Shown here piece by piece: positions 1-64,000 of a stretch of DNA of 64,000 nt; positions within the stretch are counted from its first letter, which is position 1; each line of letters opens with the position of its first letter. The position numbers were made by a program, and so were the translations under genes. The DNA is from Chlorobaculum parvum NCIB 8327. Lineage in GTDB: Bacteria; Bacteroidota; Chlorobiia; Chlorobiales; Chlorobiaceae. The notes under the pieces were generated by a model, which was given only the letters and a program-made list of their open reading frames with translations, was not told where the DNA came from and did no database searches. The DNA lies in contig NC_011027.1 of NCBI RefSeq assembly GCF_000020505.1, forward strand, positions 604,001 through 668,000, written 5' to 3'.

Positions 1-1754
<1,754 letters not shown>

Positions 1755-1995
1755 ACGATCAGAACTGGATTATGATTGTTGGGACTGTGCGATCCTCGAC
1801 GGGTACAACTACGAAGGAACGGGAAAAGTTACGTTCGCAGGTGAGAAAATGCTTCGAGTGTGCTTTCGAAGATAGGAAAAAAAACTAATATAGTTCAATC
1901 GTGAATACTCTTATAGCATTTGCTTGTTGATACGCTTTTTTTGCATCTAACGAGCAGTCGGGGCGCATGCCCGGCAAACCAAACTTTTTTGATTT

Positions 1996-2769
1996 TTGGA
2001 CAGAACAGACCACGCCGAAATCCCGGCTCCCGAACCTCGCGAACAGGTTGTTTATGGCCGTAACGCCGTCATCGAGCTGTTGCAGTCGAAACCTGAGAGC
2101 GTCGAGAAAATTTACCTCCAGTTCAACACCAGCCATCCCAAGCTCAAGGAGATCGTCATCACGGCTCGTCGCCTTAAGATTCCCTGTGGTAAGGCGCGCA
2201 TGGAGAAGCTCACGCTCATTTCCGGTACGGCCAAGAACCAGGGCGTCTGCGCGCTGCTGACCAGCGTGACATTCTACACGCTCGACGAGGTGCTTGCCGC
2301 ACCGCGCAACAGCTCGCCGCTGCTGGTGATTTTGCAGGGGCTTGAAGATCCACATAACGTCGGGGCTATCATCCGCACTGCCGAGGCTGTGGCTGCTGAC
2401 TCGGTCATCATGATCGAAGGCAAGGGCGCACCGATCAGCGCCACGGTGCACAAGGCATCGGCGGGCGCGCTTTCGCACATGCGGGTCTGCAAGGTCAAGA
2501 GCCTGGTCAAGACGCTTGACCTGTTGCACGAGCGCGGATTCAGCATCGTGGCCGCTGACATGGAGGCTGAACATAATCACACGGACATCGACTGGAAGCG
2601 TCCCACAGTGCTCGTGATGGGGGCAGAGGGCAAAGGGCTCGGCTCCGAAACCCGCAAACGCTGCGACCAGATCGTGCGCATTCCGATGGCCGGCTGCGTC
2701 GAATCGCTCAATGTCAGCGTGGCTGCCGGGGTGATGCTGTACGAAGCGATGCGTCAAAGGTTAGGTTGA
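1996..2769 (+). CDS. rlmB: 23S rRNA (guanosine-2'-O-)-methyltransferase RlmB, SpoU/TrmH family
   Basis: SAM-dependent methylation of the 2'-OH of a conserved 23S rRNA guanosine (G2251 in E. coli). The 257-residue product has the family layout: an L30e-like RNA-binding domain (about 15-90, beginning VVYGRNAVIELL) and a C-terminal SPOUT trefoil-knot domain (about 100-257). Motifs seen are LQGLEDPHNVGAIIRTAEA (motif 1), VMGAEGKGL (motif 2) and IPMAGCVESLNVSVAAGVMLYEAMRQR (motif 3). The only start that keeps the conserved N-terminus is TTG at 1996, because an in-frame TGA lies at 1990-1992. No Shine-Dalgarno sequence is visible before it. The gene stands alone between nifJ (divergent) and gcvH. 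Confidence 0.93.
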   Translation: MDRTDHAEIPAPEPREQVVYGRNAVIELLQSKPESVEKIYLQFNTSHPKLKEIVITARRLKIPCGKARMEKLTLISGTAKNQGVCALLTSVTFYTLDEVLAAPRNSSPLLVILQGLEDPHNVGAIIRTAEAVAADSVIMIEGKGAPISATVHKASAGALSHMRVCKVKSLVKTLDLLHERGFSIVAADMEAEHNHTDIDWKRPTVLVMGAEGKGLGSETRKRCDQIVRIPMAGCVESLNVSVAAGVMLYEAMRQRLG

Positions 2770-2772
2770 AGA

Positions 2773-2802
2773 CCAGTCGGATCATACGTCCAATCCGACC
2801 GA
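2773..2802. repeat. Intergenic dyad of the GTCGGAT/ATCCGAC type
   Basis: Just after the rlmB stop the arms GTCGGAT (2776-2782) and ATCCGAC (2793-2799) can form a stem. The dyad is edged by GACC and GATC. Similar dyads lie at 4691-4712 (after gcvPA) and around 14603-14640 (beside bchG). It could be a factor-dependent terminator or a small dispersed repeat; there is no strong T-run. Confidence 0.45.
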
Positions 2803-2885
2803 TCTTTCCGCGATTCTGAAAAAATGTTACCTTCAAGTTCATTTGTAACTCTTCAATTGCATAGCAACTTAAATTGCGTTCTGCC

Positions 2886-3269
2886 ATGAACATCCCTGAT
2901 AATCTTCGCTATACCAAAGACCACGAATGGCTCCAGCTTCTCGATGATGGCGTGACCGCCGTGGTTGGCATCACCGATTTCGCGCAGTCTGAACTTGGCG
3001 ACATCGTGTTCGTCGAAACCAAGCCGGTCGGCACCAAGGTCGCGGCGCACGGCGCGTTTGGCACTGTTGAGGCGGTCAAGACTGTGGCCGATCTTTTCGC
3101 TCCGGTGGCGGGTGAGATCGTCGAGGTCAATGGTGCACTCGACGATGCGGCGATTGTCAACTCCGATCCCTACAACGAGGGCTGGATTGTCAAGATGAAG
3201 CTCGACAACGCTGCCGAGGTCGAGTCGCTGCTCTCACCGGCGGATTACAGCGCCCTGATCGGCGAATAA
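2886..3269 (+). CDS. gcvH: Glycine cleavage system H protein
   Basis: Lipoyl carrier of the glycine cleavage complex, shuttling the aminomethyl group between the P, T and L proteins in the cytoplasm. The 127-residue product has the usual length and fold: [31 protein letters not shown], then the lipoylation site [11 protein letters not shown] with Lys65 as the attachment residue, and the conserved [13 protein letters not shown] near the end. I use ATG at 2886; an in-frame TTG twelve bases upstream is less likely. It is followed after 28 bases by gcvPA on the same strand, so the two are probably one operon. Confidence 0.96.
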
Positions 3270-3297
3270 GGATTATCCAGAATTTCAATACGCAACC

Positions 3298-4632
3298 ATG
3301 CCTTTCATTGTCAATACCGATGCTGAGCGGGCCGAGATGCTTCGCGAAATCGGCGTCGAGAATTTCGAGGCGCTGATCGCTGATATTCCCGAAGAGGTTC
3401 GTCTCAAAAAGGCGCTCGATCTGCTGCCCGCAATGGGCGAGCCGGAGGTGAAAAGTCTGCTCGAAAAGATGGCGTCGAGCAACGCCGCCACTTGCGACCA
3501 CGTGAGTTTCCTCGGTGCGGGCGCTTATGACCACTTCATTCCTGCCGCTGTCAAGACCATCGCTTCAAGGAGCGAATTCTACACGGCTTACACGCCGTAC
3601 CAGGCCGAGGTATCGCAGGGCACGTTGCAGGCGATTTACGAATACCAGAGCGTGATGTGCCGCCTGTACGGCATGGACGTGGCCAACGCTTCGATGTACG
3701 ACGGCGCGAGCGCGCTGGCCGAAGCGGCTCTGATCGCCCTGAACGTCACCGGGCGCAACGGCATCGTGGTGGCTGGCAAGCTGCATCCCTACACCAGCCA
3801 GGTGCTCGAAACCTACCTCGAAGCCGCCGGAGACCGACCCATCGTGCAGAACAGCATCGAAGACGGTATTGGCAGCGTCGCGGCGCTTGAAACGCTGGTT
3901 TCTTCTGAAACCGCCGCCGTGATCGTGCAGCAGCCGAACTTCTACGGCTGCCTCGAAGAGGTCGAAGCGATTGGCGAGATCGCCAAGAAGCACGGCGCGC
4001 TCTTCATCGTCTCCGCCGATCCGGTCTCCCTCGGCGTGCTCGAAGCGCCGGGCAATTACGGCGCGGACATCGCCGTCGGCGAGGGTCAGTCGGTCGGCAA
4101 CGCCCAGAGCTTTGGCGGGCCGTACCTTGGCATTCTGACGGTCAAACAGGCGCACGTGCGCAAGATTCCGGGCCGACTGGTCGGTATGACCAAAGACAAG
4201 GATGGCAATGACGGTTTCATCCTGACGCTCCAGACCCGCGAGCAGCACATCCGCCGCGAAAAGGCCACCTCGAACATCTGCTCTAACCAGGCGCTCTGCG
4301 CGTTGCAGGCGGTAGTACACCTGTCGCTGCTCGGCAAGGAGGGAATTCAGGATGTAGCCAACCGCTCGATGCAGAAGGCGCACTACCTGGCCGACCGTAT
4401 CACGGAACTACCCGGCTTTTCGCTGAAGTTCAGCGCGCCGTTCTTCCGCGAATTTGTGGTTGAGACGCCGGTTCCGGCGGCGACGATTATCGAAAAGATG
4501 CTCGACAAAAAGGTTTTTGCCGGCGTCGATCTCTCCGCTTGGGGCGAAGATGGCCTGCTCATCGCCGTCACCGAAAAACGCACGAAGGAAGAACTCGACA
4601 GCTTCGTCAGCGAACTTGCTTCACTCGGCTGA
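3298..4632 (+). CDS. gcvPA: Glycine dehydrogenase (decarboxylating) subunit 1 (P protein, N-terminal type)
   Basis: One half of the split PLP-dependent P protein that decarboxylates glycine and passes the aminomethyl group to lipoyl-GcvH. The 444-residue length matches the GcvPA family. Family segments include [35 protein letters not shown] and [18 protein letters not shown]. The lysine that binds PLP is in the partner subunit GcvPB, which is not in this window. The gene follows gcvH directly, and a strong hairpin with a T-run ends the unit 27 bases after its stop. Confidence 0.96.
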
Positions 4633-4658
4633 AAAGCCTCGCGCAGTGCATAAAAAAA

Positions 4659-4684
4659 GCCGCCCAAAGAGGCGGCTTTTTTTG
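4659..4684. terminator. Rho-independent terminator, usable in both directions
   Basis: Stem GCCGCC (4659-4664), loop CAAAGA, stem GGCGGC (4671-4676), followed by eight T and preceded by seven A. It sits between the convergent gcvPA and dapA, so it can end transcription from either side. Confidence 0.9.
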
Positions 4685-4690
4685 TTTGAA

Positions 4691-4712
4691 GATCAGTCTG
4701 ATCAGACTGATC
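4691..4712. repeat. Perfect 22-bp GATC-rich palindrome
   Basis: GATCAGTCT, a central GATC, and AGACTGATC form a perfect palindrome. It contains three GATC sites and lies only five bases before the dapA stop codon on the opposite strand. It resembles the dyads after rlmB and beside bchG, so it is probably one member of a small dispersed intergenic family. Confidence 0.7.
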
Positions 4713-4716
4713 TCTT

Positions 4717-5607
4717 TTAAATCAGCCCGAGCTGCTCCAATTCTGCTTTCATCGTCGCCTTGTCTGCGTCCGACATCGGAACCAGCGGCAGGCGATAGGC
4801 CTCCTCGACCATACCCATCAGCGAGAGCGCGTACTTGACCGGCACGGGGTTGCTGTCGATGAAGTTCAGCCTGAAAAGCTTGCGGTATTTGCGGTTGATC
4901 GCACGGGCTTCTTCGAGGTTGCCCGCCTTCATGGCGTCGATCAAGCCCTTGACCACCTTTGGCACCTGGTTGGCCGCCACCGAAATGACGCCATCACCAC
5001 CGAGCGCCATGAATGGCAGCATCAGACCGTCCTCGCCGGTCATTACCGAAAAACGCTCCGGGCGCTCGTCGATAAGCGTCATGATCTGTTCGAAGTTGGC
5101 CGACGCCTCCTTGACGGCGAGCACGTTGTCGAAGTCGTGCGCCAGCCGTAAAATTGTCTCTGCGCTGACGTTGCTGGCCGTGCGGCCCGGCACGTTGTAG
5201 ATGATAATCGGAACCGAAACCGACTCGGCCACGTGGCGGAAGTGCTGGTAGTACCCCTCCTGCGAAGGCTTGTTGTAGTAGGGCGCAACGGAGAGAATGG
5301 CCTGCGCACCAGCCTTTTCAGCGTTGCGCGACAGCTCGACCGCGTGCCGGGTGTCGTTGGTGCCCGCTCCGGCAGCGACCATCATGGAATCACCGGCCTC
5401 ATCGCGCACCGTGCGGATGATCTCGGCCTCCTCTTCATTCGTGAGCGTAGGCGACTCGCCGGTCGTGCCGCAGGGAAGAATGATGTCGGTTCCGGCCTCG
5501 CGATGAAATCGCACTAGCCTTCGCAGCGCTTCATAATCGACCGATCCATCCTCTTTGAACGGGGTGACAAGGGCTACGGTTGAACCTGAAATAAGGCGAT
5601 TGGACAT
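4717..5607 (-). CDS. dapA: 4-hydroxy-tetrahydrodipicolinate synthase
   Basis: First committed step of the lysine and diaminopimelate pathway: condensation of pyruvate with aspartate semialdehyde. The 296-residue TIM-barrel protein has the full family signature: [11 protein letters not shown] (Thr48-Thr49 of the proton relay), [20 protein letters not shown] (Tyr137), and VLAVKEASA with Lys166 as the Schiff-base lysine. It is transcribed towards gcvPA and appears to be monocistronic. Start ATG at 5605-5607. Confidence 0.96.
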
Positions 5608-5800
5608 AAAAACTGCTTGATTCTAAAGTGATTTAAGGCTGTTGGCGTTGTGTGGGCGACGAGTCGCGAACGCGGTCAGTTAAGCCTTTGTGTTGTTATG
5701 AATGTAGCCAATGAGTTCCATTTATAAAAAACCGTAAATTACTTGACAGAGCGGATTCAGGAATCCCGCCGCCGGACTTGTTTAAACAGGAGCGCGAATT

Positions 5801-5968
5801 ATGGCCGATCTGAAATCGATTTACAAAAAGCTTTCTTCAAAGCCGCTTCAGGGCGAAGAGCTTGACCGGTGGTATGTTGATACGGCGGTTGGCCGGGGGC
5901 ACGATCCTGATGAATTTACTGCCAATCTGAACAATCCAGCCAACTCCGCATCTGCTCCTGAATCGTGA
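5801..5968 (+). CDS. Small hypothetical protein (55 aa)
   Basis: ATG at 5801 is preceded by AGGAG (5788-5792) at good spacing and opens a 55-codon frame, MADLKSIYKKLSSKPLQGEE..., rich in charged residues and without a membrane segment or signal peptide. The stop TGA overlaps a GTG that begins the broken membrane-protein gene that follows, which suggests the two were once translationally coupled. I do not recognise a family. The good ribosome site and the overlap are the only support that it is real. Confidence 0.55.
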   Translation: MADLKSIYKKLSSKPLQGEELDRWYVDTAVGRGHDPDEFTANLNNPANSASAPES

Positions 5969-6232
5969 AGAAGCGCATCCGTGTTGCGACATGGGTGCTG
6001 GTGGGTATCCAGATGGTGCACTCGGTCGAGGAGTAACTGAGGGGGTTCGACCGGTGCTTTCCGGTGTTTGTGTGGTATAACACGCACTTCGCGTCGGTGG
6101 GGGATGTTTTTCGCCTTCAACCTCTCCATCGTGGTGACGATGGCGCTGCTGTCGCTGGTGGCTTTTTCGGATTGGTGGCGTGAGCGTTTTCCTGTTTTGC
6201 TTGCCATCAAGGCAAAATCATCGCTCGACTGA
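5965..6232 (+). pseudogene. Broken HXXEE-family small membrane protein gene
   Basis: Reading from GTG at 5965 gives a protein that begins KKRIRVATWVLVGIQMVHSVEE, with the HxxEE motif that names the family. A TAA at 6034-6036 replaces the codon expected after the motif. Past it the frame continues as LRGFDRCFPVFVWYNTHFAS. Near 6099-6111 (a run of G and then T) the frame must shift by one base. The remaining frame reads FAFNLSIVVTMALLSLVAFS, then SDWWRERFPVLLAIKAKSSLD, and stops at 6230-6232. Two independent lesions make a functional product unlikely. It lies directly before the beta-lactamase insert. Confidence 0.7.
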
Positions 6233-6278
6233 AAACTGCTCGCCGAAATCAAGAAAACATTTCAGGAATCAGAATTGC

Positions 6279-6305
6279 CGTTCAGAGTTGATGGCGTTGT
6301 TATGC
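6279..6305 (-). other. Possible truncated attC-like site at the 3' end of the beta-lactamase gene
   Basis: Read on the minus strand, the heptamer GCATAAC (6305-6299) begins one base after the beta-lactamase stop codon and is followed by AACGCCATCAACTC. This resembles the inverse core plus spacer of integron attC sites (RYYYAAC followed by AA...TCAA). The complementary heptamer GTTATGC covers the start codon of the gene at 7098-7092. The second half of an attC, ending in GTTRRRY, is not found before the pseudogene. No integrase is present in the window. Suggestive only. Confidence 0.35.
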
Positions 6306-6306
6306 A

Positions 6307-7095
6307 TTATTCGATGACTCCCTTTGCTTGAAGTGCATCTCGTGTCAACTGCTGGCGTAAAGGCAAATCCTGTTTGTCTCGAACCTCAATGTTAGTGGCA
6401 AAGAACCAAACATCCTTTGGTGTTTCGATATAGCCCACATACCAGCCCACTTGTGGATTTACTCTCGTTGCCCAGCCTGTTTTGGCCCACATCGTATACG
6501 ACGGAGTTTGCTCCACAAGCATGACTTGTCGCAGCGTTTCGTAAGAGTGAGTGCTAAATGGGAGTGTCCGCAGATATACTTTTTTGAGGAAATTTACCTG
6601 CTCAATTGCGCTAATTTGAAGAGAGCCGTCAAGCCAGAATGTTGTTTCGTCGAAAGGTTCACGTAATTCCCCGTAAGCAGTCTTGCGTAAATAACTTCGA
6701 TATTTTTCTGCGCCGACTCGGCGCGCAAGTTCCTGAAAACACCATACACATGAAACTTTGAATGCGCTTTCTAACGTCTGATCATGATTCCAATCAGGAA
6801 AGTCATATATGTGTCCGTCCCATTTCAGCACTTCGTCTTTTTCAGAAATTGCCTTTTCTTCAAGCGCAATCAGTGTATTCATAATTTTGAATGTTGATGC
6901 GGTCGAAAATCTTTGATTTGCGCGAAGATCGTTGTGGATGAAGATATTTCCGTTATGTAGCGACGAAATCACAATCGTTCCATTTAATCTTTGCTGCGAA
7001 AATAGCCCAGCGAGAACTTTGTCTTCAGCAACTGCCGGTAGTGACCACAGAAGGGCTAAAAAAAGGATGAAAAGCTTGCTCATGTTTTTATGCAT
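6307..7095 (-). CDS. Class D (OXA-type) beta-lactamase
   Basis: Periplasmic serine beta-lactamase with a signal peptide (MSKLFILFLALLWSLPAVA, mature from about residue 24). All main class D motifs are visible: STFK with Ser67 and Lys70 (the lysine is normally carboxylated), SCV at 115-117 (SxV box), a KTG box at 205-207 (WAKTGWATR) and WLDGSLQ around 154-160. The usual YGN box appears as YGE at 141-143, a deviation. The 262-residue length fits the family. Two starts are possible, ATG at 7095 and ATG at 7083; the second gives a tidier signal peptide. The gene is clearly more AT-rich than its neighbours and is bordered by inverted GTTATGC heptamers, so recent transfer is likely. Confidence 0.92.
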   Translation of the reverse strand: MHKNMSKLFILFLALLWSLPAVAEDKVLAGLFSQQRLNGTIVISSLHNGNIFIHNDLRANQRFSTASTFKIMNTLIALEEKAISEKDEVLKWDGHIYDFPDWNHDQTLESAFKVSCVWCFQELARRVGAEKYRSYLRKTAYGELREPFDETTFWLDGSLQISAIEQVNFLKKVYLRTLPFSTHSYETLRQVMLVEQTPSYTMWAKTGWATRVNPQVGWYVGYIETPKDVWFFATNIEVRDKQDLPLRQQLTRDALQAKGVIE

Positions 7096-7098
7096 AAC
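7092..7098 (-). repeat. Boundary heptamer GTTATGC at the 5' end of the beta-lactamase gene
   Basis: GTTATGC on the minus strand overlaps the upstream ATG of the beta-lactamase gene. It is the inverted partner of GTTATGC on the plus strand at 6299-6305. The match extends to nine bases (GTTATGCAT) at both ends. The two copies bracket an 800-bp segment that holds only this gene. Confidence 0.5.
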
Positions 7099-7288
7099 AT
7101 TGTTTATACTGATCCGCCTAAACCTCGGATTTTTGAATTATAACCCATATAAGACGCAATCGAAAAACCATCCTAAATGCCGACAATAGCATAATTATTA
7201 ACCACTTAAGTGCCGGATTGCGTTTTATTTTTGCTTCTTATACGGATCGGCATAAAAACAACCGTAGAATCAAAGCGCCTGTCAGTAA

Positions 7289-7510
7289 TTCCGTCGCTCG
7301 TGTAACATCGAATCTGTTCTGCTCATTTGGAAGGCCGTTTCGTGGGGTGTACTGCATAAGCCCAACGGCGAGGCTTACGGTTTATATGTACGAAGATTAC
7401 GAGAGTGTCTCAAGCATAAAATCCCGACATCAAGAGAGGAAGCTGAAATCCAATGCCGCGAGCAGGGTTATTACTCCGGCCACAATACATCGCAATCGCC
7501 GTCGTTGTAA
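7289..7510 (+). pseudogene. 5'-truncated remnant of an unrecognised gene
   Basis: A frame open from the TAA at 7286-7288 to the TAA at 7508-7510 reads ...LLIWKAVSWGVLHKPNGEAY... and ...LRECLKHKIPTSREEAEIQC..., which looks like real protein. It contains no ATG, GTG or TTG that could start it, and the DNA upstream is AT-rich and non-coding. A good plus-strand terminator follows at 7554-7582, as if a real plus-strand gene once ended here. I cannot name the family. The longer frame at 7218-7523 in another phase has less protein-like composition. Confidence 0.35.
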
Positions 7511-7553
7511 GAAATTAGGCTAAAGCCTTTATTTGTTTTGTCTTATCTGCATA

Positions 7554-7582
7554 CCCCGGACTAAAGTCCGGGGCAATTTTTT
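7554..7582 (+). terminator. Rho-independent terminator
   Basis: Stem CCCCGGAC (7554-7561), loop TAAA, stem GTCCGGGG (7566-7573), then six T at 7577-7582. Only the plus orientation has the T-run. The sole plus-strand coding candidate before it is the gene remnant ending at 7510. On the minus strand the hairpin follows recN but lacks a T tract. Confidence 0.8.
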
Positions 7583-7601
7583 GAGAATTTTAATGGCTGA
7601 A

Positions 7602-9311
7602 TTAATAAGCCGACCTTCCTGCTTCGACCAGCTCTTTGGCGAGCTGGAGGGAGGTTTCGGTGATATCCGCGCCGCTGAAGAGGCGGGCTACTTCTCGGAC
7701 GTGTTCGTCGTCCGAGAGTGGGGCGACGCCAGTGAGGGTGCGGTCAGCTTCGATGCGTTTGACAACGGCGAGGTGCAAATCACCCATTGCGGCGATCTGG
7801 GGGAGGTGGGTGATGGCCATGATCTGGTGCATCCGCGAGAGGCGCTTGAGGCTGAAGCCGACCGACTGGGCTACCTTGCCGCTGATGCCGGTGTCGATTT
7901 CGTCGAACACCAGAATCGGAAGTTCTGCCGAGCGGGCCAGAGCGCTTTTCATGGCGAGCATGACGCGGGAGATTTCGCCGCCGGAGGCCACCTTCGCGAG
8001 CGGCTTCGGAGATTCGCCGAGGTTGGTTGAAATCATGAACTCGACGCGGTCGCAGCCGTTGTCGAATGCCCGGTAGCGCGTTCCGTCGATCTCGATGTCG
8101 CCGTCTGGAGCGGCTTCGCGGGTGAAGCGTACTTCGAAGGTGCTGTGCGGAATGCCGAGCGTCGAGAGGCCTGCCACGATCTCCTCTTCCAGCCGTCCGG
8201 CGGCTTCGCGGCGATGCTCCGAGAGCGTCTCCGCCGAAGCCGAAAGCGCCGTGCGCGAGTTGGCAATTTCGGCTTCGGTGGCCGCAAGCTCGCCCGCCAG
8301 GTTCTCCTCCAGCGACAGTTCCTCGGCGAGGCGGTCGCGCAGGGCGATCAGCTCGTCGATGCTCTTGCAGTGCTTTTTGGCGAGCCGCTGCAACAGCATC
8401 TGCCGCTGGCGCAGCTCTTCGAGCCGGTCGCTGTTGAACTCGATGCCGCCCGCGTAGCTTCCGGCGAAGCGGTTCAGTTCTTCGACTGTGGCCTTCGCGC
8501 CGCGCAGTTCGTCGAGCCACGGCTCGAAACTCTTGTCAATCCCCGCAAGCTTTTCAAGCAGATGCACTGCCGACGAGAGTGACGTGTAAGCCGAGCTGTC
8601 CGATTCGTAGAGATTCTGGCCAAGCTCGGTGCTGAGACTGAAGAGGGTTTCGGCGTTTTCGAGCAGGTTGATCTCCTCGTCAATCGACTGCTCCTCGCCT
8701 TCGACGAGAGCCGCCACGTCAAGCTCCTTGTACTGGTAGTCGATGAAGTCGCGCTTTTCGCGGAGCGCATCGGCGCGTTCGTTGAGGCTTTGCAGCTCGC
8801 GGCGCAGCGTGCGGTACTCGTCGAGCGTGGCGCGATACTGCGCGGTCTCGGCGTGAAGCAGGCCGAAGCCGTCGAGCATTCCGGCGTGGGTTTCGGCGTG
8901 GAGGAGAAGCTGGTGGTCGTGCTGGCCGTGCAGATCGACGAGCTGCTGCCCGGCGCGCTTGAGCAGCGAAACCGTGCAGGGGGTGTCGTTGATGAAGCAG
9001 CGCGACTGGCCTGTCGCTGAGATGTCGCGCCGAAGGATCAGCTCCGGCGTGCGTTCGATCTCCTCCTCGTCGAGCATCTCACCGATCATCTCGTAGTGCT
9101 CGCCGCCGAAGACCGCCTCGATCACCGCCTTTCGCGCCCCTGCTCGCACCACCTCCGCGCTCGCCCGCTCGCCGAGCACCATGTTCAGAGCCCCCATCAG
9201 AATCGACTTGCCTGCGCCGGTCTCGCCGGTGATGATGGTCAGGCCCGGTGCGAAGCTGACCGAAAGTTCGTCGATAAGCGCGAAATCCCTGACGTAGAGG
9301 CTTTTGAGCAT
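7602..9311 (-). CDS. recN: DNA repair protein RecN
   Basis: SMC-like ATPase that helps hold and repair broken chromosomes by recombination. The 569-residue protein has Walker A GETGAGKS at 29-36, the RecN-specific DISATGQSRCFINDTPCTVSLLK strand, a long central coiled coil (about 155-370), and the C-terminal signature VASGGEISRVMLAMK with Walker B PILVFDEIDTGISG. The length is typical. The gene is alone on its strand and ends beside the accessory patch that contains the beta-lactamase. Confidence 0.96.
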   Translation of the reverse strand: MLKSLYVRDFALIDELSVSFAPGLTIITGETGAGKSILMGALNMVLGERASAEVVRAGARKAVIEAVFGGEHYEMIGEMLDEEEIERTPELILRRDISATGQSRCFINDTPCTVSLLKRAGQQLVDLHGQHDHQLLLHAETHAGMLDGFGLLHAETAQYRATLDEYRTLRRELQSLNERADALREKRDFIDYQYKELDVAALVEGEEQSIDEEINLLENAETLFSLSTELGQNLYESDSSAYTSLSSAVHLLEKLAGIDKSFEPWLDELRGAKATVEELNRFAGSYAGGIEFNSDRLEELRQRQMLLQRLAKKHCKSIDELIALRDRLAEELSLEENLAGELAATEAEIANSRTALSASAETLSEHRREAAGRLEEEIVAGLSTLGIPHSTFEVRFTREAAPDGDIEIDGTRYRAFDNGCDRVEFMISTNLGESPKPLAKVASGGEISRVMLAMKSALARSAELPILVFDEIDTGISGKVAQSVGFSLKRLSRMHQIMAITHLPQIAAMGDLHLAVVKRIEADRTLTGVAPLSDDEHVREVARLFSGADITETSLQLAKELVEAGRSAY

Positions 9312-9391
9312 GAGACGGAGTTATGGGTTCGGCGAGCTGACAGCTTCAAAGATAACGCTAAACGGCCGTGTTTGAAAAACGCATTTCCCGC

Positions 9392-10390
9392 TTACCTTGC
9401 CAGTCCTACCGTGCGCGCGTCGTTGTACCGGGAACCCGAATAGCCCGCGGCGTTCATCGTCACGCGGTAGCTTCCGGCTGGCATGGGCTGGCCGGAGTCA
9501 TCGCATCCGTCCCACCAGAGTTGTGTTACCGGCCCGGCAGGTGTGCCCGCCGCCAGCCTGCGCAGCAGTTTGCCGCTCATGTCATACACCGAAACGGAAA
9601 GCTGGTACGAGTCTGCCGGGAGGCTGATCGCAATCGAGAGGTAGTCGTCGCTGCCGTCGCCGTTCGGTGAGAAGGTGCCGGGTGAAAGGTTGAAGATATC
9701 TTCACTTCTGGTCGGGGGAGCGTAGATCGAATTGGTTTTTCCGGGCGTGCCGCCGAACTGAGCATCGGTCGAGGAGCTCCAGCTCAGTGGCGTGTCGGAG
9801 AGCATCAGCGGGTTGAACTTTTCGATGGAGATTCGCTTGGTGGATTTGTTGGCCGGATTGTGCCAGTTGGCCGTATAGTTTGCCGAGTCGATGACTGTGC
9901 CGTTCTGGTCAAGCAGACTGACGCAATCACCATCGTTGTTGAAAGAGAAGGTTTTGTAATCTTTCACCAGAAAGATTCGGGAATCGTTCGGCAGGTAGGT
10001 GTAAAACGTCGTCAGTCGGGAACCGGTGATCTGGCCGTTTTTCTCGGGTGCGATGACTGCGTACTGGCCAGGTTCGAGGATGTTGTTGCCTCCTGCCGGG
10101 GCGAAGTAGTAGCGGTAGTACTTACCGGTGGTTGCGCTCGGACGGTCGGTGATGCTCCAGCCGGTCAGGTCGACGGGCGTTGTGCCGGGGTTGTAAATTT
10201 CAACGAAGTCCGGCTGGTCGGGCAGGTCGTCTGTGGAGCTTTGCAGCGGGTCGAACAGTATTTCGTTCAGTACGGGTGTTGTGCGTCCATCTTGCCGGGA
10301 AAGGGTTTCCGAAAAGCTCTTATCTCCGGTGTCGGTCACGCAGGCGGTGAGCAACAGAAAAAGAAGGACAAAAAGATGGTAGGGGCTCAT
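9392..10390 (-). CDS. Lamin-tail-domain lipoprotein with C-terminal FlgD/gliding-type domain
   Basis: Predicted lipoprotein: a hydrophobic N-terminus ends in the lipobox LTAC with Cys17 as the lipidation site. Residues about 37-190 form a lamin tail domain (LNEILFDPLQ..., DFVEIYNPGTTPVDLTGWSITD). The C-terminal part carries FSPNGDGSDDYLSI and an FlgD-like Ig fold (VYDMSGKLLRRLAAG, PAGSYRVTM), a pattern common in secreted Bacteroidota and Chlorobiota proteins. The role is not known; attachment or a surface scaffold is the usual guess for this arrangement. Length 332 residues. It is monocistronic, between recN and tatA. Confidence 0.8.
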   Translation of the reverse strand: MSPYHLFVLLFLLLTACVTDTGDKSFSETLSRQDGRTTPVLNEILFDPLQSSTDDLPDQPDFVEIYNPGTTPVDLTGWSITDRPSATTGKYYRYYFAPAGGNNILEPGQYAVIAPEKNGQITGSRLTTFYTYLPNDSRIFLVKDYKTFSFNNDGDCVSLLDQNGTVIDSANYTANWHNPANKSTKRISIEKFNPLMLSDTPLSWSSSTDAQFGGTPGKTNSIYAPPTRSEDIFNLSPGTFSPNGDGSDDYLSIAISLPADSYQLSVSVYDMSGKLLRRLAAGTPAGPVTQLWWDGCDDSGQPMPAGSYRVTMNAAGYSGSRYNDARTVGLAR

Positions 10391-10531
10391 CTTGCTGTCG
10401 GCTATGGTTGATCGATGTGGCCGGATCAGGAGCTGTTGCTCCCGGATGTTTCAATCACGGGTGCTTCGGCCATTGCTTCCCGTGCTCTATCGAGATCAAA
10501 AAAATCAGTTTGAGGCCCGGATCAGGGAAAA

Positions 10532-10559
10532 GAGAGAGGCGTTACAAATGCAACGCCTC
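10532..10559 (-). terminator. Probable terminator after tatA
   Basis: GAGGCGTT (10536-10543) and AACGCCTC (10552-10559) form an eight-bp stem with loop ACAAATGC. Read on the minus strand it follows the tatA stop by about 40 bases and runs into a pyrimidine-rich TCTCTCTTTT tract. Confidence 0.6.
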
Positions 10560-10599
10560 AGGCTGTTTCAACAAAGGATGGATTTTTTCAAGGCAAAGC

Positions 10600-10806
10600 T
10601 CAGGCCTTTTTCTCCTTTTTTTCCTTGCTGGCAGGCTCATCCTCTGCCGCTTTGTTGAACTCTTCTTCAATTTCACTCTGTGCCTTTTTGAACTCTTTCA
10701 TGCCTTTGCCGAGTCCCTTTGCAAGTTCCGGCAATTTCTGGGCACCGAACAGCAGAAGGATGATGAGGAGGATGAGAACGAGTTCCTGACCGCCTAAACC
10801 GAACAT
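10600..10806 (-). CDS. tatA: Sec-independent protein translocase TatA/TatE
   Basis: Pore-forming subunit of the twin-arginine export system in the inner membrane. The 68-residue product has the family order: one transmembrane helix at 7-21 ([15 protein letters not shown]), the hinge [23 protein letters not shown], an amphipathic helix, and a charged tail ending KEKKEKKA. I use ATG at 10804-10806, which gives the standard [13 protein letters not shown] start. A longer frame to 10860 adds 18 residues that do not fit the family. No tatC is in the window. Confidence 0.94.
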
Positions 10807-10905
10807 AGGTATTTCTCCGGAAAGTGTACAAATCGTAAGTCTGCGGCTTACCGCAAGCAAAACTTAACAAAGAAGCCGTTCAAACCAAAAATTTTTCGAT
10901 GAAAA

Positions 10906-11550
10906 TCAGTAGATCCAACCAAGGATTGTTGTGCCACCGACCGTTTTCATGCCGACCGATGCACTGACCTTAACCGATGGCGGCAGAACGATATCGACTC
11001 GTGAGCCGAGCTTGATCATGCCGAAAAGGTTGCCTGTGGTTACCTCCTGACCTGGCTTCAGGTCGCAGACGATTCTGCGGGCCACAAATCCCGAGACCTG
11101 GCAGAACCAGATCGTGCCGGCGGCAGTCTCAAGCGTGATTTCCATGCGCTCGTTATCGGTCATGCTGCGATGGTCGAAAGCCATCAGGTATTTCCCCGGC
11201 ACATAATTCAGATTGAGCACTCGTCCGCTGATGGGGATTCGGTTCACATGGACGTTGAAGGGGGACATGAAGATGCTTACGAGCGTGGAGCCATCCCCGG
11301 TTACCGGATGATCAATGGACTGCTTCAGGACGATTTTTCCATCGGCGGGAGCGATGACGGCGCCGGGTTCCGTGGGAATTTCGCGCTCGGGATCCCGATA
11401 GAAAAAGAGCGTGAAGAAGAGGAACAACAGAACAGCCAGAGAAAGGGCTGCGCCGCCGGGTTGAGGAAGAAAAAAGCCTGTGACGAAGAAAAGAGAGCAG
11501 AAAATGGCGGTGGTAGTAACGCTGCCGGCTCCGTATGGGGAAATGCGCAT
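10906..11550 (-). CDS. psd: Phosphatidylserine decarboxylase family protein
   Basis: Makes phosphatidylethanolamine from phosphatidylserine at the inner membrane. The 214-residue protein belongs to the short Psd type, with two N-terminal membrane segments (about 13-50), FFYRDPEREIP, APADGKIV, IFMSPFNVHVNRIPISG and FDHRS. The autocleavage site is the LGS of MIKLGSRVDIVLP, where Ser183 becomes the pyruvoyl group. ATG at 11548-11550 starts MRISPYGAG, as usual; the longer frame to 11610 has no supported upstream start. It reads in the same direction as tatA. Confidence 0.9.
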   Translation of the reverse strand: MRISPYGAGSVTTTAIFCSLFFVTGFFLPQPGGAALSLAVLLFLFFTLFFYRDPEREIPTEPGAVIAPADGKIVLKQSIDHPVTGDGSTLVSIFMSPFNVHVNRIPISGRVLNLNYVPGKYLMAFDHRSMTDNERMEITLETAAGTIWFCQVSGFVARRIVCDLKPGQEVTTGNLFGMIKLGSRVDIVLPPSVKVSASVGMKTVGGTTILGWIY

Positions 11551-11720
11551 GAGCGATAGAGCTGTTCTTTGATCAAAGTTTAATGATAGACAAAAATGCC
11601 TGAACTGCAACCCTCTGCCATCGTTGGTGCGAGAAGAGTGTTATTGCAAACGGGAGGCGGGAGGTGCTATCTTGAACGAGCGAAACGAATTCTGTAAGCT
11701 CGCATTGATAGAACGATTTA

Positions 11721-12725
11721 ATGAATCGCACAGAAAAACAATTTCTTGAAAACATCCGGCGGCAGGGGATTGCCGGTGACGGCGAAGCGGTGCTCGTAGC
11801 CGTTTCGGGTGGCCCGGATTCGATGGCGCTGCTGCACCTGCTGGTTGCAGCCGCTCCGGTGCTGCACCTGCGGCTTGGCGTTGCGCACTGCAATTTCGGT
11901 CTGCGCGGCGAAGAGAGCGATGGCGATGAGGCGTTCGTCCGGTATGAGTGCGCTGGACTGGGTCTGGATTTTCACGTGCGGCGATTCGACACGAAAGCCG
12001 TTGCTACGACGTGGAAAAAATCAATCGAGGAGACAGCCCGCCTGCTGCGTTACGATTTCTTCGAGGAGTTGTGCCGGGAGAAAGGATACGAGCTTATCGC
12101 CACAGGTCATCACAGCGGCGACAATGCCGAAACCATGCTGTTCAATCTGTTTCGCGGCACGGCTGCTTCAGGGCTCCGAGGGATCAGGATGCGGCAGGGC
12201 AGACTTATTCGCCCGCTGATTCCGTTCAGCCGTCAGGAGATCGTGAGCTACCTCGATGAGAAGAGCATCGCCTGGCGAACTGATCGCACCAATGCGGGGC
12301 TGGAGCACGATCGCAACTACATCCGTAACCGGGTGATTCCGGTTATCGAAGAGCGATTCAGCCTCAAGCTTACGGCGTCCCTGCAACGGGTGGCGGAGCA
12401 TGCTGGCGAGCTCGAAGAGTTCATGGAGCGGCATATCGACCGGTTGATCGAAGAGCGTCCTGGCCTCGATCCGGCAGGTGGCAAGCTGCATGTCGGCTCG
12501 CTGTTGGAGCTTTCGCGGTTTGAACGGAAGGCGTTGATCAAGCGCGTGTTGCAGATGCGGGGACTGCCTGTTGAGAGCCGGGTACTGAGCCGGATTGCCG
12601 GTCTGCTTGAGTCGCAGCCAGGCCGGCGTGTTCATGCCGGGCCTGGCGTTGATGTGGTCTGGAAGGATGGATTTCTGCGTTTCGAACCGGTTATGCCGGA
12701 CGATTCATCGAGCGGCAAGCATTAG
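11721..12725 (+). CDS. tilS: tRNA(Ile)-lysidine synthase
   Basis: Converts C34 of tRNA-Ile2 (anticodon CAU) to lysidine so that it reads AUA and is charged with isoleucine. The N-type ATP pyrophosphatase motif SGGPDS is at 29-34, followed by LGVAHCNFGLRGEESDGDE and GHHSGDNAETMLFNLFRGTAASGLRGI. At 334 residues it has the catalytic core and only a short C-terminal part. Its substrate, a tRNA with anticodon CAT and the Ile2 body, is encoded at 20191-20267. The gene converges with the membrane-anchored protein gene that ends five bases away. Confidence 0.95.
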   Translation: MNRTEKQFLENIRRQGIAGDGEAVLVAVSGGPDSMALLHLLVAAAPVLHLRLGVAHCNFGLRGEESDGDEAFVRYECAGLGLDFHVRRFDTKAVATTWKKSIEETARLLRYDFFEELCREKGYELIATGHHSGDNAETMLFNLFRGTAASGLRGIRMRQGRLIRPLIPFSRQEIVSYLDEKSIAWRTDRTNAGLEHDRNYIRNRVIPVIEERFSLKLTASLQRVAEHAGELEEFMERHIDRLIEERPGLDPAGGKLHVGSLLELSRFERKALIKRVLQMRGLPVESRVLSRIAGLLESQPGRRVHAGPGVDVVWKDGFLRFEPVMPDDSSSGKH

Positions 12726-12730
12726 CGTCG

Positions 12731-13765
12731 TCACTCCTTGTGAGAGGTTTTTTTGAAGGCCTCCAGCGGAAGGTCGGCTGTGATGATGACCGATTCGAGG
12801 TTCTGCTGCACTTTCATGTGGTGGAGCAGAGCTTTGGCCGCTTCCGAGGTTCTCGGGCCAAGCGTTGAAAGTTTGATGGTAGCCCACAGGAATGTCGAAG
12901 CGAAGAACGCCCCCTGCCGATCGTTGTAGACCCACTCGGATTGTCCCAGAAGCCCGTCGTCAAACCTCACCGACATCGAAATCTGCTGTAACCTGTTCAG
13001 GTTGCCCACCGATTTGACGTCGCTGTTTTTCGAGGTGATGCTCTGCAACGCGCCTGCTGTCCACTGCGGCGAGGGGAGTGTAAACCAGAAGTGCGATTTA
13101 TAGGGCGTTTTCTGGATCAGCGCTGCCGTGGGCGCATCGCGGTCGAGCAAATGGCCTGACGGGCGTAAGAACTTTTCAAGCATCTCGCTGCTGCTGGCGA
13201 TGGCCAGCCTGTTCGGTCCCATTGGCACAACCCAGAGCGTGCTGTCAAGCTCGTAGGCGTTGCGACCGGCGACTTCGGTTGTTTCAAGGCTCGCCGCCCG
13301 GAGTGCTGTTGCCGGGAATTTGCGTGCGAATTCGCCGCTGGCCATGCCGATATATTTCTGCTCTTTGATTCCCGAGCGCTGGAAGCTGATGAGCAACGTG
13401 TCGAGGTCGCGGGTGAGGTTGATGTTGCTGATGGCCAGGAGGCTGTCTACCCGTTTGCCCATGCTCAGGAAGGGGGTTTCCTTGAGAGAGTCCGGCACGG
13501 CCTCCTGCCAGAACCGGCTGTCGCGAATGTCTTTGAGTCCCACGTAAAACATGGCGTCCGACGTGCCAGGCATGTTCTGGATGAGCGTGGTCAGTTCGGG
13601 GCTGAGCTTTTCAGGCGTCAGGCGCGGTTTTTTCCAGTTGATCCAGAGATAACCGACCGACACGACAATCAGGCCGAGCACAAAGAAGGTTGCGATGACT
13701 TTCGGGCCTTTCTTTTTCGGGGCCTGCAAAAGAGGTTGGTTCGGCTTGGACTCGTTGCCGTTCAT
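12731..13765 (-). CDS. Membrane-anchored hypothetical protein
   Basis: 344 residues: a short Lys/Pro-rich cytoplasmic N-terminus, one transmembrane helix at about 22-43 (VIATFFVLGLIVVSVGYLWI), then a large periplasmic part. That part has repeated strand patterns (MFYVGLKDIRDSRFW, GMASGEFARKFPATAL, WVVPMGPNRLAIASSSEMLEKFL, FWFTLPSPQWTAGAL), reminiscent of DUF3352-like proteins, though I cannot assign it firmly. The start ATG lies 12 bases after the rnhA stop on the same strand, so it is probably co-transcribed with rnhA. The function is not known. Confidence 0.75.
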   Translation of the reverse strand: MNGNESKPNQPLLQAPKKKGPKVIATFFVLGLIVVSVGYLWINWKKPRLTPEKLSPELTTLIQNMPGTSDAMFYVGLKDIRDSRFWQEAVPDSLKETPFLSMGKRVDSLLAISNINLTRDLDTLLISFQRSGIKEQKYIGMASGEFARKFPATALRAASLETTEVAGRNAYELDSTLWVVPMGPNRLAIASSSEMLEKFLRPSGHLLDRDAPTAALIQKTPYKSHFWFTLPSPQWTAGALQSITSKNSDVKSVGNLNRLQQISMSVRFDDGLLGQSEWVYNDRQGAFFASTFLWATIKLSTLGPRTSEAAKALLHHMKVQQNLESVIITADLPLEAFKKTSHKE

Positions 13766-13777
13766 AGAAGAGCGCGG

Positions 13778-14218
13778 TTAGGATTGTTCCTTGATGGCAA
13801 GTCGGGCCAGCTCGTCGCAGCGGTTGTTGTACTGATTGTCGCTGTGCCCCTTGACCTTGTGAAAGGTGACGCGGTGTAATGTAGTCAACTTCACGATTTC
13901 CTGCCAGAGGTCGATGTTTTCAACCGGCTTCTTCGAGGCGGTTTTCCAGCCGTTTTTCAACCAGCGCTTGAGCCAGCCTTGATTCATCGCGTTGACCAGA
14001 TAGGCCGAGTCACTGTACAGCTCGACGCGGCACGGCTCCTTCAACGCTTCGAGTGCCCTGATCGCCGCCATCATCTCCATGCGGTTATTGGTCGTGGCTG
14101 GATCGTAGCCCGAAATCTCTTTCCGGGTATTGCCGTACATGAGTAGCGCACCCCAGCCACCCTTGCCGGGATTGCCGCTGCACGCGCCGTCGGTGTAGAT
14201 GGTGATGGTTTTTTCCAT
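13778..14218 (-). CDS. rnhA: Ribonuclease HI
   Basis: Degrades the RNA strand of RNA:DNA hybrids. The 146-residue product has the type 1 RNase H fold with all acidic residues: Asp10 in IYTDGACSGNPG, Glu48 in NNRMEMMAAI, Asp70 in LYSDSAYLV and Asp135 in NRCDELAR, plus the KVKGHSD histidine. The usual bacterial start METITIYTDG-like is reached with ATG at 14216-14218; a longer frame to 14236 would add six residues and overlap the terminator of rpmB. Confidence 0.95.
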   Translation of the reverse strand: MEKTITIYTDGACSGNPGKGGWGALLMYGNTRKEISGYDPATTNNRMEMMAAIRALEALKEPCRVELYSDSAYLVNAMNQGWLKRWLKNGWKTASKKPVENIDLWQEIVKLTTLHRVTFHKVKGHSDNQYNNRCDELARLAIKEQS

Positions 14219-14227
14219 AGATAAAAA

Positions 14228-14251
14228 AAGGCTCACCTGCGGATGAGCCTT
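14228..14251 (-). terminator. Rho-independent terminator after rpmB
   Basis: AAGGCTCA (14228-14235), loop CCTGCGGA, TGAGCCTT (14244-14251). On the minus strand the stem is followed by a run of T (the A7 at 14223-14229 of the plus strand). It lies between the rpmB stop and the rnhA start. Confidence 0.85.
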
Positions 14252-14283
14252 TTCAATTCGTGATTTTTCGCCGCGGGCGATGC

Positions 14284-14502
14284 TTATTTCAGGAGCTTCG
14301 CGAGCTCGGCGGTGCCGGTTTTGGACATGATTTTCATGGCCTTGGCGGACACGCGAACTTTGACCCAGCGCTTTTCTTCCTCGATCCAGATTCTCTTGGT
14401 ATGCAGATTCGGCTCGAAACGGGTGCGGGTGTGGTTATTGGCATGAGAAACGTTATTGCCGTATTTCGGCTTCTTTCCGGTCAGCACGCAAACTTTGGAC
14501 AT
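14284..14502 (-). CDS. rpmB: 50S ribosomal protein L28
   Basis: Large-subunit ribosomal protein of 72 residues: [42 protein letters not shown]..., a clear L28 with the conserved GNNVSHANN and the C-terminal VSAKAMKIM. The CxxTGKKP start is present but there is no second Cys pair of the zinc-ribbon form. The gene stands alone with its own terminator downstream. Confidence 0.97.
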
Positions 14503-14602
14503 GGTTGGATCGATTGGCGTTAAAAAATGAAACGGAATATAGGAAAAAGTAGGGGAAAATAGAAAGATTTTTCTCTATTGTGTAGGGAGAATTAGGCAGA
14601 TC

Positions 14603-14640
14603 ACTCCGATTAGACTAATCCGACCGATCTGTCTGATTCT
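14603..14640. repeat. Intergenic dyad beside bchG (GATC / GATTAG / CTAATC type)
   Basis: Nested arms CAGATC...GATCTG with inner GATTAG and CTAATC lie just downstream of the bchG stop on its strand. The block shares AATCCGACCGATC with the dyad after rlmB. It may act as a hairpin at the end of bchG mRNA. Confidence 0.5.
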
Positions 14641-14656
14641 TCAAACCTGCGTGGCA

Positions 14657-15649
14657 CTAAGGCCTTATCCCTACAGCACAGACCATCATCGAGAGCACGT
14701 AAAGCAGTGTGCCGAAGGCGTTGTACCAGACCGCTTTTTCGGCAGGGTTGTCGATCAGAATTTTCTGCATCGGAAGCTGGGCGAGCAGCAGCGCAATGGC
14801 GATGGCCGTGGTGACGGTCGAGCCTTTGGCGACGAGGATCGCGATGGCTGCGAGCTGGGCCACATCCATCACCACTGATGCGAGGATAGCTGCGTTCTTT
14901 TCGCCGAGCTGCACCGGGATCGACTTCACCTTGCGGATCTTGTCGCCTACCACGGACTTGAAGTCGTTCAGGGTCATGATGCCGTGCGCGCCGAGAGAGA
15001 AAATGATGGCAAGGGCGATGGACTCTGTCGAAGGAATGCCCTGCGTGATCGAAAAGCTGCCGGTCAGCCAGGCCACGCCTTCGTAGGCCAGACCCACGAT
15101 CAGGTTGCCGTACCAGCCGTTGCGCTTTGCTCGGATCGGTGGCCCTGAGTAGGCGTGCGACATCAGAACGCCCACGAAGGCTATAGCCACCACGTACGGG
15201 TGGATCGACAGGGCGACCAGAAAGCCGGTCATGATGAGGCCGAAGGTGATGAGCCAGCTTGCCTGCTTGGAAATCTTCCCAGCCGGAATCGGGCGTTCGG
15301 GTTCGTTGATGGCATCGACCTCGCGGTCGAAGTAGTCGTTCATGGTCTGCGACATGGCGCACATCAGCGGGCCGGCAAGAATCACGCCTCTCACCAGAAT
15401 CGAGATGTTATCCGAAACGCTTTCGCCGGTGGAGACCACGCCGCAGGCAAACGCCCACATCGGAGGAAACCAGGTGACCGGCTTCATGAGCGGCACGATC
15501 GCGGAAGGATCGATGTGGAACCCCGGCTTGTTGACGTTCTCGAGGGCCTGACGGATGAGTTTCTGCCTGGACTGGCTTACGCCCGACTGATGAAGCTTTT
15601 CATCGATGTTCAGGTTCAGTTCAGGATTGACCGTGTCGCTTCCGTTCAT
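14657..15649 (-). CDS. bchG: Bacteriochlorophyll/chlorophyll synthase (UbiA prenyltransferase family)
   Basis: Attaches the geranylgeranyl or phytyl tail to (bacterio)chlorophyllide in the inner membrane. The 330-residue protein has about eight or nine membrane segments. The first Asp-rich prenyl-diphosphate motif is NDYFDREVDAINEPERPIPAGKIS (Asn104, Asp105, Asp108, Asp112) and the second is NDFKSVVGDKIRKVKSIPVQLG. KPVTWFPPMWAFACG is characteristic of BchG/ChlG. Green sulfur bacteria have three such paralogs (BchG, ChlG, BchK). The signature favours BchG or ChlG over BchK, but sequence reading alone cannot settle which one. It is the clearest phototrophy marker here. Confidence 0.85.
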   Translation of the reverse strand: MNGSDTVNPELNLNIDEKLHQSGVSQSRQKLIRQALENVNKPGFHIDPSAIVPLMKPVTWFPPMWAFACGVVSTGESVSDNISILVRGVILAGPLMCAMSQTMNDYFDREVDAINEPERPIPAGKISKQASWLITFGLIMTGFLVALSIHPYVVAIAFVGVLMSHAYSGPPIRAKRNGWYGNLIVGLAYEGVAWLTGSFSITQGIPSTESIALAIIFSLGAHGIMTLNDFKSVVGDKIRKVKSIPVQLGEKNAAILASVVMDVAQLAAIAILVAKGSTVTTAIAIALLLAQLPMQKILIDNPAEKAVWYNAFGTLLYVLSMMVCAVGIRP

Positions 15650-15805
15650 GATTTACTGATTGTTGCTGCGGCTGGAAACAGAGCAAATATAATACATGTT
15701 TGTTGTAAACGATAAGGGCACTTCTCTTTATCTGTTTTCTTGGCGTCGATCAGTCTGCTCAAGACGATAAACAGAAGTGCCCGTCACTTTTCAGCGAAGC
15801 GCGAC

Positions 15806-16861
15806 TCAGCCTTCATGCGTATTGCATTCCTCTGCCAGCCGATTGTTGACCTCGATGATCCTGTTCATGTTTTCCATCGCCGCGAGGCTTTCGAGGCTCT
15901 CTTTGGACATGCTCATGCCTTCATCGATGCAGGAACCCATGCCCGAAACGTAGCAGGTGATGGCCGATGCAAACAGGGCTGCATCGATCTGTGCCTGCGT
16001 GGCCGAACCGTCGAGAATCTGCCTGATGATCTGCGCATTGGTTTCGGCATCTCCGCCAGCCAGTTCGTCGATGCTCCAGCGGTTCAAGCCGAAATCTTCC
16101 GGATTGACCGTGTGGTGGCAGAGGCGTCCCTCGAACAGCTCGATGATGGTGGTCGGGCCGGAGACGCTCGCTTCGTCGAGCCCGTCGCCGTGCTCGGTTT
16201 TGCCGTGTACGATCATGGCGTGCTGGCAACCTGCGTGGATCAGCACGTCGGCGTACAGCTCCATCACCGACGGATCGAATACGCCGATAAACTGGCGTTT
16301 GACTTTTGCCGGATTGATGAGCGGGCCGAGCAGGTTGAAGAGCGTCCGGATGCCGAGCTCGCGGCGAATGGAGGCGACTGCTTTCATCGATGGGTGGTAC
16401 AGCGGGGCGAACAGAAAGGCGAAGCCGGTTTCGCGGAACTGCTCTTCAGTGGCCGAAGCGGGCAGATCGACGCGATAGCCAAGGGCTTCGAGCACGTCCG
16501 CGCTGCCGCACTTGCTGGTGATCGAGCGGTTGCCGTGCTTGGCAATCGGCACGCCCGCGCCCGCAGCGATGAAGGCCGCGGCAGTCGAAATGTTGAAGGT
16601 GCCCCGGTGGTCGCCGCCGGTGCCGCAGGTATCGACCGCATGAGCCGGCAGGGTGATCGGCGTGACCCTCGTCATGAGGTTCTCATATGCCCCGATCGCT
16701 TCCGTCGGGGTGACTCCCTTTTTCTGCAGCAACGCAAGAATGGCTCCGGTACCGGCATCGGTGAACCGGTTTTCCATAATCGAATCGATGCAGGCTTCCA
16801 TCTCCTGTGCGGAAAGGTCGGCGCCTGCCAGCAGTTTCTGAATCAGCTCCTGTTGACGCAT
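15806..16861 (-). CDS. trpD: Anthranilate phosphoribosyltransferase
   Basis: Second step of tryptophan synthesis, joining anthranilate to PRPP. The 351-residue protein has the glycine-rich PRPP loop [15 protein letters not shown] (79-93), [21 protein letters not shown] (107-127) and [13 protein letters not shown] at 16859-16861 starts [11 protein letters not shown], which fits the family; an upstream ATG at 16900 would add 13 unusual residues. The stop is 156 bases from the bchG start on the same strand. No other trp gene is in the window. Confidence 0.95.
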
Positions 16862-17007
16862 GTCGAAAAACGGGGTCGAAATGAAGGACGTCGCCAACAA
16901 ACCGTTAGCGCATTACTGCGGCGCCCTGAAGAAAAAGATTAATTTCAATTATACTAACTATCTGCGCTTTTACCAATAGCGTTACCCTGATGAGCCTTGC
17001 TCAACTC

Positions 17008-17013
17008 AGGAGG
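17008..17013 (+). promoter_or_regulatory. Strong Shine-Dalgarno site that sets the start of the M24 peptidase gene
   Basis: AGGAGG is a perfect anti-16S match. It lies two bases from the TTG at 17016 (too close) and eight bases from the GTG at 17022 (ideal), so translation most likely begins at GTG 17022. Confidence 0.75.
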
Positions 17014-17021
17014 TTTTGAGC

Positions 17022-18143
17022 GTGATCTGTTCACCGAAGTTTTTTCATTTCATGGAGCCTGATTCCCTGCATCAATGCCGTAGCGGCCTGCGTACCGAAA
17101 TTTACCGAAAAATGTCCGCCGAAGGGCTCGACGCCCTCCTTGTGACCGACCTGCCGACCATCCGCTGGCTGACCGGCTTCAGCGGCTCAAATGCCAAATT
17201 GCTGCTTGCGGGTGGCAAGACCGTGCTGTTTACTGACTTCCGCTACCAGGAGCAGGTGAAGCATGAGACCTCCGGCATTGCGACGGTGATTCTGAAGGAT
17301 GCGCTTGCCACGGAGCTTGCTTCAGGCAAATGGCAACTCGGCAGCCGCATGGCGTTGCAGGCCGACCACGTTACCTGGCAGGAGATGCGCCAGCTTTCGG
17401 AGAAACTCGGCAATCGCGAGTTTACGCCTGTCTCGTCATTCTTCGACGAGTTCCGCGAAATCAAGCACATCGCCGAGCTCGACCGGATGCGTCGCGCTGT
17501 AGCGCTGAGCGAAACGGTGCTCGAAGCGGTGATCGGCATGATCGGCCCCGGCGTCACCGAAATCGACATTGCCGCTGAAATCACCTATCGCCACCGCAAG
17601 CTCGGCGCGGAAGGGGACTCGTTCGACCCCATCGTAGCCGGAGGCCCGCGCGGCGCGATGCCGCACGCCAAGCCGAGCCCCGCCACCTTCGATCCGGGTA
17701 CGCTCATCGTCATCGACATGGGGTGCATCGTCGAAGGCTACGCTTCCGACCAGACCCGCACGGTCGCCTTCGGCAAGGTCTCGGACGAGCAGCGAAAGGT
17801 CTATCGCATCGTGCAGCAGGCGCAGCAGCTCGGCATCGACGCGGCGAAGGTGGGCATGGCTGCCCGCGACCTCGACGCCGAGGTGCGCAACTTCATCGCC
17901 GCAGCAGGATACGGCGAAGCGTTTGGCCACGGTCTCGGTCACGGCGTCGGCGTCGAAGTGCACGAAGCTCCACGAGTCGGCACCGCCTCAACCGGTACGC
18001 TTCGCGAAGGTGCGGTTTTCACCATCGAACCCGGCATCTACCTCCCCGGCCGCTTCGGCGTCCGTATCGAAGACATGGTCGCCCTCGGCCCTAACGGCGC
18101 GGAGCCGTTGCAGCGCTTCACCAAAGAGCTGATTGAATTATGA
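17022..18143 (+). CDS. Xaa-Pro aminopeptidase family protein (peptidase M24B)
   Basis: Dinuclear-metal peptidase that removes N-terminal residues preceding proline, or a related X-Pro dipeptidase, in the cytoplasm. An N-terminal creatinase-type domain (about 15-135, LLVTDLPTIRWLTGFSGSNA) is followed by the pita-bread catalytic domain. The five metal ligands are all present: the two Asp of VIDMGCIVEGYASDQTRTV, the His of FGHGLGHGVGVEVHE, and the two Glu of TIEPGIYLPGRFGVRIEDM. With the GTG start it is 373 residues; ATG at 17052 is an alternative. No neighbour suggests a special substrate. Confidence 0.92.
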   Translation: MICSPKFFHFMEPDSLHQCRSGLRTEIYRKMSAEGLDALLVTDLPTIRWLTGFSGSNAKLLLAGGKTVLFTDFRYQEQVKHETSGIATVILKDALATELASGKWQLGSRMALQADHVTWQEMRQLSEKLGNREFTPVSSFFDEFREIKHIAELDRMRRAVALSETVLEAVIGMIGPGVTEIDIAAEITYRHRKLGAEGDSFDPIVAGGPRGAMPHAKPSPATFDPGTLIVIDMGCIVEGYASDQTRTVAFGKVSDEQRKVYRIVQQAQQLGIDAAKVGMAARDLDAEVRNFIAAAGYGEAFGHGLGHGVGVEVHEAPRVGTASTGTLREGAVFTIEPGIYLPGRFGVRIEDMVALGPNGAEPLQRFTKELIEL

Positions 18144-18183
18144 ATGGATAACTTGATTAATGAGGCAGCCAGTCGATTATCCG

Positions 18184-18214
18184 TAGGGGCATCCCGACTT
18201 GTCGGGATGTCTTT
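18184..18214 (+). terminator. Hairpin downstream of the M24 peptidase gene, sharing the GTAGGGGCA prefix of another repeat
   Basis: CATCCCGAC (18190-18198), loop TT, GTCGGGATG (18201-18209), followed by TCTTTCTTC. A nine-bp perfect stem with a U-rich tail is compatible with termination. The preceding CGTAGGGGCA equals the edge of the 26-bp inverted repeat at 28835, so it may be a member of a dispersed repeat family. Confidence 0.55.
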
Positions 18215-18275
18215 CTTCAGGCATGTGTCAAGGCCGGTTAATTTCGCGGAACAGAAAATCAAAAATGAGTTGAGC

Positions 18276-18611
18276 ATGGAACAGAACGAGAGCGCCTACT
18301 GCATGGTCATCACCACCGCTCCGGATCGTGATGAGGCCGAAAAGCTGGCACAAGGCATTCTCGAAAACCGGCTCGCGGCTTGCGTCCAGTTATCTGACAT
18401 TCGAAGCTTCTTTTTCTGGGAGGGCGAGATTCAGAATGACGACGAAGTGTCGCTTTTCATCAAAACCACCGGCAAACGTTACCCGGGCCTCGAAAGCTAC
18501 ATCCGCGACTACCACCCCTACGAAGTGCCGGAGATTGTCCGATTGCCGATTACCGGTGGATTGCCTGAGTATCTCGCTTGGCTGGATGCAACGACAGATA
18601 GTGATAGGTGA
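18276..18611 (+). CDS. cutA: Divalent-cation tolerance protein CutA
   Basis: Small trimeric PII-like cytoplasmic protein linked to divalent metal tolerance; its exact role is unsettled. The 111-residue product has the family core AEKLAQGILENRLAACVQLSDIRSFFFWEGEIQNDDEVSLFIKT and HPYEVPEIVRLPITGGLPEYLAWL. I use ATG at 18276 (MEQNESAYCMVITTAPD); the open frame back to 18144 includes the repeat-like hairpin and is not part of the family. Confidence 0.93.
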   Translation: MEQNESAYCMVITTAPDRDEAEKLAQGILENRLAACVQLSDIRSFFFWEGEIQNDDEVSLFIKTTGKRYPGLESYIRDYHPYEVPEIVRLPITGGLPEYLAWLDATTDSDR

Positions 18612-18638
18612 TGCAAGAAAGAAATTGATGGCTTGACT

Positions 18639-19328
18639 TTAGAGGTTGTAGCGAACTCCAAGCAAGATTTTGCTGCCTCCAAATGAGAGCTTTGCATCAC
18701 TCCCGAAGTCAATGTCACCGGCTCTAAAATAACGGTAACCCAAGTCAATAGTTACATTATTCATCACCTTGATACCTAAGCCGGCGCCGAGTTGCCAGGC
18801 AAATGCGGTTTTGTCGTACGATTGTTCATACCTGACCCCATTATCTCTGAAAGAGACGTCCATGCCCATAAAAGCCGCTCCAACCCCCCCCATTACATAG
18901 GGAGTGATCAGGCTACTCATGTTATAATCCGCGTACAGATTATACATTACTGTAAGCGCTGAAGCTTTGATTTTAAGGTCGTCAATATTGTCGCTTATGC
19001 CCCATTGATTGAGGATATCTTCCGTTGCGCTCTCAATAGCATCCATATCTGAACCCAGGATCTGATCGACGTCATTGGATTGGTATTCAACGGCAAGTTC
19101 ACCGCGGTACATACCTTTATCTTCACCAAGCGCAGCTTCAAGAGCATACCCACGTTTGTATTCAACAGCATCCTTTATTGATGTTGACGTTCCCGTTATT
19201 TCCGCATTACTGTTATCCATAAGGCACAGACCACCTGAAATGCTGACATACAAGGGCGCTGCTGTAGCTGTTATAGCTGGAGCCGACAGAACTGCAGCAG
19301 TTATTATGGCAACTGCGTATTTTTTCAT
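18639..19328 (-). CDS. Outer-membrane beta-barrel protein
   Basis: A 229-residue protein with a signal peptide (MKKYAVAIITAAVLSAPAITATA), then alternating amphipathic strands with aromatic girdles, ending in the outer-membrane signature GGSKILLGVRYNL with a C-terminal hydrophobic pair. Strand patterns such as ITPYVMGGVGAAFMGMDV and FAWQLGAGLGIKVMNNVTIDLGYRYFRAGDI match the OmpA-like or Opacity-type eight-stranded barrels (OMP_b-brl). The substrate or role is not evident. Its sequence is AT-richer than the flanking genes, and it stands alone before the tRNA cluster. Confidence 0.8.
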   Translation of the reverse strand: MKKYAVAIITAAVLSAPAITATAAPLYVSISGGLCLMDNSNAEITGTSTSIKDAVEYKRGYALEAALGEDKGMYRGELAVEYQSNDVDQILGSDMDAIESATEDILNQWGISDNIDDLKIKASALTVMYNLYADYNMSSLITPYVMGGVGAAFMGMDVSFRDNGVRYEQSYDKTAFAWQLGAGLGIKVMNNVTIDLGYRYFRAGDIDFGSDAKLSFGGSKILLGVRYNL

Positions 19329-19679
19329 TTTACACCTGGTTGAGTTTGGTTGGTGTTGTCTGTAACGCGTGAGTTTCTAGCTTTTTACGTCTTTCATCTT
19401 TATATACAAGATCGTAACTACTGCTTTAAATGTACAGAATGGTGTGCAAATAGTGAAACGATGACGGATTAGCAAAAAAACGCCATTGGAACAAGGTTTT
19501 TTCTCAATCACCAGGGGGAGGGAGTGGAAAAGGCGTCATATGACTCTTATTCTTATGATCATTTTAGCATGAATCGGGCTTTTATGGAAGCAAGAATGTT
19601 TACGTTTCCAACTGGGCTTGATGGTATGCTGGGGTCAGCTTTGGTTTTAAAACCAAAGGATAGTTGTACAAAAAGAAAA
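19329..19679. other. Intergenic stretch without a gene
   Basis: About 350 AT-rich bases between the divergently placed barrel-protein gene and the tRNA cluster terminator. A frame at 19524-19853 runs through the terminator and tRNA-Gln and is not credible. The part near 19340-19460 must hold the promoter of the barrel-protein gene, but no clear -35/-10 pair stands out. Confidence 0.5.
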
Positions 19680-19710
19680 AAGCCTTGTAACATTATCTGC
19701 TACAAGGCTT
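19676..19710 (-). terminator. Terminator of the tRNA cluster
   Basis: AAGCCTTGTA (19680-19689), loop of eleven, TACAAGGCTT (19701-19710). On the minus strand the stem runs into TTTTTCTTTTTG. It lies just past the tRNA-Gln gene, so it ends the four-tRNA transcript. Confidence 0.85.
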
Positions 19711-19718
19711 TAGCGGTG

Positions 19719-19791
19719 CTGAGGAGGCAGGACTCGAACCTGCAATTGCCTGATCCAGAGTCAGGAGCCTTACCAATTTGGCCACTCCTCA
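19719..19791 (-). tRNA. tRNA-Gln (anticodon CTG)
   Basis: Acceptor arms TGAGGAG and CTCCTCA pair fully with the U1-A72 typical of tRNA-Gln. The anticodon stem CCTGA/TCAGG encloses CTCTGGA, giving anticodon CTG. The T-arm is GCAGGTTCGAGTCCTGC and the discriminator is G. CCA is not encoded. Confidence 0.93.
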
Positions 19792-19970
19792 ATGGAGGTT
19801 CACAATGTAACGAAAAATTCTGGAATTCATCGGAATTTTTCATTAAAAAATGAAAAAAGTAGGCCTCTAGCGTTGTTCGTCGAAAGATGGAAAAGTCTTT
19901 CGACAAAAGCAGAACAGGCCTGAAACAAAAAAGACTTACAAGTCGAAACCCGTAAGTCATTCTGTTTGAA

Positions 19971-20047
19971 TGGTACACCCGAGAGGATTCGAACCTCTAA
20001 CCGTCTGATTCGTAGTCAGATACTCTATCCAGTTGAGCTACGGGTGC
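19971..20047 (-). tRNA. tRNA-Arg (anticodon ACG)
   Basis: Acceptor GCACCCG with CGGGTGT (G1-U72), D-arm AGCTCAACTGGATAGAGT, anticodon loop CTACGAA giving ACG (position 34 normally becomes inosine through TadA), T-loop GGTTCGAATCC, encoded CCA. Confidence 0.95.
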
Positions 20048-20057
20048 ATAGTGTATA

Positions 20058-20081
20058 AATCCCGGTTTGTACCGGGATTTA
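20058..20081. other. Stem-loop between tRNA-Arg and tRNA-Glu
   Basis: AAATCCCGGT (20058-20067) and ACCGGGATTT (20072-20081) form a perfect ten-bp stem with a TTGT loop. It could be a processing signal or a weak terminator inside the tRNA cluster; no T-run follows on either strand. Confidence 0.5.
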
Positions 20082-20085
20082 TACT

Positions 20086-20162
20086 TGGTAGCGTGTACGG
20101 GATTCGAACCCGTGATCTTCGCCTTGAGAGGGCGATGTCCTGGGCCACTAGACGAACACGCC
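20086..20162 (-). tRNA. tRNA-Glu (anticodon CTC)
   Basis: GGCGTGT pairs with ACACGCT (G1-U72). The D-arm region CGTCTAGTGGCCCAGGACA is typical of Glu. Anticodon stem TCGCC/GGCGA encloses CTCTCAA, giving anticodon CTC. T-arm ACGGGTTCGAATCCCGT, encoded CCA. Confidence 0.94.
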
Positions 20163-20190
20163 ATATTTTTTTTCTCTGGCTCACTTCAGT

Positions 20191-20267
20191 TGGTGGGCCC
20201 TGTAGGACTTGAACCTACGACCCAGCGATTATGAGTCGCTTGCTCTGACCAACTGAGCTAAGGGCCC
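20191..20267 (-). tRNA. tRNA-Ile2 (anticodon CAT, lysidine-type)
   Basis: GGGCCCT pairs with AGGGCCC. The body GGGCCCTTAGCTCAGTTGGT, followed by AGCGACTCATAATCGCTGGGTC, closely follows the known minor isoleucine tRNA with anticodon CAU, not elongator or initiator tRNA-Met. C34 would be converted to lysidine by TilS, encoded at 11721-12725. CCA is encoded. Confidence 0.88.
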
Positions 20268-20300
20268 TCGAAAGACCGTTTTGTGCTTCAGAGTGGTGTT

Positions 20301-20328
20301 AATATAAGGCATGTGATTAAAATTACAA
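20301..20328 (-). promoter_or_regulatory. Candidate promoter of the tRNA cluster
   Basis: On the minus strand TTGTAA (20328-20323) and TATATT (20306-20301) are separated by 16 bases and lie about 35 bases before tRNA-Ile2. The region is AT-rich. Seen by eye only. Confidence 0.4.
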
Positions 20329-20345
20329 ATGCTATTTGACCTTTT

Positions 20346-21620
20346 TCAGGAAAATTCCTGGTACTGTTCTCTTTTGATGTCCGCGCCGAGTGCCGAGAGT
20401 TTTTTCTCGATCGATTCGTAGCCGCGGTCGAGGTGATAGACCCTGAGTACTTCGGTGGTTTCTTTGGCTACCAGGCCTGCCAGCACCAGGCAGGCCGAGG
20501 CTCGCAGGTCAGTGGACATGACCTTGGTGCCGGTCAGCTCCTGCGGGCCGTGCACCAGCGCCCAGTTGTCCCGGATTTCGATGTGGGCTCCCAGGCGGTT
20601 CAGTTCTGGCAGGTGGTTGAAGCGTTCGAGATAGATGCGGTCGATGATGGTGCTGTCGCCATGCGCCTGGGTCATGAGGGCCATCCACTGGGCCTGCATG
20701 TCGGTCGGGAACTCCGGGTACGGGCGGGCCGTAATGTCGACTGGTTGCAGCTCTTCGGGCGCGGTGAGCGTAATGGCGTCGTCCTTGACTGTCACTATGC
20801 AGCCCGCCTGTCGGAAAGCATCGAGCACCGAGCCGAGATGCTCCGGCACGGTGCCGGTGACTGTGACACTGCCGCCGGTGATCGCCGCTGCGCCCAAGAG
20901 AGTCCCGGCTTCGATCCGGTCGAAGATGTTGTCGAATTCGACCGCTTTGAGCTGGTCGACCCCTTCGATGACGAGGGTCGTGGTGCCAATGCCGCTGATG
21001 TTGGCTCCCATCTTCTGCAGGAATCGGCAGAGACATTCGATTTCCGGTTCAAGCGCTGCATTTTGCAGCACAGTCTTACCTTCGGCGGTGACGGCTGCCA
21101 TCAGGGCGTTGCCTGTTGCGCCCACCGAGGAGATGGGGAAGTCGATCTCGGCGCCGCGCAGGCGTGAGCCGTTGACTTTGGCGTCTATGAAGCCTTGCTC
21201 AATCGTTACGGTGGCGCCGAGTTTTTCCATCGCCATGATGTGCAGATCGACCGGACGCGGGCCGAAGGCGCAGCCGCCGGGCAGAGAAACGCGGGTGTGG
21301 CCGAAGCGGGCGAGCAGCGGGCCGAGCACATAGATCGATGCACGCATCTTTTTGACCAGCTCGTAAGGTGCTTCGATACTTTTCAGATCGCTGGAACTGA
21401 CCTCCAGGCGGTTGTTTTCAAACGAAACCGCTGCCCCGAGGTATTCGAGAAGCTGAATGAAGGTTCGGACATCCTTGAGGTCGGGAATCCGGTTGATGCC
21501 GAAGGTGCCGTCCGGGGTCAACAGAGTTGCCGCGATGACGGGCAGGGCGGAGTTTTTTGAGCCGGATGCGGCCACGGTGCCGCTCAACTTCTTTCCGCCG
21601 CGGATGACGAGTTTATTCAT
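20346..21620 (-). CDS. murA: UDP-N-acetylglucosamine 1-carboxyvinyltransferase
   Basis: First committed step of peptidoglycan synthesis, transferring enolpyruvate from PEP to UDP-GlcNAc; target of fosfomycin. The 424-residue protein has the N-terminal [15 protein letters not shown] (Lys22-Asn23) and the catalytic loop [16 protein letters not shown] with the nucleophile as Cys117 (not the resistant Asp form). [35 protein letters not shown] and [14 protein letters not shown] are also family segments. The gene is alone on its strand, upstream of the tRNA cluster promoter. Confidence 0.96.
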
Positions 21621-21768
21621 TCAGTACGAAGGTTACATCCTGAAAAGGTGCAAAAAGGGTTATTTAATTATTTCAGCCTCAGAAAAACAAATTTTATTTT
21701 TAAAGCCATTCAATCGACTTCGATGCTCAATCACTACGGCCGTCGTCTGAGGCGACGTTTTTTTTCGA

Positions 21769-23133
21769 GTGCCAATTATCTGGATACTTATGCGAATGTT
21801 TTCCTGCCGCCGTTTTCTGGCGGTGTTATTCAATCTGTTATACACCACACTTTTTCTGGTCAGCGCTCTGTCCCTGTTCCCGCTTTCTGCTCGTGCGGCC
21901 AGCGCTGAAATGAACAAGATCCTCAAGGAGCGTAAACAGGTTGAGCGCACCTTGTCAGACCTGAAGAAGCAGCTTGGCGAGTATCAGTCAAAGCTCAAAA
22001 GCACCAAAAAGAACGAAGCCCGTTCGGTGGCCGATCTCAAGAATATTCGCAAGCAGATTCTGGTCTATGAACGTCTCATCAAGGAAAACCAGAACCTGCT
22101 GACTGGTCTTGACCAGGAGATTGATGCTTTGCAGCAGGAGCTTGCCGAGAACCGGAAGAATTACCATCACGTCTCCAGCGATTTTCAGCGCATCGCCATT
22201 GCTGCCTACAAGCGTGGCGGAAACCGGAATGCCGAGCTGATCTTTTCTTCGCACTCGGTCAACGATGTTGTGGTTCGGAGTCGTTATGTCGGTTTTCTGT
22301 CGCAGGCGGTCAGGTCGAAGGTGGGTGAGCTTCAATCGAGCGCGCAGCAGATGGAGGCCAGCCGCGCCCGGCTTCAGCAGAGCTATCAGGAAAAAGAGAA
22401 GGCTATGAAGTCGCAGCAGGTGGAGCTTCAGGGCTATGCTTCGAAGAAAAAAGAGAAAGAGGCGGTGCTTACCAGCCTCAAGAAAGACAAGCGGACCTAT
22501 GCCAACCGCATCGCCGGGGTGCGTAAGAAGCAGCGGCAGATGCAGCAGAAGATCGAAGCGCTGATCATGGCTCAGCAGGAGCTGATCCGCAAGGAGCGGG
22601 AAGCGGCGCTACGACGACAGCGTCTTGCCGAAGAGCGGCGCCGGGCAGCGGCTCAGAAGTCTGGAAAAAAGGTGACCCAGCCAGCGCGCGGCCCGGTAGA
22701 TTTTACCGAGGAAGAGTTAAAAAGGGTGTCGGCCAACTTCGATGCCGGTTCATCACTGCCGTGGCCGGTTAAAAATGGCGTCGTGGTGCGCAAATTCGGT
22801 TCCAGTCGCGACAAGGAGCTGAACATCGTGACCGTGAGCAATGGCATCGATATTTCGGTTCCTGCCGGTACGCCGGTCAGGTCGGTTTCCGGCGGTAAGG
22901 TGGTGCAGGTGGCCTTTCTGCCGACGTTCGGCAATGTGGTGATCGTTCGGCATCCGAAATCGTATCTTACTGTTTACGCGAACCTTACCAAGGTTTCAGT
23001 GACGGCAGGTGAAGTCATCCAGTCGCGCCAGTTGCTTGGCAGCTCGGCAGCGATGCCGGAGGGAGGGTCGACGGTGCACTTCGAAATCTGGAAGGGCAAG
23101 GTAAAGCAGGATCCCCAGAAATGGCTCAGATAA
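21769..23133 (+). CDS. EnvC-like protein: coiled coil plus degenerate LytM (peptidase M23) domain
   Basis: A periplasmic protein of 454 residues (447 if ATG 21790 is used). A membrane or signal segment (about 12-43) is followed by two long coiled-coil stretches (about 45-290) and a C-terminal LytM domain (about 320-454). The zinc ligands of active M23 enzymes are missing: the first His is Asn in SNGIDISVPAGTPV, the HxH of HLHFEI is TVHFEI, and the lytic His in YAHL is YANL. EnvC and NlpD proteins with such losses activate cell-division amidases instead of cutting peptidoglycan. A Yip1 gene follows 13 bases later. Confidence 0.88.
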   Translation: MPIIWILMRMFSCRRFLAVLFNLLYTTLFLVSALSLFPLSARAASAEMNKILKERKQVERTLSDLKKQLGEYQSKLKSTKKNEARSVADLKNIRKQILVYERLIKENQNLLTGLDQEIDALQQELAENRKNYHHVSSDFQRIAIAAYKRGGNRNAELIFSSHSVNDVVVRSRYVGFLSQAVRSKVGELQSSAQQMEASRARLQQSYQEKEKAMKSQQVELQGYASKKKEKEAVLTSLKKDKRTYANRIAGVRKKQRQMQQKIEALIMAQQELIRKEREAALRRQRLAEERRRAAAQKSGKKVTQPARGPVDFTEEELKRVSANFDAGSSLPWPVKNGVVVRKFGSSRDKELNIVTVSNGIDISVPAGTPVRSVSGGKVVQVAFLPTFGNVVIVRHPKSYLTVYANLTKVSVTAGEVIQSRQLLGSSAAMPEGGSTVHFEIWKGKVKQDPQKWLR

Positions 23134-23146
23134 CAGGGAGAAGTTT

Positions 23147-23698
23147 ATGGGATTGAACTGGCTGTTTACGACGATCATCTCCGTGCTGGTTCAGCCGGAG
23201 GCCTTCTGGAAAGACGCGAAGGAGCAGCTCGGCGAGGTCAATGCGATGCGCGATTACGCGACACCGCTGATTACGATTGCCCAGCTCTGCAAGCTGCCGT
23301 TCATCGGTGTTCCCCGGATGGCCATGCTGCTTGCCATCGCCGGATTTGTGATCGATGTCTCCGTGCTCTACCTCCTCTCCGGAGCGATTGGATCGCTTGC
23401 CGGGCCTGACCGTTCTGATGCGTTGCACGTCGACGTAATGACCGTTCTCTGCTTTTCCCTCACGCCGGTCTGGCTTGCCGAACCGTTCTACATTCTCGGC
23501 GTTTGGCGCTGGCTGGTCATGGCTGCCGCGCTGCTTTACGCCGTGCTGATTGCCCGATTCGGCATGCACGCGCTGCTCGATCTCGAAAGCGCGAAGATCG
23601 AAGCACTGTCGAAAAAGTCCGGCGTCCTCATGGCCACGGCGACCTTTATTTCGTTTATGCTCATCGGCGGGCTGATCCGTTTTTTGACCTCTATATGA
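23147..23698 (+). CDS. Yip1-family integral membrane protein
   Basis: 183 residues with about five membrane segments. The opening [27 protein letters not shown] is the typical Yip1-domain start (a helix before the P-x-x-x-W motif), and [23 protein letters not shown] is a typical later part. The function of bacterial Yip1 proteins is unknown. It lies 13 bases after the EnvC-like gene and 10 bases before nadE, so all three may be one operon. Confidence 0.8.
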
Positions 23699-23708
23699 CG
23701 CTCCCTTT

Positions 23709-24542
23709 ATGGAACCTCAAGACCTCCATCTCGATTACGGCCTGGTCGAATCGATTCTGATCCCTTTCATTCGCAACGAAATCAGGAAGTTCGGGTTCCG
23801 GTCGGTGGTGCTCGGCCTTTCCGGTGGCATCGATTCGGCGGTGGTGTGCGAGCTGGCTGCGCGGTCGCTCGGTGCCGATAACGTGCTGGCACTGCTGATG
23901 CCCTACAAAACCAGCAGCCGAGAAAGCCTGGAACACGCTCAGCTCATGGTGGACCGGCTCGGCATTCGCGCCGAGACCATGCCTGTGACCGGGGTGGTCG
24001 ATGCCTTTTTCGAGACGCGTCCGGACGCCAGCCGCCTGCGGCGCGGCAACGTCATGGCGCGCTCCCGGATGCTTTGCCTGTACGACGTGTCGGCGCGGGA
24101 CGGCTGCCTGGTGCTCGGCACGAGCAACAAAACCGAGCTGATGCTGGGCTACGGCACCATGTTCGGCGACATGGCTTCGGCGGTCAACCCCATCGGCGAC
24201 CTTTACAAAACCCAGCTCTGGGGCCTGGCCCGGCATCTTGGTGTCCCCTCGGAGCTGATCGACAAACAGCCCTCTGCCGACCTCTGGGAGGGCCAGAGCG
24301 ACGAGGCCGATCTCGGCTTCAGCTACGAGGAGGTTGACCAGCTTCTGTACATGATGCTTGAAGAGCGCATGGAGCGCGACGCCATTTTGGCTGAAGGCAT
24401 TGCCCCTGCCTTTTACGACCGGGTACGGCAGATGGTGGTGCGCAACCAGTACAAGCGCATGATGCCCGTTATTGCCAAACTCTCCAGCCGCACGCCGGGC
24501 ATCGATTTCCGCTATGCCCGCGACTGGCAGGAAATGAAGTGA
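23709..24542 (+). CDS. nadE: NH3-dependent NAD(+) synthetase
   Basis: Last step of NAD synthesis, amidating nicotinate adenine dinucleotide using ATP. The 277-residue length shows the synthetase domain only, without the glutaminase domain of longer NadE forms. The ATP pyrophosphatase loop LSGGIDSAV is at 37-45, and [42 protein letters not shown] and [23 protein letters not shown] are the remaining family motifs. nadB converges on it, and nadA is ten kilobases away, so most of the de novo pathway is in this window. Confidence 0.95.
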
Positions 24543-24577
24543 GGGGACTTTGATCTTCAGTCGATCTCAAGTCCCCT
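24542..24577. terminator. Convergent hairpin between nadE and nadB
   Basis: AGGGGACTT (24542-24550) and AAGTCCCCT (24569-24577) form a nine-bp stem with inner GATC pairs. It lies right after the nadE stop and 18 bases before the nadB stop. No long T-run follows. Confidence 0.6.
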
Positions 24578-24594
24578 GACTCAAAGATTGGGGC

Positions 24595-26190
24595 TCAAAA
24601 CGACCGCAGCACCGTATCCACCAGATAATGCTTGTCGTCCCTCTGCGGAAAGTCGGTGGTGTAGTGCAGTCCGCGTGATTCGCGGCGCTTGATTGCGCTT
24701 TCGATGACGAGGCTTGCCACCTTGATGATGTTGCGCAGCTCGATGATCTGCGGCGTGATCCTCGTTTTCTTGTAGTAGGCTTCGGTCTCCTCCTTGAGGA
24801 AATCGATGCGCCGGCGCGCGCGATCGAGGCGTAAATCGCTTCGGACGATGCCGACGTAGTCGTTCATGATCGCCTGGGTTTCGCGCTTGTTGTGCGCCAC
24901 CAGAATCCACTCTTCCGGATTGGTCGTGCCCGAGTCGTCCCAGTCCGGAAACTCATGCTCGACATGAATGGTGTTCAGGTGCTGGCGAATGTCCTCGCTG
25001 GAGCGCCAGGCGAAGACCAGCGCTTCGAGCAGGGAGTTGCTCGCAAGGCGGTTCGCGCCATGCACGCCGGTGCAGCTCGTTTCACCGCAGGCATACAGAT
25101 TGTTGATGGTGCTGCGACCGCGGCTATCCGTCCTGATGCCGCCGCACGAGTAGTGCGCCGCCGGAACCACCGGAATCATCTCCTTTGTCATGTCAATGCC
25201 GAACTCAAGGCAGGTGTCGTAAATGTGCGGGAAGTGTTCGATCACCTTGTCTGCATCGATATGCGTCACGTCGAGAAAGACGCACTCGTCGCCGCTCTTT
25301 TTCATCTCCGAGTCGATCGCTCGTGCTACGATGTCCCTCGGCGCGAGATTTTCACGCTTGTCGTAGCGCTTCATGAACGCCTTGCCATCCCGATTCCGCA
25401 AAATGCCGCCGAAGCCACGCACCGCTTCGGAGATCAGGAATGACTTGGCTTTCGGGTGGAACAGCGAGGTCGGGTGGAACTGGATGAACTCCATGTTGGC
25501 GATCTCCGCTCCGGCGCGATAGGCCATCGCGATGCCGTCGCCGGTGGCGATATCCGGATTTGTCGTATGCAGATAGACGTGGCCGAGCCCGCCCGACGCG
25601 ACCATCGTCACTTTCGACAGAATTTTCTTTGGCTTGTGGTTGAGCGTGTCGAGCACGTAAGCTCCATAGCAGGTGATGTCGTTAGTCTTTATTTTGAGGT
25701 GGTGCTCCGTGATGAGTTCGAGCGCGTAGTGGTGTTCGAGCAGCGTGATGTTCGGATGCGCGTTGACCCGCGCCAGCAGCGCTGTTTCGACCTCACGGCC
25801 AGTCAGATCCTTGGCGTGCACGATCCGGTTGCGCGAATGGCCGCCCTCCTTGCCGAGGTCAAGCGAATGGTTGGGGTTGGTGGTGAACTCCACGCCGAGT
25901 TCGATCAGCCGCCGGATATGCGATGGCCCTTCGTGCACCATGAGGCCCACCATCTCTTCGTTGCACAGGCCCGCGCCCGCGTCGAGCGTGTCTTCGATGT
26001 GCAGTTCCGGGCTGTCGTTGGTGTCGATCGTCGCGGCGATGCCGCCCTGCGCCCAGTTGGTATTCGAGGTCGAGCTCTCTTTTTTGGTGATGATGGTCAC
26101 CTTGGCGTGATCGGCCATGTGGATGGCGAAATAGAGCCCTCCGATGCCGCTGCCGATGACCAGCACATCGGTTTTCACTTCCTGTGTCAT
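24595..26190 (-). CDS. nadB: L-aspartate oxidase
   Basis: First step of de novo NAD synthesis, oxidising aspartate to iminoaspartate, which NadA condenses with dihydroxyacetone phosphate. The 531-residue flavoprotein begins with the FAD-binding GSGIGGLY (13-20). [13 protein letters not shown], the active-site HYSCGGI region ([22 protein letters not shown]) and [17 protein letters not shown] are typical, and the C-terminal helical domain of the succinate dehydrogenase/NadB family is complete. ATG at 26188-26190. The gene converges with nadE. Confidence 0.96.
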
Positions 26191-26297
26191 GTATGGCGTG
26201 ATTGATGAGTTGCGGGTAGCGCTACCAACTGCTTGCCGCGAGCCTGGGACGGTGCCGGCAAAACGTAATATACGCAGTCCGGAATCAACTTCCGGCA

Positions 26298-26367
26298 GGA
26301 GCGCAGATGCTTGTTGCGCTCCGCCTGAAACGAGAACCGGGAATCAGTCACACGACAGATTCCCGGT
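26298..26367. other. Two tandem hairpins between pdaD and nadB
   Basis: GGAGCGCA (26298-26305) with TGCGCTCC (26315-26322), and ACCGGGAATC (26336-26345) with ... GATTCCCGGT (26358-26367). Both stems are perfect. Read on the minus strand they follow the pdaD stop, so the second could end pdaD transcription. Neither has a good T-run. Confidence 0.5.
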
Positions 26368-26399
26368 ATCGATACGAATATTTCGTCAGATTATAGGCC

Positions 26400-26945
26400 T
26401 TACGGCAGCAGCACCGCGCAGGAGATGACGGTCGTCCAGAGGCCGGTTTCGCCCTCGGCAGACTCGGTGATGTTGAATGAGTTGACGATTTTACCGCTCA
26501 TTTTGTAGATGCCCTCGCGCTCGTCCCAGTCTTTGTTGGGGTCGAACTCAATGCCGAGCGTAGTGGCCAGCATGGTGGCCGCCAGGTCCTCAGCGTATTC
26601 GCCGGAATGCTCGGCAGTTTCGCCATACGGGTGGTGCTCGGAGAGATAGCCGTACTGCGTTTCGTCAGCTGGAAGCGCTACGCCGACCGACGCGGAGATG
26701 AGGCGGTTGTTCTCGTTGGTCGAGTTGCGCGCCATGACCGCAAAGGTGATTTGTCCCGGTTTGAGGTGTTTCAGACCTTCTTCGACGCTGATGCGCTCAC
26801 ATTTGGGAGGAAAAATACTGGAAACCGTCACCAGGTTGCACTTTTCGATCTTGGCGTCACGCAGGGCGAGCTCGAACGAAGAGAGATACTCTTTGTGCCT
26901 TCCGACACCCTTGGTGAAAAAGACTTTTGTCGGGACGAATGACAA
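26400..26945 (-). CDS. pdaD: Pyruvoyl-dependent arginine decarboxylase
   Basis: Makes agmatine from arginine, the entry to polyamine synthesis. The 181-residue proenzyme belongs to the archaeal-type PdaD family and has the autocleavage site [15 protein letters not shown], where the bond between Ser42 and Ser43 is cut and Ser43 becomes the pyruvoyl group. Other family pieces are [23 protein letters not shown] and [34 protein letters not shown]. Length is normal. It is monocistronic, between tyrS and nadB. Confidence 0.93.
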
Positions 26946-27029
26946 GGTGGTTTCTCCGGATAGAGGTTGCTGAAAAATGTTGTCCGTTTGAGCAATTATA
27001 GGAAAAAGCTACCTCATTCAAAACGTTTT

Positions 27030-28238
27030 TTATGCACGTTTAACCTTAAAAAATTTCCGCTTGCCGGCTTTGATGATCACGGGGTTTTCACCGAGTTCGA
27101 TCACGGCGTTAATGTCGGTGATTTTTTGTTCATCAGCCTGCACTGCGCCCTGCTGAATCATGCGCCGCGCCTCGTTTTTAGACGGGAACGCCTTGAGTTG
27201 CATGAGCATCTCGACGATAGGCATCGAGGTCTCCTCGAACTCGATAGTCGGCAGGTCGGAGGGGGCCTGTTTGTTGACGATTACTCGGTCGAAATGCTCC
27301 TGTGCTTTGGCGGCTTCATCCGTCGAGTAGTACTGCGCCACCACCTCGCGTGCCAGTTCGCGCTTGGTCTCTCGCGGATCGGCGGCTACTCGTTCGGCAA
27401 CTGGCGTATCGTTGCCGCTATGGTGCGGCAGGAGCAGGTTCCAGTAGGTTTCGATCAGGGGGTCAGGAATCGAGAGCGTCCGGCCGTACATATCTTCCGG
27501 CGTGTCGTTGAAGCAGATGGCGTTGCCGAGCGATTTGGACATCTTTTCGACGCCGTCGGTGCCGACGAGCAGCGGCATGGTTATGCACACCTGCGGGTCG
27601 ATGCCGTACTCGCGCTGCAGGTCGCGGCCTACCAGCAGATTGAACTTCTGGTCGGTACCGCCCAGCTCCACATCGTTTTGCAGGTGCACCGAGTCCATGC
27701 CCTGTGCGAGCGGGTAGAGAAACTCGTGGATCGAGATTGGCGCCTGCGCCTTGTAGCGTTTCTCGAAATCGTCGCGCTCCAGCATTCGTGCAACCGTGTA
27801 GTGGCTCGACAGGCGGATGACATCCGCAAAGCTCATTTTGCCCAGCCAGTCTGCGTTGTAGCAGATGGTGGTCTTTTCGGGATCAAGGATTTTCGAGGCC
27901 TGCTCGAAGTAGCTCTTGCCGTTCTCCCTCGCCTCCTCAGCGGTGAGCTGCGGGCGGGTCTTGCTTTTGCCCGACGGGTCGCCGATCATCGCTGTGAAGT
28001 CGCCGATGATGAGAATCGCCTCGTGTCCCAAATCCTGGAACTCGCGCAGCTTGCGGAGCACCACCGAGTGGCCGAGGTGCAGGTCAGGGCGCGACGGATC
28101 GGCGCCGAGTTTGATCTTCAGCGGTTTGCCGGTCTTGAGGCTTTTGGTGAGCTTCTTTTCAAGTTCGTCGGTGCTGAGGACCTCGACGGTGTTGTTGACG
28201 ATACTATCGAGCTGTTCCTTGACGGGTGGGAAATGCAT
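27030..28238 (-). CDS. tyrS: Tyrosyl-tRNA synthetase
   Basis: Class I synthetase charging tRNA-Tyr. The 402-residue product has the HIGH-type motif HLGH at 54-57 ([13 protein letters not shown]), the tyrosine-binding [30 protein letters not shown], the signature KMSKSLGN, and a C-terminal S4 RNA-binding domain (about 335-402, [28 protein letters not shown]). It is of the TyrRS type with the HLGH variant. smpB ends upstream on the same strand. Confidence 0.96.
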
Positions 28239-28266
28239 GGCTTGTCTGATTGTCGGAGGATAGAGA

Positions 28267-28740
28267 TTAATACTGTTTCTTGAGCTGCTGCAACTGCCGT
28301 TCGGCGTCGCGATTCTTGACGGTTTCGCGCTTGTCGTAGAGCTTTTTGCCTCGGGCGAGGCCGAGTTCGATTTTCAGGATGCCTTTCGGGTTGAAGAAGG
28401 CCTTGAGCGGAATGAGGGTCAGGCCCTTTTCGCTGATTTTCGATTGCAGGCGAAGGATTTCCGACTTGTGCAGCAGCAGGCGGCGGCTGCGCTTCGGGTC
28501 GAGCGTATCGAGCGTGTTGTGTTCATACGGTGTGATCTGCATGTTTTCAAGCCACACTTCGCCGCGATGGATCATCGCGTAACTCTCGTTCAGGCTCGCT
28601 TTGCCGAGGCGCACCGATTTGACCTCGCTGCCGAGCAGTTCGATGCCCGCCACGATCGTGTCGAGAATTTCGTACTCGAAACGTGCCTTGCGGTTGCTGA
28701 TCGCCGTGACGTACTCCGGCTTGCCTTGCTTTTTTGCCAA
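28267..28740 (-). CDS. smpB: SsrA-binding protein SmpB
   Basis: RNA-binding partner of tmRNA for rescuing stalled ribosomes. The 157-residue product has the family core: [40 protein letters not shown], the ANLxxxHI-like [29 protein letters not shown] as [10 protein letters not shown], and the C-terminal tail [18 protein letters not shown]. The ssrA gene itself is not in this window. tyrS lies 28 bases downstream. Confidence 0.96.
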
Positions 28741-28834
28741 CGGTTCTCTTTCTCAGGTTTCAGGTTGTTTCAAAGGCGCGTCGAACAACGGATCATCAGC
28801 CGTTCTTTTTCGGGTTCTGTCATCCTGAATATTC

Positions 28835-28983
28835 GTAGGGGCAGACCTGCGTGTCTGCCCTTCCGTAAATTTTGCAAACCCCAAAAGTTGTCGGGACAGT
28901 TCTCTTGTCGCCAATAGCTTTATGTCGTTCTTCATCAAACCCTTGTGGTTCACGACAGGGCAGACACGCAGGTCTGCCCCTAC
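28835..28983. repeat. Perfect 26-bp inverted repeat flanking about 97 bp
   Basis: A 26-base arm at 28835-28860 beginning GTAGGGGCAGACCTG is exactly complementary to 28958-28983. The whole lies in the 284-base space between smpB and the FAD oxidase gene. The inner 97 bases hold no ORF with support. The same GTAGGGGCA edge occurs at 18184. It looks like a miniature, transposase-free element or a dispersed intergenic repeat. No target duplication is obvious. Confidence 0.75.
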
Positions 28984-29024
28984 AGGGAATTTGTAATTAC
29001 AGAACGCAATTACGCACCACCGCC

Positions 29025-30503
29025 TCACTCAAAATACTCTTTCGGAATCATGTTGCCGACGTTGAGCGTAAGATAAGGGTCGAACGCTTTTTTTACACGC
29101 ACCATTTCCATGATCCCTTCGCGGCCGTACATCTGCACCAGATATTCGCTTTTGAGCTTGCCGATTCCGTGCTCCGCCGAGAGGGTGCCGCCCATCGCGA
29201 GCACGTCCGAGACGAGCTGCCGATAGAGCGTTTTGGCTCGAACGAACTCCTCGTGGTTGCGCGGCAGAATGTTCAGGTGCAGGTGGGCGTTGCCGATGTG
29301 GCCGAAGATGATGTAGGTGAACCCTTCGCGGTCGCAGGCGTCGCGGTAGAGGCGGAAGAGCTCGGCGAAGCGCTCGTCGGGCAGCGCCATGTCGGTGCTC
29401 ACCTTGCTCTCCGACTGGCGGCTGAGCCATTCGTTGACCAGCACCGGCAGCTGATGCCGAAACTCGCGGAGCTTCTGTAATCCTTCGCTGTCAAGTGCCG
29501 CCCAGCTCTTTTCAACCGGCGAGCCGCATGCTTCCATCAGATCGAGCCACGCTTCGAGGCACGTATCCTCGGCGTCGGCAGTCGTCTCCTCTTCGAAATA
29601 GATCGCTCCTGCCGTCTCCTGCGCAATCTCTGGATAGCTCTGCCGGAGGAACTCCTGCGCGCGCCGGTCGAAGAGTTCGAGCGCCCGCGGACTCACGCCG
29701 CCGCTTCCAGTACGCGCCTTGCCGACGAAGTCGAGCAGCTCCTCCTCGCTCTGGAACCACGCCAGGCAGGCGATGACCGATTCCGGCGCTGGGCGGAGCA
29801 GCAGGGTGGCTTCGAGAATGACGCCGAGCGTGCCTTCCGAGCCGATGAAGAGGTCGATCAGATCCATACCCGGTTTCGACCAGTAGCCCGCGTTGTGCTT
29901 CGAGGTCTTCGGCATCGTATAATCCGGTAGCCGGAAGGTGACGCGACCGGCGATTGGGAGGTCAATCGTGAAGCGGTCCTCGGTATCGGCAAAGTGCTCG
30001 CCGCGTTCGATCTTAAGAATGTCGCCTTGCGGCAGCGCGATTTTCAGCGCCTGCACGTAATTGCGCGTCGGGCCATACTTGAGCGAACGCGAGCCGGTGG
30101 AGTTGTTCGAGATTGTGCTGCCGATGAAGCAGGTTTTTTCAGTTGGGTCGGGTGGATAGAACCAGCCTGCCGCTGCTGCTTTCGCCTGAACATCCTGCAA
30201 CAGCGCACCGCCCTGCACGTGCAGCATCGCCTTGTCGTCGCCCAACACCTCGACCTCGTCGATGCGGTCGAGCTTCTGCATGGCGATGACGTAATCGCCG
30301 AACGGAATCCGCGCGCCGGTGGTACCGGTGCCGTTGCCCGCGATGGTGTAGCGCCGACCGTCGGCGTGAGCCTCGCGTAGCAGCGCCGCAATCTCCTCCA
30401 GCGTTTCGGGGAAGCAGACGCCGGGCGTCCAGCCGCTTTTCAGGTTGCTGGTATCTTCGAGAAACGCCGCGATGGCCGATGGTTCGCTTTTCAGTAACAT
30501 CAA
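29025..30503 (-). CDS. FAD-linked oxidase, glycolate oxidase GlcD / D-lactate dehydrogenase family
   Basis: Cytoplasmic or membrane-associated flavoprotein of 492 residues. The PCMH-type FAD-binding domain (about 25-210) shows GNGTGTTGARIPFG and GSTISNNSTGSRSLKYGPTRNY. The C-terminal domain has the family signatures IFGHIGNAHLHLNILPR and LSAEHGIGKLKSEYL. The substrate may be D-lactate, glycolate or another 2-hydroxyacid; the sequence does not decide. The start ATG overlaps the mrdA stop (ATGA), so it is the last gene of the mreC-mreD-mrdA operon, an unexpected partner. Confidence 0.85.
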   Translation of the reverse strand: MMLLKSEPSAIAAFLEDTSNLKSGWTPGVCFPETLEEIAALLREAHADGRRYTIAGNGTGTTGARIPFGDYVIAMQKLDRIDEVEVLGDDKAMLHVQGGALLQDVQAKAAAAGWFYPPDPTEKTCFIGSTISNNSTGSRSLKYGPTRNYVQALKIALPQGDILKIERGEHFADTEDRFTIDLPIAGRVTFRLPDYTMPKTSKHNAGYWSKPGMDLIDLFIGSEGTLGVILEATLLLRPAPESVIACLAWFQSEEELLDFVGKARTGSGGVSPRALELFDRRAQEFLRQSYPEIAQETAGAIYFEEETTADAEDTCLEAWLDLMEACGSPVEKSWAALDSEGLQKLREFRHQLPVLVNEWLSRQSESKVSTDMALPDERFAELFRLYRDACDREGFTYIIFGHIGNAHLHLNILPRNHEEFVRAKTLYRQLVSDVLAMGGTLSAEHGIGKLKSEYLVQMYGREGIMEMVRVKKAFDPYLTLNVGNMIPKEYFE

Positions 30504-32422
30504 TCTCCCAATTCTGTTTGTCCTTCTGCGTTGGTGCTGTCCTGCGGGGCACGTGTTGCGGTTGTGACCGGCGGTTCCATCACCGGCGGCTCCATCACCG
30601 GCGAAGCTTTTGTCGTATCGGCGGCGACTTCGGTCGTCTTCTCGGCACTGGTTTCCTGTTCCGGCTTTTTGGGGCCGTTGATGTAGTAGTCGATCATGGC
30701 GCGGGCGATTGGCGCGGAGATGCTGCCCCCGTAACCGGCGTTCTCGACCAGCACCGCGATGGCGATTTTCGGGTTATCGACTGGCGCGAAGCAGATGAAC
30801 CAGGCGTGATCCTTGCCGTGCGGGTTCTGCGCGGTGCCGGTTTTGCCGGCCACGGTCACGCCGGGAACCCGCGCCAGAGTGCCTGTACCCTGATCGCTCT
30901 CCACCACCCCCTGCATTCCTTTTTTGATGATGTCAAAGGTCTGTTTCGAGATCGGCAAGGTTCTCGATTCGTGATCGATCGGCACGAAAATGCCCGTGCG
31001 GGTGTCGCGGTATCCCTTCACGAGGTGCGGCTCGTGCCAGTGCCCCTCGTTGCCCAGGGTGGCTGCATAGTTGGCGAGCTGCAACGGAGTTACCCCGAGT
31101 TCACCCTGACCAATGGAGAGGCTGATCAGGTAGCCCCTCGTCCAGCGGTTTTTGCCGTAACGTTTGTTGTAATACTCGGTCGATGGCAGCAGTCCGCGCC
31201 GCTCTCCCGGCAGGTCGATCCCCTCACGTTGGCCGAAGCCGAACATCCGTCCGTATTCGTTCCAGGTGTCGAGTCCGACCTTGAGCATCATGTTGTAGAA
31301 ATAGATGTTGCACGACTCGGTGATCGCTTTTTCAAGGTTGACCTTGCCGTGCGCATGGCTGCCGTGACAGTGGAACGCACGCCTTCCGAAAGTCCAGGTG
31401 CCGGTACAGATAATCGTATCCTCGGGTTTGATCAGGCCTGTTTCCAGTCCTGCGATGCCGAGCACCATTTTGTAGGTTGAGCCGGGGGGATAGGCGGCCT
31501 GAATCGCGCGGTTGAACAGCGGTTTGTCCGGCGACAGAACGATGTCGGCCCACTCTTTGCGTCGCGTGGTGCCGTTGAGGATGTCGAGGTCGAAGTCCGG
31601 CTCGCTGCACATGGCCAGAATGCCGCCGTCGGAGGGATCGATTGCCACCACTGCGCCCGAGTGGCCGGTATCTCGCAGCAGGTTCTCGGCAAGTTGCTGA
31701 AGTCCGGCATCGATGGTCAGGTAGAGGTCGTTGCCCTTGACCGGCTGAATGTCGTTTTTGCCGTCGTTATACTTGCCTACCAGCATGCCGAGCGGGGTGA
31801 CCAGTTCGAACCGGGCGCCTTTGTCACCCCTGAGCTCCTCTTCGTAACTCCGCTCGATGCCCGAAAAACCGATTTTGTCGTTAGGCGTGTACCCTTTTTC
31901 GGCCAGCGTGTCGAGCTGCGCGCGGTTCACATTGCGCAGGTAGCCGAACAGGTGCGTGCCCCTGAACTGGTCGCTGTACTTTCTCTTGTCTTCGATTTCA
32001 ATGATTACTCCCGGCAGTTGCCAGAGGTTTTCGCTGATGCGAGCTACAGCAAACTCGTTCAGGTCGCGATAGACCGTCGAGGCGGCAAAACGGCTGTAGG
32101 CTCTGGCATCGTCAATTTTTTCGCGTAACTCCTCTTCCGGCATTTCGAGCAGGTAGGCCAGGTAGGGGATGGTCGATTCCCGCAGTTCCGAAGGGATGAT
32201 CTTGAGCGTGTAGAGCGCGCGATTTTCCAGCACCGTGACCCCCTTTCTGTCGATGAAGTGGCCCCGCGGAGCCTGCACCCAGATGCGGCGAACGCTGCTC
32301 GACCTCGATCCGATGGCGTCGTGTTCGACGATCTGGAGCCAGGCCAGCCGTCCGAAGAGAAGCCCAAAGACCGATGCGATGAGGATGGTTGTGAGGTTGA
32401 GTCCGCGTTGAATCTTGTCCAT
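30500..32422 (-). CDS. mrdA: Penicillin-binding protein 2
   Basis: Class B transpeptidase that cross-links peptidoglycan during cell elongation. The 640-residue protein has an N-terminal membrane anchor (about 9-27), the dimerisation domain (about 48-190, APRGHFIDRKGVTVLENRALYTLKIIPSEL), and the transpeptidase domain with all motifs: STYK (Ser315, Lys318), SCN (370-372) and KTG (527-529). A Ser/Thr/Pro-rich tail follows about residue 590. It lies between mreD and the FAD oxidase gene in the same operon. Confidence 0.95.
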   Translation of the reverse strand: MDKIQRGLNLTTILIASVFGLLFGRLAWLQIVEHDAIGSRSSSVRRIWVQAPRGHFIDRKGVTVLENRALYTLKIIPSELRESTIPYLAYLLEMPEEELREKIDDARAYSRFAASTVYRDLNEFAVARISENLWQLPGVIIEIEDKRKYSDQFRGTHLFGYLRNVNRAQLDTLAEKGYTPNDKIGFSGIERSYEEELRGDKGARFELVTPLGMLVGKYNDGKNDIQPVKGNDLYLTIDAGLQQLAENLLRDTGHSGAVVAIDPSDGGILAMCSEPDFDLDILNGTTRRKEWADIVLSPDKPLFNRAIQAAYPPGSTYKMVLGIAGLETGLIKPEDTIICTGTWTFGRRAFHCHGSHAHGKVNLEKAITESCNIYFYNMMLKVGLDTWNEYGRMFGFGQREGIDLPGERRGLLPSTEYYNKRYGKNRWTRGYLISLSIGQGELGVTPLQLANYAATLGNEGHWHEPHLVKGYRDTRTGIFVPIDHESRTLPISKQTFDIIKKGMQGVVESDQGTGTLARVPGVTVAGKTGTAQNPHGKDHAWFICFAPVDNPKIAIAVLVENAGYGGSISAPIARAMIDYYINGPKKPEQETSAEKTTEVAADTTKASPVMEPPVMEPPVTTATRAPQDSTNAEGQTELGD

Positions 32423-32427
32423 GATTC

Positions 32428-32916
32428 TCAGTCCCTGAGCATTTTCTTCAACGCAAGATGGTAGGCCAGCACGCAGATGATCATGCTCATGAGGGTGCCG
32501 AGGATGAGCGCTTCGGGCAGCCTGATGTAGATCGGCAGCGACAGCGGATCGCTCATGATCGCCCGCAGCGCATTGCCCGTGAGGAGCGCAGCTGCCGAGG
32601 CCATGTAGAACTTCCGCCGTTTTCTGGTCGAGGTCGCGTGGCTCTCTTCAGGCACGTGAAAGAAGCCTGCCACGAAGCCCTCGATGGTGCCGATCAGCGC
32701 CTCCATGCCGATGCTGCCCGACAGAAAGCCGCTGATGATGCCCGCTGCAAAACCGTACGAAGTGCCGGTTCGCTGGCCGATCGACATCGCGGTGAAGGCG
32801 ATGAACAGCGGCATCACGTCAGGCGCGGTGTGCCACAGCACCAGTTTTGAAACGAGGAAATGCTGCACGAAGGCCAGCACGATCATGAAAGCTGTATAGA
32901 AAAAAATCTTTTTCAA
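32428..32916 (-). CDS. mreD: Rod shape-determining protein MreD
   Basis: Inner-membrane protein of the elongation complex. The 162-residue protein has about five membrane helices and the family pattern (PDVMPLFIAFTAMSIGQRTGTSYGFAAGIISGFLSG). It lies five bases before mrdA and 52 bases after mreC on the same strand. The identification rests as much on this gene order as on the sequence, since MreD is poorly conserved. Confidence 0.85.
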   Translation of the reverse strand: MKKIFFYTAFMIVLAFVQHFLVSKLVLWHTAPDVMPLFIAFTAMSIGQRTGTSYGFAAGIISGFLSGSIGMEALIGTIEGFVAGFFHVPEESHATSTRKRRKFYMASAAALLTGNALRAIMSDPLSLPIYIRLPEALILGTLMSMIICVLAYHLALKKMLRD

Positions 32917-32968
32917 TTCGGCGCGTTCTTGTTGGTTACCGTTTGCGTGGATGGGCGGCTTGTCGCGT

Positions 32969-33811
32969 TCATTCCTGTTTTTCAGGGCTGTCGTGCGATC
33001 GCATCAGTCTGAGTTTCTCCTCCGACGGTTTATCCGGGCAGACCATCACCTGGTTCAGTGAGGAGAAATCGACGCCCAGACGAATATCCACATTGTAGAA
33101 CAGCTTGTCCTTGGAGATTCGTTCGATCCGGCCGACCGGAACGGCCCGACAGGCAAAGGTGCTGTAGTCGGAGGTGCTTACCCCTTCGCCCACCAGCAGG
33201 GTGCCGCTGACGGGCACATGCTCGATGTGGGCGATGCGTTCGTTGCCGTTGCTCCACGAGAGCAGGCCGTTGGTGCGGGTGCTGTCGGTCACCACGCTGA
33301 CCTTGAAGTTCCGGTTGATGACCGGCAACACCTTTGCGTAATTATCTGAGACCTCGATGATTCGCCCGACCAGTCCGTCGGGGGTCAGGACGGTCATGTT
33401 TTTGGCTACCCCCTGGTTCCTGCCGGCGTCGATGATGAGCATGTTCTCGGTCAGGCTGAACTGTCGGTCAACCACGCGCGCGATGGTGAACCGGCTCATT
33501 CCTTCAGGCCGGTTTTCGAGCAGGGAGAGCTTTTCCTGCAGGTCGCGCAGGGCGAGCTCCTGATGCACCAGTTTCGAGAAGAGGCGGGCGTTTTGCAGGA
33601 ACAGCCGTTCGTTGTCCTGCTTCAGCGAGAAGATGTGCCGGAGGCCGGACATCTGTTCCGCCACGGCTGCGTTGATGGCCAGACCTCGCTCACGGATCGC
33701 ATCGAGCGTCTCCTTGCGCTCAAGCTGCATGATCGCGATGGAGAGGCTGCAATAGACCAGAAAGTATAAGTAGGCGGTATGCTTGGCGATAAAACGGAGA
33801 AAACTGGTCAC
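32969..33811 (-). CDS. mreC: Cell shape-determining protein MreC
   Basis: Membrane-anchored periplasmic scaffold of the elongation machinery. The 280-residue protein has an N-terminal membrane helix (about 10-30), a coiled coil (about 50-95) and the beta-domain core RVVDRQFSLTENMLIIDAGRNQGVAKNMTVLTPDGLVGRIIEVS and LLVGEGVSTSDYSTFACRAVPVGRIERI. It heads the operon mreC-mreD-mrdA-FAD oxidase. mreB is not in the window. Confidence 0.93.
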   Translation of the reverse strand: MTSFLRFIAKHTAYLYFLVYCSLSIAIMQLERKETLDAIRERGLAINAAVAEQMSGLRHIFSLKQDNERLFLQNARLFSKLVHQELALRDLQEKLSLLENRPEGMSRFTIARVVDRQFSLTENMLIIDAGRNQGVAKNMTVLTPDGLVGRIIEVSDNYAKVLPVINRNFKVSVVTDSTRTNGLLSWSNGNERIAHIEHVPVSGTLLVGEGVSTSDYSTFACRAVPVGRIERISKDKLFYNVDIRLGVDFSSLNQVMVCPDKPSEEKLRLMRSHDSPEKQE

Positions 33812-34142
33812 GTCCGTTGTCTTCCTTGGTTACACATTGCGCAGTTGAGTAGTGCGGCCTGCCGGGGCAGGCGAGTGCCGCATATCGATCGTCTTGCGTT
33901 GTCACAACGGCCTGGGCATGAGCGGTGACCGTGATCCAAAACAGGATGTATTAATAAAACAAATCATAAATATAACAGATGTGACGGCTATTCTGTGATG
34001 AATTTTGTCAAGAGATCAGAGTTTGCATACAAGTTGGTGAACCGGTTTCACGCGGGCTCTTTTTTGCTTTTTGAACTGAAATGACGATTTTCAGGTTCGA
34101 TTACCGTTTCAGGGAAATTCTGACAAGCTATTTTTTTCAGGC
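33812..34142. other. Divergent promoter region between mreC and the GroES-like gene
   Basis: About 330 non-coding bases; must carry the promoters of the shape operon (minus) and of the GroES-like gene (plus). AT-rich between 33940 and 34000 (TTAATAAAACAAATCATAAATATAAC). I see no clear operator or RNA element. Confidence 0.4.
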
Positions 34143-34538
34143 ATGGTATTTGAAGGCCACAAGAACGTTACGGATAAATTCATCGTTGTCGGCGACCGCG
34201 TGCTCGTCAAGCCCAAGTCGGTCGATGAGCGCACCAAGTCCGGCATCTATCTTCCACCGGGCGTTCAGGAGAAGGCAAAAATCCAGAGCGGTTACGTCAT
34301 CAAGTCTGGCCCCGGCTACCCGGTCGGCCCGCCCAGTGATGCCGATGAGCCCTGGAAAGAGCGCATCGAGGGGCCGCAGTACATCCCGCTTCAGGCGCGG
34401 ATCGGCGACCTGGCCATTTTCGTGCAGAACAGTGCCTACGAGATCGAGTACGAGGACGAACGCTACCTGATCGTACCCAACTCGGCCATTCTCTTGCTTA
34501 TCCGGGAGGATGACGACCTTGAAGACTATCTCCACTGA
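34143..34538 (+). CDS. GroES-like co-chaperonin family protein
   Basis: 131 residues with the Cpn10 fold: VGDRVLVKPKSVDERTKSGIYLPPGVQEKAKIQSGYVIKSGPG corresponds to the N-terminal strand, mobile loop and following strand of GroES. An extra segment (YPVGPPSDADEPWKERIEGPQYIPL, about 57-82) is inserted before GDLAIFVQNSAYEIEYEDERYLIVPNSAILLLI. There is no groEL next to it. This longer form is known from Bacteroidota and Chlorobiota beside the ordinary GroES. Its own role is not established. A terminator follows. Confidence 0.85.
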   Translation: MVFEGHKNVTDKFIVVGDRVLVKPKSVDERTKSGIYLPPGVQEKAKIQSGYVIKSGPGYPVGPPSDADEPWKERIEGPQYIPLQARIGDLAIFVQNSAYEIEYEDERYLIVPNSAILLLIREDDDLEDYLH

Positions 34539-34586
34539 ATCACGCAGCAGTCGGATTGACCACCGTTTCTGTTCTGCGTGATCTTG

Positions 34587-34615
34587 CTCCTCTTCGTTCG
34601 GCGAGGAGTTTTTTT
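34587..34615 (+). terminator. Rho-independent terminator after the GroES-like gene
   Basis: CTCCTC (34587-34592), loop TTCGTTCGGC, GAGGAG (34603-34608), then seven T (34609-34615). It lies 25 bases before the nadA start, so nadA must rely on readthrough or on a promoter inside this space. Confidence 0.8.
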
Positions 34616-34640
34616 ATTCATCGCTTTTCATGAAATCGAT

Positions 34641-35609
34641 ATGACCACAGCAAACGATAGACCAGAGGAGGCCTCGAAGCTTTCGACCGAAGAGCTGCTT
34701 GAACGGATCGTGGCGCTCAAGAAAGAGTTGAACGCCGTCATTCTGGCCCACTACTATACCGTCCCGGAAGTTCAGCAGGCGGCGGATATCGTCGGTGACA
34801 GCCTCGCTCTGGCGCGGGCGGCAGAGGATAACTCCGCTGATGTTATCGTGTTCGCGGGCGTCTATTTCATGGCCGAGACGGCCAAGATTCTCAATCCCGG
34901 CAAGCTGGTGCTCATGCCCGACGACCACGCGGGCTGCCCGCTCGCCGACAGTTGCCCCGAAGCGGAGTTCCGCGCGTTCCGGGAGCAGCATCCCGACGCC
35001 ATCGCGATCACCTATATCAACTCCACTGCGGCGATCAAAGCGCTCTCGGACATCACCTGCACCTCCTCGAACGCCGCGCACATCGTCGAGCAGATTCCGC
35101 CGGAGCAGAAGATCATCTTTGGCCCCGACCGCAACCTCGGCACCTGGCTCAGCAAAAAGCTCGATCGCGACATGATTCTCTGGCAGGGCTACTGCTACGT
35201 GCACGACGCCTACTCCGAGGTCTACATGATCCAGGCGATGGCCAAATATCCGGACGCCGAGCTGATCGCCCATCCCGAGTGCCGCGACGAGGTGCTTCGC
35301 CATGCCTCTTTCGTCGGCTCGACGGCCGCGTTACTCGACTACACGGTCAAGAGCCCATCGCAGAGCTTTATCGTAGCTACCGAGCCGGGCATCCTCTACG
35401 AAATGGAGAAGCGCTCGCCTGGCAAGACCTTCATTCCGGCGCCAAAAGATCCGGCCAATCCGCGCAGCGTCTGCACGCAGATGAAGCAGAACACGCTCGA
35501 AAAGCTCTACCTCTGCATGGTCAACCGCTCACCTGAAATCACGGTCGACGAGAATCTTCGCGAAGCGGCGCTCAAGCCGATCAAGAAGATGCTCGAAATG
35601 TCCGCCTGA
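34641..35609 (+). CDS. nadA: Quinolinate synthase A
   Basis: 4Fe-4S enzyme that condenses iminoaspartate with dihydroxyacetone phosphate to quinolinate. With ATG at 34641 the protein is 322 residues. Motifs are AVILAHYYTVPEVQQAADIVGDSLALA, the cluster cysteines in MPDDHAGCPLADSC and in NPRSVCTQMKQNTLEKL, and the HPECRDEVLRHASFVGSTA segment. A longer frame from 34578 runs across the upstream terminator and is not used. nadB and nadE lie 9-11 kb upstream in the window. Confidence 0.95.
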   Translation: MTTANDRPEEASKLSTEELLERIVALKKELNAVILAHYYTVPEVQQAADIVGDSLALARAAEDNSADVIVFAGVYFMAETAKILNPGKLVLMPDDHAGCPLADSCPEAEFRAFREQHPDAIAITYINSTAAIKALSDITCTSSNAAHIVEQIPPEQKIIFGPDRNLGTWLSKKLDRDMILWQGYCYVHDAYSEVYMIQAMAKYPDAELIAHPECRDEVLRHASFVGSTAALLDYTVKSPSQSFIVATEPGILYEMEKRSPGKTFIPAPKDPANPRSVCTQMKQNTLEKLYLCMVNRSPEITVDENLREAALKPIKKMLEMSA

Positions 35610-35743
35610 CCTTCCGCCGGGCCGCCGCTGGTCCTCAGATGCGCGGCCCGGCAATATTTCCGCGAATCCCTCCTCCATCGTTGCCGACTCCACATTCCTC
35701 TGTGTACCTTCTTTCATTGCACAACATTTCAGAAGGAGTCATC

Positions 35744-36484
35744 ATGCGTTCGCTCGCCATTCGCATCGCAGCCGTCACGGTATTGCTTTGTTGCCAGCCC
35801 TTCCATTCCGAAGCCCTTGCCTGGCATGACAAAACCCACCTGACCATAGCCGAAGCCGCCGGGCTCGATATCTGGTACAATGCCGTTGCAGCTGACGTGG
35901 CCAAATCGAAAGAGCCGTTCCGGGCGATTGAGGTTCCGAACCACTACTTTAGCAACAAGGCCAATAAAAAAGTTACGGCGGAGATGGTCATGGCGCAGGC
36001 TGCTCGTTACAACCAACCGGATGACAAAGAGGGGCATCTCTATGGTGCAATCATCGGTTCGGTCAGAGAGTACTTCGCGCTGGCCCGAACCGGCAAATAC
36101 GCCCGCTATCCGCTGGCCTACTCCGCCCACTACATCGCTGACCTCTCCATGCCGCTGCACAATGTTCCCTACGACGCGTTCAACAAAGCGCACCACACGA
36201 TCAACGACGGTATCATTGAACGCAGTGTGCGTAATAACATCGGTTACATCCAGCGCAAAATGAAGCCGCCGGTTATCAACAGCGAAGAGGATCTGGCGCG
36301 TGAAATCGCTGTTGTCGCCGAATCGTCCCGGAAACTCGGCAACAGGATGAGACGTCAGAAGCGGGATATGACCGAAGAGGAGGCCTACAGTCAGGTAATC
36401 AAAAGCGCCGCGTTGTTGCACGCCGTGCTGGCCTGGACCGAGCGGGTCAATGCGGAGCAGGAGATGGCTGTCGCAGGGGAATAG
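35744..36484 (+). CDS. Secreted zinc-dependent phospholipase C / S1-P1 nuclease-like protein
   Basis: 246 residues with a signal peptide (MRSLAIRIAAVTVLLCCQPFHSEALA) ending just before a Trp-His (AWHDKTHLTIAEAAG). The mature N-terminal Trp-His, the central HYIADLSMPLHNV (H-x3-D) and the following KAHHTINDG match the trinuclear-zinc fold of phospholipase C and S1/P1 nucleases. Whether it cuts lipids or nucleic acids is open. The ribosome site AGAAGGAG (35731-35738) supports ATG 35744 over the longer frame. Probably periplasmic. Confidence 0.75.
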   Translation: MRSLAIRIAAVTVLLCCQPFHSEALAWHDKTHLTIAEAAGLDIWYNAVAADVAKSKEPFRAIEVPNHYFSNKANKKVTAEMVMAQAARYNQPDDKEGHLYGAIIGSVREYFALARTGKYARYPLAYSAHYIADLSMPLHNVPYDAFNKAHHTINDGIIERSVRNNIGYIQRKMKPPVINSEEDLAREIAVVAESSRKLGNRMRRQKRDMTEEEAYSQVIKSAALLHAVLAWTERVNAEQEMAVAGE

Positions 36485-36520
36485 CGTGAGCGGAAATGTT
36501 TCAAGCAGGATTATAGCTTT

Positions 36521-37528
36521 ATGAGCAAAACAGTCCTTATCACAGGCGCGTCGGGGTTTATCGGTTCGCATCTGGTAAAGCGTTGCCTGAAGGACGGGTA
36601 TCGCGTCAAGGCGCTGGTGCGGAAGGGAAACTCCTGCATCGAGCCGTTGCGCACTTCCGGCGTCGAGGTGGTGACGGGCGATGTGCGCGATGCCGACGCG
36701 GTCGATACTGCCGTGCAAGGTTGTGATCTTGTGCTGCACGCAGCGGCGCTGACTTCCGACTGGGGGCCGATGCAGGATTTCATCGACATCAACGTCGGCG
36801 GCACGCGCAACGTGTGCGAGTCGTCGCTACGGCACGGGGTTGGGCGGCTGGTGCACATCAGCTCGTTCGAGTGCTTCGACCACCACCTGCTCGGCCGTAT
36901 CGATGAAGAGACGCCCTGCATGCCGCGAAGGCAATCCTATCCCGATACAAAAATCGGTGGAAGCAACGAGGTTTGGGCGGCGATGAAGCGTGGACTTTCA
37001 GCGAGCATTCTCTACCCTGTCTGGGTTTACGGGCCCGGAGATCGCACCCTTTTCCCTTTGCTGGCCGACAGCATACGCAAACGGCAGATGTTCTACTGGT
37101 CTCGGAATTCGCCGATCAGTCTGGTTTATATCGATAACCTTGTCGAGCTGATCCTGCTTGCCGCCACTCGTCCCGAGGCCGATGGGGAGGCGTTCATGGC
37201 CTGCGACGGCGAACCGATTACCTTCGAGGAGGTGTGCCAGCGTGTCGCCAAGGCGATTGGCTCGCCGTCGCCGTCGTTGTATCTGCCGTTCGGCCTGGTG
37301 CGGAATCTTGCCTGGATGATGGAAACGGCCTACCGGATATTCGGAAGCGAAACGCGCCCGCTGCTGACCCGGCAGGCAGTCGATGTGCTCGCCTCGCGCG
37401 CGCTGGCCGATGTGTCGAAATCCCGCAAAATGCTTGGCTGGCAAAGTCTCGTGCCACAGGACGAGGGCATTCGCCGCACGCTCGACTGGCTGGTGACGGT
37501 CGATCCGTCACTGTGGAAGATGAAATAG
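36521..37528 (+). CDS. NAD-dependent epimerase/dehydratase (extended SDR)
   Basis: 335 residues, Rossmann fold with GASGFIG at 9-15, VTGDVRDADAV, HAAALTSDWG, Ser115 in HISSFECFD, and the catalytic YxxxK as Tyr140-Lys144 (QSYPDTKIGG). It resembles the 3-beta-hydroxysteroid dehydrogenase or dihydroflavonol reductase side of the family. Many such proteins act on sugar nucleotides or on isoprenoid lipids; the substrate cannot be told. A gap of 36 bases follows the phospholipase-like gene. Confidence 0.8.
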   Translation: MSKTVLITGASGFIGSHLVKRCLKDGYRVKALVRKGNSCIEPLRTSGVEVVTGDVRDADAVDTAVQGCDLVLHAAALTSDWGPMQDFIDINVGGTRNVCESSLRHGVGRLVHISSFECFDHHLLGRIDEETPCMPRRQSYPDTKIGGSNEVWAAMKRGLSASILYPVWVYGPGDRTLFPLLADSIRKRQMFYWSRNSPISLVYIDNLVELILLAATRPEADGEAFMACDGEPITFEEVCQRVAKAIGSPSPSLYLPFGLVRNLAWMMETAYRIFGSETRPLLTRQAVDVLASRALADVSKSRKMLGWQSLVPQDEGIRRTLDWLVTVDPSLWKMK

Positions 37529-37718
37529 AGCATCCGGAGTGCCGGTAAGCGGCTTTGTTTCATCCGAAAAAAAATTCCATTTCCCCGTCGCCCGCAAACC
37601 GTTTTGCTCTGGGCATTGCACGGGTTTACCCCCGTTAACCTGTGCGTCCAGGAGCCGGAAAATCGTGTCCAGGCGTTGCCAGCATTCCAAAAAATCGTTA
37701 CCATTGAAGAGTTCTTTT

Positions 37719-37965
37719 GACGTTCCGGTGCCGGATGTTTTTCATCCGGGTAAAAGGGAAGTGCGTGAGAATCGCACACTGTACCCGCAACTGTAAGATG
37801 GTATGCCGTAAGGCGATATGGGCGCTCTGCCCGGTCGACTCTTGCGGTTTGTGCTTGTCCACTGCGCCGACCTCTGATTGCCACGGGGAGAGCTTGGGAA
37901 GGATGATGCACTGACAAGCGTTGTGCGAGCGACGCGGCCGTCGGAGTCAGGAAACCTGCCGGGAT
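37719..37965 (+). ncRNA. Cobalamin (B12) riboswitch
   Basis: The aptamer landmarks are in order: CCGGTGCCGGATGTTTTTCA near 37725, GGGTAAAAGGGAAGTGCG with GTGAGAATCGCACACTGTACC, CCGCAACTGT, GCCAC then GGGGAGAGCTTGGGAAGG, and the B12 box AGTCAGGAAACCTGCC at 37945-37960. It lies about 250 bases before nrdJ on the same strand. A run of seven or more T occurs near 38025-38035 but no strong stem precedes it. The gene it controls is most simply nrdJ. Confidence 0.9.
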
Positions 37966-38212
37966 GAAAGGCGCCGATCGGCTTCGGGAAGAGAGCCTGG
38001 CGAACCTGTCAATGATCGTGTCCTTTTTTTCCGTGATCTTTTTGCACTCGATTGCCTGGTCTGTTTCCTCTGTTCGGCAAGGTGATTATATTGCAAACTA
38101 TCTGCTTGTTGTCTGGCACTTCTACGCCCCGAGCCTGTGCCGGATAAGGGTAAATCACGGAATCTGAAGGATTTACCTAACATCAACCCATTATCGATTC
38201 TGGAGACCTTTC
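37966..38212 (+). other. Leader between the B12 riboswitch and nrdJ
   Basis: About 250 bases, likely the expression platform and the 5'-UTR. A 67-codon frame (37964-38167) starts right at the end of the aptamer, with a hydrophobic middle, but has no ribosome site or recognisable family. GGCAC and GTGCC (38116-38120 and 38138-38142) can pair. No terminator-like hairpin with a T-run is clear. Confidence 0.4.
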
Positions 38213-41200
38213 ATGAAAATCGCCCGCCTGTTCACCTCCCCAGGTGAAAATGTCTATGATCGTTTCGACTACACCCTGAGAACTTCGGTGCTTCGCAACC
38301 CGGACGGTTCGAAGGTCTTCGAGATGAACGATGTCGAAGTGCCGGTTTCGTGGTCGCAGGTTGCCGCCGACATTCTTGCGCAGAAGTATTTCCGGAAAAC
38401 CGGCGTTCCTCAGCGTGATGGCGAGGGAAACCTCATGATCGGCGAGGATGGCCGTCCGGTGACCGGCAGTGAGAACTCCATCAAGCAGGTGGCGCATCGT
38501 CTGGTCGGCTGCTGGCAGGATTGGGGCAAGAAGCACAACTATTTTGACTCCGACGAGGATGCACAGGCATTTTACGACGAGGTAGTCTACATGCTGCTGG
38601 CGCAGATGGCTGCGCCGAACTCGCCGCAGTGGTTCAACACCGGCCTCCAGTTCGCTTACGGCATCAACGGCCCGGCGCAGGGGCACTTCTACGTCGATCC
38701 GGAGACGGGCGAAACCCGCGAGTCGGAAGATGCCTACAGCCGCCCGCAGGCGCACGCCTGTTTCATCCAGTCGGTCAAGGACGATCTGGTCAACGAGGGT
38801 GGCATTTTCGACCTGGCCGTGCGCGAGGCTCGCGTCTTCAAGTTCGGCAGTGGCTCGGGCACCAACTACTCCAACCTTCGCGGCTCGGGCGAAAAGCTCA
38901 GCGGCGGCGGCAGTTCGTCGGGTTTGATGAGCTTCCTGAAAATTTTCGATTCGGCGGCAGGCGCTATCAAATCGGGCGGCACCACGCGGCGGGCGGCCAA
39001 GATGGTTATCATCGACATCGATCATCCGGATGTTGAAAAGTTCATCGAGTGGAAGGCCAAGGAGGAGGACAAGGTGGCCTCGATGGTGGCCGGTTCCAAA
39101 ATCTGTTCGCGCTTCCTGAAAGCGATCGTGGACGAGGCGCTCAAGGGCGGCACCGACCGTCAGGAGAACGAGATGCTCAACACGCTCATCAAGAACGCCC
39201 TGCATCGTGGCGTGCCGATGAGCTACATTCTGCGCGTGCTGGCGCTGGTCGAGCAGGGTTACACGACCCTCGATTTCGAAGAGTACGACACGCATTACGA
39301 GTCCGAGGCCTACCAGACCGTCGGCGGCCAGAACTCCAACAACAGCGTCCGCGTGACCAACGAGTTCATGAAGGCAGTGCAGAACGACGAAATGTGGGTG
39401 CTTCGCGAGCGCACCACCGGCAAGGATGCCCGTGCCGTGCGCGCCAAAGACCTGTGGGAAAAGATCGTGATGAGCGCCTGGAAGTGCGCCGACCCCGGCT
39501 TGCAGTTCGACTCGACCATCAACGAGTGGCACACCTGCCCGGTGAGCGGCCGCATCAACGCGAGCAACCCCTGCTCGGAGTACATGTTCCTCGACGACAC
39601 CGCCTGCAACCTCGCCAGCCTCAACCTTGCGCACTTCCTCGACGAGGAGTCGGGCAAGATCAAGATCACCGAGCTCCAGCACGCTTCAGCGCTCTGGACG
39701 GTGGTGCTTGAAATTTCAGTGCTGATGGCCCACTTCCCGTCCGAAGACATCGCCCGCCTGAGCTACGAGTTCCGCACGCTCGGCCTCGGCTTCGCGAACC
39801 TCGGCCGCATCCTGATGGTGCTCGGCATTCCGTACGACTCGCCACGCGCGCTGGCCATCGCTGGCGGCATCGCAGCGCTCATGACCGGCCAGGCTTACGT
39901 CACCTCCGCCGATTTGGCGAAGGACCACGGCGCGTTCGCCCGCTACCGCGAGAACAGCAACGAAATGTTGCGCGTCATCCGCAACCACCGCCGCGCAGCG
40001 CACAACAGTGCTGAGGAGGAGTACGAAGGGCTGGTGGTCAAACCGCGCGGCATCGACTCCGAATACTGCCCGAAAGAGCTGTTTACGGCGGCTGGAAAGG
40101 TGTGGGACGAAGCGCTCAAACGTGGTAAGAAGTACGGTTTCCGCAACGCGCAGGTAAGCGTCATCGCACCGACCGGCACCATTGGCCTCGTCATGGATTG
40201 CGATACCACGGGCATCGAGCCGGAGTTCGCCATCGTCAAGTTCAAGAAGCTTGCGGGCGGCGGCTACTTCAAGATCGTCAACCAGTCGGTGCACAAGGCG
40301 CTTGCCCGCCTCGGCTACTCGGATACGCAGATCGAGGAGATCGAGAAGTACTGCAAAGGCCACGGCACCCTGCGCGGCTGCCCCGGCATCAACCAGCAGT
40401 GGCTCAAGAGCCGCGGCTTTACCGACGAAAAGATCGAGGCGGTCGAGAAGCAGCTCGAAAGCGTCTTCGACATCCGTTTCGCCTTCAACAAATGGATTAT
40501 CGGCGACGAGTTCTGCCACTCCCTCGGCTTCACCGAAGAGCAGCTCAACGACCCCGGCTTCGACATGCTGAGCGAACTCGGCGCGAGCGATGAGGACATC
40601 GAGGCGGCCAACGATTACGTCTGCGGCACCATGATGATCGAGGGCGCGCCGCACCTGAAAGCGGAGCACCTGCCGGTGTTCGACTGCGCCAGCACCTGCG
40701 GACGAAAGGGCGAGCGCTACATCAACCACATGGCGCACGTGCACATGATGAGTGCCGTGCAGCCCTTCATCTCCGGCGCGATCTCCAAGACGGTCAACAT
40801 GCCCGCCAGCGCTACCACCGCTGAAATCGGCGACGTGTACGAAGCCGCATGGCAGTCGATGGTCAAGGCGATCACCATCTACCGCGACGGCTCCAAGCTT
40901 TCGCAGCCGCTCAACATCTCCTCCATTGCCGACCTCGACGAGGTGGTCATGCTCGGCACCGAGGAGGAGCTGGACGAGACCAAAGGCCCGAAGGAGGTGC
41001 AGGAGCGCATCGTCGAGCGGGTTTATCACCGCTCCGAGCGCCGGATGCTGCCGAAGCGCCGCAAGGGGTACATCCGCGAGGCGTACGTCGGTGGCCACAA
41101 GGTGTTCCTCAGAACCGGCGAGTACGAAGATGGCTCGCTGGGCGAGGTGTTCATCGACATGTACAAGGAGGGCGCGTCGTTCAAGGGCTTGCTCAACTGC

Positions 41201-41671
41201 TTCGCCGTGCTCGCCTCCAAGGCGCTCCAGTACGGAATGCCGCTCGAAGAGCTGGTGGACAGCTTCACCTTTACCCGCTTCGAGCCTGCGGGCGCGGTGC
41301 AGGGACACAACGCCATCAAGAACTCGACCTCGATTCTCGACTACGTTTTCCGCTCCATCGGCTACGACTACCTCGGACGCAAGGATTTTGTGCACGTGAA
41401 GGCGGTCGATGAGGTGCCGGAGGTGACGACGAATGGCAATGGTAATGGAAACGGCAAGGCGCACAAAGCCAAAGACTCAGAGGCGGAACTTGCTGTTCAC
41501 ACAGCCAAAGCTCACGCAGATGACAACAGCGTTTTGAGAAGCCAGGCCGCCCAGGCCAAAGTGCAAGGCTACACCGGCGAGCAGTGCGAAAATTGTGGAT
41601 CGGTACGAGTAAAGCAGAACGGCACATGCAAGGTGTGCGAGGATTGCGGAATGACGACTGGTTGTTCGTGA
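38213..41671 (+). CDS. nrdJ: Adenosylcobalamin-dependent ribonucleotide reductase (class II)
   Basis: Reduces ribonucleotides to deoxyribonucleotides, needing B12 but no oxygen, in keeping with an anaerobe. The 1,152-residue protein has the ten-stranded barrel with NPCSEY in SGRINASNPCSEYMFLDDTAC, QAHACFIQSVKDDL, TGTIGLVMDCDTTGIEPEFAIVKFKKL and YINHMAHVHMMSAVQPFISGAISKTVNMP. A C-terminal zinc-ribbon-like end reads CENCGSVRVKQNGTCKVCEDCG. The length is that of the long NrdJ form. It follows a cobalamin riboswitch, and a terminator follows it. Confidence 0.96.
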   Translation: MKIARLFTSPGENVYDRFDYTLRTSVLRNPDGSKVFEMNDVEVPVSWSQVAADILAQKYFRKTGVPQRDGEGNLMIGEDGRPVTGSENSIKQVAHRLVGCWQDWGKKHNYFDSDEDAQAFYDEVVYMLLAQMAAPNSPQWFNTGLQFAYGINGPAQGHFYVDPETGETRESEDAYSRPQAHACFIQSVKDDLVNEGGIFDLAVREARVFKFGSGSGTNYSNLRGSGEKLSGGGSSSGLMSFLKIFDSAAGAIKSGGTTRRAAKMVIIDIDHPDVEKFIEWKAKEEDKVASMVAGSKICSRFLKAIVDEALKGGTDRQENEMLNTLIKNALHRGVPMSYILRVLALVEQGYTTLDFEEYDTHYESEAYQTVGGQNSNNSVRVTNEFMKAVQNDEMWVLRERTTGKDARAVRAKDLWEKIVMSAWKCADPGLQFDSTINEWHTCPVSGRINASNPCSEYMFLDDTACNLASLNLAHFLDEESGKIKITELQHASALWTVVLEISVLMAHFPSEDIARLSYEFRTLGLGFANLGRILMVLGIPYDSPRALAIAGGIAALMTGQAYVTSADLAKDHGAFARYRENSNEMLRVIRNHRRAAHNSAEEEYEGLVVKPRGIDSEYCPKELFTAAGKVWDEALKRGKKYGFRNAQVSVIAPTGTIGLVMDCDTTGIEPEFAIVKFKKLAGGGYFKIVNQSVHKALARLGYSDTQIEEIEKYCKGHGTLRGCPGINQQWLKSRGFTDEKIEAVEKQLESVFDIRFAFNKWIIGDEFCHSLGFTEEQLNDPGFDMLSELGASDEDIEAANDYVCGTMMIEGAPHLKAEHLPVFDCASTCGRKGERYINHMAHVHMMSAVQPFISGAISKTVNMPASATTAEIGDVYEAAWQSMVKAITIYRDGSKLSQPLNISSIADLDEVVMLGTEEELDETKGPKEVQERIVERVYHRSERRMLPKRRKGYIREAYVGGHKVFLRTGEYEDGSLGEVFIDMYKEGASFKGLLNCFAVLASKALQYGMPLEELVDSFTFTRFEPAGAVQGHNAIKNSTSILDYVFRSIGYDYLGRKDFVHVKAVDEVPEVTTNGNGNGNGKAHKAKDSEAELAVHTAKAHADDNSVLRSQAAQAKVQGYTGEQCENCGSVRVKQNGTCKVCEDCGMTTGCS

Positions 41672-41693
41672 GATTGGATTGATTGACTCTGAA

Positions 41694-41722
41694 AGCGCCG
41701 GGTGCCAGCCCGGCGCTTTTTT
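41694..41722 (+). terminator. Rho-independent terminator after nrdJ
   Basis: AGCGCCGGG (41694-41702), loop TGCCAG, CCCGGCGCT (41709-41717), then a run of T to 41722. Confidence 0.9.
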
Positions 41723-41901
41723 GGGGGGATTTGATTGTTGGATATACGTTTCGAGTACAAGGGCATCCCTGCGTTGTGCTTAAATTGGTTATAATAGTTT
41801 GAGTGAGATCAGTTTATTGCATGATTTCATCAGTCCTACTGATGTTTAATGAAATATGTGTGAAACGTATAATGCGAGAAATGTTTTAACTTATAAATAT
41901 T

Positions 41902-42189
41902 ATGAAAATGAACATGGATAAATATAATAGAGAGGTCAGCTTGCTATGTCCTACGTGTGGCTGTACGGATTTTTCTTATCGAGAAGGTGTGGAGGAAAGT
42001 ATTGAGATGATGATGTGTGCTTCATGTAATAGAATATTTACAAAGGATGAACTAATCAGGGAAAATGGCGAGAATATTGATGAGCATTTGTCTGAGATAA
42101 AGAAAGAACTTACTGAGGATATTGTTGATGAATTCAGTAGGTCTTTAAAAAAAGCATTTAGTGGTAGTAAATATATAAGGATTAAATAA
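41902..42189 (+). CDS. Zinc-ribbon protein of an AT-rich two-gene module
   Basis: 95 residues. Two Cys pairs (Cys16/Cys19 in LLCPTCGCTDFSY, Cys39/Cys42 in MMMCASCNRIFTKDEL) form a zinc ribbon. The rest is an acidic then basic helical tail (ENIDEHLSEIKKELTEDIVDEF, SLKKAFSGSKYIRIK). Its base composition is far more AT-rich than the chromosome around it. Its stop overlaps the start of the next gene (TAATG), so both products are probably made together. No signal peptide. Function unknown; small zinc ribbons often bind nucleic acid or another protein. Confidence 0.75.
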   Translation: MKMNMDKYNREVSLLCPTCGCTDFSYREGVEESIEMMMCASCNRIFTKDELIRENGENIDEHLSEIKKELTEDIVDEFSRSLKKAFSGSKYIRIK

Positions 42190-42662
42190 TGGCGTTCTCT
42201 GCAGATGTTGGCGATGTAATTGCTGGATTAGCATTGCTTTTGTCTGGTTATGCTACTTGGCAAAGTATAATGTTTAATAAGAAACAAAAATCTCTTTTAG
42301 AAAGTCAGGAGAAGCTTAATCAGCGTCTTCTTGAAAAAGAGGATGCTGATTCGGCTGCTGAGAGAAAAGCTGACCTGGGCGCTACTATTATTAAAATTGG
42401 TAGTAATAACTATCGCTTAAAAATATGGAATAAGGGTAAGGCTACAGCGAAAAATGTCTTGATAGACTTTCCGGAAGGTAATGATTGTTTTATGGAGTCT
42501 GATATTATTAGGAAGTTTCCATTGGAAAGGCTTGATACTTACCAGTCAGTAGAAATTATGGCGGCTGTTAGTATGGATACAAAAGGTAAGCATATGATAA
42601 GGCTTCGTTGGGATGATGATTTTAAAGGTATGAATGAGAAAATTGTATATCCAACGTTATAA
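42189..42662 (+). CDS. Membrane-anchored partner of the zinc-ribbon protein
   Basis: 157 residues: an N-terminal membrane helix (about 8-28, VIAGLALLLSGYATWQSI), a charged coiled-coil stretch (about 30-62, NKKQKSLLESQEKLNQRLLEKEDAD), and a beta-rich C-terminal domain (IIKIGSNNYRLKIWNKGKATAKNVLIDFP..., HMIRLRWDDDF). That part resembles an Ig-like or sensor fold, with strand patterns only. Start ATG overlaps the stop of the zinc-ribbon gene. AT-rich like its partner, so the pair was probably acquired together. The cellular role is not known. Confidence 0.75.
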   Translation: MAFSADVGDVIAGLALLLSGYATWQSIMFNKKQKSLLESQEKLNQRLLEKEDADSAAERKADLGATIIKIGSNNYRLKIWNKGKATAKNVLIDFPEGNDCFMESDIIRKFPLERLDTYQSVEIMAAVSMDTKGKHMIRLRWDDDFKGMNEKIVYPTL

Positions 42663-42771
42663 ATAACGCCCAATTACTATGGGTGATGGTTCCGTTGCTG
42701 AAAATTCTACCGTTGAGCCTTCGGCTCAATGTGCCAAGCTGGAGCATGGTGTTCCCAAGAAAACTCACAAT

Positions 42772-42921
42772 CTATCGCTGAACGACAGATTCCTGGTTTT
42801 GTTCTTTCTGCAGGAGTTTTTCGTAGAGAGATTCGGGAGCGATATCCGCTCCGTTTCGGCTTCAGCTCAATATGCCATTCCGACCTGTCTGGATTTCCCC
42901 GTCAAAGAATTTTCCGCCCAT
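42772..42921 (-). pseudogene. Possible remnant after mqsA
   Basis: An ATG overlapping the mqsA stop opens MGGKFFDGEIQTGRNGILS, then a TGA, then the same frame continues SRNGADIAPESLYEKLLQKEQNQESVVQR to a TAG at 42772-42774. The residues look protein-like but the frame is broken. It might be decayed DNA of the toxin-antitoxin neighbourhood. Weak evidence. Confidence 0.2.
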
Positions 42922-43331
42922 CACATCTTCTCAATCTCCGCTAGCAAATCCGGATGCCGGTCGATGAGTTTCAGCAACTTGAGCAGTGGTGCGGGAGGTT
43001 TGGTTTCTCCACGCTCGTAACGTGAAAACGCGACCTTGCCGACGCCGAACGATATGGCGAGTTGCGCCTGTGTCAGTTTCAGTTTTCTGCGGATTCGCCG
43101 GATGTCTGCTGCCGGGTCGCCTTTGATTGCTCGTACCAGCCCCTCCTGAGCCTCTGTGTAGCGCCGGTAACTCTCTTCATCCCAAATCCCTTCGCCACAC
43201 TCCGGGCAGAACTGGCCGTGCATATCATGCAGCGTCATCGATTTACCGCCATACGTGAGCGTTTCCTCCAAAACCTTGTCGATCATACCGCTGTGACCGC
43301 ATGAGGGACATTTCTTCGTATTCATAATCAC
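42921..43331 (-). CDS. mqsA: MqsA-type antitoxin / transcription regulator (zinc finger plus HTH)
   Basis: 136 residues. The N-terminal zinc-binding half has Cys8/Cys11 (KKCPSCGHSG) and Cys42/Cys45 (QFCPECGEG), as in the YgiT-type finger that neutralises MqsR. The C-terminal half is an XRE helix-turn-helix (LKLTQAQLAISFGVGKVAFSRYERGETKPPAPLLKLLKLI, about 84-124) for operator binding. It is the second gene of the mqsR-mqsA operon, 13 bases after the toxin, which is the known order for this system. It likely represses its own promoter. Confidence 0.9.
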   Translation of the reverse strand: MIMNTKKCPSCGHSGMIDKVLEETLTYGGKSMTLHDMHGQFCPECGEGIWDEESYRRYTEAQEGLVRAIKGDPAADIRRIRRKLKLTQAQLAISFGVGKVAFSRYERGETKPPAPLLKLLKLIDRHPDLLAEIEKM

Positions 43332-43344
43332 CTTTGTTTCAATT

Positions 43345-43653
43345 TCATTTGGCCTTGAACTGGATCACCGGCGGGCGGTCATCGTCAAAGCCGGTTATTT
43401 TGATATAAACCGGAACTCCATCGGGTGTCATTCCGTGATATACATCCTGCCAAAGCTGATGGTCTCGATGAGTTGTCATCGACTTGTAAAAGTCGACTCT
43501 CCGGAGCGCAAGCACAACTTCTCGCATAACGGGCTCCGTCAATCCCAATGCCAAACCACCTCTCAACGCCGTCATCGTAAATGGCCGTGAATTTCTGTCA
43601 GCGACTATTCCTTGAACCTTCTCAAGTTGATAATGAGGTTTTCTTTTCTCCAT
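43345..43653 (-). CDS. mqsR: MqsR-type mRNA interferase toxin
   Basis: 102 residues of the RelE-like MqsR family, a ribonuclease that cuts mRNA at GCU-type sites in the E. coli example. The signature DFYKSMTTHRDHQLWQDVYHG is almost the same as in E. coli MqsR, and the start MEKRKPHYQLEKV fits the family. I use ATG at 43651-43653. The frame extends to 43899, but that part comes from the duplicated segment and is not MqsR. It lies immediately before mqsA. Confidence 0.92.
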   Translation of the reverse strand: MEKRKPHYQLEKVQGIVADRNSRPFTMTALRGGLALGLTEPVMREVVLALRRVDFYKSMTTHRDHQLWQDVYHGMTPDGVPVYIKITGFDDDRPPVIQFKAK

Positions 43654-43686
43654 GAACCAGGGGTTTGTTCTTGGAGATACTGTAAT

Positions 43687-43711
43687 CAATTTGATAAAAA
43701 TATCCAAATTG
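43687..43711. promoter_or_regulatory. Inverted repeat upstream of mqsR, candidate operator
   Basis: CAATTTG (43687-43693) and CAAATTG (43705-43711), 11 AT-rich bases apart, lie 34 bases before the mqsR start. A self-regulating antitoxin such as MqsA is expected to bind an inverted repeat here; the sequence is not the AACCT...AGGTT known from E. coli. Confidence 0.45.
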
Positions 43712-43779
43712 ATGTAAGGTGAGCTGCGCAGCCGAGCCGAATCGTTTTGAGCTTGCAGGGTACTATTTGTTTCCACTCC

Positions 43780-43992
43780 CTTGATTCTCACCCCGGATAT
43801 TCTGAACTTTGAATAAACTACTGAACCGCAGCTCGGCTTTTGTGGCGGAGTTGCCGGTTCCTGCATTTTTGAAGTCTTGATGTTCATGGTGTTCAACACA
43901 CAACTAGAAAGGGGGGCATGTCCAGATTTTATTTCAATCTTGATTTCTGCCGTGCTGGCCCTCTGTCTTTAGACCGTTCGTGCAGAAGTGGA
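43780..43992 (+). pseudogene. Decayed duplicate: 3' end of UPF0158 gene plus 5' end of cache-protein gene
   Basis: This 210-base stretch matches 44495-44705 closely: both contain CCCCGGATATTCTGAACTTTGAA, the same spacer with TTGATGTTCATGGTGTTCAACAC, and ATGTCCAGATTT as the start of the cache-protein gene. In this copy an extra T after ATGTCCAGATTT shifts the frame, and the product quickly loses similarity. No complete gene is left. It lies between mqsR and the intact UPF0158 gene. Confidence 0.8.
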
Positions 43993-44065
43993 GACGGAAA
44001 CCTCTCGATGAAGCCCTCGATTCGTCAGCTTGGTAGCATCGCTTAAAGACACCAATTATTCTACA

Positions 44066-44527
44066 ATGGGAACGAACATGACTCCGATCATTCGGCTAAA
44101 AGATGTCATCGAGGGAATACATGCAATCGACGATGAGGTCAGGGGTTTTTTGAATGTTCGGACAGGTCGGGTCGTGATGCTGTCGGTTGACGACCTGGAC
44201 GCGGCGGCGAATGGCTCCCCTGAGAATGCGATGGCGCAAGAGGTGCTGCGTTCAAGCGATTACCGCGAGTTGCCGGATCAGTTCGAAGTCGATGACTATT
44301 CGATCATGCAGCAGTTTTGCGAGACGGTTGACGACGACCCGCTGCGGCGTGGTCTGCTGCGGAGCATGCAGGGGCGGGGCGCGTCGATGCGCATCAGGCA
44401 TACGGTGCATGAATACGGCGTCGAAGAGGCGTGGTCGGCGTTTCGTAAAGAGGCGTTGCGGCCCATTGCTATCGAGTGGCTTGAAAAGCACGAGCTTGAT
44501 TCTTACCCCGGATATTCTGAACTTTGA
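44066..44527 (+). CDS. UPF0158 family protein
   Basis: 153 residues with the UPF0158 pattern: LKDVIEGIHAIDDEVRGFLNVRTGRVVMLSVDDLDAA, LPDQFEVDDYSIMQQFCETVDDDPLRRGLLRSMQGRGASMRIRHTVHEYGVEEAWSAFRKEALRPIAIEWLE. The function of this family is unknown. Starts at 44066 (MGTNMTPII) or 44078 (MTPII) are both possible, and neither has a strong ribosome site. Its last 11 codons are part of the duplicated segment. No signal or membrane segment. Confidence 0.8.
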   Translation: MGTNMTPIIRLKDVIEGIHAIDDEVRGFLNVRTGRVVMLSVDDLDAAANGSPENAMAQEVLRSSDYRELPDQFEVDDYSIMQQFCETVDDDPLRRGLLRSMQGRGASMRIRHTVHEYGVEEAWSAFRKEALRPIAIEWLEKHELDSYPGYSEL

Positions 44528-44705
44528 AGAAACCACTGAGCAGCAGCTCGGCTTGTGTGGCGGAGTTGCCGGTTTCTGCTTTTTCGATGTTTTGATGTTC
44601 ATGGTGTTCAACACACAACCAGAAAGGGGGTTTCGCATGTCCAGATTTATTTCAATCCTGATGTCTGCCGTGCTGGCGCTGTGTTTGCTGACGGTTCGCG
44701 CCGAG
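44495..44705 (+). repeat. Intact copy of the duplicated segment
   Basis: The matching unit of 43780-43992, starting at CTTGATTCT inside the 3' end of the UPF0158 gene and ending in the signal-peptide coding part of the cache-protein gene. The spacing of the copies is 715 bases, about the length of one UPF0158 unit. Confidence 0.8.
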
Positions 44706-45440
44706 GCGAAAACCGAGCCGGTTCCGGTCAAGCTTGAGCCGGAGGTTGCTCTTGGTGCTTACATGGGACTGCTCGAAGAGCATCTGGGAGGCATTCTGCG
44801 AACCGAAAAGGTCGTTGCCGAGAGCATCGAGGCGATGTCGGGCAGGTGGGACATGGTTTGGCCGCTGCTTGCACGTTTCAGCCAGGATCTGCCGACCGAT
44901 GCTGCGGTGTGGTACATGATGCCCGACGGTCGTTACTTCTCCACCGCAAAAGGTGGACTGACCGATCAGAATCTCAGTGACCGCGCCTATTTCCCGACAC
45001 TCAAGGCCGGCAAGGAGGTACTCGGTGAGCTGGTAATCAGCAAATCGATCGGCCAGCGCTCGATCATCGTTGCTACGCCGGTGTTCTCTGCTGAAGGCAA
45101 GCTCGTCGCGGCGATTGGCGTTTCGGTCGATGCGGTCAAGCTTGCCGAGCTTGTCGAATCCCGCATGACTCTGCCGGACAACACCTACTTCTATGCGCTC
45201 GATGCCAACACCAAAGTCACGTTGCACCGCTATCAGGCGCGGCTGTTCAAAACGGTTTCCGAAGTCGGTAATGACGAAAGCCTCGGCGATGATTTCAAGA
45301 AGGTGATGGGCAAGGAGCAGGGGGTTTTCGACTATTCACTCAACGGCAAGAACATGACCTCGATTTTCCGGAAATCTCCGGTTCTCGGCTGGTACTTCTT
45401 CATCGCCCAAGAGGCCCAAGAGGCCCAAGAGGTCAAGTAA
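44637..45440 (+). CDS. Secreted single-cache-domain protein
   Basis: 267 residues. Signal peptide MSRFISILMSAVLALCLLTVRAEA, then a cache-type sensor domain (AAVWYMMPDGRYFSTAKGGLTDQNLSDRAYFPTLKAGKEVLGELVISKSIGQRSIIVATPVFSAEGKLVAAIGVSVDAVKLAELV), with a second half that reads like the membrane-proximal cache subdomain. Unlike chemoreceptors or kinases it has no second membrane helix and no cytoplasmic output domain. It may be a periplasmic ligand-binding protein. It ends in a 9-base repeat, GAGGCCCAA three times (AQEAQEAQEVK). The stop overlaps nearly with the deaminase start (2 bases). Confidence 0.8.
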   Translation: MSRFISILMSAVLALCLLTVRAEAKTEPVPVKLEPEVALGAYMGLLEEHLGGILRTEKVVAESIEAMSGRWDMVWPLLARFSQDLPTDAAVWYMMPDGRYFSTAKGGLTDQNLSDRAYFPTLKAGKEVLGELVISKSIGQRSIIVATPVFSAEGKLVAAIGVSVDAVKLAELVESRMTLPDNTYFYALDANTKVTLHRYQARLFKTVSEVGNDESLGDDFKKVMGKEQGVFDYSLNGKNMTSIFRKSPVLGWYFFIAQEAQEAQEVK

Positions 45441-45441
45441 G

Positions 45442-45888
45442 ATGGACAGAGATCGGGAGTTTATGGCGCTGGCCCTCGAACAGGCGAGGAAAAGCTATGA
45501 AGAGGGCGGCGTGCCGGTCGGGGCGGTGATGGTTGAAAATGGCAAGCTCATCGCCGCCGGCCATAACCAGCGCGTGCAGAACGCCGACCCGATTGCGCAC
45601 GGCGAGATGGACTGCATTCGGAAAGCGGGCCGCCGCGCCCGGTACGACACCGTGACGCTCTACACAACGCTTTCGCCCTGCATGATGTGCGCGGGTGCAA
45701 TCGTGCAATTCGGCATCGGGCGGGTCGTTGTCGGGGAGGACAGGAACTTCAAGGGCAACGCCGAATTCCTCCGCGAGCATGGCGTCGAAGTCACGCTTCT
45801 TGACGACGAAGGGTGCCGTGCCCTGATGGACACCTTCATAGCCGAACGCCCCGATTTGTGGGATGAGGATATTGCCGGTAATGAGTGA
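45442..45888 (+). CDS. Fcy1-like cytidine/cytosine deaminase family protein
   Basis: 148 residues of the zinc-dependent deaminase fold. Zinc ligands and the proton-shuttle glutamate are His53 and Glu55 in IAHGEMDCIR, and Cys80/Cys83 in TLSPCMMCAG. The sequence follows yeast cytosine deaminase along its length (GGVPVGAVM, HNQRVQNADPIAHGE, TLYTTLSPCMMCAGAIVQFG, VVVGEDRNFKG, and the end AERPDLWDEDI), more than it follows tRNA adenosine deaminase TadA. A role in pyrimidine salvage is likely, but the substrate is not proven. The ATG is two bases after the cache-gene stop. Confidence 0.85.
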   Translation: MDRDREFMALALEQARKSYEEGGVPVGAVMVENGKLIAAGHNQRVQNADPIAHGEMDCIRKAGRRARYDTVTLYTTLSPCMMCAGAIVQFGIGRVVVGEDRNFKGNAEFLREHGVEVTLLDDEGCRALMDTFIAERPDLWDEDIAGNE

Positions 45889-45948
45889 AAAACTGATGAG
45901 AGCGGCAGGGCATTGCGTCCGCTTCAGAACGCCAAGTGGAGCGTTTTC

Positions 45949-46593
45949 ATGACTTGGTTCAAGAGAAGCTTGCAGGCGTTGGTGCCGGTGGTGATGATCC
46001 TGATCGTCATGGCGGTGATGAACGGGTCGGCGAAAGAGGAGCCAGCGCCGAACGCCCTTGCCTTGCACATCGATGAGCAAGCGGTTGAAAACGGTGACAT
46101 GATTTTTCGCCGTGGCGTGGGATTGGTGAGCGATTTTGTCGTTTCGGTTGACCAAGCATCCCGGTTCTCCCATGTCGGGATTATCTGCAAACAGGACGGG
46201 CAGACCTATGTGATCCATATTCTTCCCGATGAAGGGCGTGGTGATGACGATTCCGTGCGAATGGAACCTCTTTCTCTTTTCCTGTCGCCCGCCAATGCTT
46301 CCGGTTTTGCCGTATGCCGCTTGTCCGGCAAGCATCGCGCAGTTGCGCAGCGTGCTGCCAGCCAGGCGCTCGCCTTTTGGAAAAAACAGGTATGTTACGA
46401 CTACGACCTCGATGCCTCCAATGCTCGACGCCTCTATTGCTCGGAACTGGTCTGGCAGGCATACAAAATGGCCGGGATCGACCTTACCGACGGCGTGTTG
46501 CAACGGGTGACCATTCCGTTCTATCAGGGGCGATATGTCCTGATTTCGAGGTTGCTGAACAGCCGCTGGCTTGAAACTCTACAACAACAATAA
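45949..46593 (+). CDS. YiiX/YebB-like NlpC/P60-family cysteine hydrolase
   Basis: 214 residues with an N-terminal membrane or signal helix (about 8-27, LVPVVMILIVMAVMNGSA), then the permuted papain-like domain: FSHVGIICKQ (catalytic His), LYCSELVWQAYKMAGIDL (catalytic Cys). Members cleave peptide or lipid amide bonds; which substrate applies here is unknown. ATG 45949 is preferred to TTG 45913. It follows the deaminase by 60 bases. Confidence 0.8.
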   Translation: MTWFKRSLQALVPVVMILIVMAVMNGSAKEEPAPNALALHIDEQAVENGDMIFRRGVGLVSDFVVSVDQASRFSHVGIICKQDGQTYVIHILPDEGRGDDDSVRMEPLSLFLSPANASGFAVCRLSGKHRAVAQRAASQALAFWKKQVCYDYDLDASNARRLYCSELVWQAYKMAGIDLTDGVLQRVTIPFYQGRYVLISRLLNSRWLETLQQQ

Positions 46594-46607
46594 AACAGGG
46601 AGGCGAG

Positions 46608-46997
46608 ATGAAGCTGACATCTCTTCGTGCAACGGTGCTGGTTATGATGATGGCGTTACTGGCATCATGCGGTTTGTTCAAACCGGGGCCGTCAAAGGTG
46701 GTCAAGAATTTCTATCATGATGTCGAGGCGGGCAAGATTGAAGAGGCGACAAAGCTGTTTTCTGCCCAGGTTCAGCAAACCTTCGGCTCGAAACTTTCCA
46801 CGGTCATGTCGTCTCAAACCCGGAAAATCGAACAGAAAGGCGGCATCAAATCCATTGACACCAAGGAGAACATCACGGGCGATCTCGCAAAGGTGGAGTA
46901 CACGGTGACCTATAAAGATGGCTCGACAGAACAGGGTTCGATCGACCTGATCAAGGAGAAGGGGGACTGGAAGATTCAGTTAGGCCCGAACAAGTAG
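46608..46997 (+). CDS. DUF4878-type lipoprotein
   Basis: 129 residues. The signal peptide ends in a lipobox ALLASCGLF (Cys21). The domain, about 30-129, begins PSKVVKNFYHDVEAGKIEEATKLFS and ends YKDGSTEQGSIDLIKEKGDWKIQLG, as in the NTF2-like DUF4878 lipoproteins. Role unknown. It comes 14 bases after the YiiX gene and has its own terminator. Confidence 0.8.
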   Translation: MKLTSLRATVLVMMMALLASCGLFKPGPSKVVKNFYHDVEAGKIEEATKLFSAQVQQTFGSKLSTVMSSQTRKIEQKGGIKSIDTKENITGDLAKVEYTVTYKDGSTEQGSIDLIKEKGDWKIQLGPNK

Positions 46998-47053
46998 GCG
47001 GCGGAACCGGCCTCAATCCAAGGAGGACGAAAACTTTTTTGAGAGCACAGCAG

Positions 47054-47077
47054 GGCAGGCCGGGGGGCCTGCCTTTT
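47054..47077 (+). terminator. Rho-independent terminator
   Basis: GGCAGGCC (47054-47061), loop GGGG, GGCCTGCC (47066-47073), TTTT. It ends the deaminase-YiiX-lipoprotein group; ftsE converges from the other side. Confidence 0.75.
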
Positions 47078-47105
47078 GCATTTCCGGTTCAGCGGAATCT
47101 CATTC

Positions 47106-47825
47106 TCACGACGCCTTCGCTGTCGCTTTGGGGACGGGGCGCCAGCAGGTGCCGGTGGGCGCAGGTTCGATGGTACATTCGACGAGGTTCATGTCGCTGA
47201 TCATGAGCGTGCGCGAAGGGTGGTGGCGCACAAGCTCGTAATCGTGAGTGCCGATGATGACGCTGATGCCGCTGTCGTTGATCTTCTTCAGGTATTCGAG
47301 GATTTCGAGCGAGGTCTCGGGATCGAGGTTCCCGGTGGGTTCATCGGCAATGATAGCGATCGGGTTGCCGACCAGCGCACGTGCGATGGCTACCCGCTGC
47401 TGTTCGCCGCCGGAGAGGTTTTCCACCATCTCTTTTGCGGAGTTTTCAAGGCCGACCTCTTTCAGGGCGGTCAGCACCTTCTCCTTGATAAGCGAGTGTT
47501 TGGTGCCGGTGACCTTGAGCACAAAGGCAAGGTTGTCGTACACGTTGCGGTCTTCGAGCAGCCTGAAGTCCTGGAATACGATGCCGAGTTTGCGCCGGAG
47601 CATGGCGATCTTGCGCCGCCGGACTCCTCTTGAGCTTAGGCCGTTGACGATGACTTCGCCTTTTGACGGCTTGACTTCCATATAGAGCGATTTGAGCAGC
47701 GTGGTTTTGCCGCTGCCGCTCCGGCCGACGATATAGACCAGCTCGCCGGGCTGGATGGTGAGATTCAGGTTCCTGAAAATGGGCCTCTTTCCGAGGTCGA
47801 GGTCGGTGTTGATGAAGGCGATCAT
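47106..47825 (-). CDS. ftsE: Cell-division ATP-binding protein FtsE (or FtsE-like ABC ATPase)
   Basis: ABC ATPase that with FtsX signals to periplasmic peptidoglycan hydrolase activators such as EnvC. The 239-residue protein has Walker A GRSGSGKT at 34-41, signature [15 protein letters not shown], Walker [17 protein letters not shown] and the H-loop GTHDYELV. A short C-terminal extension follows. FtsX is not in this window. Its stop is 4 bases from pdxA, with pdxA and the DUF4293 gene upstream in the same direction. Confidence 0.9.
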
Positions 47826-47828
47826 GGG

Positions 47829-48833
47829 TTACTCTGTAGTTTGCGTTCTGTTCCTTGCGATGGTTGCGGCAAGCCGTGTGGCTTCGAGAAAACTGCGTTC
47901 CGACGCGGTGCCCTTGCCCGCTTTGTCGAAGCCGGTGCCGTGGTCAGGCGAAGTGCGGACGATGGGCAGGCCGAGCGTGACGTTGATGCCCGTGTCAAAG
48001 GCGAGCACCTTGAAGGGCAGCAAGCCCTGGTCATGGTACATGGCGACGATGAGGTCGTAATCAAGGTAGCGTTTCGCGCCGAAAAATCCGTCCGCCGGAA
48101 AGGGGCCTTCGATCTGCATCGACCTCGCCAGCCGCTCGATTGCCGGCTGGATGATGGTCGTCTCTTCGTTGCCCATGACGCCGCCGTCCGAGGCGTGCGG
48201 GTTCAGACCGAGCACGGCGATCTTCGGCGATTCGAGCCGGAAGTCGCGCTGCATCGATCCGGCGAGCGTGGTGAAAAAGCCGTCCAGATCCATCGACCGC
48301 ACCAGCTCCGGCACTTTCGCGAGCGCTTCGTGGATCGTGGCCAGCGCGACCTTGAGGCCGGAGACCGGATCGACGAAGAGCATGATTTGCGACGAGACGC
48401 CGAAGAAATCAGCGAGGAAATCGGTGTGGCCGGTGTTGCGATAACCGGCGAGCGCAATCGCCTCCTTGTGCAGCGGCGCGGTGACCAGCGCGTCGCAGAC
48501 TCCGTCACGACAGAGCGTGGCGGCGGTTTCAAGCGAGCGCATCGCAATCTCCCCGGCGGTTTTCGAGAGTGTACCGGGCTCGACGGTATCCGGCTCGGCA
48601 ACGCTCAGCACGTGCAGTACGCCCGGTTCAGGCGCGATGGTCGCAATAGCATCTGCCCCGCCGATTTGCCGCAATTCCACCGGCAGGTCGAGCCGGTCGC
48701 GATAAAATTCAAGCGCTTTGAACGATCCGGCGACGACGCAGGTGTCCTTTCCCGAAGGCAGTGCGAGCACGCTTTTCAGGATGATTTCAGGGCCGATGCC
48801 GTGGATGTCGCCAATTGAAAAAACGATGCGCAT
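47829..48833 (-). CDS. pdxA: 4-hydroxythreonine-4-phosphate dehydrogenase
   Basis: Step of the DXP-dependent pyridoxal phosphate pathway. The 334-residue protein has GDIHGIGPEIILKS, VTAPLHKEAIALAGYRNTGHTDFLADFFG (metal and substrate residues), ALNPHASDGGVMGNEE as GLNPHASDGGVMGNEE, YDLIVAMYHDQGLLPFKVLAFDTGINVTLGLPIVRTSPDHGTGFDKAG. It lies between the DUF4293 gene (2 bases) and ftsE (4 bases), so these three are one operon. Confidence 0.95.
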   Translation of the reverse strand: MRIVFSIGDIHGIGPEIILKSVLALPSGKDTCVVAGSFKALEFYRDRLDLPVELRQIGGADAIATIAPEPGVLHVLSVAEPDTVEPGTLSKTAGEIAMRSLETAATLCRDGVCDALVTAPLHKEAIALAGYRNTGHTDFLADFFGVSSQIMLFVDPVSGLKVALATIHEALAKVPELVRSMDLDGFFTTLAGSMQRDFRLESPKIAVLGLNPHASDGGVMGNEETTIIQPAIERLARSMQIEGPFPADGFFGAKRYLDYDLIVAMYHDQGLLPFKVLAFDTGINVTLGLPIVRTSPDHGTGFDKAGKGTASERSFLEATRLAATIARNRTQTTE

Positions 48834-48835
48834 TT

Positions 48836-49300
48836 TCAGAGCCTCTTGTACGCGGTGGCGATTTTCTCATCCTTCTTTACGCCGAGCGAGGCGAGCCAGA
48901 AGAAGATCGGTTCGGGAAGCAGCATAAACAGGCCGCTGCCGGGCGCGAAGCTGACCGACGTCGATTGCGTTTCGAGGTACTGTTTCAGGAAGTGCCCACC
49001 TACAAGCCCGGCAAGCAGGTCGGCTACGAACAGCACGAAACAGAGCACGATGAGCGTCTGCTGGAGCTTTCGTTTGTTGAACAGAAAAATGGTGACCAGT
49101 GCCACGATGCCGGTGAGGGGCGAAAGAATGCCGCCCGCAATGCTTCCGGCGGAGACGATCATTCCCGCGCCATCCACGCTGGTGAAGTCGCCGAACAGCA
49201 CGACGGTATTGGTCGTAAAGACCCAGAACGGAAAGGCCATGCTGAAAAAGGCGAGCAGCGCAGCGATCAGAAGATAAAGGCTTTGGATTCTGCTTAACAT
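48836..49300 (-). CDS. DUF4293 membrane protein
   Basis: 154 residues with four membrane helices and the family start MLSRIQSLYLLIAALLAFFSMAFPFW; the family is found mainly in Bacteroidota and Chlorobiota. Its end reads VKKDEKIATAYKRL, the typical KDExLVRSxDRLR-like tail. Function unknown. First gene of the operon with pdxA and ftsE. Confidence 0.85.
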   Translation of the reverse strand: MLSRIQSLYLLIAALLAFFSMAFPFWVFTTNTVVLFGDFTSVDGAGMIVSAGSIAGGILSPLTGIVALVTIFLFNKRKLQQTLIVLCFVLFVADLLAGLVGGHFLKQYLETQSTSVSFAPGSGLFMLLPEPIFFWLASLGVKKDEKIATAYKRL

Positions 49301-49400
49301 AGTCGTTCAGAGTTTGCACTTGATCCGGCAGGCGTCGTTTCAAGATCGCGCCGGAAGAAGTTGGATTGAGGTTCAGGGCATTTGCCTGAATATACGGAAA

Positions 49401-50687
49401 TCACGATTTCGTCCGGCAATGCTGTGCGATGTCGCGGGTGATAATAACGGTAGCTCCGAGTCGGGCATTGACATACCCTGCGGCCTTTTCTCCGGTCTTT
49501 TTCAGTTGCGTAGCATCTTCGACGAATGTGGTAAGCGCTTGCCGGAGTTCGGATTCATCGCAGACAACCTTGGCCGCTCCGGCGTCAATGAGCCCTGCGG
49601 CCTCAGGGGAGTTGCCGTAGCGCGGCCCGAAGAGCACCGGAATGCCGTGCACGGCCGGTTCGATAGTGTTGTGCACGTTCACGCCGAAGCCGCCGCCTAC
49701 GTAAGCGATCGATGCGATGGCGTACAACTCGGCGAGGTAGCCGACCTGATCGACGACGAGCACCTGCTTTGCCGGGTCGAAGGTTTCGCCCATCTCCGAA
49801 ATGGTCACGGCGTCGATATTTTGCTGCCGGAGGAACTGCATCAGCCGCTGGATGTTCTCCCGATCAACCTTGTGCGGCACCAGCACGAGACTGAGTTTCG
49901 TGCGAAGCAAAAGCCATGCTGGCACGAGAATCGCTTCGTCCGGCTCCCAGGTGCTTCCGCCGACCAGCACCGGTCTGTCGCGGAACAGAGGGGTGAGGCG
50001 CGCCGCGCGCTCGTCGCTTTTTTTCTGTCGCTCGAAGACCTGATCGAATCGAGGATCGCCCGCAGTAAAGACCGTCCGGCAGCCAAACCGGTTCTGGAAG
50101 GTTTCGCGGTCGTTGCCATCGATGGTGTAAATAGAGTCAAACAGCGCAAAAATCTCCCGGTAAAAGCCACTGAGGGCGGGCTTCAGATAGGGAGAACCCG
50201 GCGGGAGCGCGGCAGCGGCAAGGATCATTCTCGCGCCGCTTTTCTTGATGGCTTCGAGGTGATTCGGCCAGAAGTCGTAGCGCATCAGCATGAAAATATC
50301 CGCGCCGATCATGTCGGCCAGCCTCCGCGCGTTCTGCGGTGTGTCGAGCGGCAGGTAGAAGACCGCCGCCGCGTCGGGGTAGTGCTTGCGGGTCTCATAA
50401 CCCGAGTCGGAGAAAAAGGAGACCACGACGTCCAGATCCGGCAACTGCTGCCGGAGTTCTGCGATGATCGGGCGGGCCTGTTCGAACTCGCCGACTGACG
50501 AGGCGTGAACCCAGAGGCGGCATTTGGGTTCCGGCAACACGTTCAGTCGCGTTTGAAGCTCTTCAAACAGGTTTGCGCGCGCCTCGGCAAAGGTCTTTAG
50601 CCTCGGCTTGCGCGACGCCAGCAGCCGGAGCAGATGCGGTTGAAGCGGAGAGAGAAACCGGTATGCGGCGAGGGCGAGTGAAGCCAT
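49401..50687 (-). CDS. waaA: 3-deoxy-D-manno-octulosonic acid (Kdo) transferase
   Basis: Transfers Kdo to lipid A on the cytoplasmic face of the inner membrane. The 428-residue GT30/GT-B protein has an N-terminal membrane-associated segment, the conserved HASSVGEFEQARPI (Glu67 as the acid/base candidate), MRYDFWPNHLEAI, and in the C-terminal half GGSTWEPDEAILVPAW, LVLVPHKVDRENI and GGGFGVNVHNTIEPAVHGIPVLFGPRYGNS. Divergent from the archease gene. Confidence 0.93.
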   Translation of the reverse strand: MASLALAAYRFLSPLQPHLLRLLASRKPRLKTFAEARANLFEELQTRLNVLPEPKCRLWVHASSVGEFEQARPIIAELRQQLPDLDVVVSFFSDSGYETRKHYPDAAAVFYLPLDTPQNARRLADMIGADIFMLMRYDFWPNHLEAIKKSGARMILAAAALPPGSPYLKPALSGFYREIFALFDSIYTIDGNDRETFQNRFGCRTVFTAGDPRFDQVFERQKKSDERAARLTPLFRDRPVLVGGSTWEPDEAILVPAWLLLRTKLSLVLVPHKVDRENIQRLMQFLRQQNIDAVTISEMGETFDPAKQVLVVDQVGYLAELYAIASIAYVGGGFGVNVHNTIEPAVHGIPVLFGPRYGNSPEAAGLIDAGAAKVVCDESELRQALTTFVEDATQLKKTGEKAAGYVNARLGATVIITRDIAQHCRTKS

Positions 50688-50827
50688 GATTTTTTTGATG
50701 GATAGATGCTATGCTCAAGGTAATAAAAAAAGTGCAAGGCGCGGGATGGCAAGCTGATGCTGCAATTCCGGTTCGGTGTTTTTTACATTGATGAGAGCAG
50801 CAAACATCAATACCGAAATACAGGAAC

Positions 50828-51229
50828 ATGCCGTTTTGCCAGCTTGAACATACCGCCGATCTGTGCTTCGAGGTGACCGCCGGGAGCTTTGCCGAGCTGC
50901 TCGGCGAGGCGTTGCGCGCCATGACGGAGTGGATCGGGCCGGAGTGGGGGACGGAGCAAGTCGAGCGCCCGTTCAGGATCGATGCGCCCGATCGCACGGC
51001 CGTGCTGGTCGATCTGCTCAACGAAGCGCTCACGCTCTCCCAGATTCATCGCGAAGCGTACGACGCGCTTGTCATCCGGTCGATCAGCGCCACGTTTGTC
51101 GAAGGCTCCTTTGTCGGCAAATCCATCAGCGGTGCGCGGGACGAGATCAAGGCGGTGACCTATCATGGCGCGAAGGTCGAAGAGCGTGCCGATGGTTCGT
51201 GGATGGCAATGGTGCTGATGGATATCTGA
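50828..51229 (+). CDS. Archease
   Basis: Small chaperone-like protein that activates the RNA ligase RtcB. The 133-residue protein has the family opening FCQLEHTADLCFEVTAGSFAELLGEALRAMTEWIG and the closing AVTYHGAKVEERADGSWMAMVLMDI (the KAVTYHxxxV core), with the metal-site Asp in HTADL and the final Asp. It overlaps the next gene (TGATG). RtcB itself is encoded at 56969-58366 on the same strand. Confidence 0.92.
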   Translation: MPFCQLEHTADLCFEVTAGSFAELLGEALRAMTEWIGPEWGTEQVERPFRIDAPDRTAVLVDLLNEALTLSQIHREAYDALVIRSISATFVEGSFVGKSISGARDEIKAVTYHGAKVEERADGSWMAMVLMDI

Positions 51230-51777
51230 TGGACGGCAGAAGGGTTTTCGTGGGGTTGCCTACGAGTCGTGACCTGGCTGAAGCGGCGATGGAGTTCCGG
51301 CAGTCGCATCGTGAACTGAAGGTGCGCTGGGTCAAACCGGAAAATCTGCACCTCACGATGGTGCCGCCGTGGCCGTGCGTCGATGTCGATGCGGTTTGCC
51401 GCGCCTTGCAGGACGAGGCCACGCGGCAAGCGCCTTTCGAGGTCACGTTCGAGCGCGTTTCGTTTGGCCCCGATTCGCGTCGCCCGAGGCTTGTCTGGGC
51501 TACCGGAAAAGCGCCCACCGGGATGCCGGAGTTTTCCGGAAGGCTTCTCGCGGCGTCAGGAGCGCCGGGAGAGTCCCGCAAGTCGTTCCTTTTGCATCTG
51601 ACCATCGCCCGGTTCAATTTGCGCGATTACGGCACGATGGGCGTCCGCAAACTGCGTGAACAGGTGGTGTGGACGGGCACGCTCGATTCGCTCTGTCTCT
51701 ACGAATCAATCCTCAAACCCGGCGGCGCCGAGTACCGTGAATTGTGCCGGTTCACGCTGACGGGTGGGGCGTTTTGA
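51229..51777 (+). CDS. thpR: RNA 2',3'-cyclic phosphodiesterase (2H family)
   Basis: Opens or ligates RNA ends carrying 2',3'-cyclic phosphate or 2'-5' links. The 182-residue protein has the two catalytic HxT motifs: His41-Thr43 (ENLHLTMVP) and His123-Thr125 (LLHLTIARF). RRVFVGLP at the N-terminus is the usual start. Its ATG overlaps the archease stop, so the two are translationally coupled. The coupling places it in an RNA-end repair setting with archease and RtcB. Confidence 0.92.
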   Translation: MDGRRVFVGLPTSRDLAEAAMEFRQSHRELKVRWVKPENLHLTMVPPWPCVDVDAVCRALQDEATRQAPFEVTFERVSFGPDSRRPRLVWATGKAPTGMPEFSGRLLAASGAPGESRKSFLLHLTIARFNLRDYGTMGVRKLREQVVWTGTLDSLCLYESILKPGGAEYRELCRFTLTGGAF

Positions 51778-52168
51778 GTTCGACGTTTGCTCTCTTTAAA
51801 AAAGAAATTCTTCTTTGGCAGAATAAAATCGTATCATGATGCCCGATTAACGATGATTCGATCTGTTTGCGTTTTCTTTGCTTTGTGTGCAAACCTGATC
51901 GGTCAGGTGTTTTTGTGATGTGGTGATGATGCCAAGAAAGAGCCAGGAAATCCGGCTGAGTTAGCCATTTTCCTGCTGATTGCGATGGATCGATGGCGGG
52001 AACCCTCCTGCCACAGGACTGATGTGAGACCCCTCTTCATTTCTCTTCTTTCCAGCATTACGGCCACGTACGCCCCGCGAAAAGGGCTTTTTACGGGCAC
52101 GGTAACGACGTGGCAAGCAAGTTGCTTACGACGTGGCGGTGCTTTCATTAATGACATGGAAAGAGACT
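51778..52168 (+). other. Long leader before the DEAD-box helicase gene
   Basis: About 390 non-coding bases. Two copies of ACGACGTGGC (52106 and 52128 region) flank AAGCAAGTTGCTT, a short dyad. No ORF with support. Cold-inducible helicase genes often have long structured leaders, which this could be; I cannot show it. Confidence 0.4.
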
Positions 52169-54094
52169 ATGAACGAGCAAGAACAGCAAGAGCAATCTTT
52201 GAACTTCCGCAGCCTCCAACTGGCTGAACCTCTGCTTCAGGCACTTGAAGCGGTTGGTTATGAAACTCCGACTCCCATTCAGGCCAACACGATTCCGTTG
52301 CTTCTCGAAGGCCGCGACGTGCTGGGCCAGGCGCAGACCGGCACCGGAAAGACGGCGGCGTTTGCGTTGCCGACGCTTTCCAATATCGATCTTTCGTTGA
52401 GCGATCCGCAGGTGCTTGTGCTCGCCCCGACCCGCGAACTGGCCATTCAGGTGGCCGAAGCGTTCCACACCTACGCCGAGTTCATGCCGGACTTTCACGT
52501 GTTGCCGATCTACGGCGGGCAGGATTACGGTGTGCAGATCCGGATGCTCAAGCGCGGCGTGCACGTCGTGGTCGGTACTCCGGGCCGCGTGATGGATCAC
52601 ATGCGCAAGGGCACGCTGAACCTCGACGGTTTGAAATGCCTGGTGCTCGACGAGGCCGATGAGATGCTTCGTATGGGCTTTATCGACGATGTCGAGTGGA
52701 TTCTCGACCAGACCCCGGAAAGCCGCCAGGTGGCGCTTTTCTCGGCAACCATGCCGCAGCCGATTCTGCGCATCGCCCGCAAGTATCTGAAGGCTCCGGC
52801 TGAAATCACCATTCAGGCCAAGACCACGACGGTCGAGACGATTCGTCAGCGCTACTGGATGGTCGGTGGCCACCACAAGCTCGACGCATTGACGCGCATT
52901 CTCGAAGTGGAGCCGTTCGACGGCATCATCATCTTCGTGCGCACCAAGACCGAGACGGTGAACCTTGCCGAAAAGCTTCAGGCGCGTGGCTATCTGGCTG
53001 CCGCCCTGAACGGCGACATGGTGCAGTCGGCTCGCGAGCGCACCATCGAGCAGCTCAAGGATGGCACGCTGAACATCGTTATTGCCACCGACGTCGCCGC
53101 GCGCGGCCTCGACGTCGATCGCATCAGCCACGTCATCAACTACGACATTCCGACCGACACCGAATCTTACGTGCACCGCATCGGCAGAACCGGCCGTGCC
53201 GGGCGCAGCGGCGAGGCGATCCTGTTCGTTTCACCGAGAGAGCGCGGGATGCTCTTCGCCATCGAGCGAGCCACCCGCAAGCGCATCGACAAGATGGAAC
53301 TGCCCTCGACCGAGACGGTCAACGACAAGCGTATCGCCAAGTTCAAGCAGCGCATTACCGATACCATCGCTGCCGAAGACCTTGAGTTCTACGTCAGCAT
53401 GATCGGGCAGTATTGCCAGGAGCATGACGTTTCCGAGCTCGAAGCTGCCGCTGCACTGGCCAAGCTGATGCAGGGCGACGAGCCATTCCTGCTTTCTCCG
53501 AAGCCCGAGCGCGAACGCCGGGAGCGCCGCGACGAGCGTGAGCAGCGCAACGACCGGGAGCCACGCCGCGATTCGTTCCGTGACGACGACCGCCACGAGC
53601 GCGAGCCGAAAAAGCAGCGCAAGGGCGGGCTCTACTCCGACGAAAAGATGGAGACCTACCGCATCGAAGTGGGCAGGATGCACGATGTCAAGCCGGGAAA
53701 TATCGCCGGGGCGATCATCAACGAGATCGGTCTCGATCCCGAAGCGGTCGGACGCATCACCATCAACGAGCAGTACAGCACGGTCGAGCTTCCAGCGGGA
53801 ATGCCGAACGACGTGTTCCAGGAGCTCAAGAAAGTCAGGGTTTGCGGACGCCAGCTCAGGGTCTCGAAAATGGATGAGCATCAGGGTGGTTATGGCGACC
53901 GTCAAGATCGTGGATTTGGTGGCGATCGCGGTGGTAACCGCAGCTTTGGAAAAGATCGCGGCGGCGACCGCAGTTTTGGTGGCGACCGCAAAAAGAGCTT
54001 CGGCAAGTCTTCGGGAGGACGTCAGAAAAAGGATGGTAAACCATTCTTTACAGGCTTTTCTTCCGGCAGAAAAAAGAAGCGCATGGGCGACTGA
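52169..54094 (+). CDS. deaD: DEAD-box ATP-dependent RNA helicase, DeaD/CsdA type
   Basis: 641 residues. Helicase core with the Q motif (NFRSLQLAEPLLQALEAVGYETPTPIQ), AQTGTGKT (55-62), PTRELA, VLDEADEML, SATMP, and the C-terminal motifs FVRTKTETVNLAEKLQ, ATDVAARGLDVDRISHVINYDIP and HRIGRTGRAGRSG. A charged linker (RERRERRDEREQRNDREPRRD...) leads to a DbpA-type RNA-binding domain (about 500-575, YRIEVGRMHDVKPGNIAGAII). The tail is Gly/Arg-rich (GGDRGGNRSFGKDRGGDRS). ATG 52169 follows a GGAAAGAG site. Ribosome assembly or mRNA turnover is the likely role. Confidence 0.95.
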   Translation: MNEQEQQEQSLNFRSLQLAEPLLQALEAVGYETPTPIQANTIPLLLEGRDVLGQAQTGTGKTAAFALPTLSNIDLSLSDPQVLVLAPTRELAIQVAEAFHTYAEFMPDFHVLPIYGGQDYGVQIRMLKRGVHVVVGTPGRVMDHMRKGTLNLDGLKCLVLDEADEMLRMGFIDDVEWILDQTPESRQVALFSATMPQPILRIARKYLKAPAEITIQAKTTTVETIRQRYWMVGGHHKLDALTRILEVEPFDGIIIFVRTKTETVNLAEKLQARGYLAAALNGDMVQSARERTIEQLKDGTLNIVIATDVAARGLDVDRISHVINYDIPTDTESYVHRIGRTGRAGRSGEAILFVSPRERGMLFAIERATRKRIDKMELPSTETVNDKRIAKFKQRITDTIAAEDLEFYVSMIGQYCQEHDVSELEAAAALAKLMQGDEPFLLSPKPERERRERRDEREQRNDREPRRDSFRDDDRHEREPKKQRKGGLYSDEKMETYRIEVGRMHDVKPGNIAGAIINEIGLDPEAVGRITINEQYSTVELPAGMPNDVFQELKKVRVCGRQLRVSKMDEHQGGYGDRQDRGFGGDRGGNRSFGKDRGGDRSFGGDRKKSFGKSSGGRQKKDGKPFFTGFSSGRKKKRMGD

Positions 54095-54130
54095 TTGATA
54101 TTTGCCATTTGCCCGGTTCAAGAGTTGAAA

Positions 54131-54164
54131 GCCTGACGTTATGGTGACATCGCGTCGGGCTTTT
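54131..54164 (+). terminator. Probable terminator after the helicase gene
   Basis: AGCCTGACG and CGTCGGGCT with one mismatch enclose a loop of 13 and run into TTTTT. It lies about 40 bases after the helicase stop. Confidence 0.65.
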
Positions 54165-54257
54165 TGCTTTTCCACACCGGGGCTTCGTACATTTTAAAAA
54201 GGCTCTTGGCTCATCCGGTCTGCCGGAAAACCGGTTCATCAAAACACGGGGGCGATC

Positions 54258-55667
54258 ATGGAAATTGAATTCTACGGGGCGACGAAAAGGGTGACGGGTT
54301 CCTGTCACATTTTGCGGGCTGGCGGCTACACGGTGCTGCTCGATTGCGGACTGGTGCAGGGGAGCCACGACGTTGAGGTGCTGAACCGTGAGCCTTTTCC
54401 GTTTGAGCCTTCCGACATCGATGCCGTGGTGCTCAGTCACGGCCATATCGACCACTCAGGACGCCTGCCGCAACTGGTCAAACGGGGCTTCAAGGGGCCG
54501 ATCTACACCCATCACGGCACGATCGATCTGTGCAGAGTTCTGCTCAGGGATTCGGCGATGCTTTCAGAGCACGACGCCCGGTTCATGCGAAAGCACGGCC
54601 ATCAGCATGCCGAGCCGCTCTACACGGTCGATGAGGCGCTGCAATGCGTCAGAAACATGACCGGCGTGGGCTACGGCGAGCGGCGCGAAATTCTGCCGGG
54701 CATTGCCGTGACGCTCTATGATGCGGGCCACATTCTCGCTTCGGCGTTCGTCAAGCTTGAGATCACGGAGGGCGAAAACACTCGCACCGTGGTGTTCAGC
54801 GGCGACCTCGGCCAGTACGATTCGCCGATTCTCAACGATCCGGAAGCTATCGGTCAGGCCGATACGGTGATCGTCGAAAGCACCTACGGCGACCGGCTGC
54901 ACCGCGATTTCGACAAGACTGTGACCGAGCTCGGCGAGATCATCGAAACGGCATGTCGCGACTGCGGCAACATCTTGATCCCAGCCTTTTCAATCGGCCG
55001 CAGCCAGGAGTTGCTCTACCTGTTCGGCGAGCATTACAAAGAGTGGGGGCTTGACAAATGGCAGGTGTTCCTCGACAGCCCGATGGCGATCGAGGCGAGC
55101 CGCATTTACTGGCATTACGAAGAGTTGTGGGATGCGGAGGCGCGGCTTTTCCGCAGTCAGATGCGAAGGATGCCGCCTGTCGATAACCTTCATATGACCC
55201 GCACGGTGGAGGAATCGATGAAGATCAACGAACTCCATCAGGGGGCCATCATCATCGCAGGCAGTGGCATGTGCAACGGCGGCCGCATCCTGCATCATCT
55301 GAAACGCAATATCGAACGCTCCGAGTGCCACCTCATCATCACCGGCTTTCAGGCCGAAGGCACGCTTGGCAGGGAGATCGTGGCTGGAAACAAGGAGGTG
55401 TCGCTGCACGGGAGAATGTATCGCGTGCAGGTGCAACTGCACACGGTCGGCGGCCTGTCGGCGCATGGCGATCGCGCCGACCTCCTGCGCTGGCTGAAGA
55501 CAAGGGCCGGGTCGCCGAAGGTGATGATCGTGCATGGCGAAGATGGAGCCAAGCAGTCGTTCCAGGGGTTTCTGCACGACGAACTTGCCGTTGACGCGCT
55601 CATTCCGCAGCCCGGCGACCGGCTCGATCTGCTCTCGAACGTGCTAAGCCGGGCGGAGTCTGAATAA
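54258..55667 (+). CDS. Beta-CASP metallo-beta-lactamase RNA-processing nuclease
   Basis: 469 residues. Metallo-beta-lactamase motif 2 is LSHGHIDHSGRLP; DAGHILASAFV and VVFSGDLGQYDSPIL give further metal ligands. The beta-CASP insertion follows with AFSIGRSQELLYL and DSPMA (motif A region). HTVGGLSAHGDRADLLRWL near the C-terminus carries the final metal His. This is the CPSF73-like group of bacterial and archaeal RNA endo/exonucleases, not an antibiotic-degrading enzyme. It follows the helicase on the same strand. Confidence 0.92.
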   Translation: MEIEFYGATKRVTGSCHILRAGGYTVLLDCGLVQGSHDVEVLNREPFPFEPSDIDAVVLSHGHIDHSGRLPQLVKRGFKGPIYTHHGTIDLCRVLLRDSAMLSEHDARFMRKHGHQHAEPLYTVDEALQCVRNMTGVGYGERREILPGIAVTLYDAGHILASAFVKLEITEGENTRTVVFSGDLGQYDSPILNDPEAIGQADTVIVESTYGDRLHRDFDKTVTELGEIIETACRDCGNILIPAFSIGRSQELLYLFGEHYKEWGLDKWQVFLDSPMAIEASRIYWHYEELWDAEARLFRSQMRRMPPVDNLHMTRTVEESMKINELHQGAIIIAGSGMCNGGRILHHLKRNIERSECHLIITGFQAEGTLGREIVAGNKEVSLHGRMYRVQVQLHTVGGLSAHGDRADLLRWLKTRAGSPKVMIVHGEDGAKQSFQGFLHDELAVDALIPQPGDRLDLLSNVLSRAESE

Positions 55668-55681
55668 CATATTCAATACCA

Positions 55682-56140
55682 ATGACCATCAAGACCATTC
55701 ACGAACTGGTTCCCGTTCTGCAAACCGCCATAGGCCCGGTGATTCTGATCTCCGGGCTCGGTCTGCTCTTGCTCACCATGTCGAACCGCCTGGCGAGAAT
55801 CATCGACCGCTCGCGAGAACTGTTGGAGCAGGGGGACCGGCTGTTCGGCGTGGACAAAAGCCGCATCGACCGCGAAATCGATGTGCTCTGGAGGCGTGCC
55901 CTTTACGTGCGGAGCGCCATCATGCTGGCTGTGGCAAGTTGCCTCGGTGCGGCCACGCTCATCATCCTGCTTTTTCTCACCAGCCTGTTGCATTTCGATC
56001 TGCCGTTGCTGGTTTCGATCGTGTTCATCATCAGCATGATCTGCCTGATCGTCTCACTCGTGCTGTTTCTCTTCGATGTAAATCTCACACTTTCAGCACT
56101 CCGTATCGAGTTCGAGGGGCATCAGAAGAAGAATGGATAG
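55682..56140 (+). CDS. DUF2721 membrane protein
   Basis: 152 residues with an N-terminal membrane helix (VLQTAIGPVILISGLGLLLLTMSNRLARIIDRSREL) and two further helices at about 78-100 and 108-132. The opening pattern is that of DUF2721. Function unknown. The stop TAG is formed within the first unit of a heptad repeat array. It follows the beta-CASP gene by 14 bases, so they may share a transcript. Confidence 0.8.
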   Translation: MTIKTIHELVPVLQTAIGPVILISGLGLLLLTMSNRLARIIDRSRELLEQGDRLFGVDKSRIDREIDVLWRRALYVRSAIMLAVASCLGAATLIILLFLTSLLHFDLPLLVSIVFIISMICLIVSLVLFLFDVNLTLSALRIEFEGHQKKNG

Positions 56141-56177
56141 TTGACAATTGACAATTGACAATTGATAGTTGATAATG
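56139..56177 (+). repeat. Heptad repeat array (TTGACAA / TTGATAG) at the DUF2721 stop codon
   Basis: Five to six 7-bp units (TTGACAA, TTGACAA, TTGACAA, TTGATAG, TTGATAA) start at the TAG of the DUF2721 gene. Same family at 58372 and 63365. Comparable short tandem heptads are known from cyanobacterial genomes. Confidence 0.85.
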
Positions 56178-56255
56178 GGGTGAGAGAGGGTTTTTCTCGA
56201 AACACATCGACAATTACCAATTATCCTTTATCCTCCAAGTCCACAACGGCCACTG

Positions 56256-56831
56256 TCAGTTACCTTTCTTCTTGTAGGTTCCCATCATTACCGCTTCACT
56301 GAGGATATGGCCTTGCATCGCGGCTTCGATGTCGGCTTTGAGTGGTGAGAGCATGTCGTCGAGCACGGTGTCGAGCGCGTAAAGTTTGAAAAAGTAGCGA
56401 TGGGTGCCGATGGGCGGGCAAGGGCCTCCGTAGCCTCCACGGTTCCAACTGCTGAATCCTTCCAGCATTCCGGCCTCGGCAGGCCGATTTCCAGCTCCTT
56501 CCGCAAGTTCCGTTGTCTCCGGAGGAATGTTGTAGAGTACCCAATGCACCCAGGTGAATTTTGGGGCTGCCGGGTCGGGTGCGTCCGGATCGTCTACAAT
56601 GAGCACGAGGCTTTTGGTGCCTTTGGGCAGGTTTTTCCAGGCGAGTGGTGGTGAGATGTTCCGGCCTTCGCAGGTGTATTGTTCCGGGATTGGTTCTCCA
56701 TGTCGGAATGCCGGTGAGGTAAGTTCAAAGGTCATGGCTCCTCCTTTCTGAGCGGCGTTGAGCGTGGTGGGCATCAGCGTCAGTATTGCGATGAATGCGG
56801 CCAGCATGGCGCGGATTATGGGCAGGTTCAT
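56256..56831 (-). CDS. YbhB/YbcL (phosphatidylethanolamine-binding-like) family protein, exported
   Basis: 191 residues. A signal peptide (MNLPIIRAMLAAFIAILTLMPTTLNA) is followed by the PEBP domain: FRHGEPIPEQYTCEGRNISPPLAW, LVLIVDDPDAPDP, WVHWVLYNIPPETTEL, GFSSWNRGGYGGPCPPIGTHRYFFKLYALD. Bacterial members have no settled role; some bind small ligands. ATG at 56831 is used; there is also ATG at 56834. It diverges from rtcB, with starts about 138 bases apart. Confidence 0.9.
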   Translation of the reverse strand: MNLPIIRAMLAAFIAILTLMPTTLNAAQKGGAMTFELTSPAFRHGEPIPEQYTCEGRNISPPLAWKNLPKGTKSLVLIVDDPDAPDPAAPKFTWVHWVLYNIPPETTELAEGAGNRPAEAGMLEGFSSWNRGGYGGPCPPIGTHRYFFKLYALDTVLDDMLSPLKADIEAAMQGHILSEAVMMGTYKKKGN

Positions 56832-56968
56832 CATGGCAATGGTGTGTTGTTGCATTTCCGGTTGCACGGCCTGCCGGATGGCGGCTTTTCACAGGAACGC
56901 TTACCCTTGGCTGTTGGTTCAGGTTACTTACTCGTTGTCACGTCAAGAAAGCCTCAGTGGAGCCGGTG

Positions 56969-58366
56969 ATGAAACGATCGTCGATCAGGGAAATTGAAGA
57001 GCGGCTGTGGGAAATTCCACGTTCGTACCGGAGCGATATGCGGGTTCCGGCGCGCTTTTACGCTTCCGAGGCGATGCTCGACCAGATTCTTGCCGACCGC
57101 TCTCTCGAACAGCTTGTAAATGTGGCGACCCTGCCGGGCATCGTCGGCTACGCGCTGGCTATGCCGGACATTCACGAAGGGTATGGCTTTCCGATCGGGG
57201 GAGTGGCGGCGTTCGATCTTGACGAGGGGGTCATTTCGCCGGGCGGTATCGGTTACGACATCAACTGCGGCGTTCGCCTCCTGGCTTCCAGTGAACGCTT
57301 CGAGGAGCTCCGCGACAGCATCGGAGAGCTTGCAAGGGAGATTTACCGGCAGGTTCCTTCCGGCGTTGGGCATGGCAACCAGATCACCTTTTCATCGAAA
57401 CAGCTCGATCAGGTGCTTCGCGATGGAGCGCCTCGCATGGTTGAGTTTGGGTACGGAGAGCCGGAAGACCTCGGCCACATCGAGTCGGGTGGCGTGCTCG
57501 ATGCGGCTGATGCGTCGAAGGTTTCCGAGCACGCAAAGCAGCGGGGACGGGATCAGCTCGGCACGATGGGGGCGGGTAACCACTTTGTCGAGATCGACCG
57601 GATCGACACGATTTACGACTGCGATGCTGCTGGGCGCATGGGGCTTTTCGAGGGGCAGGTGGTCATTCAGCTCCACACCGGCTCACGTGGACTGGGCCAC
57701 CAGATTGCCACCGATTTCATCCGCGTCATGAATCGCGCGATGCCAATGTACGGTATCACCGTGCCCGACCGCGAACTGTGTTGCGTGCCGTTCCGCTCCG
57801 CCGAGGGTCAGGAGTACTTCAGCGCCATGTCTGCTGGAGCAAACTTCGCGTGGTCGAATCGTCAGCTCATCACATGGGAGATCCGTCAGGCGTGGAAAGC
57901 GGTCATCGGCAGTTCGCCATTGCGCGTGGTCTATGACGTGGCGCACAACATCGCCAAGGTCGAAACCCACGAAATCGATGGCCAAAGCCGCCAGCTTCTC
58001 GTGCACCGCAAGGGGGCGACCCGCGCCTTTCCAGGCCAGCCGGTGATTATTCCCGGCAGCATGGGAACGGCGTCTTTCGTGCTGGAAGGCGCGCCTGCTT
58101 CGATGCGTGAAAGCTTCGGCTCGTCGTGCCACGGCGCCGGGCGGCGGATGTCGAGGAAGAAGGCCAAGCATCTGGTGCAAGGCGGTCAGCTCAGGCGGGA
58201 GCTTGAAGCGATGGGCGTTTCCGTGCAGGCCGGGTCACTGGCGGGCCTCGCTGAAGAAGCGCCGCGGGCCTACAAGGATATCGACGATGTTGTCAGCACG
58301 GTCGTGTCGGCTGGCATCGCCCGTAAGGTTGCCAAGCTGGTGCCGGTGGGGATTATGAAAGGGTAG
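56969..58366 (+). CDS. rtcB: RNA-splicing ligase RtcB
   Basis: GTP- and Mn-dependent ligase that joins RNA 3'-phosphate or 2',3'-cyclic phosphate ends to 5'-OH ends. The 465-residue protein has the metal site GGIGYDINCGVR (Asp97, Cys100), GHGNQITFSSKQ, GAGNHFVEI, HTGSRGLGHQ, YDVAHNIAKVE, and the guanylylation site SCHGAGRRMSR with the histidine that takes GMP. ATG 56969 starts MKRSSIREIEERLWEIP. Its activator archease is encoded 6 kb upstream on the same strand, next to a 2H phosphodiesterase. Confidence 0.95.
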   Translation: MKRSSIREIEERLWEIPRSYRSDMRVPARFYASEAMLDQILADRSLEQLVNVATLPGIVGYALAMPDIHEGYGFPIGGVAAFDLDEGVISPGGIGYDINCGVRLLASSERFEELRDSIGELAREIYRQVPSGVGHGNQITFSSKQLDQVLRDGAPRMVEFGYGEPEDLGHIESGGVLDAADASKVSEHAKQRGRDQLGTMGAGNHFVEIDRIDTIYDCDAAGRMGLFEGQVVIQLHTGSRGLGHQIATDFIRVMNRAMPMYGITVPDRELCCVPFRSAEGQEYFSAMSAGANFAWSNRQLITWEIRQAWKAVIGSSPLRVVYDVAHNIAKVETHEIDGQSRQLLVHRKGATRAFPGQPVIIPGSMGTASFVLEGAPASMRESFGSSCHGAGRRMSRKKAKHLVQGGQLRRELEAMGVSVQAGSLAGLAEEAPRAYKDIDDVVSTVVSAGIARKVAKLVPVGIMKG

Positions 58367-58371
58367 GGTGC

Positions 58372-58398
58372 AGTTGATAGTTGACAGTTGATAGTTGG
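58372..58398 (+). repeat. Heptad repeat array at the rtcB stop
   Basis: AGTTGATAGTTGACAGTTGATAGTTGG (units TTGATAG, TTGACAG, TTGATAG) begins five bases after the rtcB stop codon. A short inverted copy, TTGTCAACTGA, lies at 58486-58496 just before the xerD stop. Confidence 0.8.
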
Positions 58399-58497
58399 CG
58401 AAGAAAAAACTTTAAGGGCAGTACGCCCATCATTTCGATGGATGGGGAGTTACTCCTAACAGGCTGCATGACCGCCGCTCATTATTGTCAACTGATT

Positions 58498-59412
58498 TTA
58501 CCCTCTCGGGTGGAATGTTCTGTGTACTTCCTTGACGAACGAGCGGTCGATGTGGGTGTAGATCTGGGTGGCGATGATGGAGCTGTGGCCGAGCATCTCC
58601 TGAACGGCGCGCAGGTCAGCCCCGCCTTCGAGCAGGTGGGTTGCGAAGGAGTGGCGGAAGGTGTGCGGGCTGATCGGCTTTTCGATGCCGGCGATGATGG
58701 CGTGCTGGCGCACGATGTTCCACGCGGACATGCGCGAGAGTTTGCCGCCGCGTGAGTTCAGAAAGAGCACATCCTTCGACGTTGCGCTGACCATGCCGGG
58801 TCGAAGCTCTTCAAGATAGCGCTTGAGCCATTTCGTGGCGTTTCTTCCCACAGGCACAAGCCGCTCTTTGGAGCCTTTGCCGAAGACCCTGATGAATCCC
58901 TCATCCAGATACAAATTCAATTTGCCCAGACCGATCAGTTCGCTGACCCGGATGCCGGTGGCGTAGAGCAGTTCGAGCATCGCTTTGTCGCGCAGCATGA
59001 AGCTGCCGGGCGGGTGTCGCCTGAGCGGGGCTTCGAGCAGTGCCATCATCTCCTCGACGGTCAACACCGAGGGCAGGGTGCGCGCGAGTTTTGGCTGGTG
59101 GATATTTTCGGCAGGATTGGCTTGCGCGATTCGCTCGGCGAGCAGGAACTTGTGGTATGAGCGGATGGCCGAGATGTTTCGTGCAACCGAGCTTGCTTCG
59201 AGGCCAATGTCGTGCAATTCTTCGATGAACTGCCGGATGTGGTCGGGCGTGGCTTCTTCGGGCTTCACCTGTTGCCCCTGCAAATGGGCGAGGTAGCGTC
59301 CGAGGTCGTTCAGGTAAGACTCTCTGGTGTTGCCTGAAAAGTTGCGCTCGATGGTGAGGTAGTTCAGAAAGGTATCGAGCGTTCCGCGCCACGGTTCTTG
59401 AAGTGCGGGCAT
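58498..59412 (-). CDS. xerD: Tyrosine recombinase XerD/XerC type
   Basis: Resolves chromosome dimers with FtsK at the dif site. The 304-residue protein has an N-terminal SAM-like core-binding domain (about 10-95, FLNYLTIERNFSGNTRESYLNDLGRYLAHL) and a catalytic domain with the full set: Arg in LLYATGIRVSEL, Lys in FGKGSKERLVP, HTFRHSFATHLLEGG (HxxR), LGHSSI and IYTHID with the nucleophile Tyr. It looks like the chromosomal XerD rather than a phage integrase. rsmB lies just upstream (2 bases). Confidence 0.92.
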   Translation of the reverse strand: MPALQEPWRGTLDTFLNYLTIERNFSGNTRESYLNDLGRYLAHLQGQQVKPEEATPDHIRQFIEELHDIGLEASSVARNISAIRSYHKFLLAERIAQANPAENIHQPKLARTLPSVLTVEEMMALLEAPLRRHPPGSFMLRDKAMLELLYATGIRVSELIGLGKLNLYLDEGFIRVFGKGSKERLVPVGRNATKWLKRYLEELRPGMVSATSKDVLFLNSRGGKLSRMSAWNIVRQHAIIAGIEKPISPHTFRHSFATHLLEGGADLRAVQEMLGHSSIIATQIYTHIDRSFVKEVHRTFHPRG

Positions 59413-59414
59413 TT

Positions 59415-60701
59415 TCAGCTCTCCGTTTTCCGGAAACGTACGGCAAAACCTCCGTCGAACCCTTCGTGTGCGCCGGGCAACGTCAGTCGCGATTGTTCAG
59501 CTACGAACTCGGGGTGGCGTTTCAGGAAGGCCTCGGCCTGCTGTTCGTTCTCCTCGGGTTCGACCGAGCAGGTGGCGTAGACGAGCACGCCGCCGGCCGG
59601 GAGCAGCGAAGCTGCGTGGTCAAGCATCGCGGCTTGCAGCTCGACCAGCTCCCAGAGCTTTTCGGGCGTGGTGCGCCAGCGCAGCTCAGCGCGGCGGCCC
59701 AGCACGCCGGTGCCGGTGCAGGGCGCGTCGAGCAGGACGGTATCCACAGCCCCTTCCAGCTCGAACGTCAGCGCGTCGCCCTCTCGCGGCTCGATGATGG
59801 TGATGCCGAGTGCCTGCGCATTCGATGCGAGGCGTTCGACTTTGGCGGGCGTGCGGTCGAGGGCGATGATGCGCCCGCGATTCTGCATCAGTTCGGCCAT
59901 GAAGGTCGATTTGCCGCCCGGCGCGGCGCATAAATCGACCACCGTGCTGCCCGGTTGCGGTGCAGCGAGCAGGCAAGCGAGTCCCTGCGTCGGGTTTTGT
60001 ACGCTGACGACGCCATCTCGCAGCAGCGGCTCCATGCGGTCGAATGACTTCGAGAAAAAGAAGCTGCCGAGCCCTTCGTCGTCTGAAACCCGCTTCGCAT
60101 CCGAAAGCTCAGGTGTGGCGAGCAGCGTCTCGGGATCGGACTTCAGCAGGTTGATCCGGTAGGCGGTTGCGGGCGGCTGGTTCCCGTAGGCGAGCATCTT
60201 TGCAGCGGTTTCAGCTCCGTAGTTGGCGATCCATCGGCTGGTCAGCCACTCCGGGTAGGAGTACAGGATCGACAGTCGTTTGGCTTCGGGCAAGTCGGCC
60301 GTCCAGCCTTCCAGATCGATTGTCGCCTTCGAGAGGTTGCGCAACAGGCCGTTGACCAGCTTTGCCAGATGTTCGCCCTTGAATTTGCGGGCGAGTTTGA
60401 CCGATTCGTTCACCGCTGCCGAGCGGGGCACGCGGTCGAGGTGCAGGAGCTGGTACACGCCAAGCCGCAGGATGTGCTTGAGCACTTCGGCGGCCTTCGC
60501 ATAATCGTGCCGGTAAAATCGTTCGATCACGAAGTCGCATTGCAGCCGGTATTTCAGGGTGCCTGCAACCAGCTCTCGCGCAAGCGCACGGTCGTTTCGC
60601 TCAAGGCTGGAGCGTTCGAGCATCCGGTTGAGCAGCTCTTCGGATTTCTTCATTCCGTCGAGGTCGATGAGGACGCGGAGGGCGATTTCACGTGCGGTCA
60701 T
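59415..60701 (-). CDS. rsmB: 16S rRNA (cytosine-C5)-methyltransferase RsmB
   Basis: Methylates C967 (E. coli numbering) of 16S rRNA. 428 residues: an N-terminal NusB-like RNA-binding domain (about 1-140, REIALRVLIDLDG) and a Rossmann methyltransferase domain. SAM motif VVDLCAAPGGKSTFMAELMQ, the nucleophile and helper cysteines in LLDAPCTGTGVLGRR and VYATCSVEPEEN, and the closing GFAVRFRKTES are present. ATG at 60699-60701 gives the usual start; the frame open to 60860 runs into the SAM riboswitch region on the other strand. Probably co-transcribed with xerD. Confidence 0.94.
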   Translation of the reverse strand: MTAREIALRVLIDLDGMKKSEELLNRMLERSSLERNDRALARELVAGTLKYRLQCDFVIERFYRHDYAKAAEVLKHILRLGVYQLLHLDRVPRSAAVNESVKLARKFKGEHLAKLVNGLLRNLSKATIDLEGWTADLPEAKRLSILYSYPEWLTSRWIANYGAETAAKMLAYGNQPPATAYRINLLKSDPETLLATPELSDAKRVSDDEGLGSFFFSKSFDRMEPLLRDGVVSVQNPTQGLACLLAAPQPGSTVVDLCAAPGGKSTFMAELMQNRGRIIALDRTPAKVERLASNAQALGITIIEPREGDALTFELEGAVDTVLLDAPCTGTGVLGRRAELRWRTTPEKLWELVELQAAMLDHAASLLPAGGVLVYATCSVEPEENEQQAEAFLKRHPEFVAEQSRLTLPGAHEGFDGGFAVRFRKTES

Positions 60702-60813
60702 AGGCGGAGAATGCTGGGCGGTGTTTTTCCTGAAAGCGGGTGGCAACTGCTTGTAAAATAGCATCCCCTGTCGTAGATTCCTGAAACTTGAACGTTCTTT
60801 TTCAGATTTCGAG

Positions 60814-63385
<2,572 letters not shown>

Positions 63386-63401
63386 CAGTTGATAGTTGAT
63401 A

Positions 63402-63436
63402 ATGAAAGAGGCGCGGTGTTCCCGCGCCTCGCTTTC
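63402..63436. terminator. Bidirectional terminator between metX and serS
   Basis: GAGGCGCGG and CCGCGCCTC with loop TGTTC form a strong stem, extended by GAAA and TTTC pairs, followed by CTTTCTTG. It lies between convergent metX and serS. Confidence 0.8.
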
Positions 63437-63465
63437 TTGTCTATCCTTTCCACGTCGTCCACTTT

Positions 63466-64000
<535 letters not shown>

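Follow-up and report, generated by a model that had tools for sequence, protein, structure and literature searches.

Between nrdJ and an MqsA–MqsR toxin–antitoxin pair in Chlorobaculum parvum lie two small, overlapping genes, here called A and B, within the 64,000-nucleotide stretch of DNA that we analysed (the window). They raise the question of whether two such genes form a functional unit and, if so, what that unit might do. A sequence-only reading had proposed that they are an undescribed system in a mobile island, with a possible role in defence, stress or conflict. The features of the locus are as follows.

41692–41722, plus strand: GC-rich hairpin followed by a T run, 3′ of nrdJ (direct sequence reading)
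41902–42189, plus strand: gene A, encoding a 95-residue soluble zinc-ribbon protein (open reading frame, NF047912 and a 35-member alignment)
42187–42191, plus strand: TAATG stop/start overlap of A and B (sequence; junction identical or nearly so in most homologues)
42189–42662, plus strand: gene B, encoding a 157-residue membrane-anchored protein (open reading frame, phrog_6723)
42691–42855, no strand assigned: genus-specific repeat 3′ of B; in sister genomes, copies of it lie between the cargo genes of this slot
42921–43899, minus strand: MqsA–MqsR toxin–antitoxin pair (MqsA 42921–43331, MqsR 43345–43899)

The layout agrees with the sequence-only reading: nrdJ ends at 41671, MqsA occupies 42921–43331 on the minus strand, and the two open reading frames between them overlap by one base, as TAATG. 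They are also, as it had stated, far more AT-rich than their surroundings, with GC contents of 33.0% for A and 36.3% for B versus 60.7% for nrdJ and 56.8% for the window, whose lowest-GC 760-bp bin (34.3%, approximately 4.4 standard deviations under the mean) starts at 41801. We judge both frames to be genuinely coding because they have homologues across phyla, with dN of 0.01–0.27 and dS high or saturated. Gene B is single-copy on its 2,289,249-bp contig, of which the window is positions 604001–668000. The hairpin at 41692–41722 is a probable terminator separating nrdJ from A, and was not flagged by a consensus terminator scan. No Rfam family was found in the A–B region, the one match there lying far under its gathering score. 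MqsA–MqsR, which is convergent with A–B, is a separate module outside it.

The pair had also been described as adjoining a duplication. A duplication exists (136 nt, 91%). It is found 1.1 kb from the pair, on the MqsR side, instead of flanking it, and we rejected it as part of an A–B module. The copies of this direct repeat are at 43780–43915 and 44495–44630, and those of a second direct repeat (71 nt, 77%) are at 43928–43998 and 44646–44716. What is partly duplicated is the 5′ portion of a cache-type gene at 44.6 kb together with its upstream region; the duplicate copy adjoins MqsR, across a 44.0–44.5-kb open reading frame from the cache-type gene.

The site of the pair is shared by other genes in the genus. 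In sister genomes, the interval downstream of nrdJ contains different cargo, often toxin–antitoxin-like, split by copies of a genus-restricted repeat. This repeat has a conserved core of approximately 80 bp and occurs in up to three copies between nrdJ and a conserved downstream gene (3049–3164, 4024–4161 and 5993–6144 in locus L112; also in L113, L114 and L121). Folding of the downstream repeat was only slightly better than that of shuffled sequences (z of −1.8 and −1.4). The cargo comprised RelE-like, MNT/HEPN-like, GNAT/DUF1778-like and MqsRA modules, labelled partly by eye. These comparisons suggest that the slot is a repeat-bounded cargo array. Because different cargo, separated by a shared repeat, is found there in sister genomes, A–B appears to occupy a habitual cargo slot and not a one-off island. 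We would refine the proposed mobile island accordingly: within the genus, the site is a slot for variable cargo 3′ of nrdJ.

Protein A has three parts.

41947–42027, plus strand: four ribbon cysteines, C16, C19, C39 and C42 (codons at 41947, 41956, 42016 and 42025)
42067–42162, plus strand: predicted long helix, residues 56–87 (AlphaFold2; block pLDDT of 84–88 to residue 80)
42157–42186, plus strand: basic, strand-like, conserved C-terminal tail (FSGSKYIRIK here, usually F.G.KNIRIK)

The four cysteines are invariant in 35 of 35 aligned homologues, and the AlphaFold2 model of A consists of a ribbon and one long helix with moderate confidence (pLDDT 79), in support of the earlier description of a CxxC...CxxC zinc ribbon with a helical tail. 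The C-terminal tail, modelled with low confidence (pLDDT 55), ends in K or R in all but one of the 35 homologues, mostly within KNIRIK. Although the start of A is annotated at 41902, most homologues in the 35-member alignment begin at the match of the second ATG, at approximately 41908, and translation may start near there. Protein A passes the NCBIfam model NF047912 (ECs_2282 family) with 73.7 bits against a cut-off of 37, and has the four-cysteine ribbon in common with that family. Unlike A, ECs_2282 itself is a 66-residue solo ribbon without the long helix or a KNIRIK-type tail; it is encoded in the lambda-like prophage Sp12 and has no B partner, whereas A has B as a regular neighbour. Protein A thus departs from the solo short ribbon of the founder of NF047912. 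Because ECs_2282 lacks the helix, the tail and B, we infer that the C-terminal half of A may serve its partnership with B. A Pfam match of A to NMD3 (25.6 versus a cut-off of 24.9) was rejected as a ribbon-level chance match. A PDB sequence search with A returned generic ribbons only, and no helix–turn–helix was found in A.

Protein B is predicted to contain two parts.

42207–42362, plus strand: single continuous helix, residues 7–58, a membrane segment and then a coiled coil (AlphaFold2)
42372–42659, plus strand: immunoglobulin-like beta-sandwich, residues 62–157 (AlphaFold2, alignment and fold search)

This AlphaFold2 model (mean pLDDT 91) matches the sequence-only account of one membrane helix, a coiled coil and a beta domain; the domains of A–B are assigned by prediction. 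The helix is flanked by acidic or neutral residues on its N side and basic residues on its C side. In 34 of 35 homologues the C flank carries the more positive charge of the two, so the beta-sandwich is probably cytoplasmic, behind one N-out/C-in helix. Its conserved motifs, NxGxxxA (residues 81–87), KFP (109–111) and WxD (141–143), look structural or binding. No catalytic residue set is evident among the conserved positions of B, in line with the earlier observation that none was visible, and neither a catalytic site nor a nucleic-acid-binding surface was identified in A–B. Protein B matches phrog_6723 across its full length (2.6e-44), and RefSeq labels an E. coli homologue (47% identical) as DUF8453. 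Searches of Pfam, NCBIfam and PADLOC returned no match to B, with the Pfam copy searched possibly predating the DUF8453 model, and a PDB sequence search returned no informative relative. At the level of fold, the model weakly matched uncharacterised phage proteins, and its beta domain resembled Ig-like appendage domains (GGA GAE, AP-2 alpha ear and TRAP; E of approximately 0.006–0.01, TM of 0.3–0.4), which have a very common fold and no sequence similarity to B. Several Ig-like appendage domains bind short peptides.

Several lines of evidence link A and B to each other. Scanning with a B alignment matched 48 genome loci; an alignment was needed, as B searched as a single sequence against viral and genome collections returned nothing. 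Gene A was directly upstream of B in 46 of these 48 loci, the two others being a B pseudogene and a B fragment, which answers the earlier question of whether homologues pair. The identity matrices of A and B correlate (r = 0.61, with none of 2,000 permutations as high), and both genes are under purifying selection, with dN well below dS. A match to a housekeeping family, which the sequence-only reading had said would speak against it, was found for neither protein. An in-frame A–B fusion in Acinetobacter (L010) was set aside as evidence because its junction is one base off the normal overlap, a possible indel.

The pair is carried by many kinds of element. We found it in the SXT/R391-type element R997, between restriction genes and the relaxase gene; in F-type plasmids, adjoining an ISNCY transposase; in the accessory slot of integrated filamentous phages; beside the integrase of a prophage (L031); in small Acinetobacter plasmids; in the metal-resistance plasmid pMOL30; and as a stand-alone chromosomal copy. 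The R997 site is hotspot 5, which in SXT/R391 elements lies between s026 and traI (PMC2791158) and in R997 has been described as a type I restriction region (PMC5561048). INPHARED phages contained no match to A or B. Within genera the distribution is extremely patchy: B was found in 1 of 148 genomes of the window's own phylum, that of the window itself, and the pair in 3 of 369 gammaproteobacteria, including a centre genome picked for having it, with one of the three copies containing an internal stop. On these sequence comparisons, A–B behaves as a self-contained, horizontally moving two-gene module.

Two further arrangements were seen among these carriers. In an E. coli plasmid (L024, 5372–9732), ISNCY transposase copies lie on both sides of A, B and a third gene, C; the downstream copy is frameshifted, and the arrangement resembles a composite transposon. 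A gene for an SOS-response-associated peptidase (HMCES/YedK-like) adjoins the pair in Cupriavidus plasmids and Serratia (L014 5780–9671, L008 711–1397 and L004 6942–7139), and L014 also contains an error-prone polymerase gene.

Carriage by conjugative plasmids, integrative and conjugative elements and prophages fits a counter-defence, anti-restriction-like module that shields the DNA of mobile elements, and the ribbon of A weakly resembles Lar restriction-alleviation proteins (E of approximately 0.002–0.02). However, this similarity is below cut-off and common to many ribbons, a membrane anchor would be unusual in an anti-restriction system, and the pair is also found as an integron cassette and as a stand-alone chromosomal pair. 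We regard counter-defence as decidedly unlikely.

In filamentous prophages, the accessory slot lies downstream of a gene for a 140-residue membrane protein, and its occupants differ between tandem prophages and between strains: they include A–B, B with gene C, other hypothetical sets and a gene of the STM4504/CBY_0614 family. Side by side, these loci (L026, L027, L028, L032, L034–L036 and L122–L125) show at least five different occupants downstream of the 140-residue gene (phrog_4174). The E. coli filamentous prophages with this swappable slot sit near hipBA, and 127 of 5,426 complete E. coli genomes match, in whole or in part, a query of the 140-residue gene plus A–B. Gene C (123 residues, phrog_22661) is found 3′ of B in the E. 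coli/Klebsiella branch (L012 2524–2895, L026 9530–9901) and is under purifying selection.

A slot whose contents vary among tandem prophages and strains, together with the membrane location of B, fits a factor for superinfection exclusion or plasmid entry exclusion that serves its carrier without general defence. Yet the same pair is found in unrelated carriers and in integrons, which need no entry exclusion, and this explanation seems quite unlikely to us. The repeated placement in phage accessory slots also speaks against another proposal, that the pair is a host-helping stress, metal or envelope accessory such as a membrane-tethered zinc sensor or chaperone. A zinc ribbon joined to a membrane Ig-like domain, a broad taxonomic spread and carriage on pMOL30 are consistent with such a role, but the patchiness within genera and the varied neighbours, with no metal or envelope theme, are not. 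We consider a host accessory unlikely.

The pair also travels as an integron cassette. Cassette-end inverted repeats were found in 11 of 59 distinct flank pairs, versus 1.3% expected, and about a dozen loci carry integron gene cassette ends. Repeats of the attC type bound exactly A plus B in L003 and L066, and attC-type ends surround the genes in these loci and in L050, L052, L037, L069, L070 and others. For the copy in the window, a cassette origin was tested and is unsupported, as no cassette-end inverted repeat was found within the window.

Two-gene integron cassettes are often toxin–antitoxin pairs. A stability or addiction module, in which one protein does harm unless neutralised by the other, would explain why there are two genes per cassette and why plasmids retain them. 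Carriage in cassettes and plasmids and the neighbouring toxin–antitoxin pairs in the window's slot fit this explanation, as does the architecture of two small genes, which, as in type II toxin–antitoxin pairs, overlap in most homologues. The broken copies point the other way. In one filamentous lineage (L026, L032), A is reduced to its last codons and B is intact and constrained by purifying selection; conversely, A is intact where B has a nonsense or frameshift mutation (L003 and pAPEC-O2-ColV, L002). These copies rest on single records, in which sequencing errors are possible. Because B stays intact without A, and A stays intact with a broken B, neither gene looks toxic on its own, which argues against a classical toxin–antitoxin pair, in which the toxin is not kept without its antitoxin. 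In addition, no toxin or DNA-binding antitoxin family scored above threshold for A or B in Pfam, NCBIfam or the PDB, neither has a known toxin or antitoxin fold, and A lacks a helix–turn–helix. Addiction therefore seems an improbable function to us. In those filamentous prophages that have kept B but not A, B may work alone or with gene C.

Some of the pair's neighbours are defence genes. Within three genes of the pair, 110 proteins matched 178 PADLOC models at E ≤ 1e-10, compared with 11 models for 104 control proteins; this comparison counts models, not proteins, against a small control set, and, since dozens of models can be matched by a single ATPase, it overstates the enrichment. Individual loci are solid cases: L013 has a CBASS cyclase (1e-148) with its 4TM effector (6e-152) and a ThsB-like TIR; L051 has GajA (3e-177) and two ThsB-like TIRs; L080 has an OLD-type nuclease (8e-87); and L040 has a restriction-type gene. 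Many other copies adjoin housekeeping genes or sit in integrons and have no defence neighbour. The sequence-only reading had asked whether the contexts are enriched for mobile or defence genes; they are mobile and, in several loci but not in many others, rich in defence genes, and a defence, stress or conflict role for A–B remains one of guilt by association.

Known defence systems offered partial comparisons. Homologues of A have weak, ribbon-level matches to PADLOC PDC-M14A, HEC-08 and PDC-S64 (best 1e-6, 2e-5 and 4e-7, respectively); these scores are marginal, and the models of these systems do not cover A–B. The B of the window has no counterpart in PADLOC, with one marginal match among 35 B homologues, and no system in PADLOC-DB 2.0 was matched by both components, A being marginal and B absent. 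Another comparison is with Vibrio integron cassettes. A review reports anti-phage activity on expression for at least 16 of 179 V. cholerae integron cassettes (PMC12409362). Like A–B, the Vibrio anti-phage cassettes (Darracq et al. 2025 and Getz et al. 2025, as cited in PMC12409362 and PMC12753305) are small and self-contained, and many Vibrio cassettes are of unknown function, some proving anti-phage on expression. In the literature covered, we found no statement that A–B was among the cassettes tested. Unlike those cassettes, the pair occurs outside integrons too.

Considering these data together, we propose, at somewhat less than even confidence, that A–B is a small, membrane-tethered, enzyme-free conflict module, probably anti-phage or exclusion in function, in which B is a scaffold and A a sensor or adaptor. 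Most likely, A and B would assemble with each other at the cytoplasmic membrane, on its inner face. The single helix of B would serve as the anchor, with the coiled coil holding the Ig-like domain in the cytoplasm, and A would be cytosolic, its helix and basic tail docking on B, possibly as an added beta-strand. When a phage or mobile element enters, the ribbon of A might recognise one of its nucleic acids or proteins; the target would then be held at the membrane, or B activated there, so that establishment is blocked. The sequences show the pairing, the coupling, the predicted domains, the spread as a unit and the mobile, cassette and partly defence-rich contexts; that the proteins form a complex, that the tail docks, that A senses a target and that the module acts against phages or in exclusion is what we infer. 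More tentatively, A–B may be an undescribed, cassette-sized immune or exclusion system in which a zinc-ribbon sensor acts through a membrane-tethered Ig-like scaffold with no enzyme, and which is found alike in integrons, in conjugative elements and in prophages of filamentous and tailed phages.

As far as searched, what is new here is the coupled A–B system. The families NF047912, DUF8453 and phrog_6723 already have names, so the description of the pair as undescribed stands for the coupling, on the literature and PADLOC, and not for the individual families. DUF8453 and phrog_6723 are labels of unknown function, and neither records the coupling of B to A. In the literature covered, which excludes most subscription journals, we found ECs_2282, DUF8453, PDC-M14 and the protein accessions named in no paper. 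If A–B does act in conflict, it would do so without an enzyme and at a very small size (approximately 760 bp) that suits both an integron cassette and a filamentous phage, and two families that are so far labels only, found on clinical plasmids and integrative and conjugative elements, would gain a function. If it does not, the pair would still be a clean case of two tightly coupled genes that have spread across five or more kinds of mobile element.
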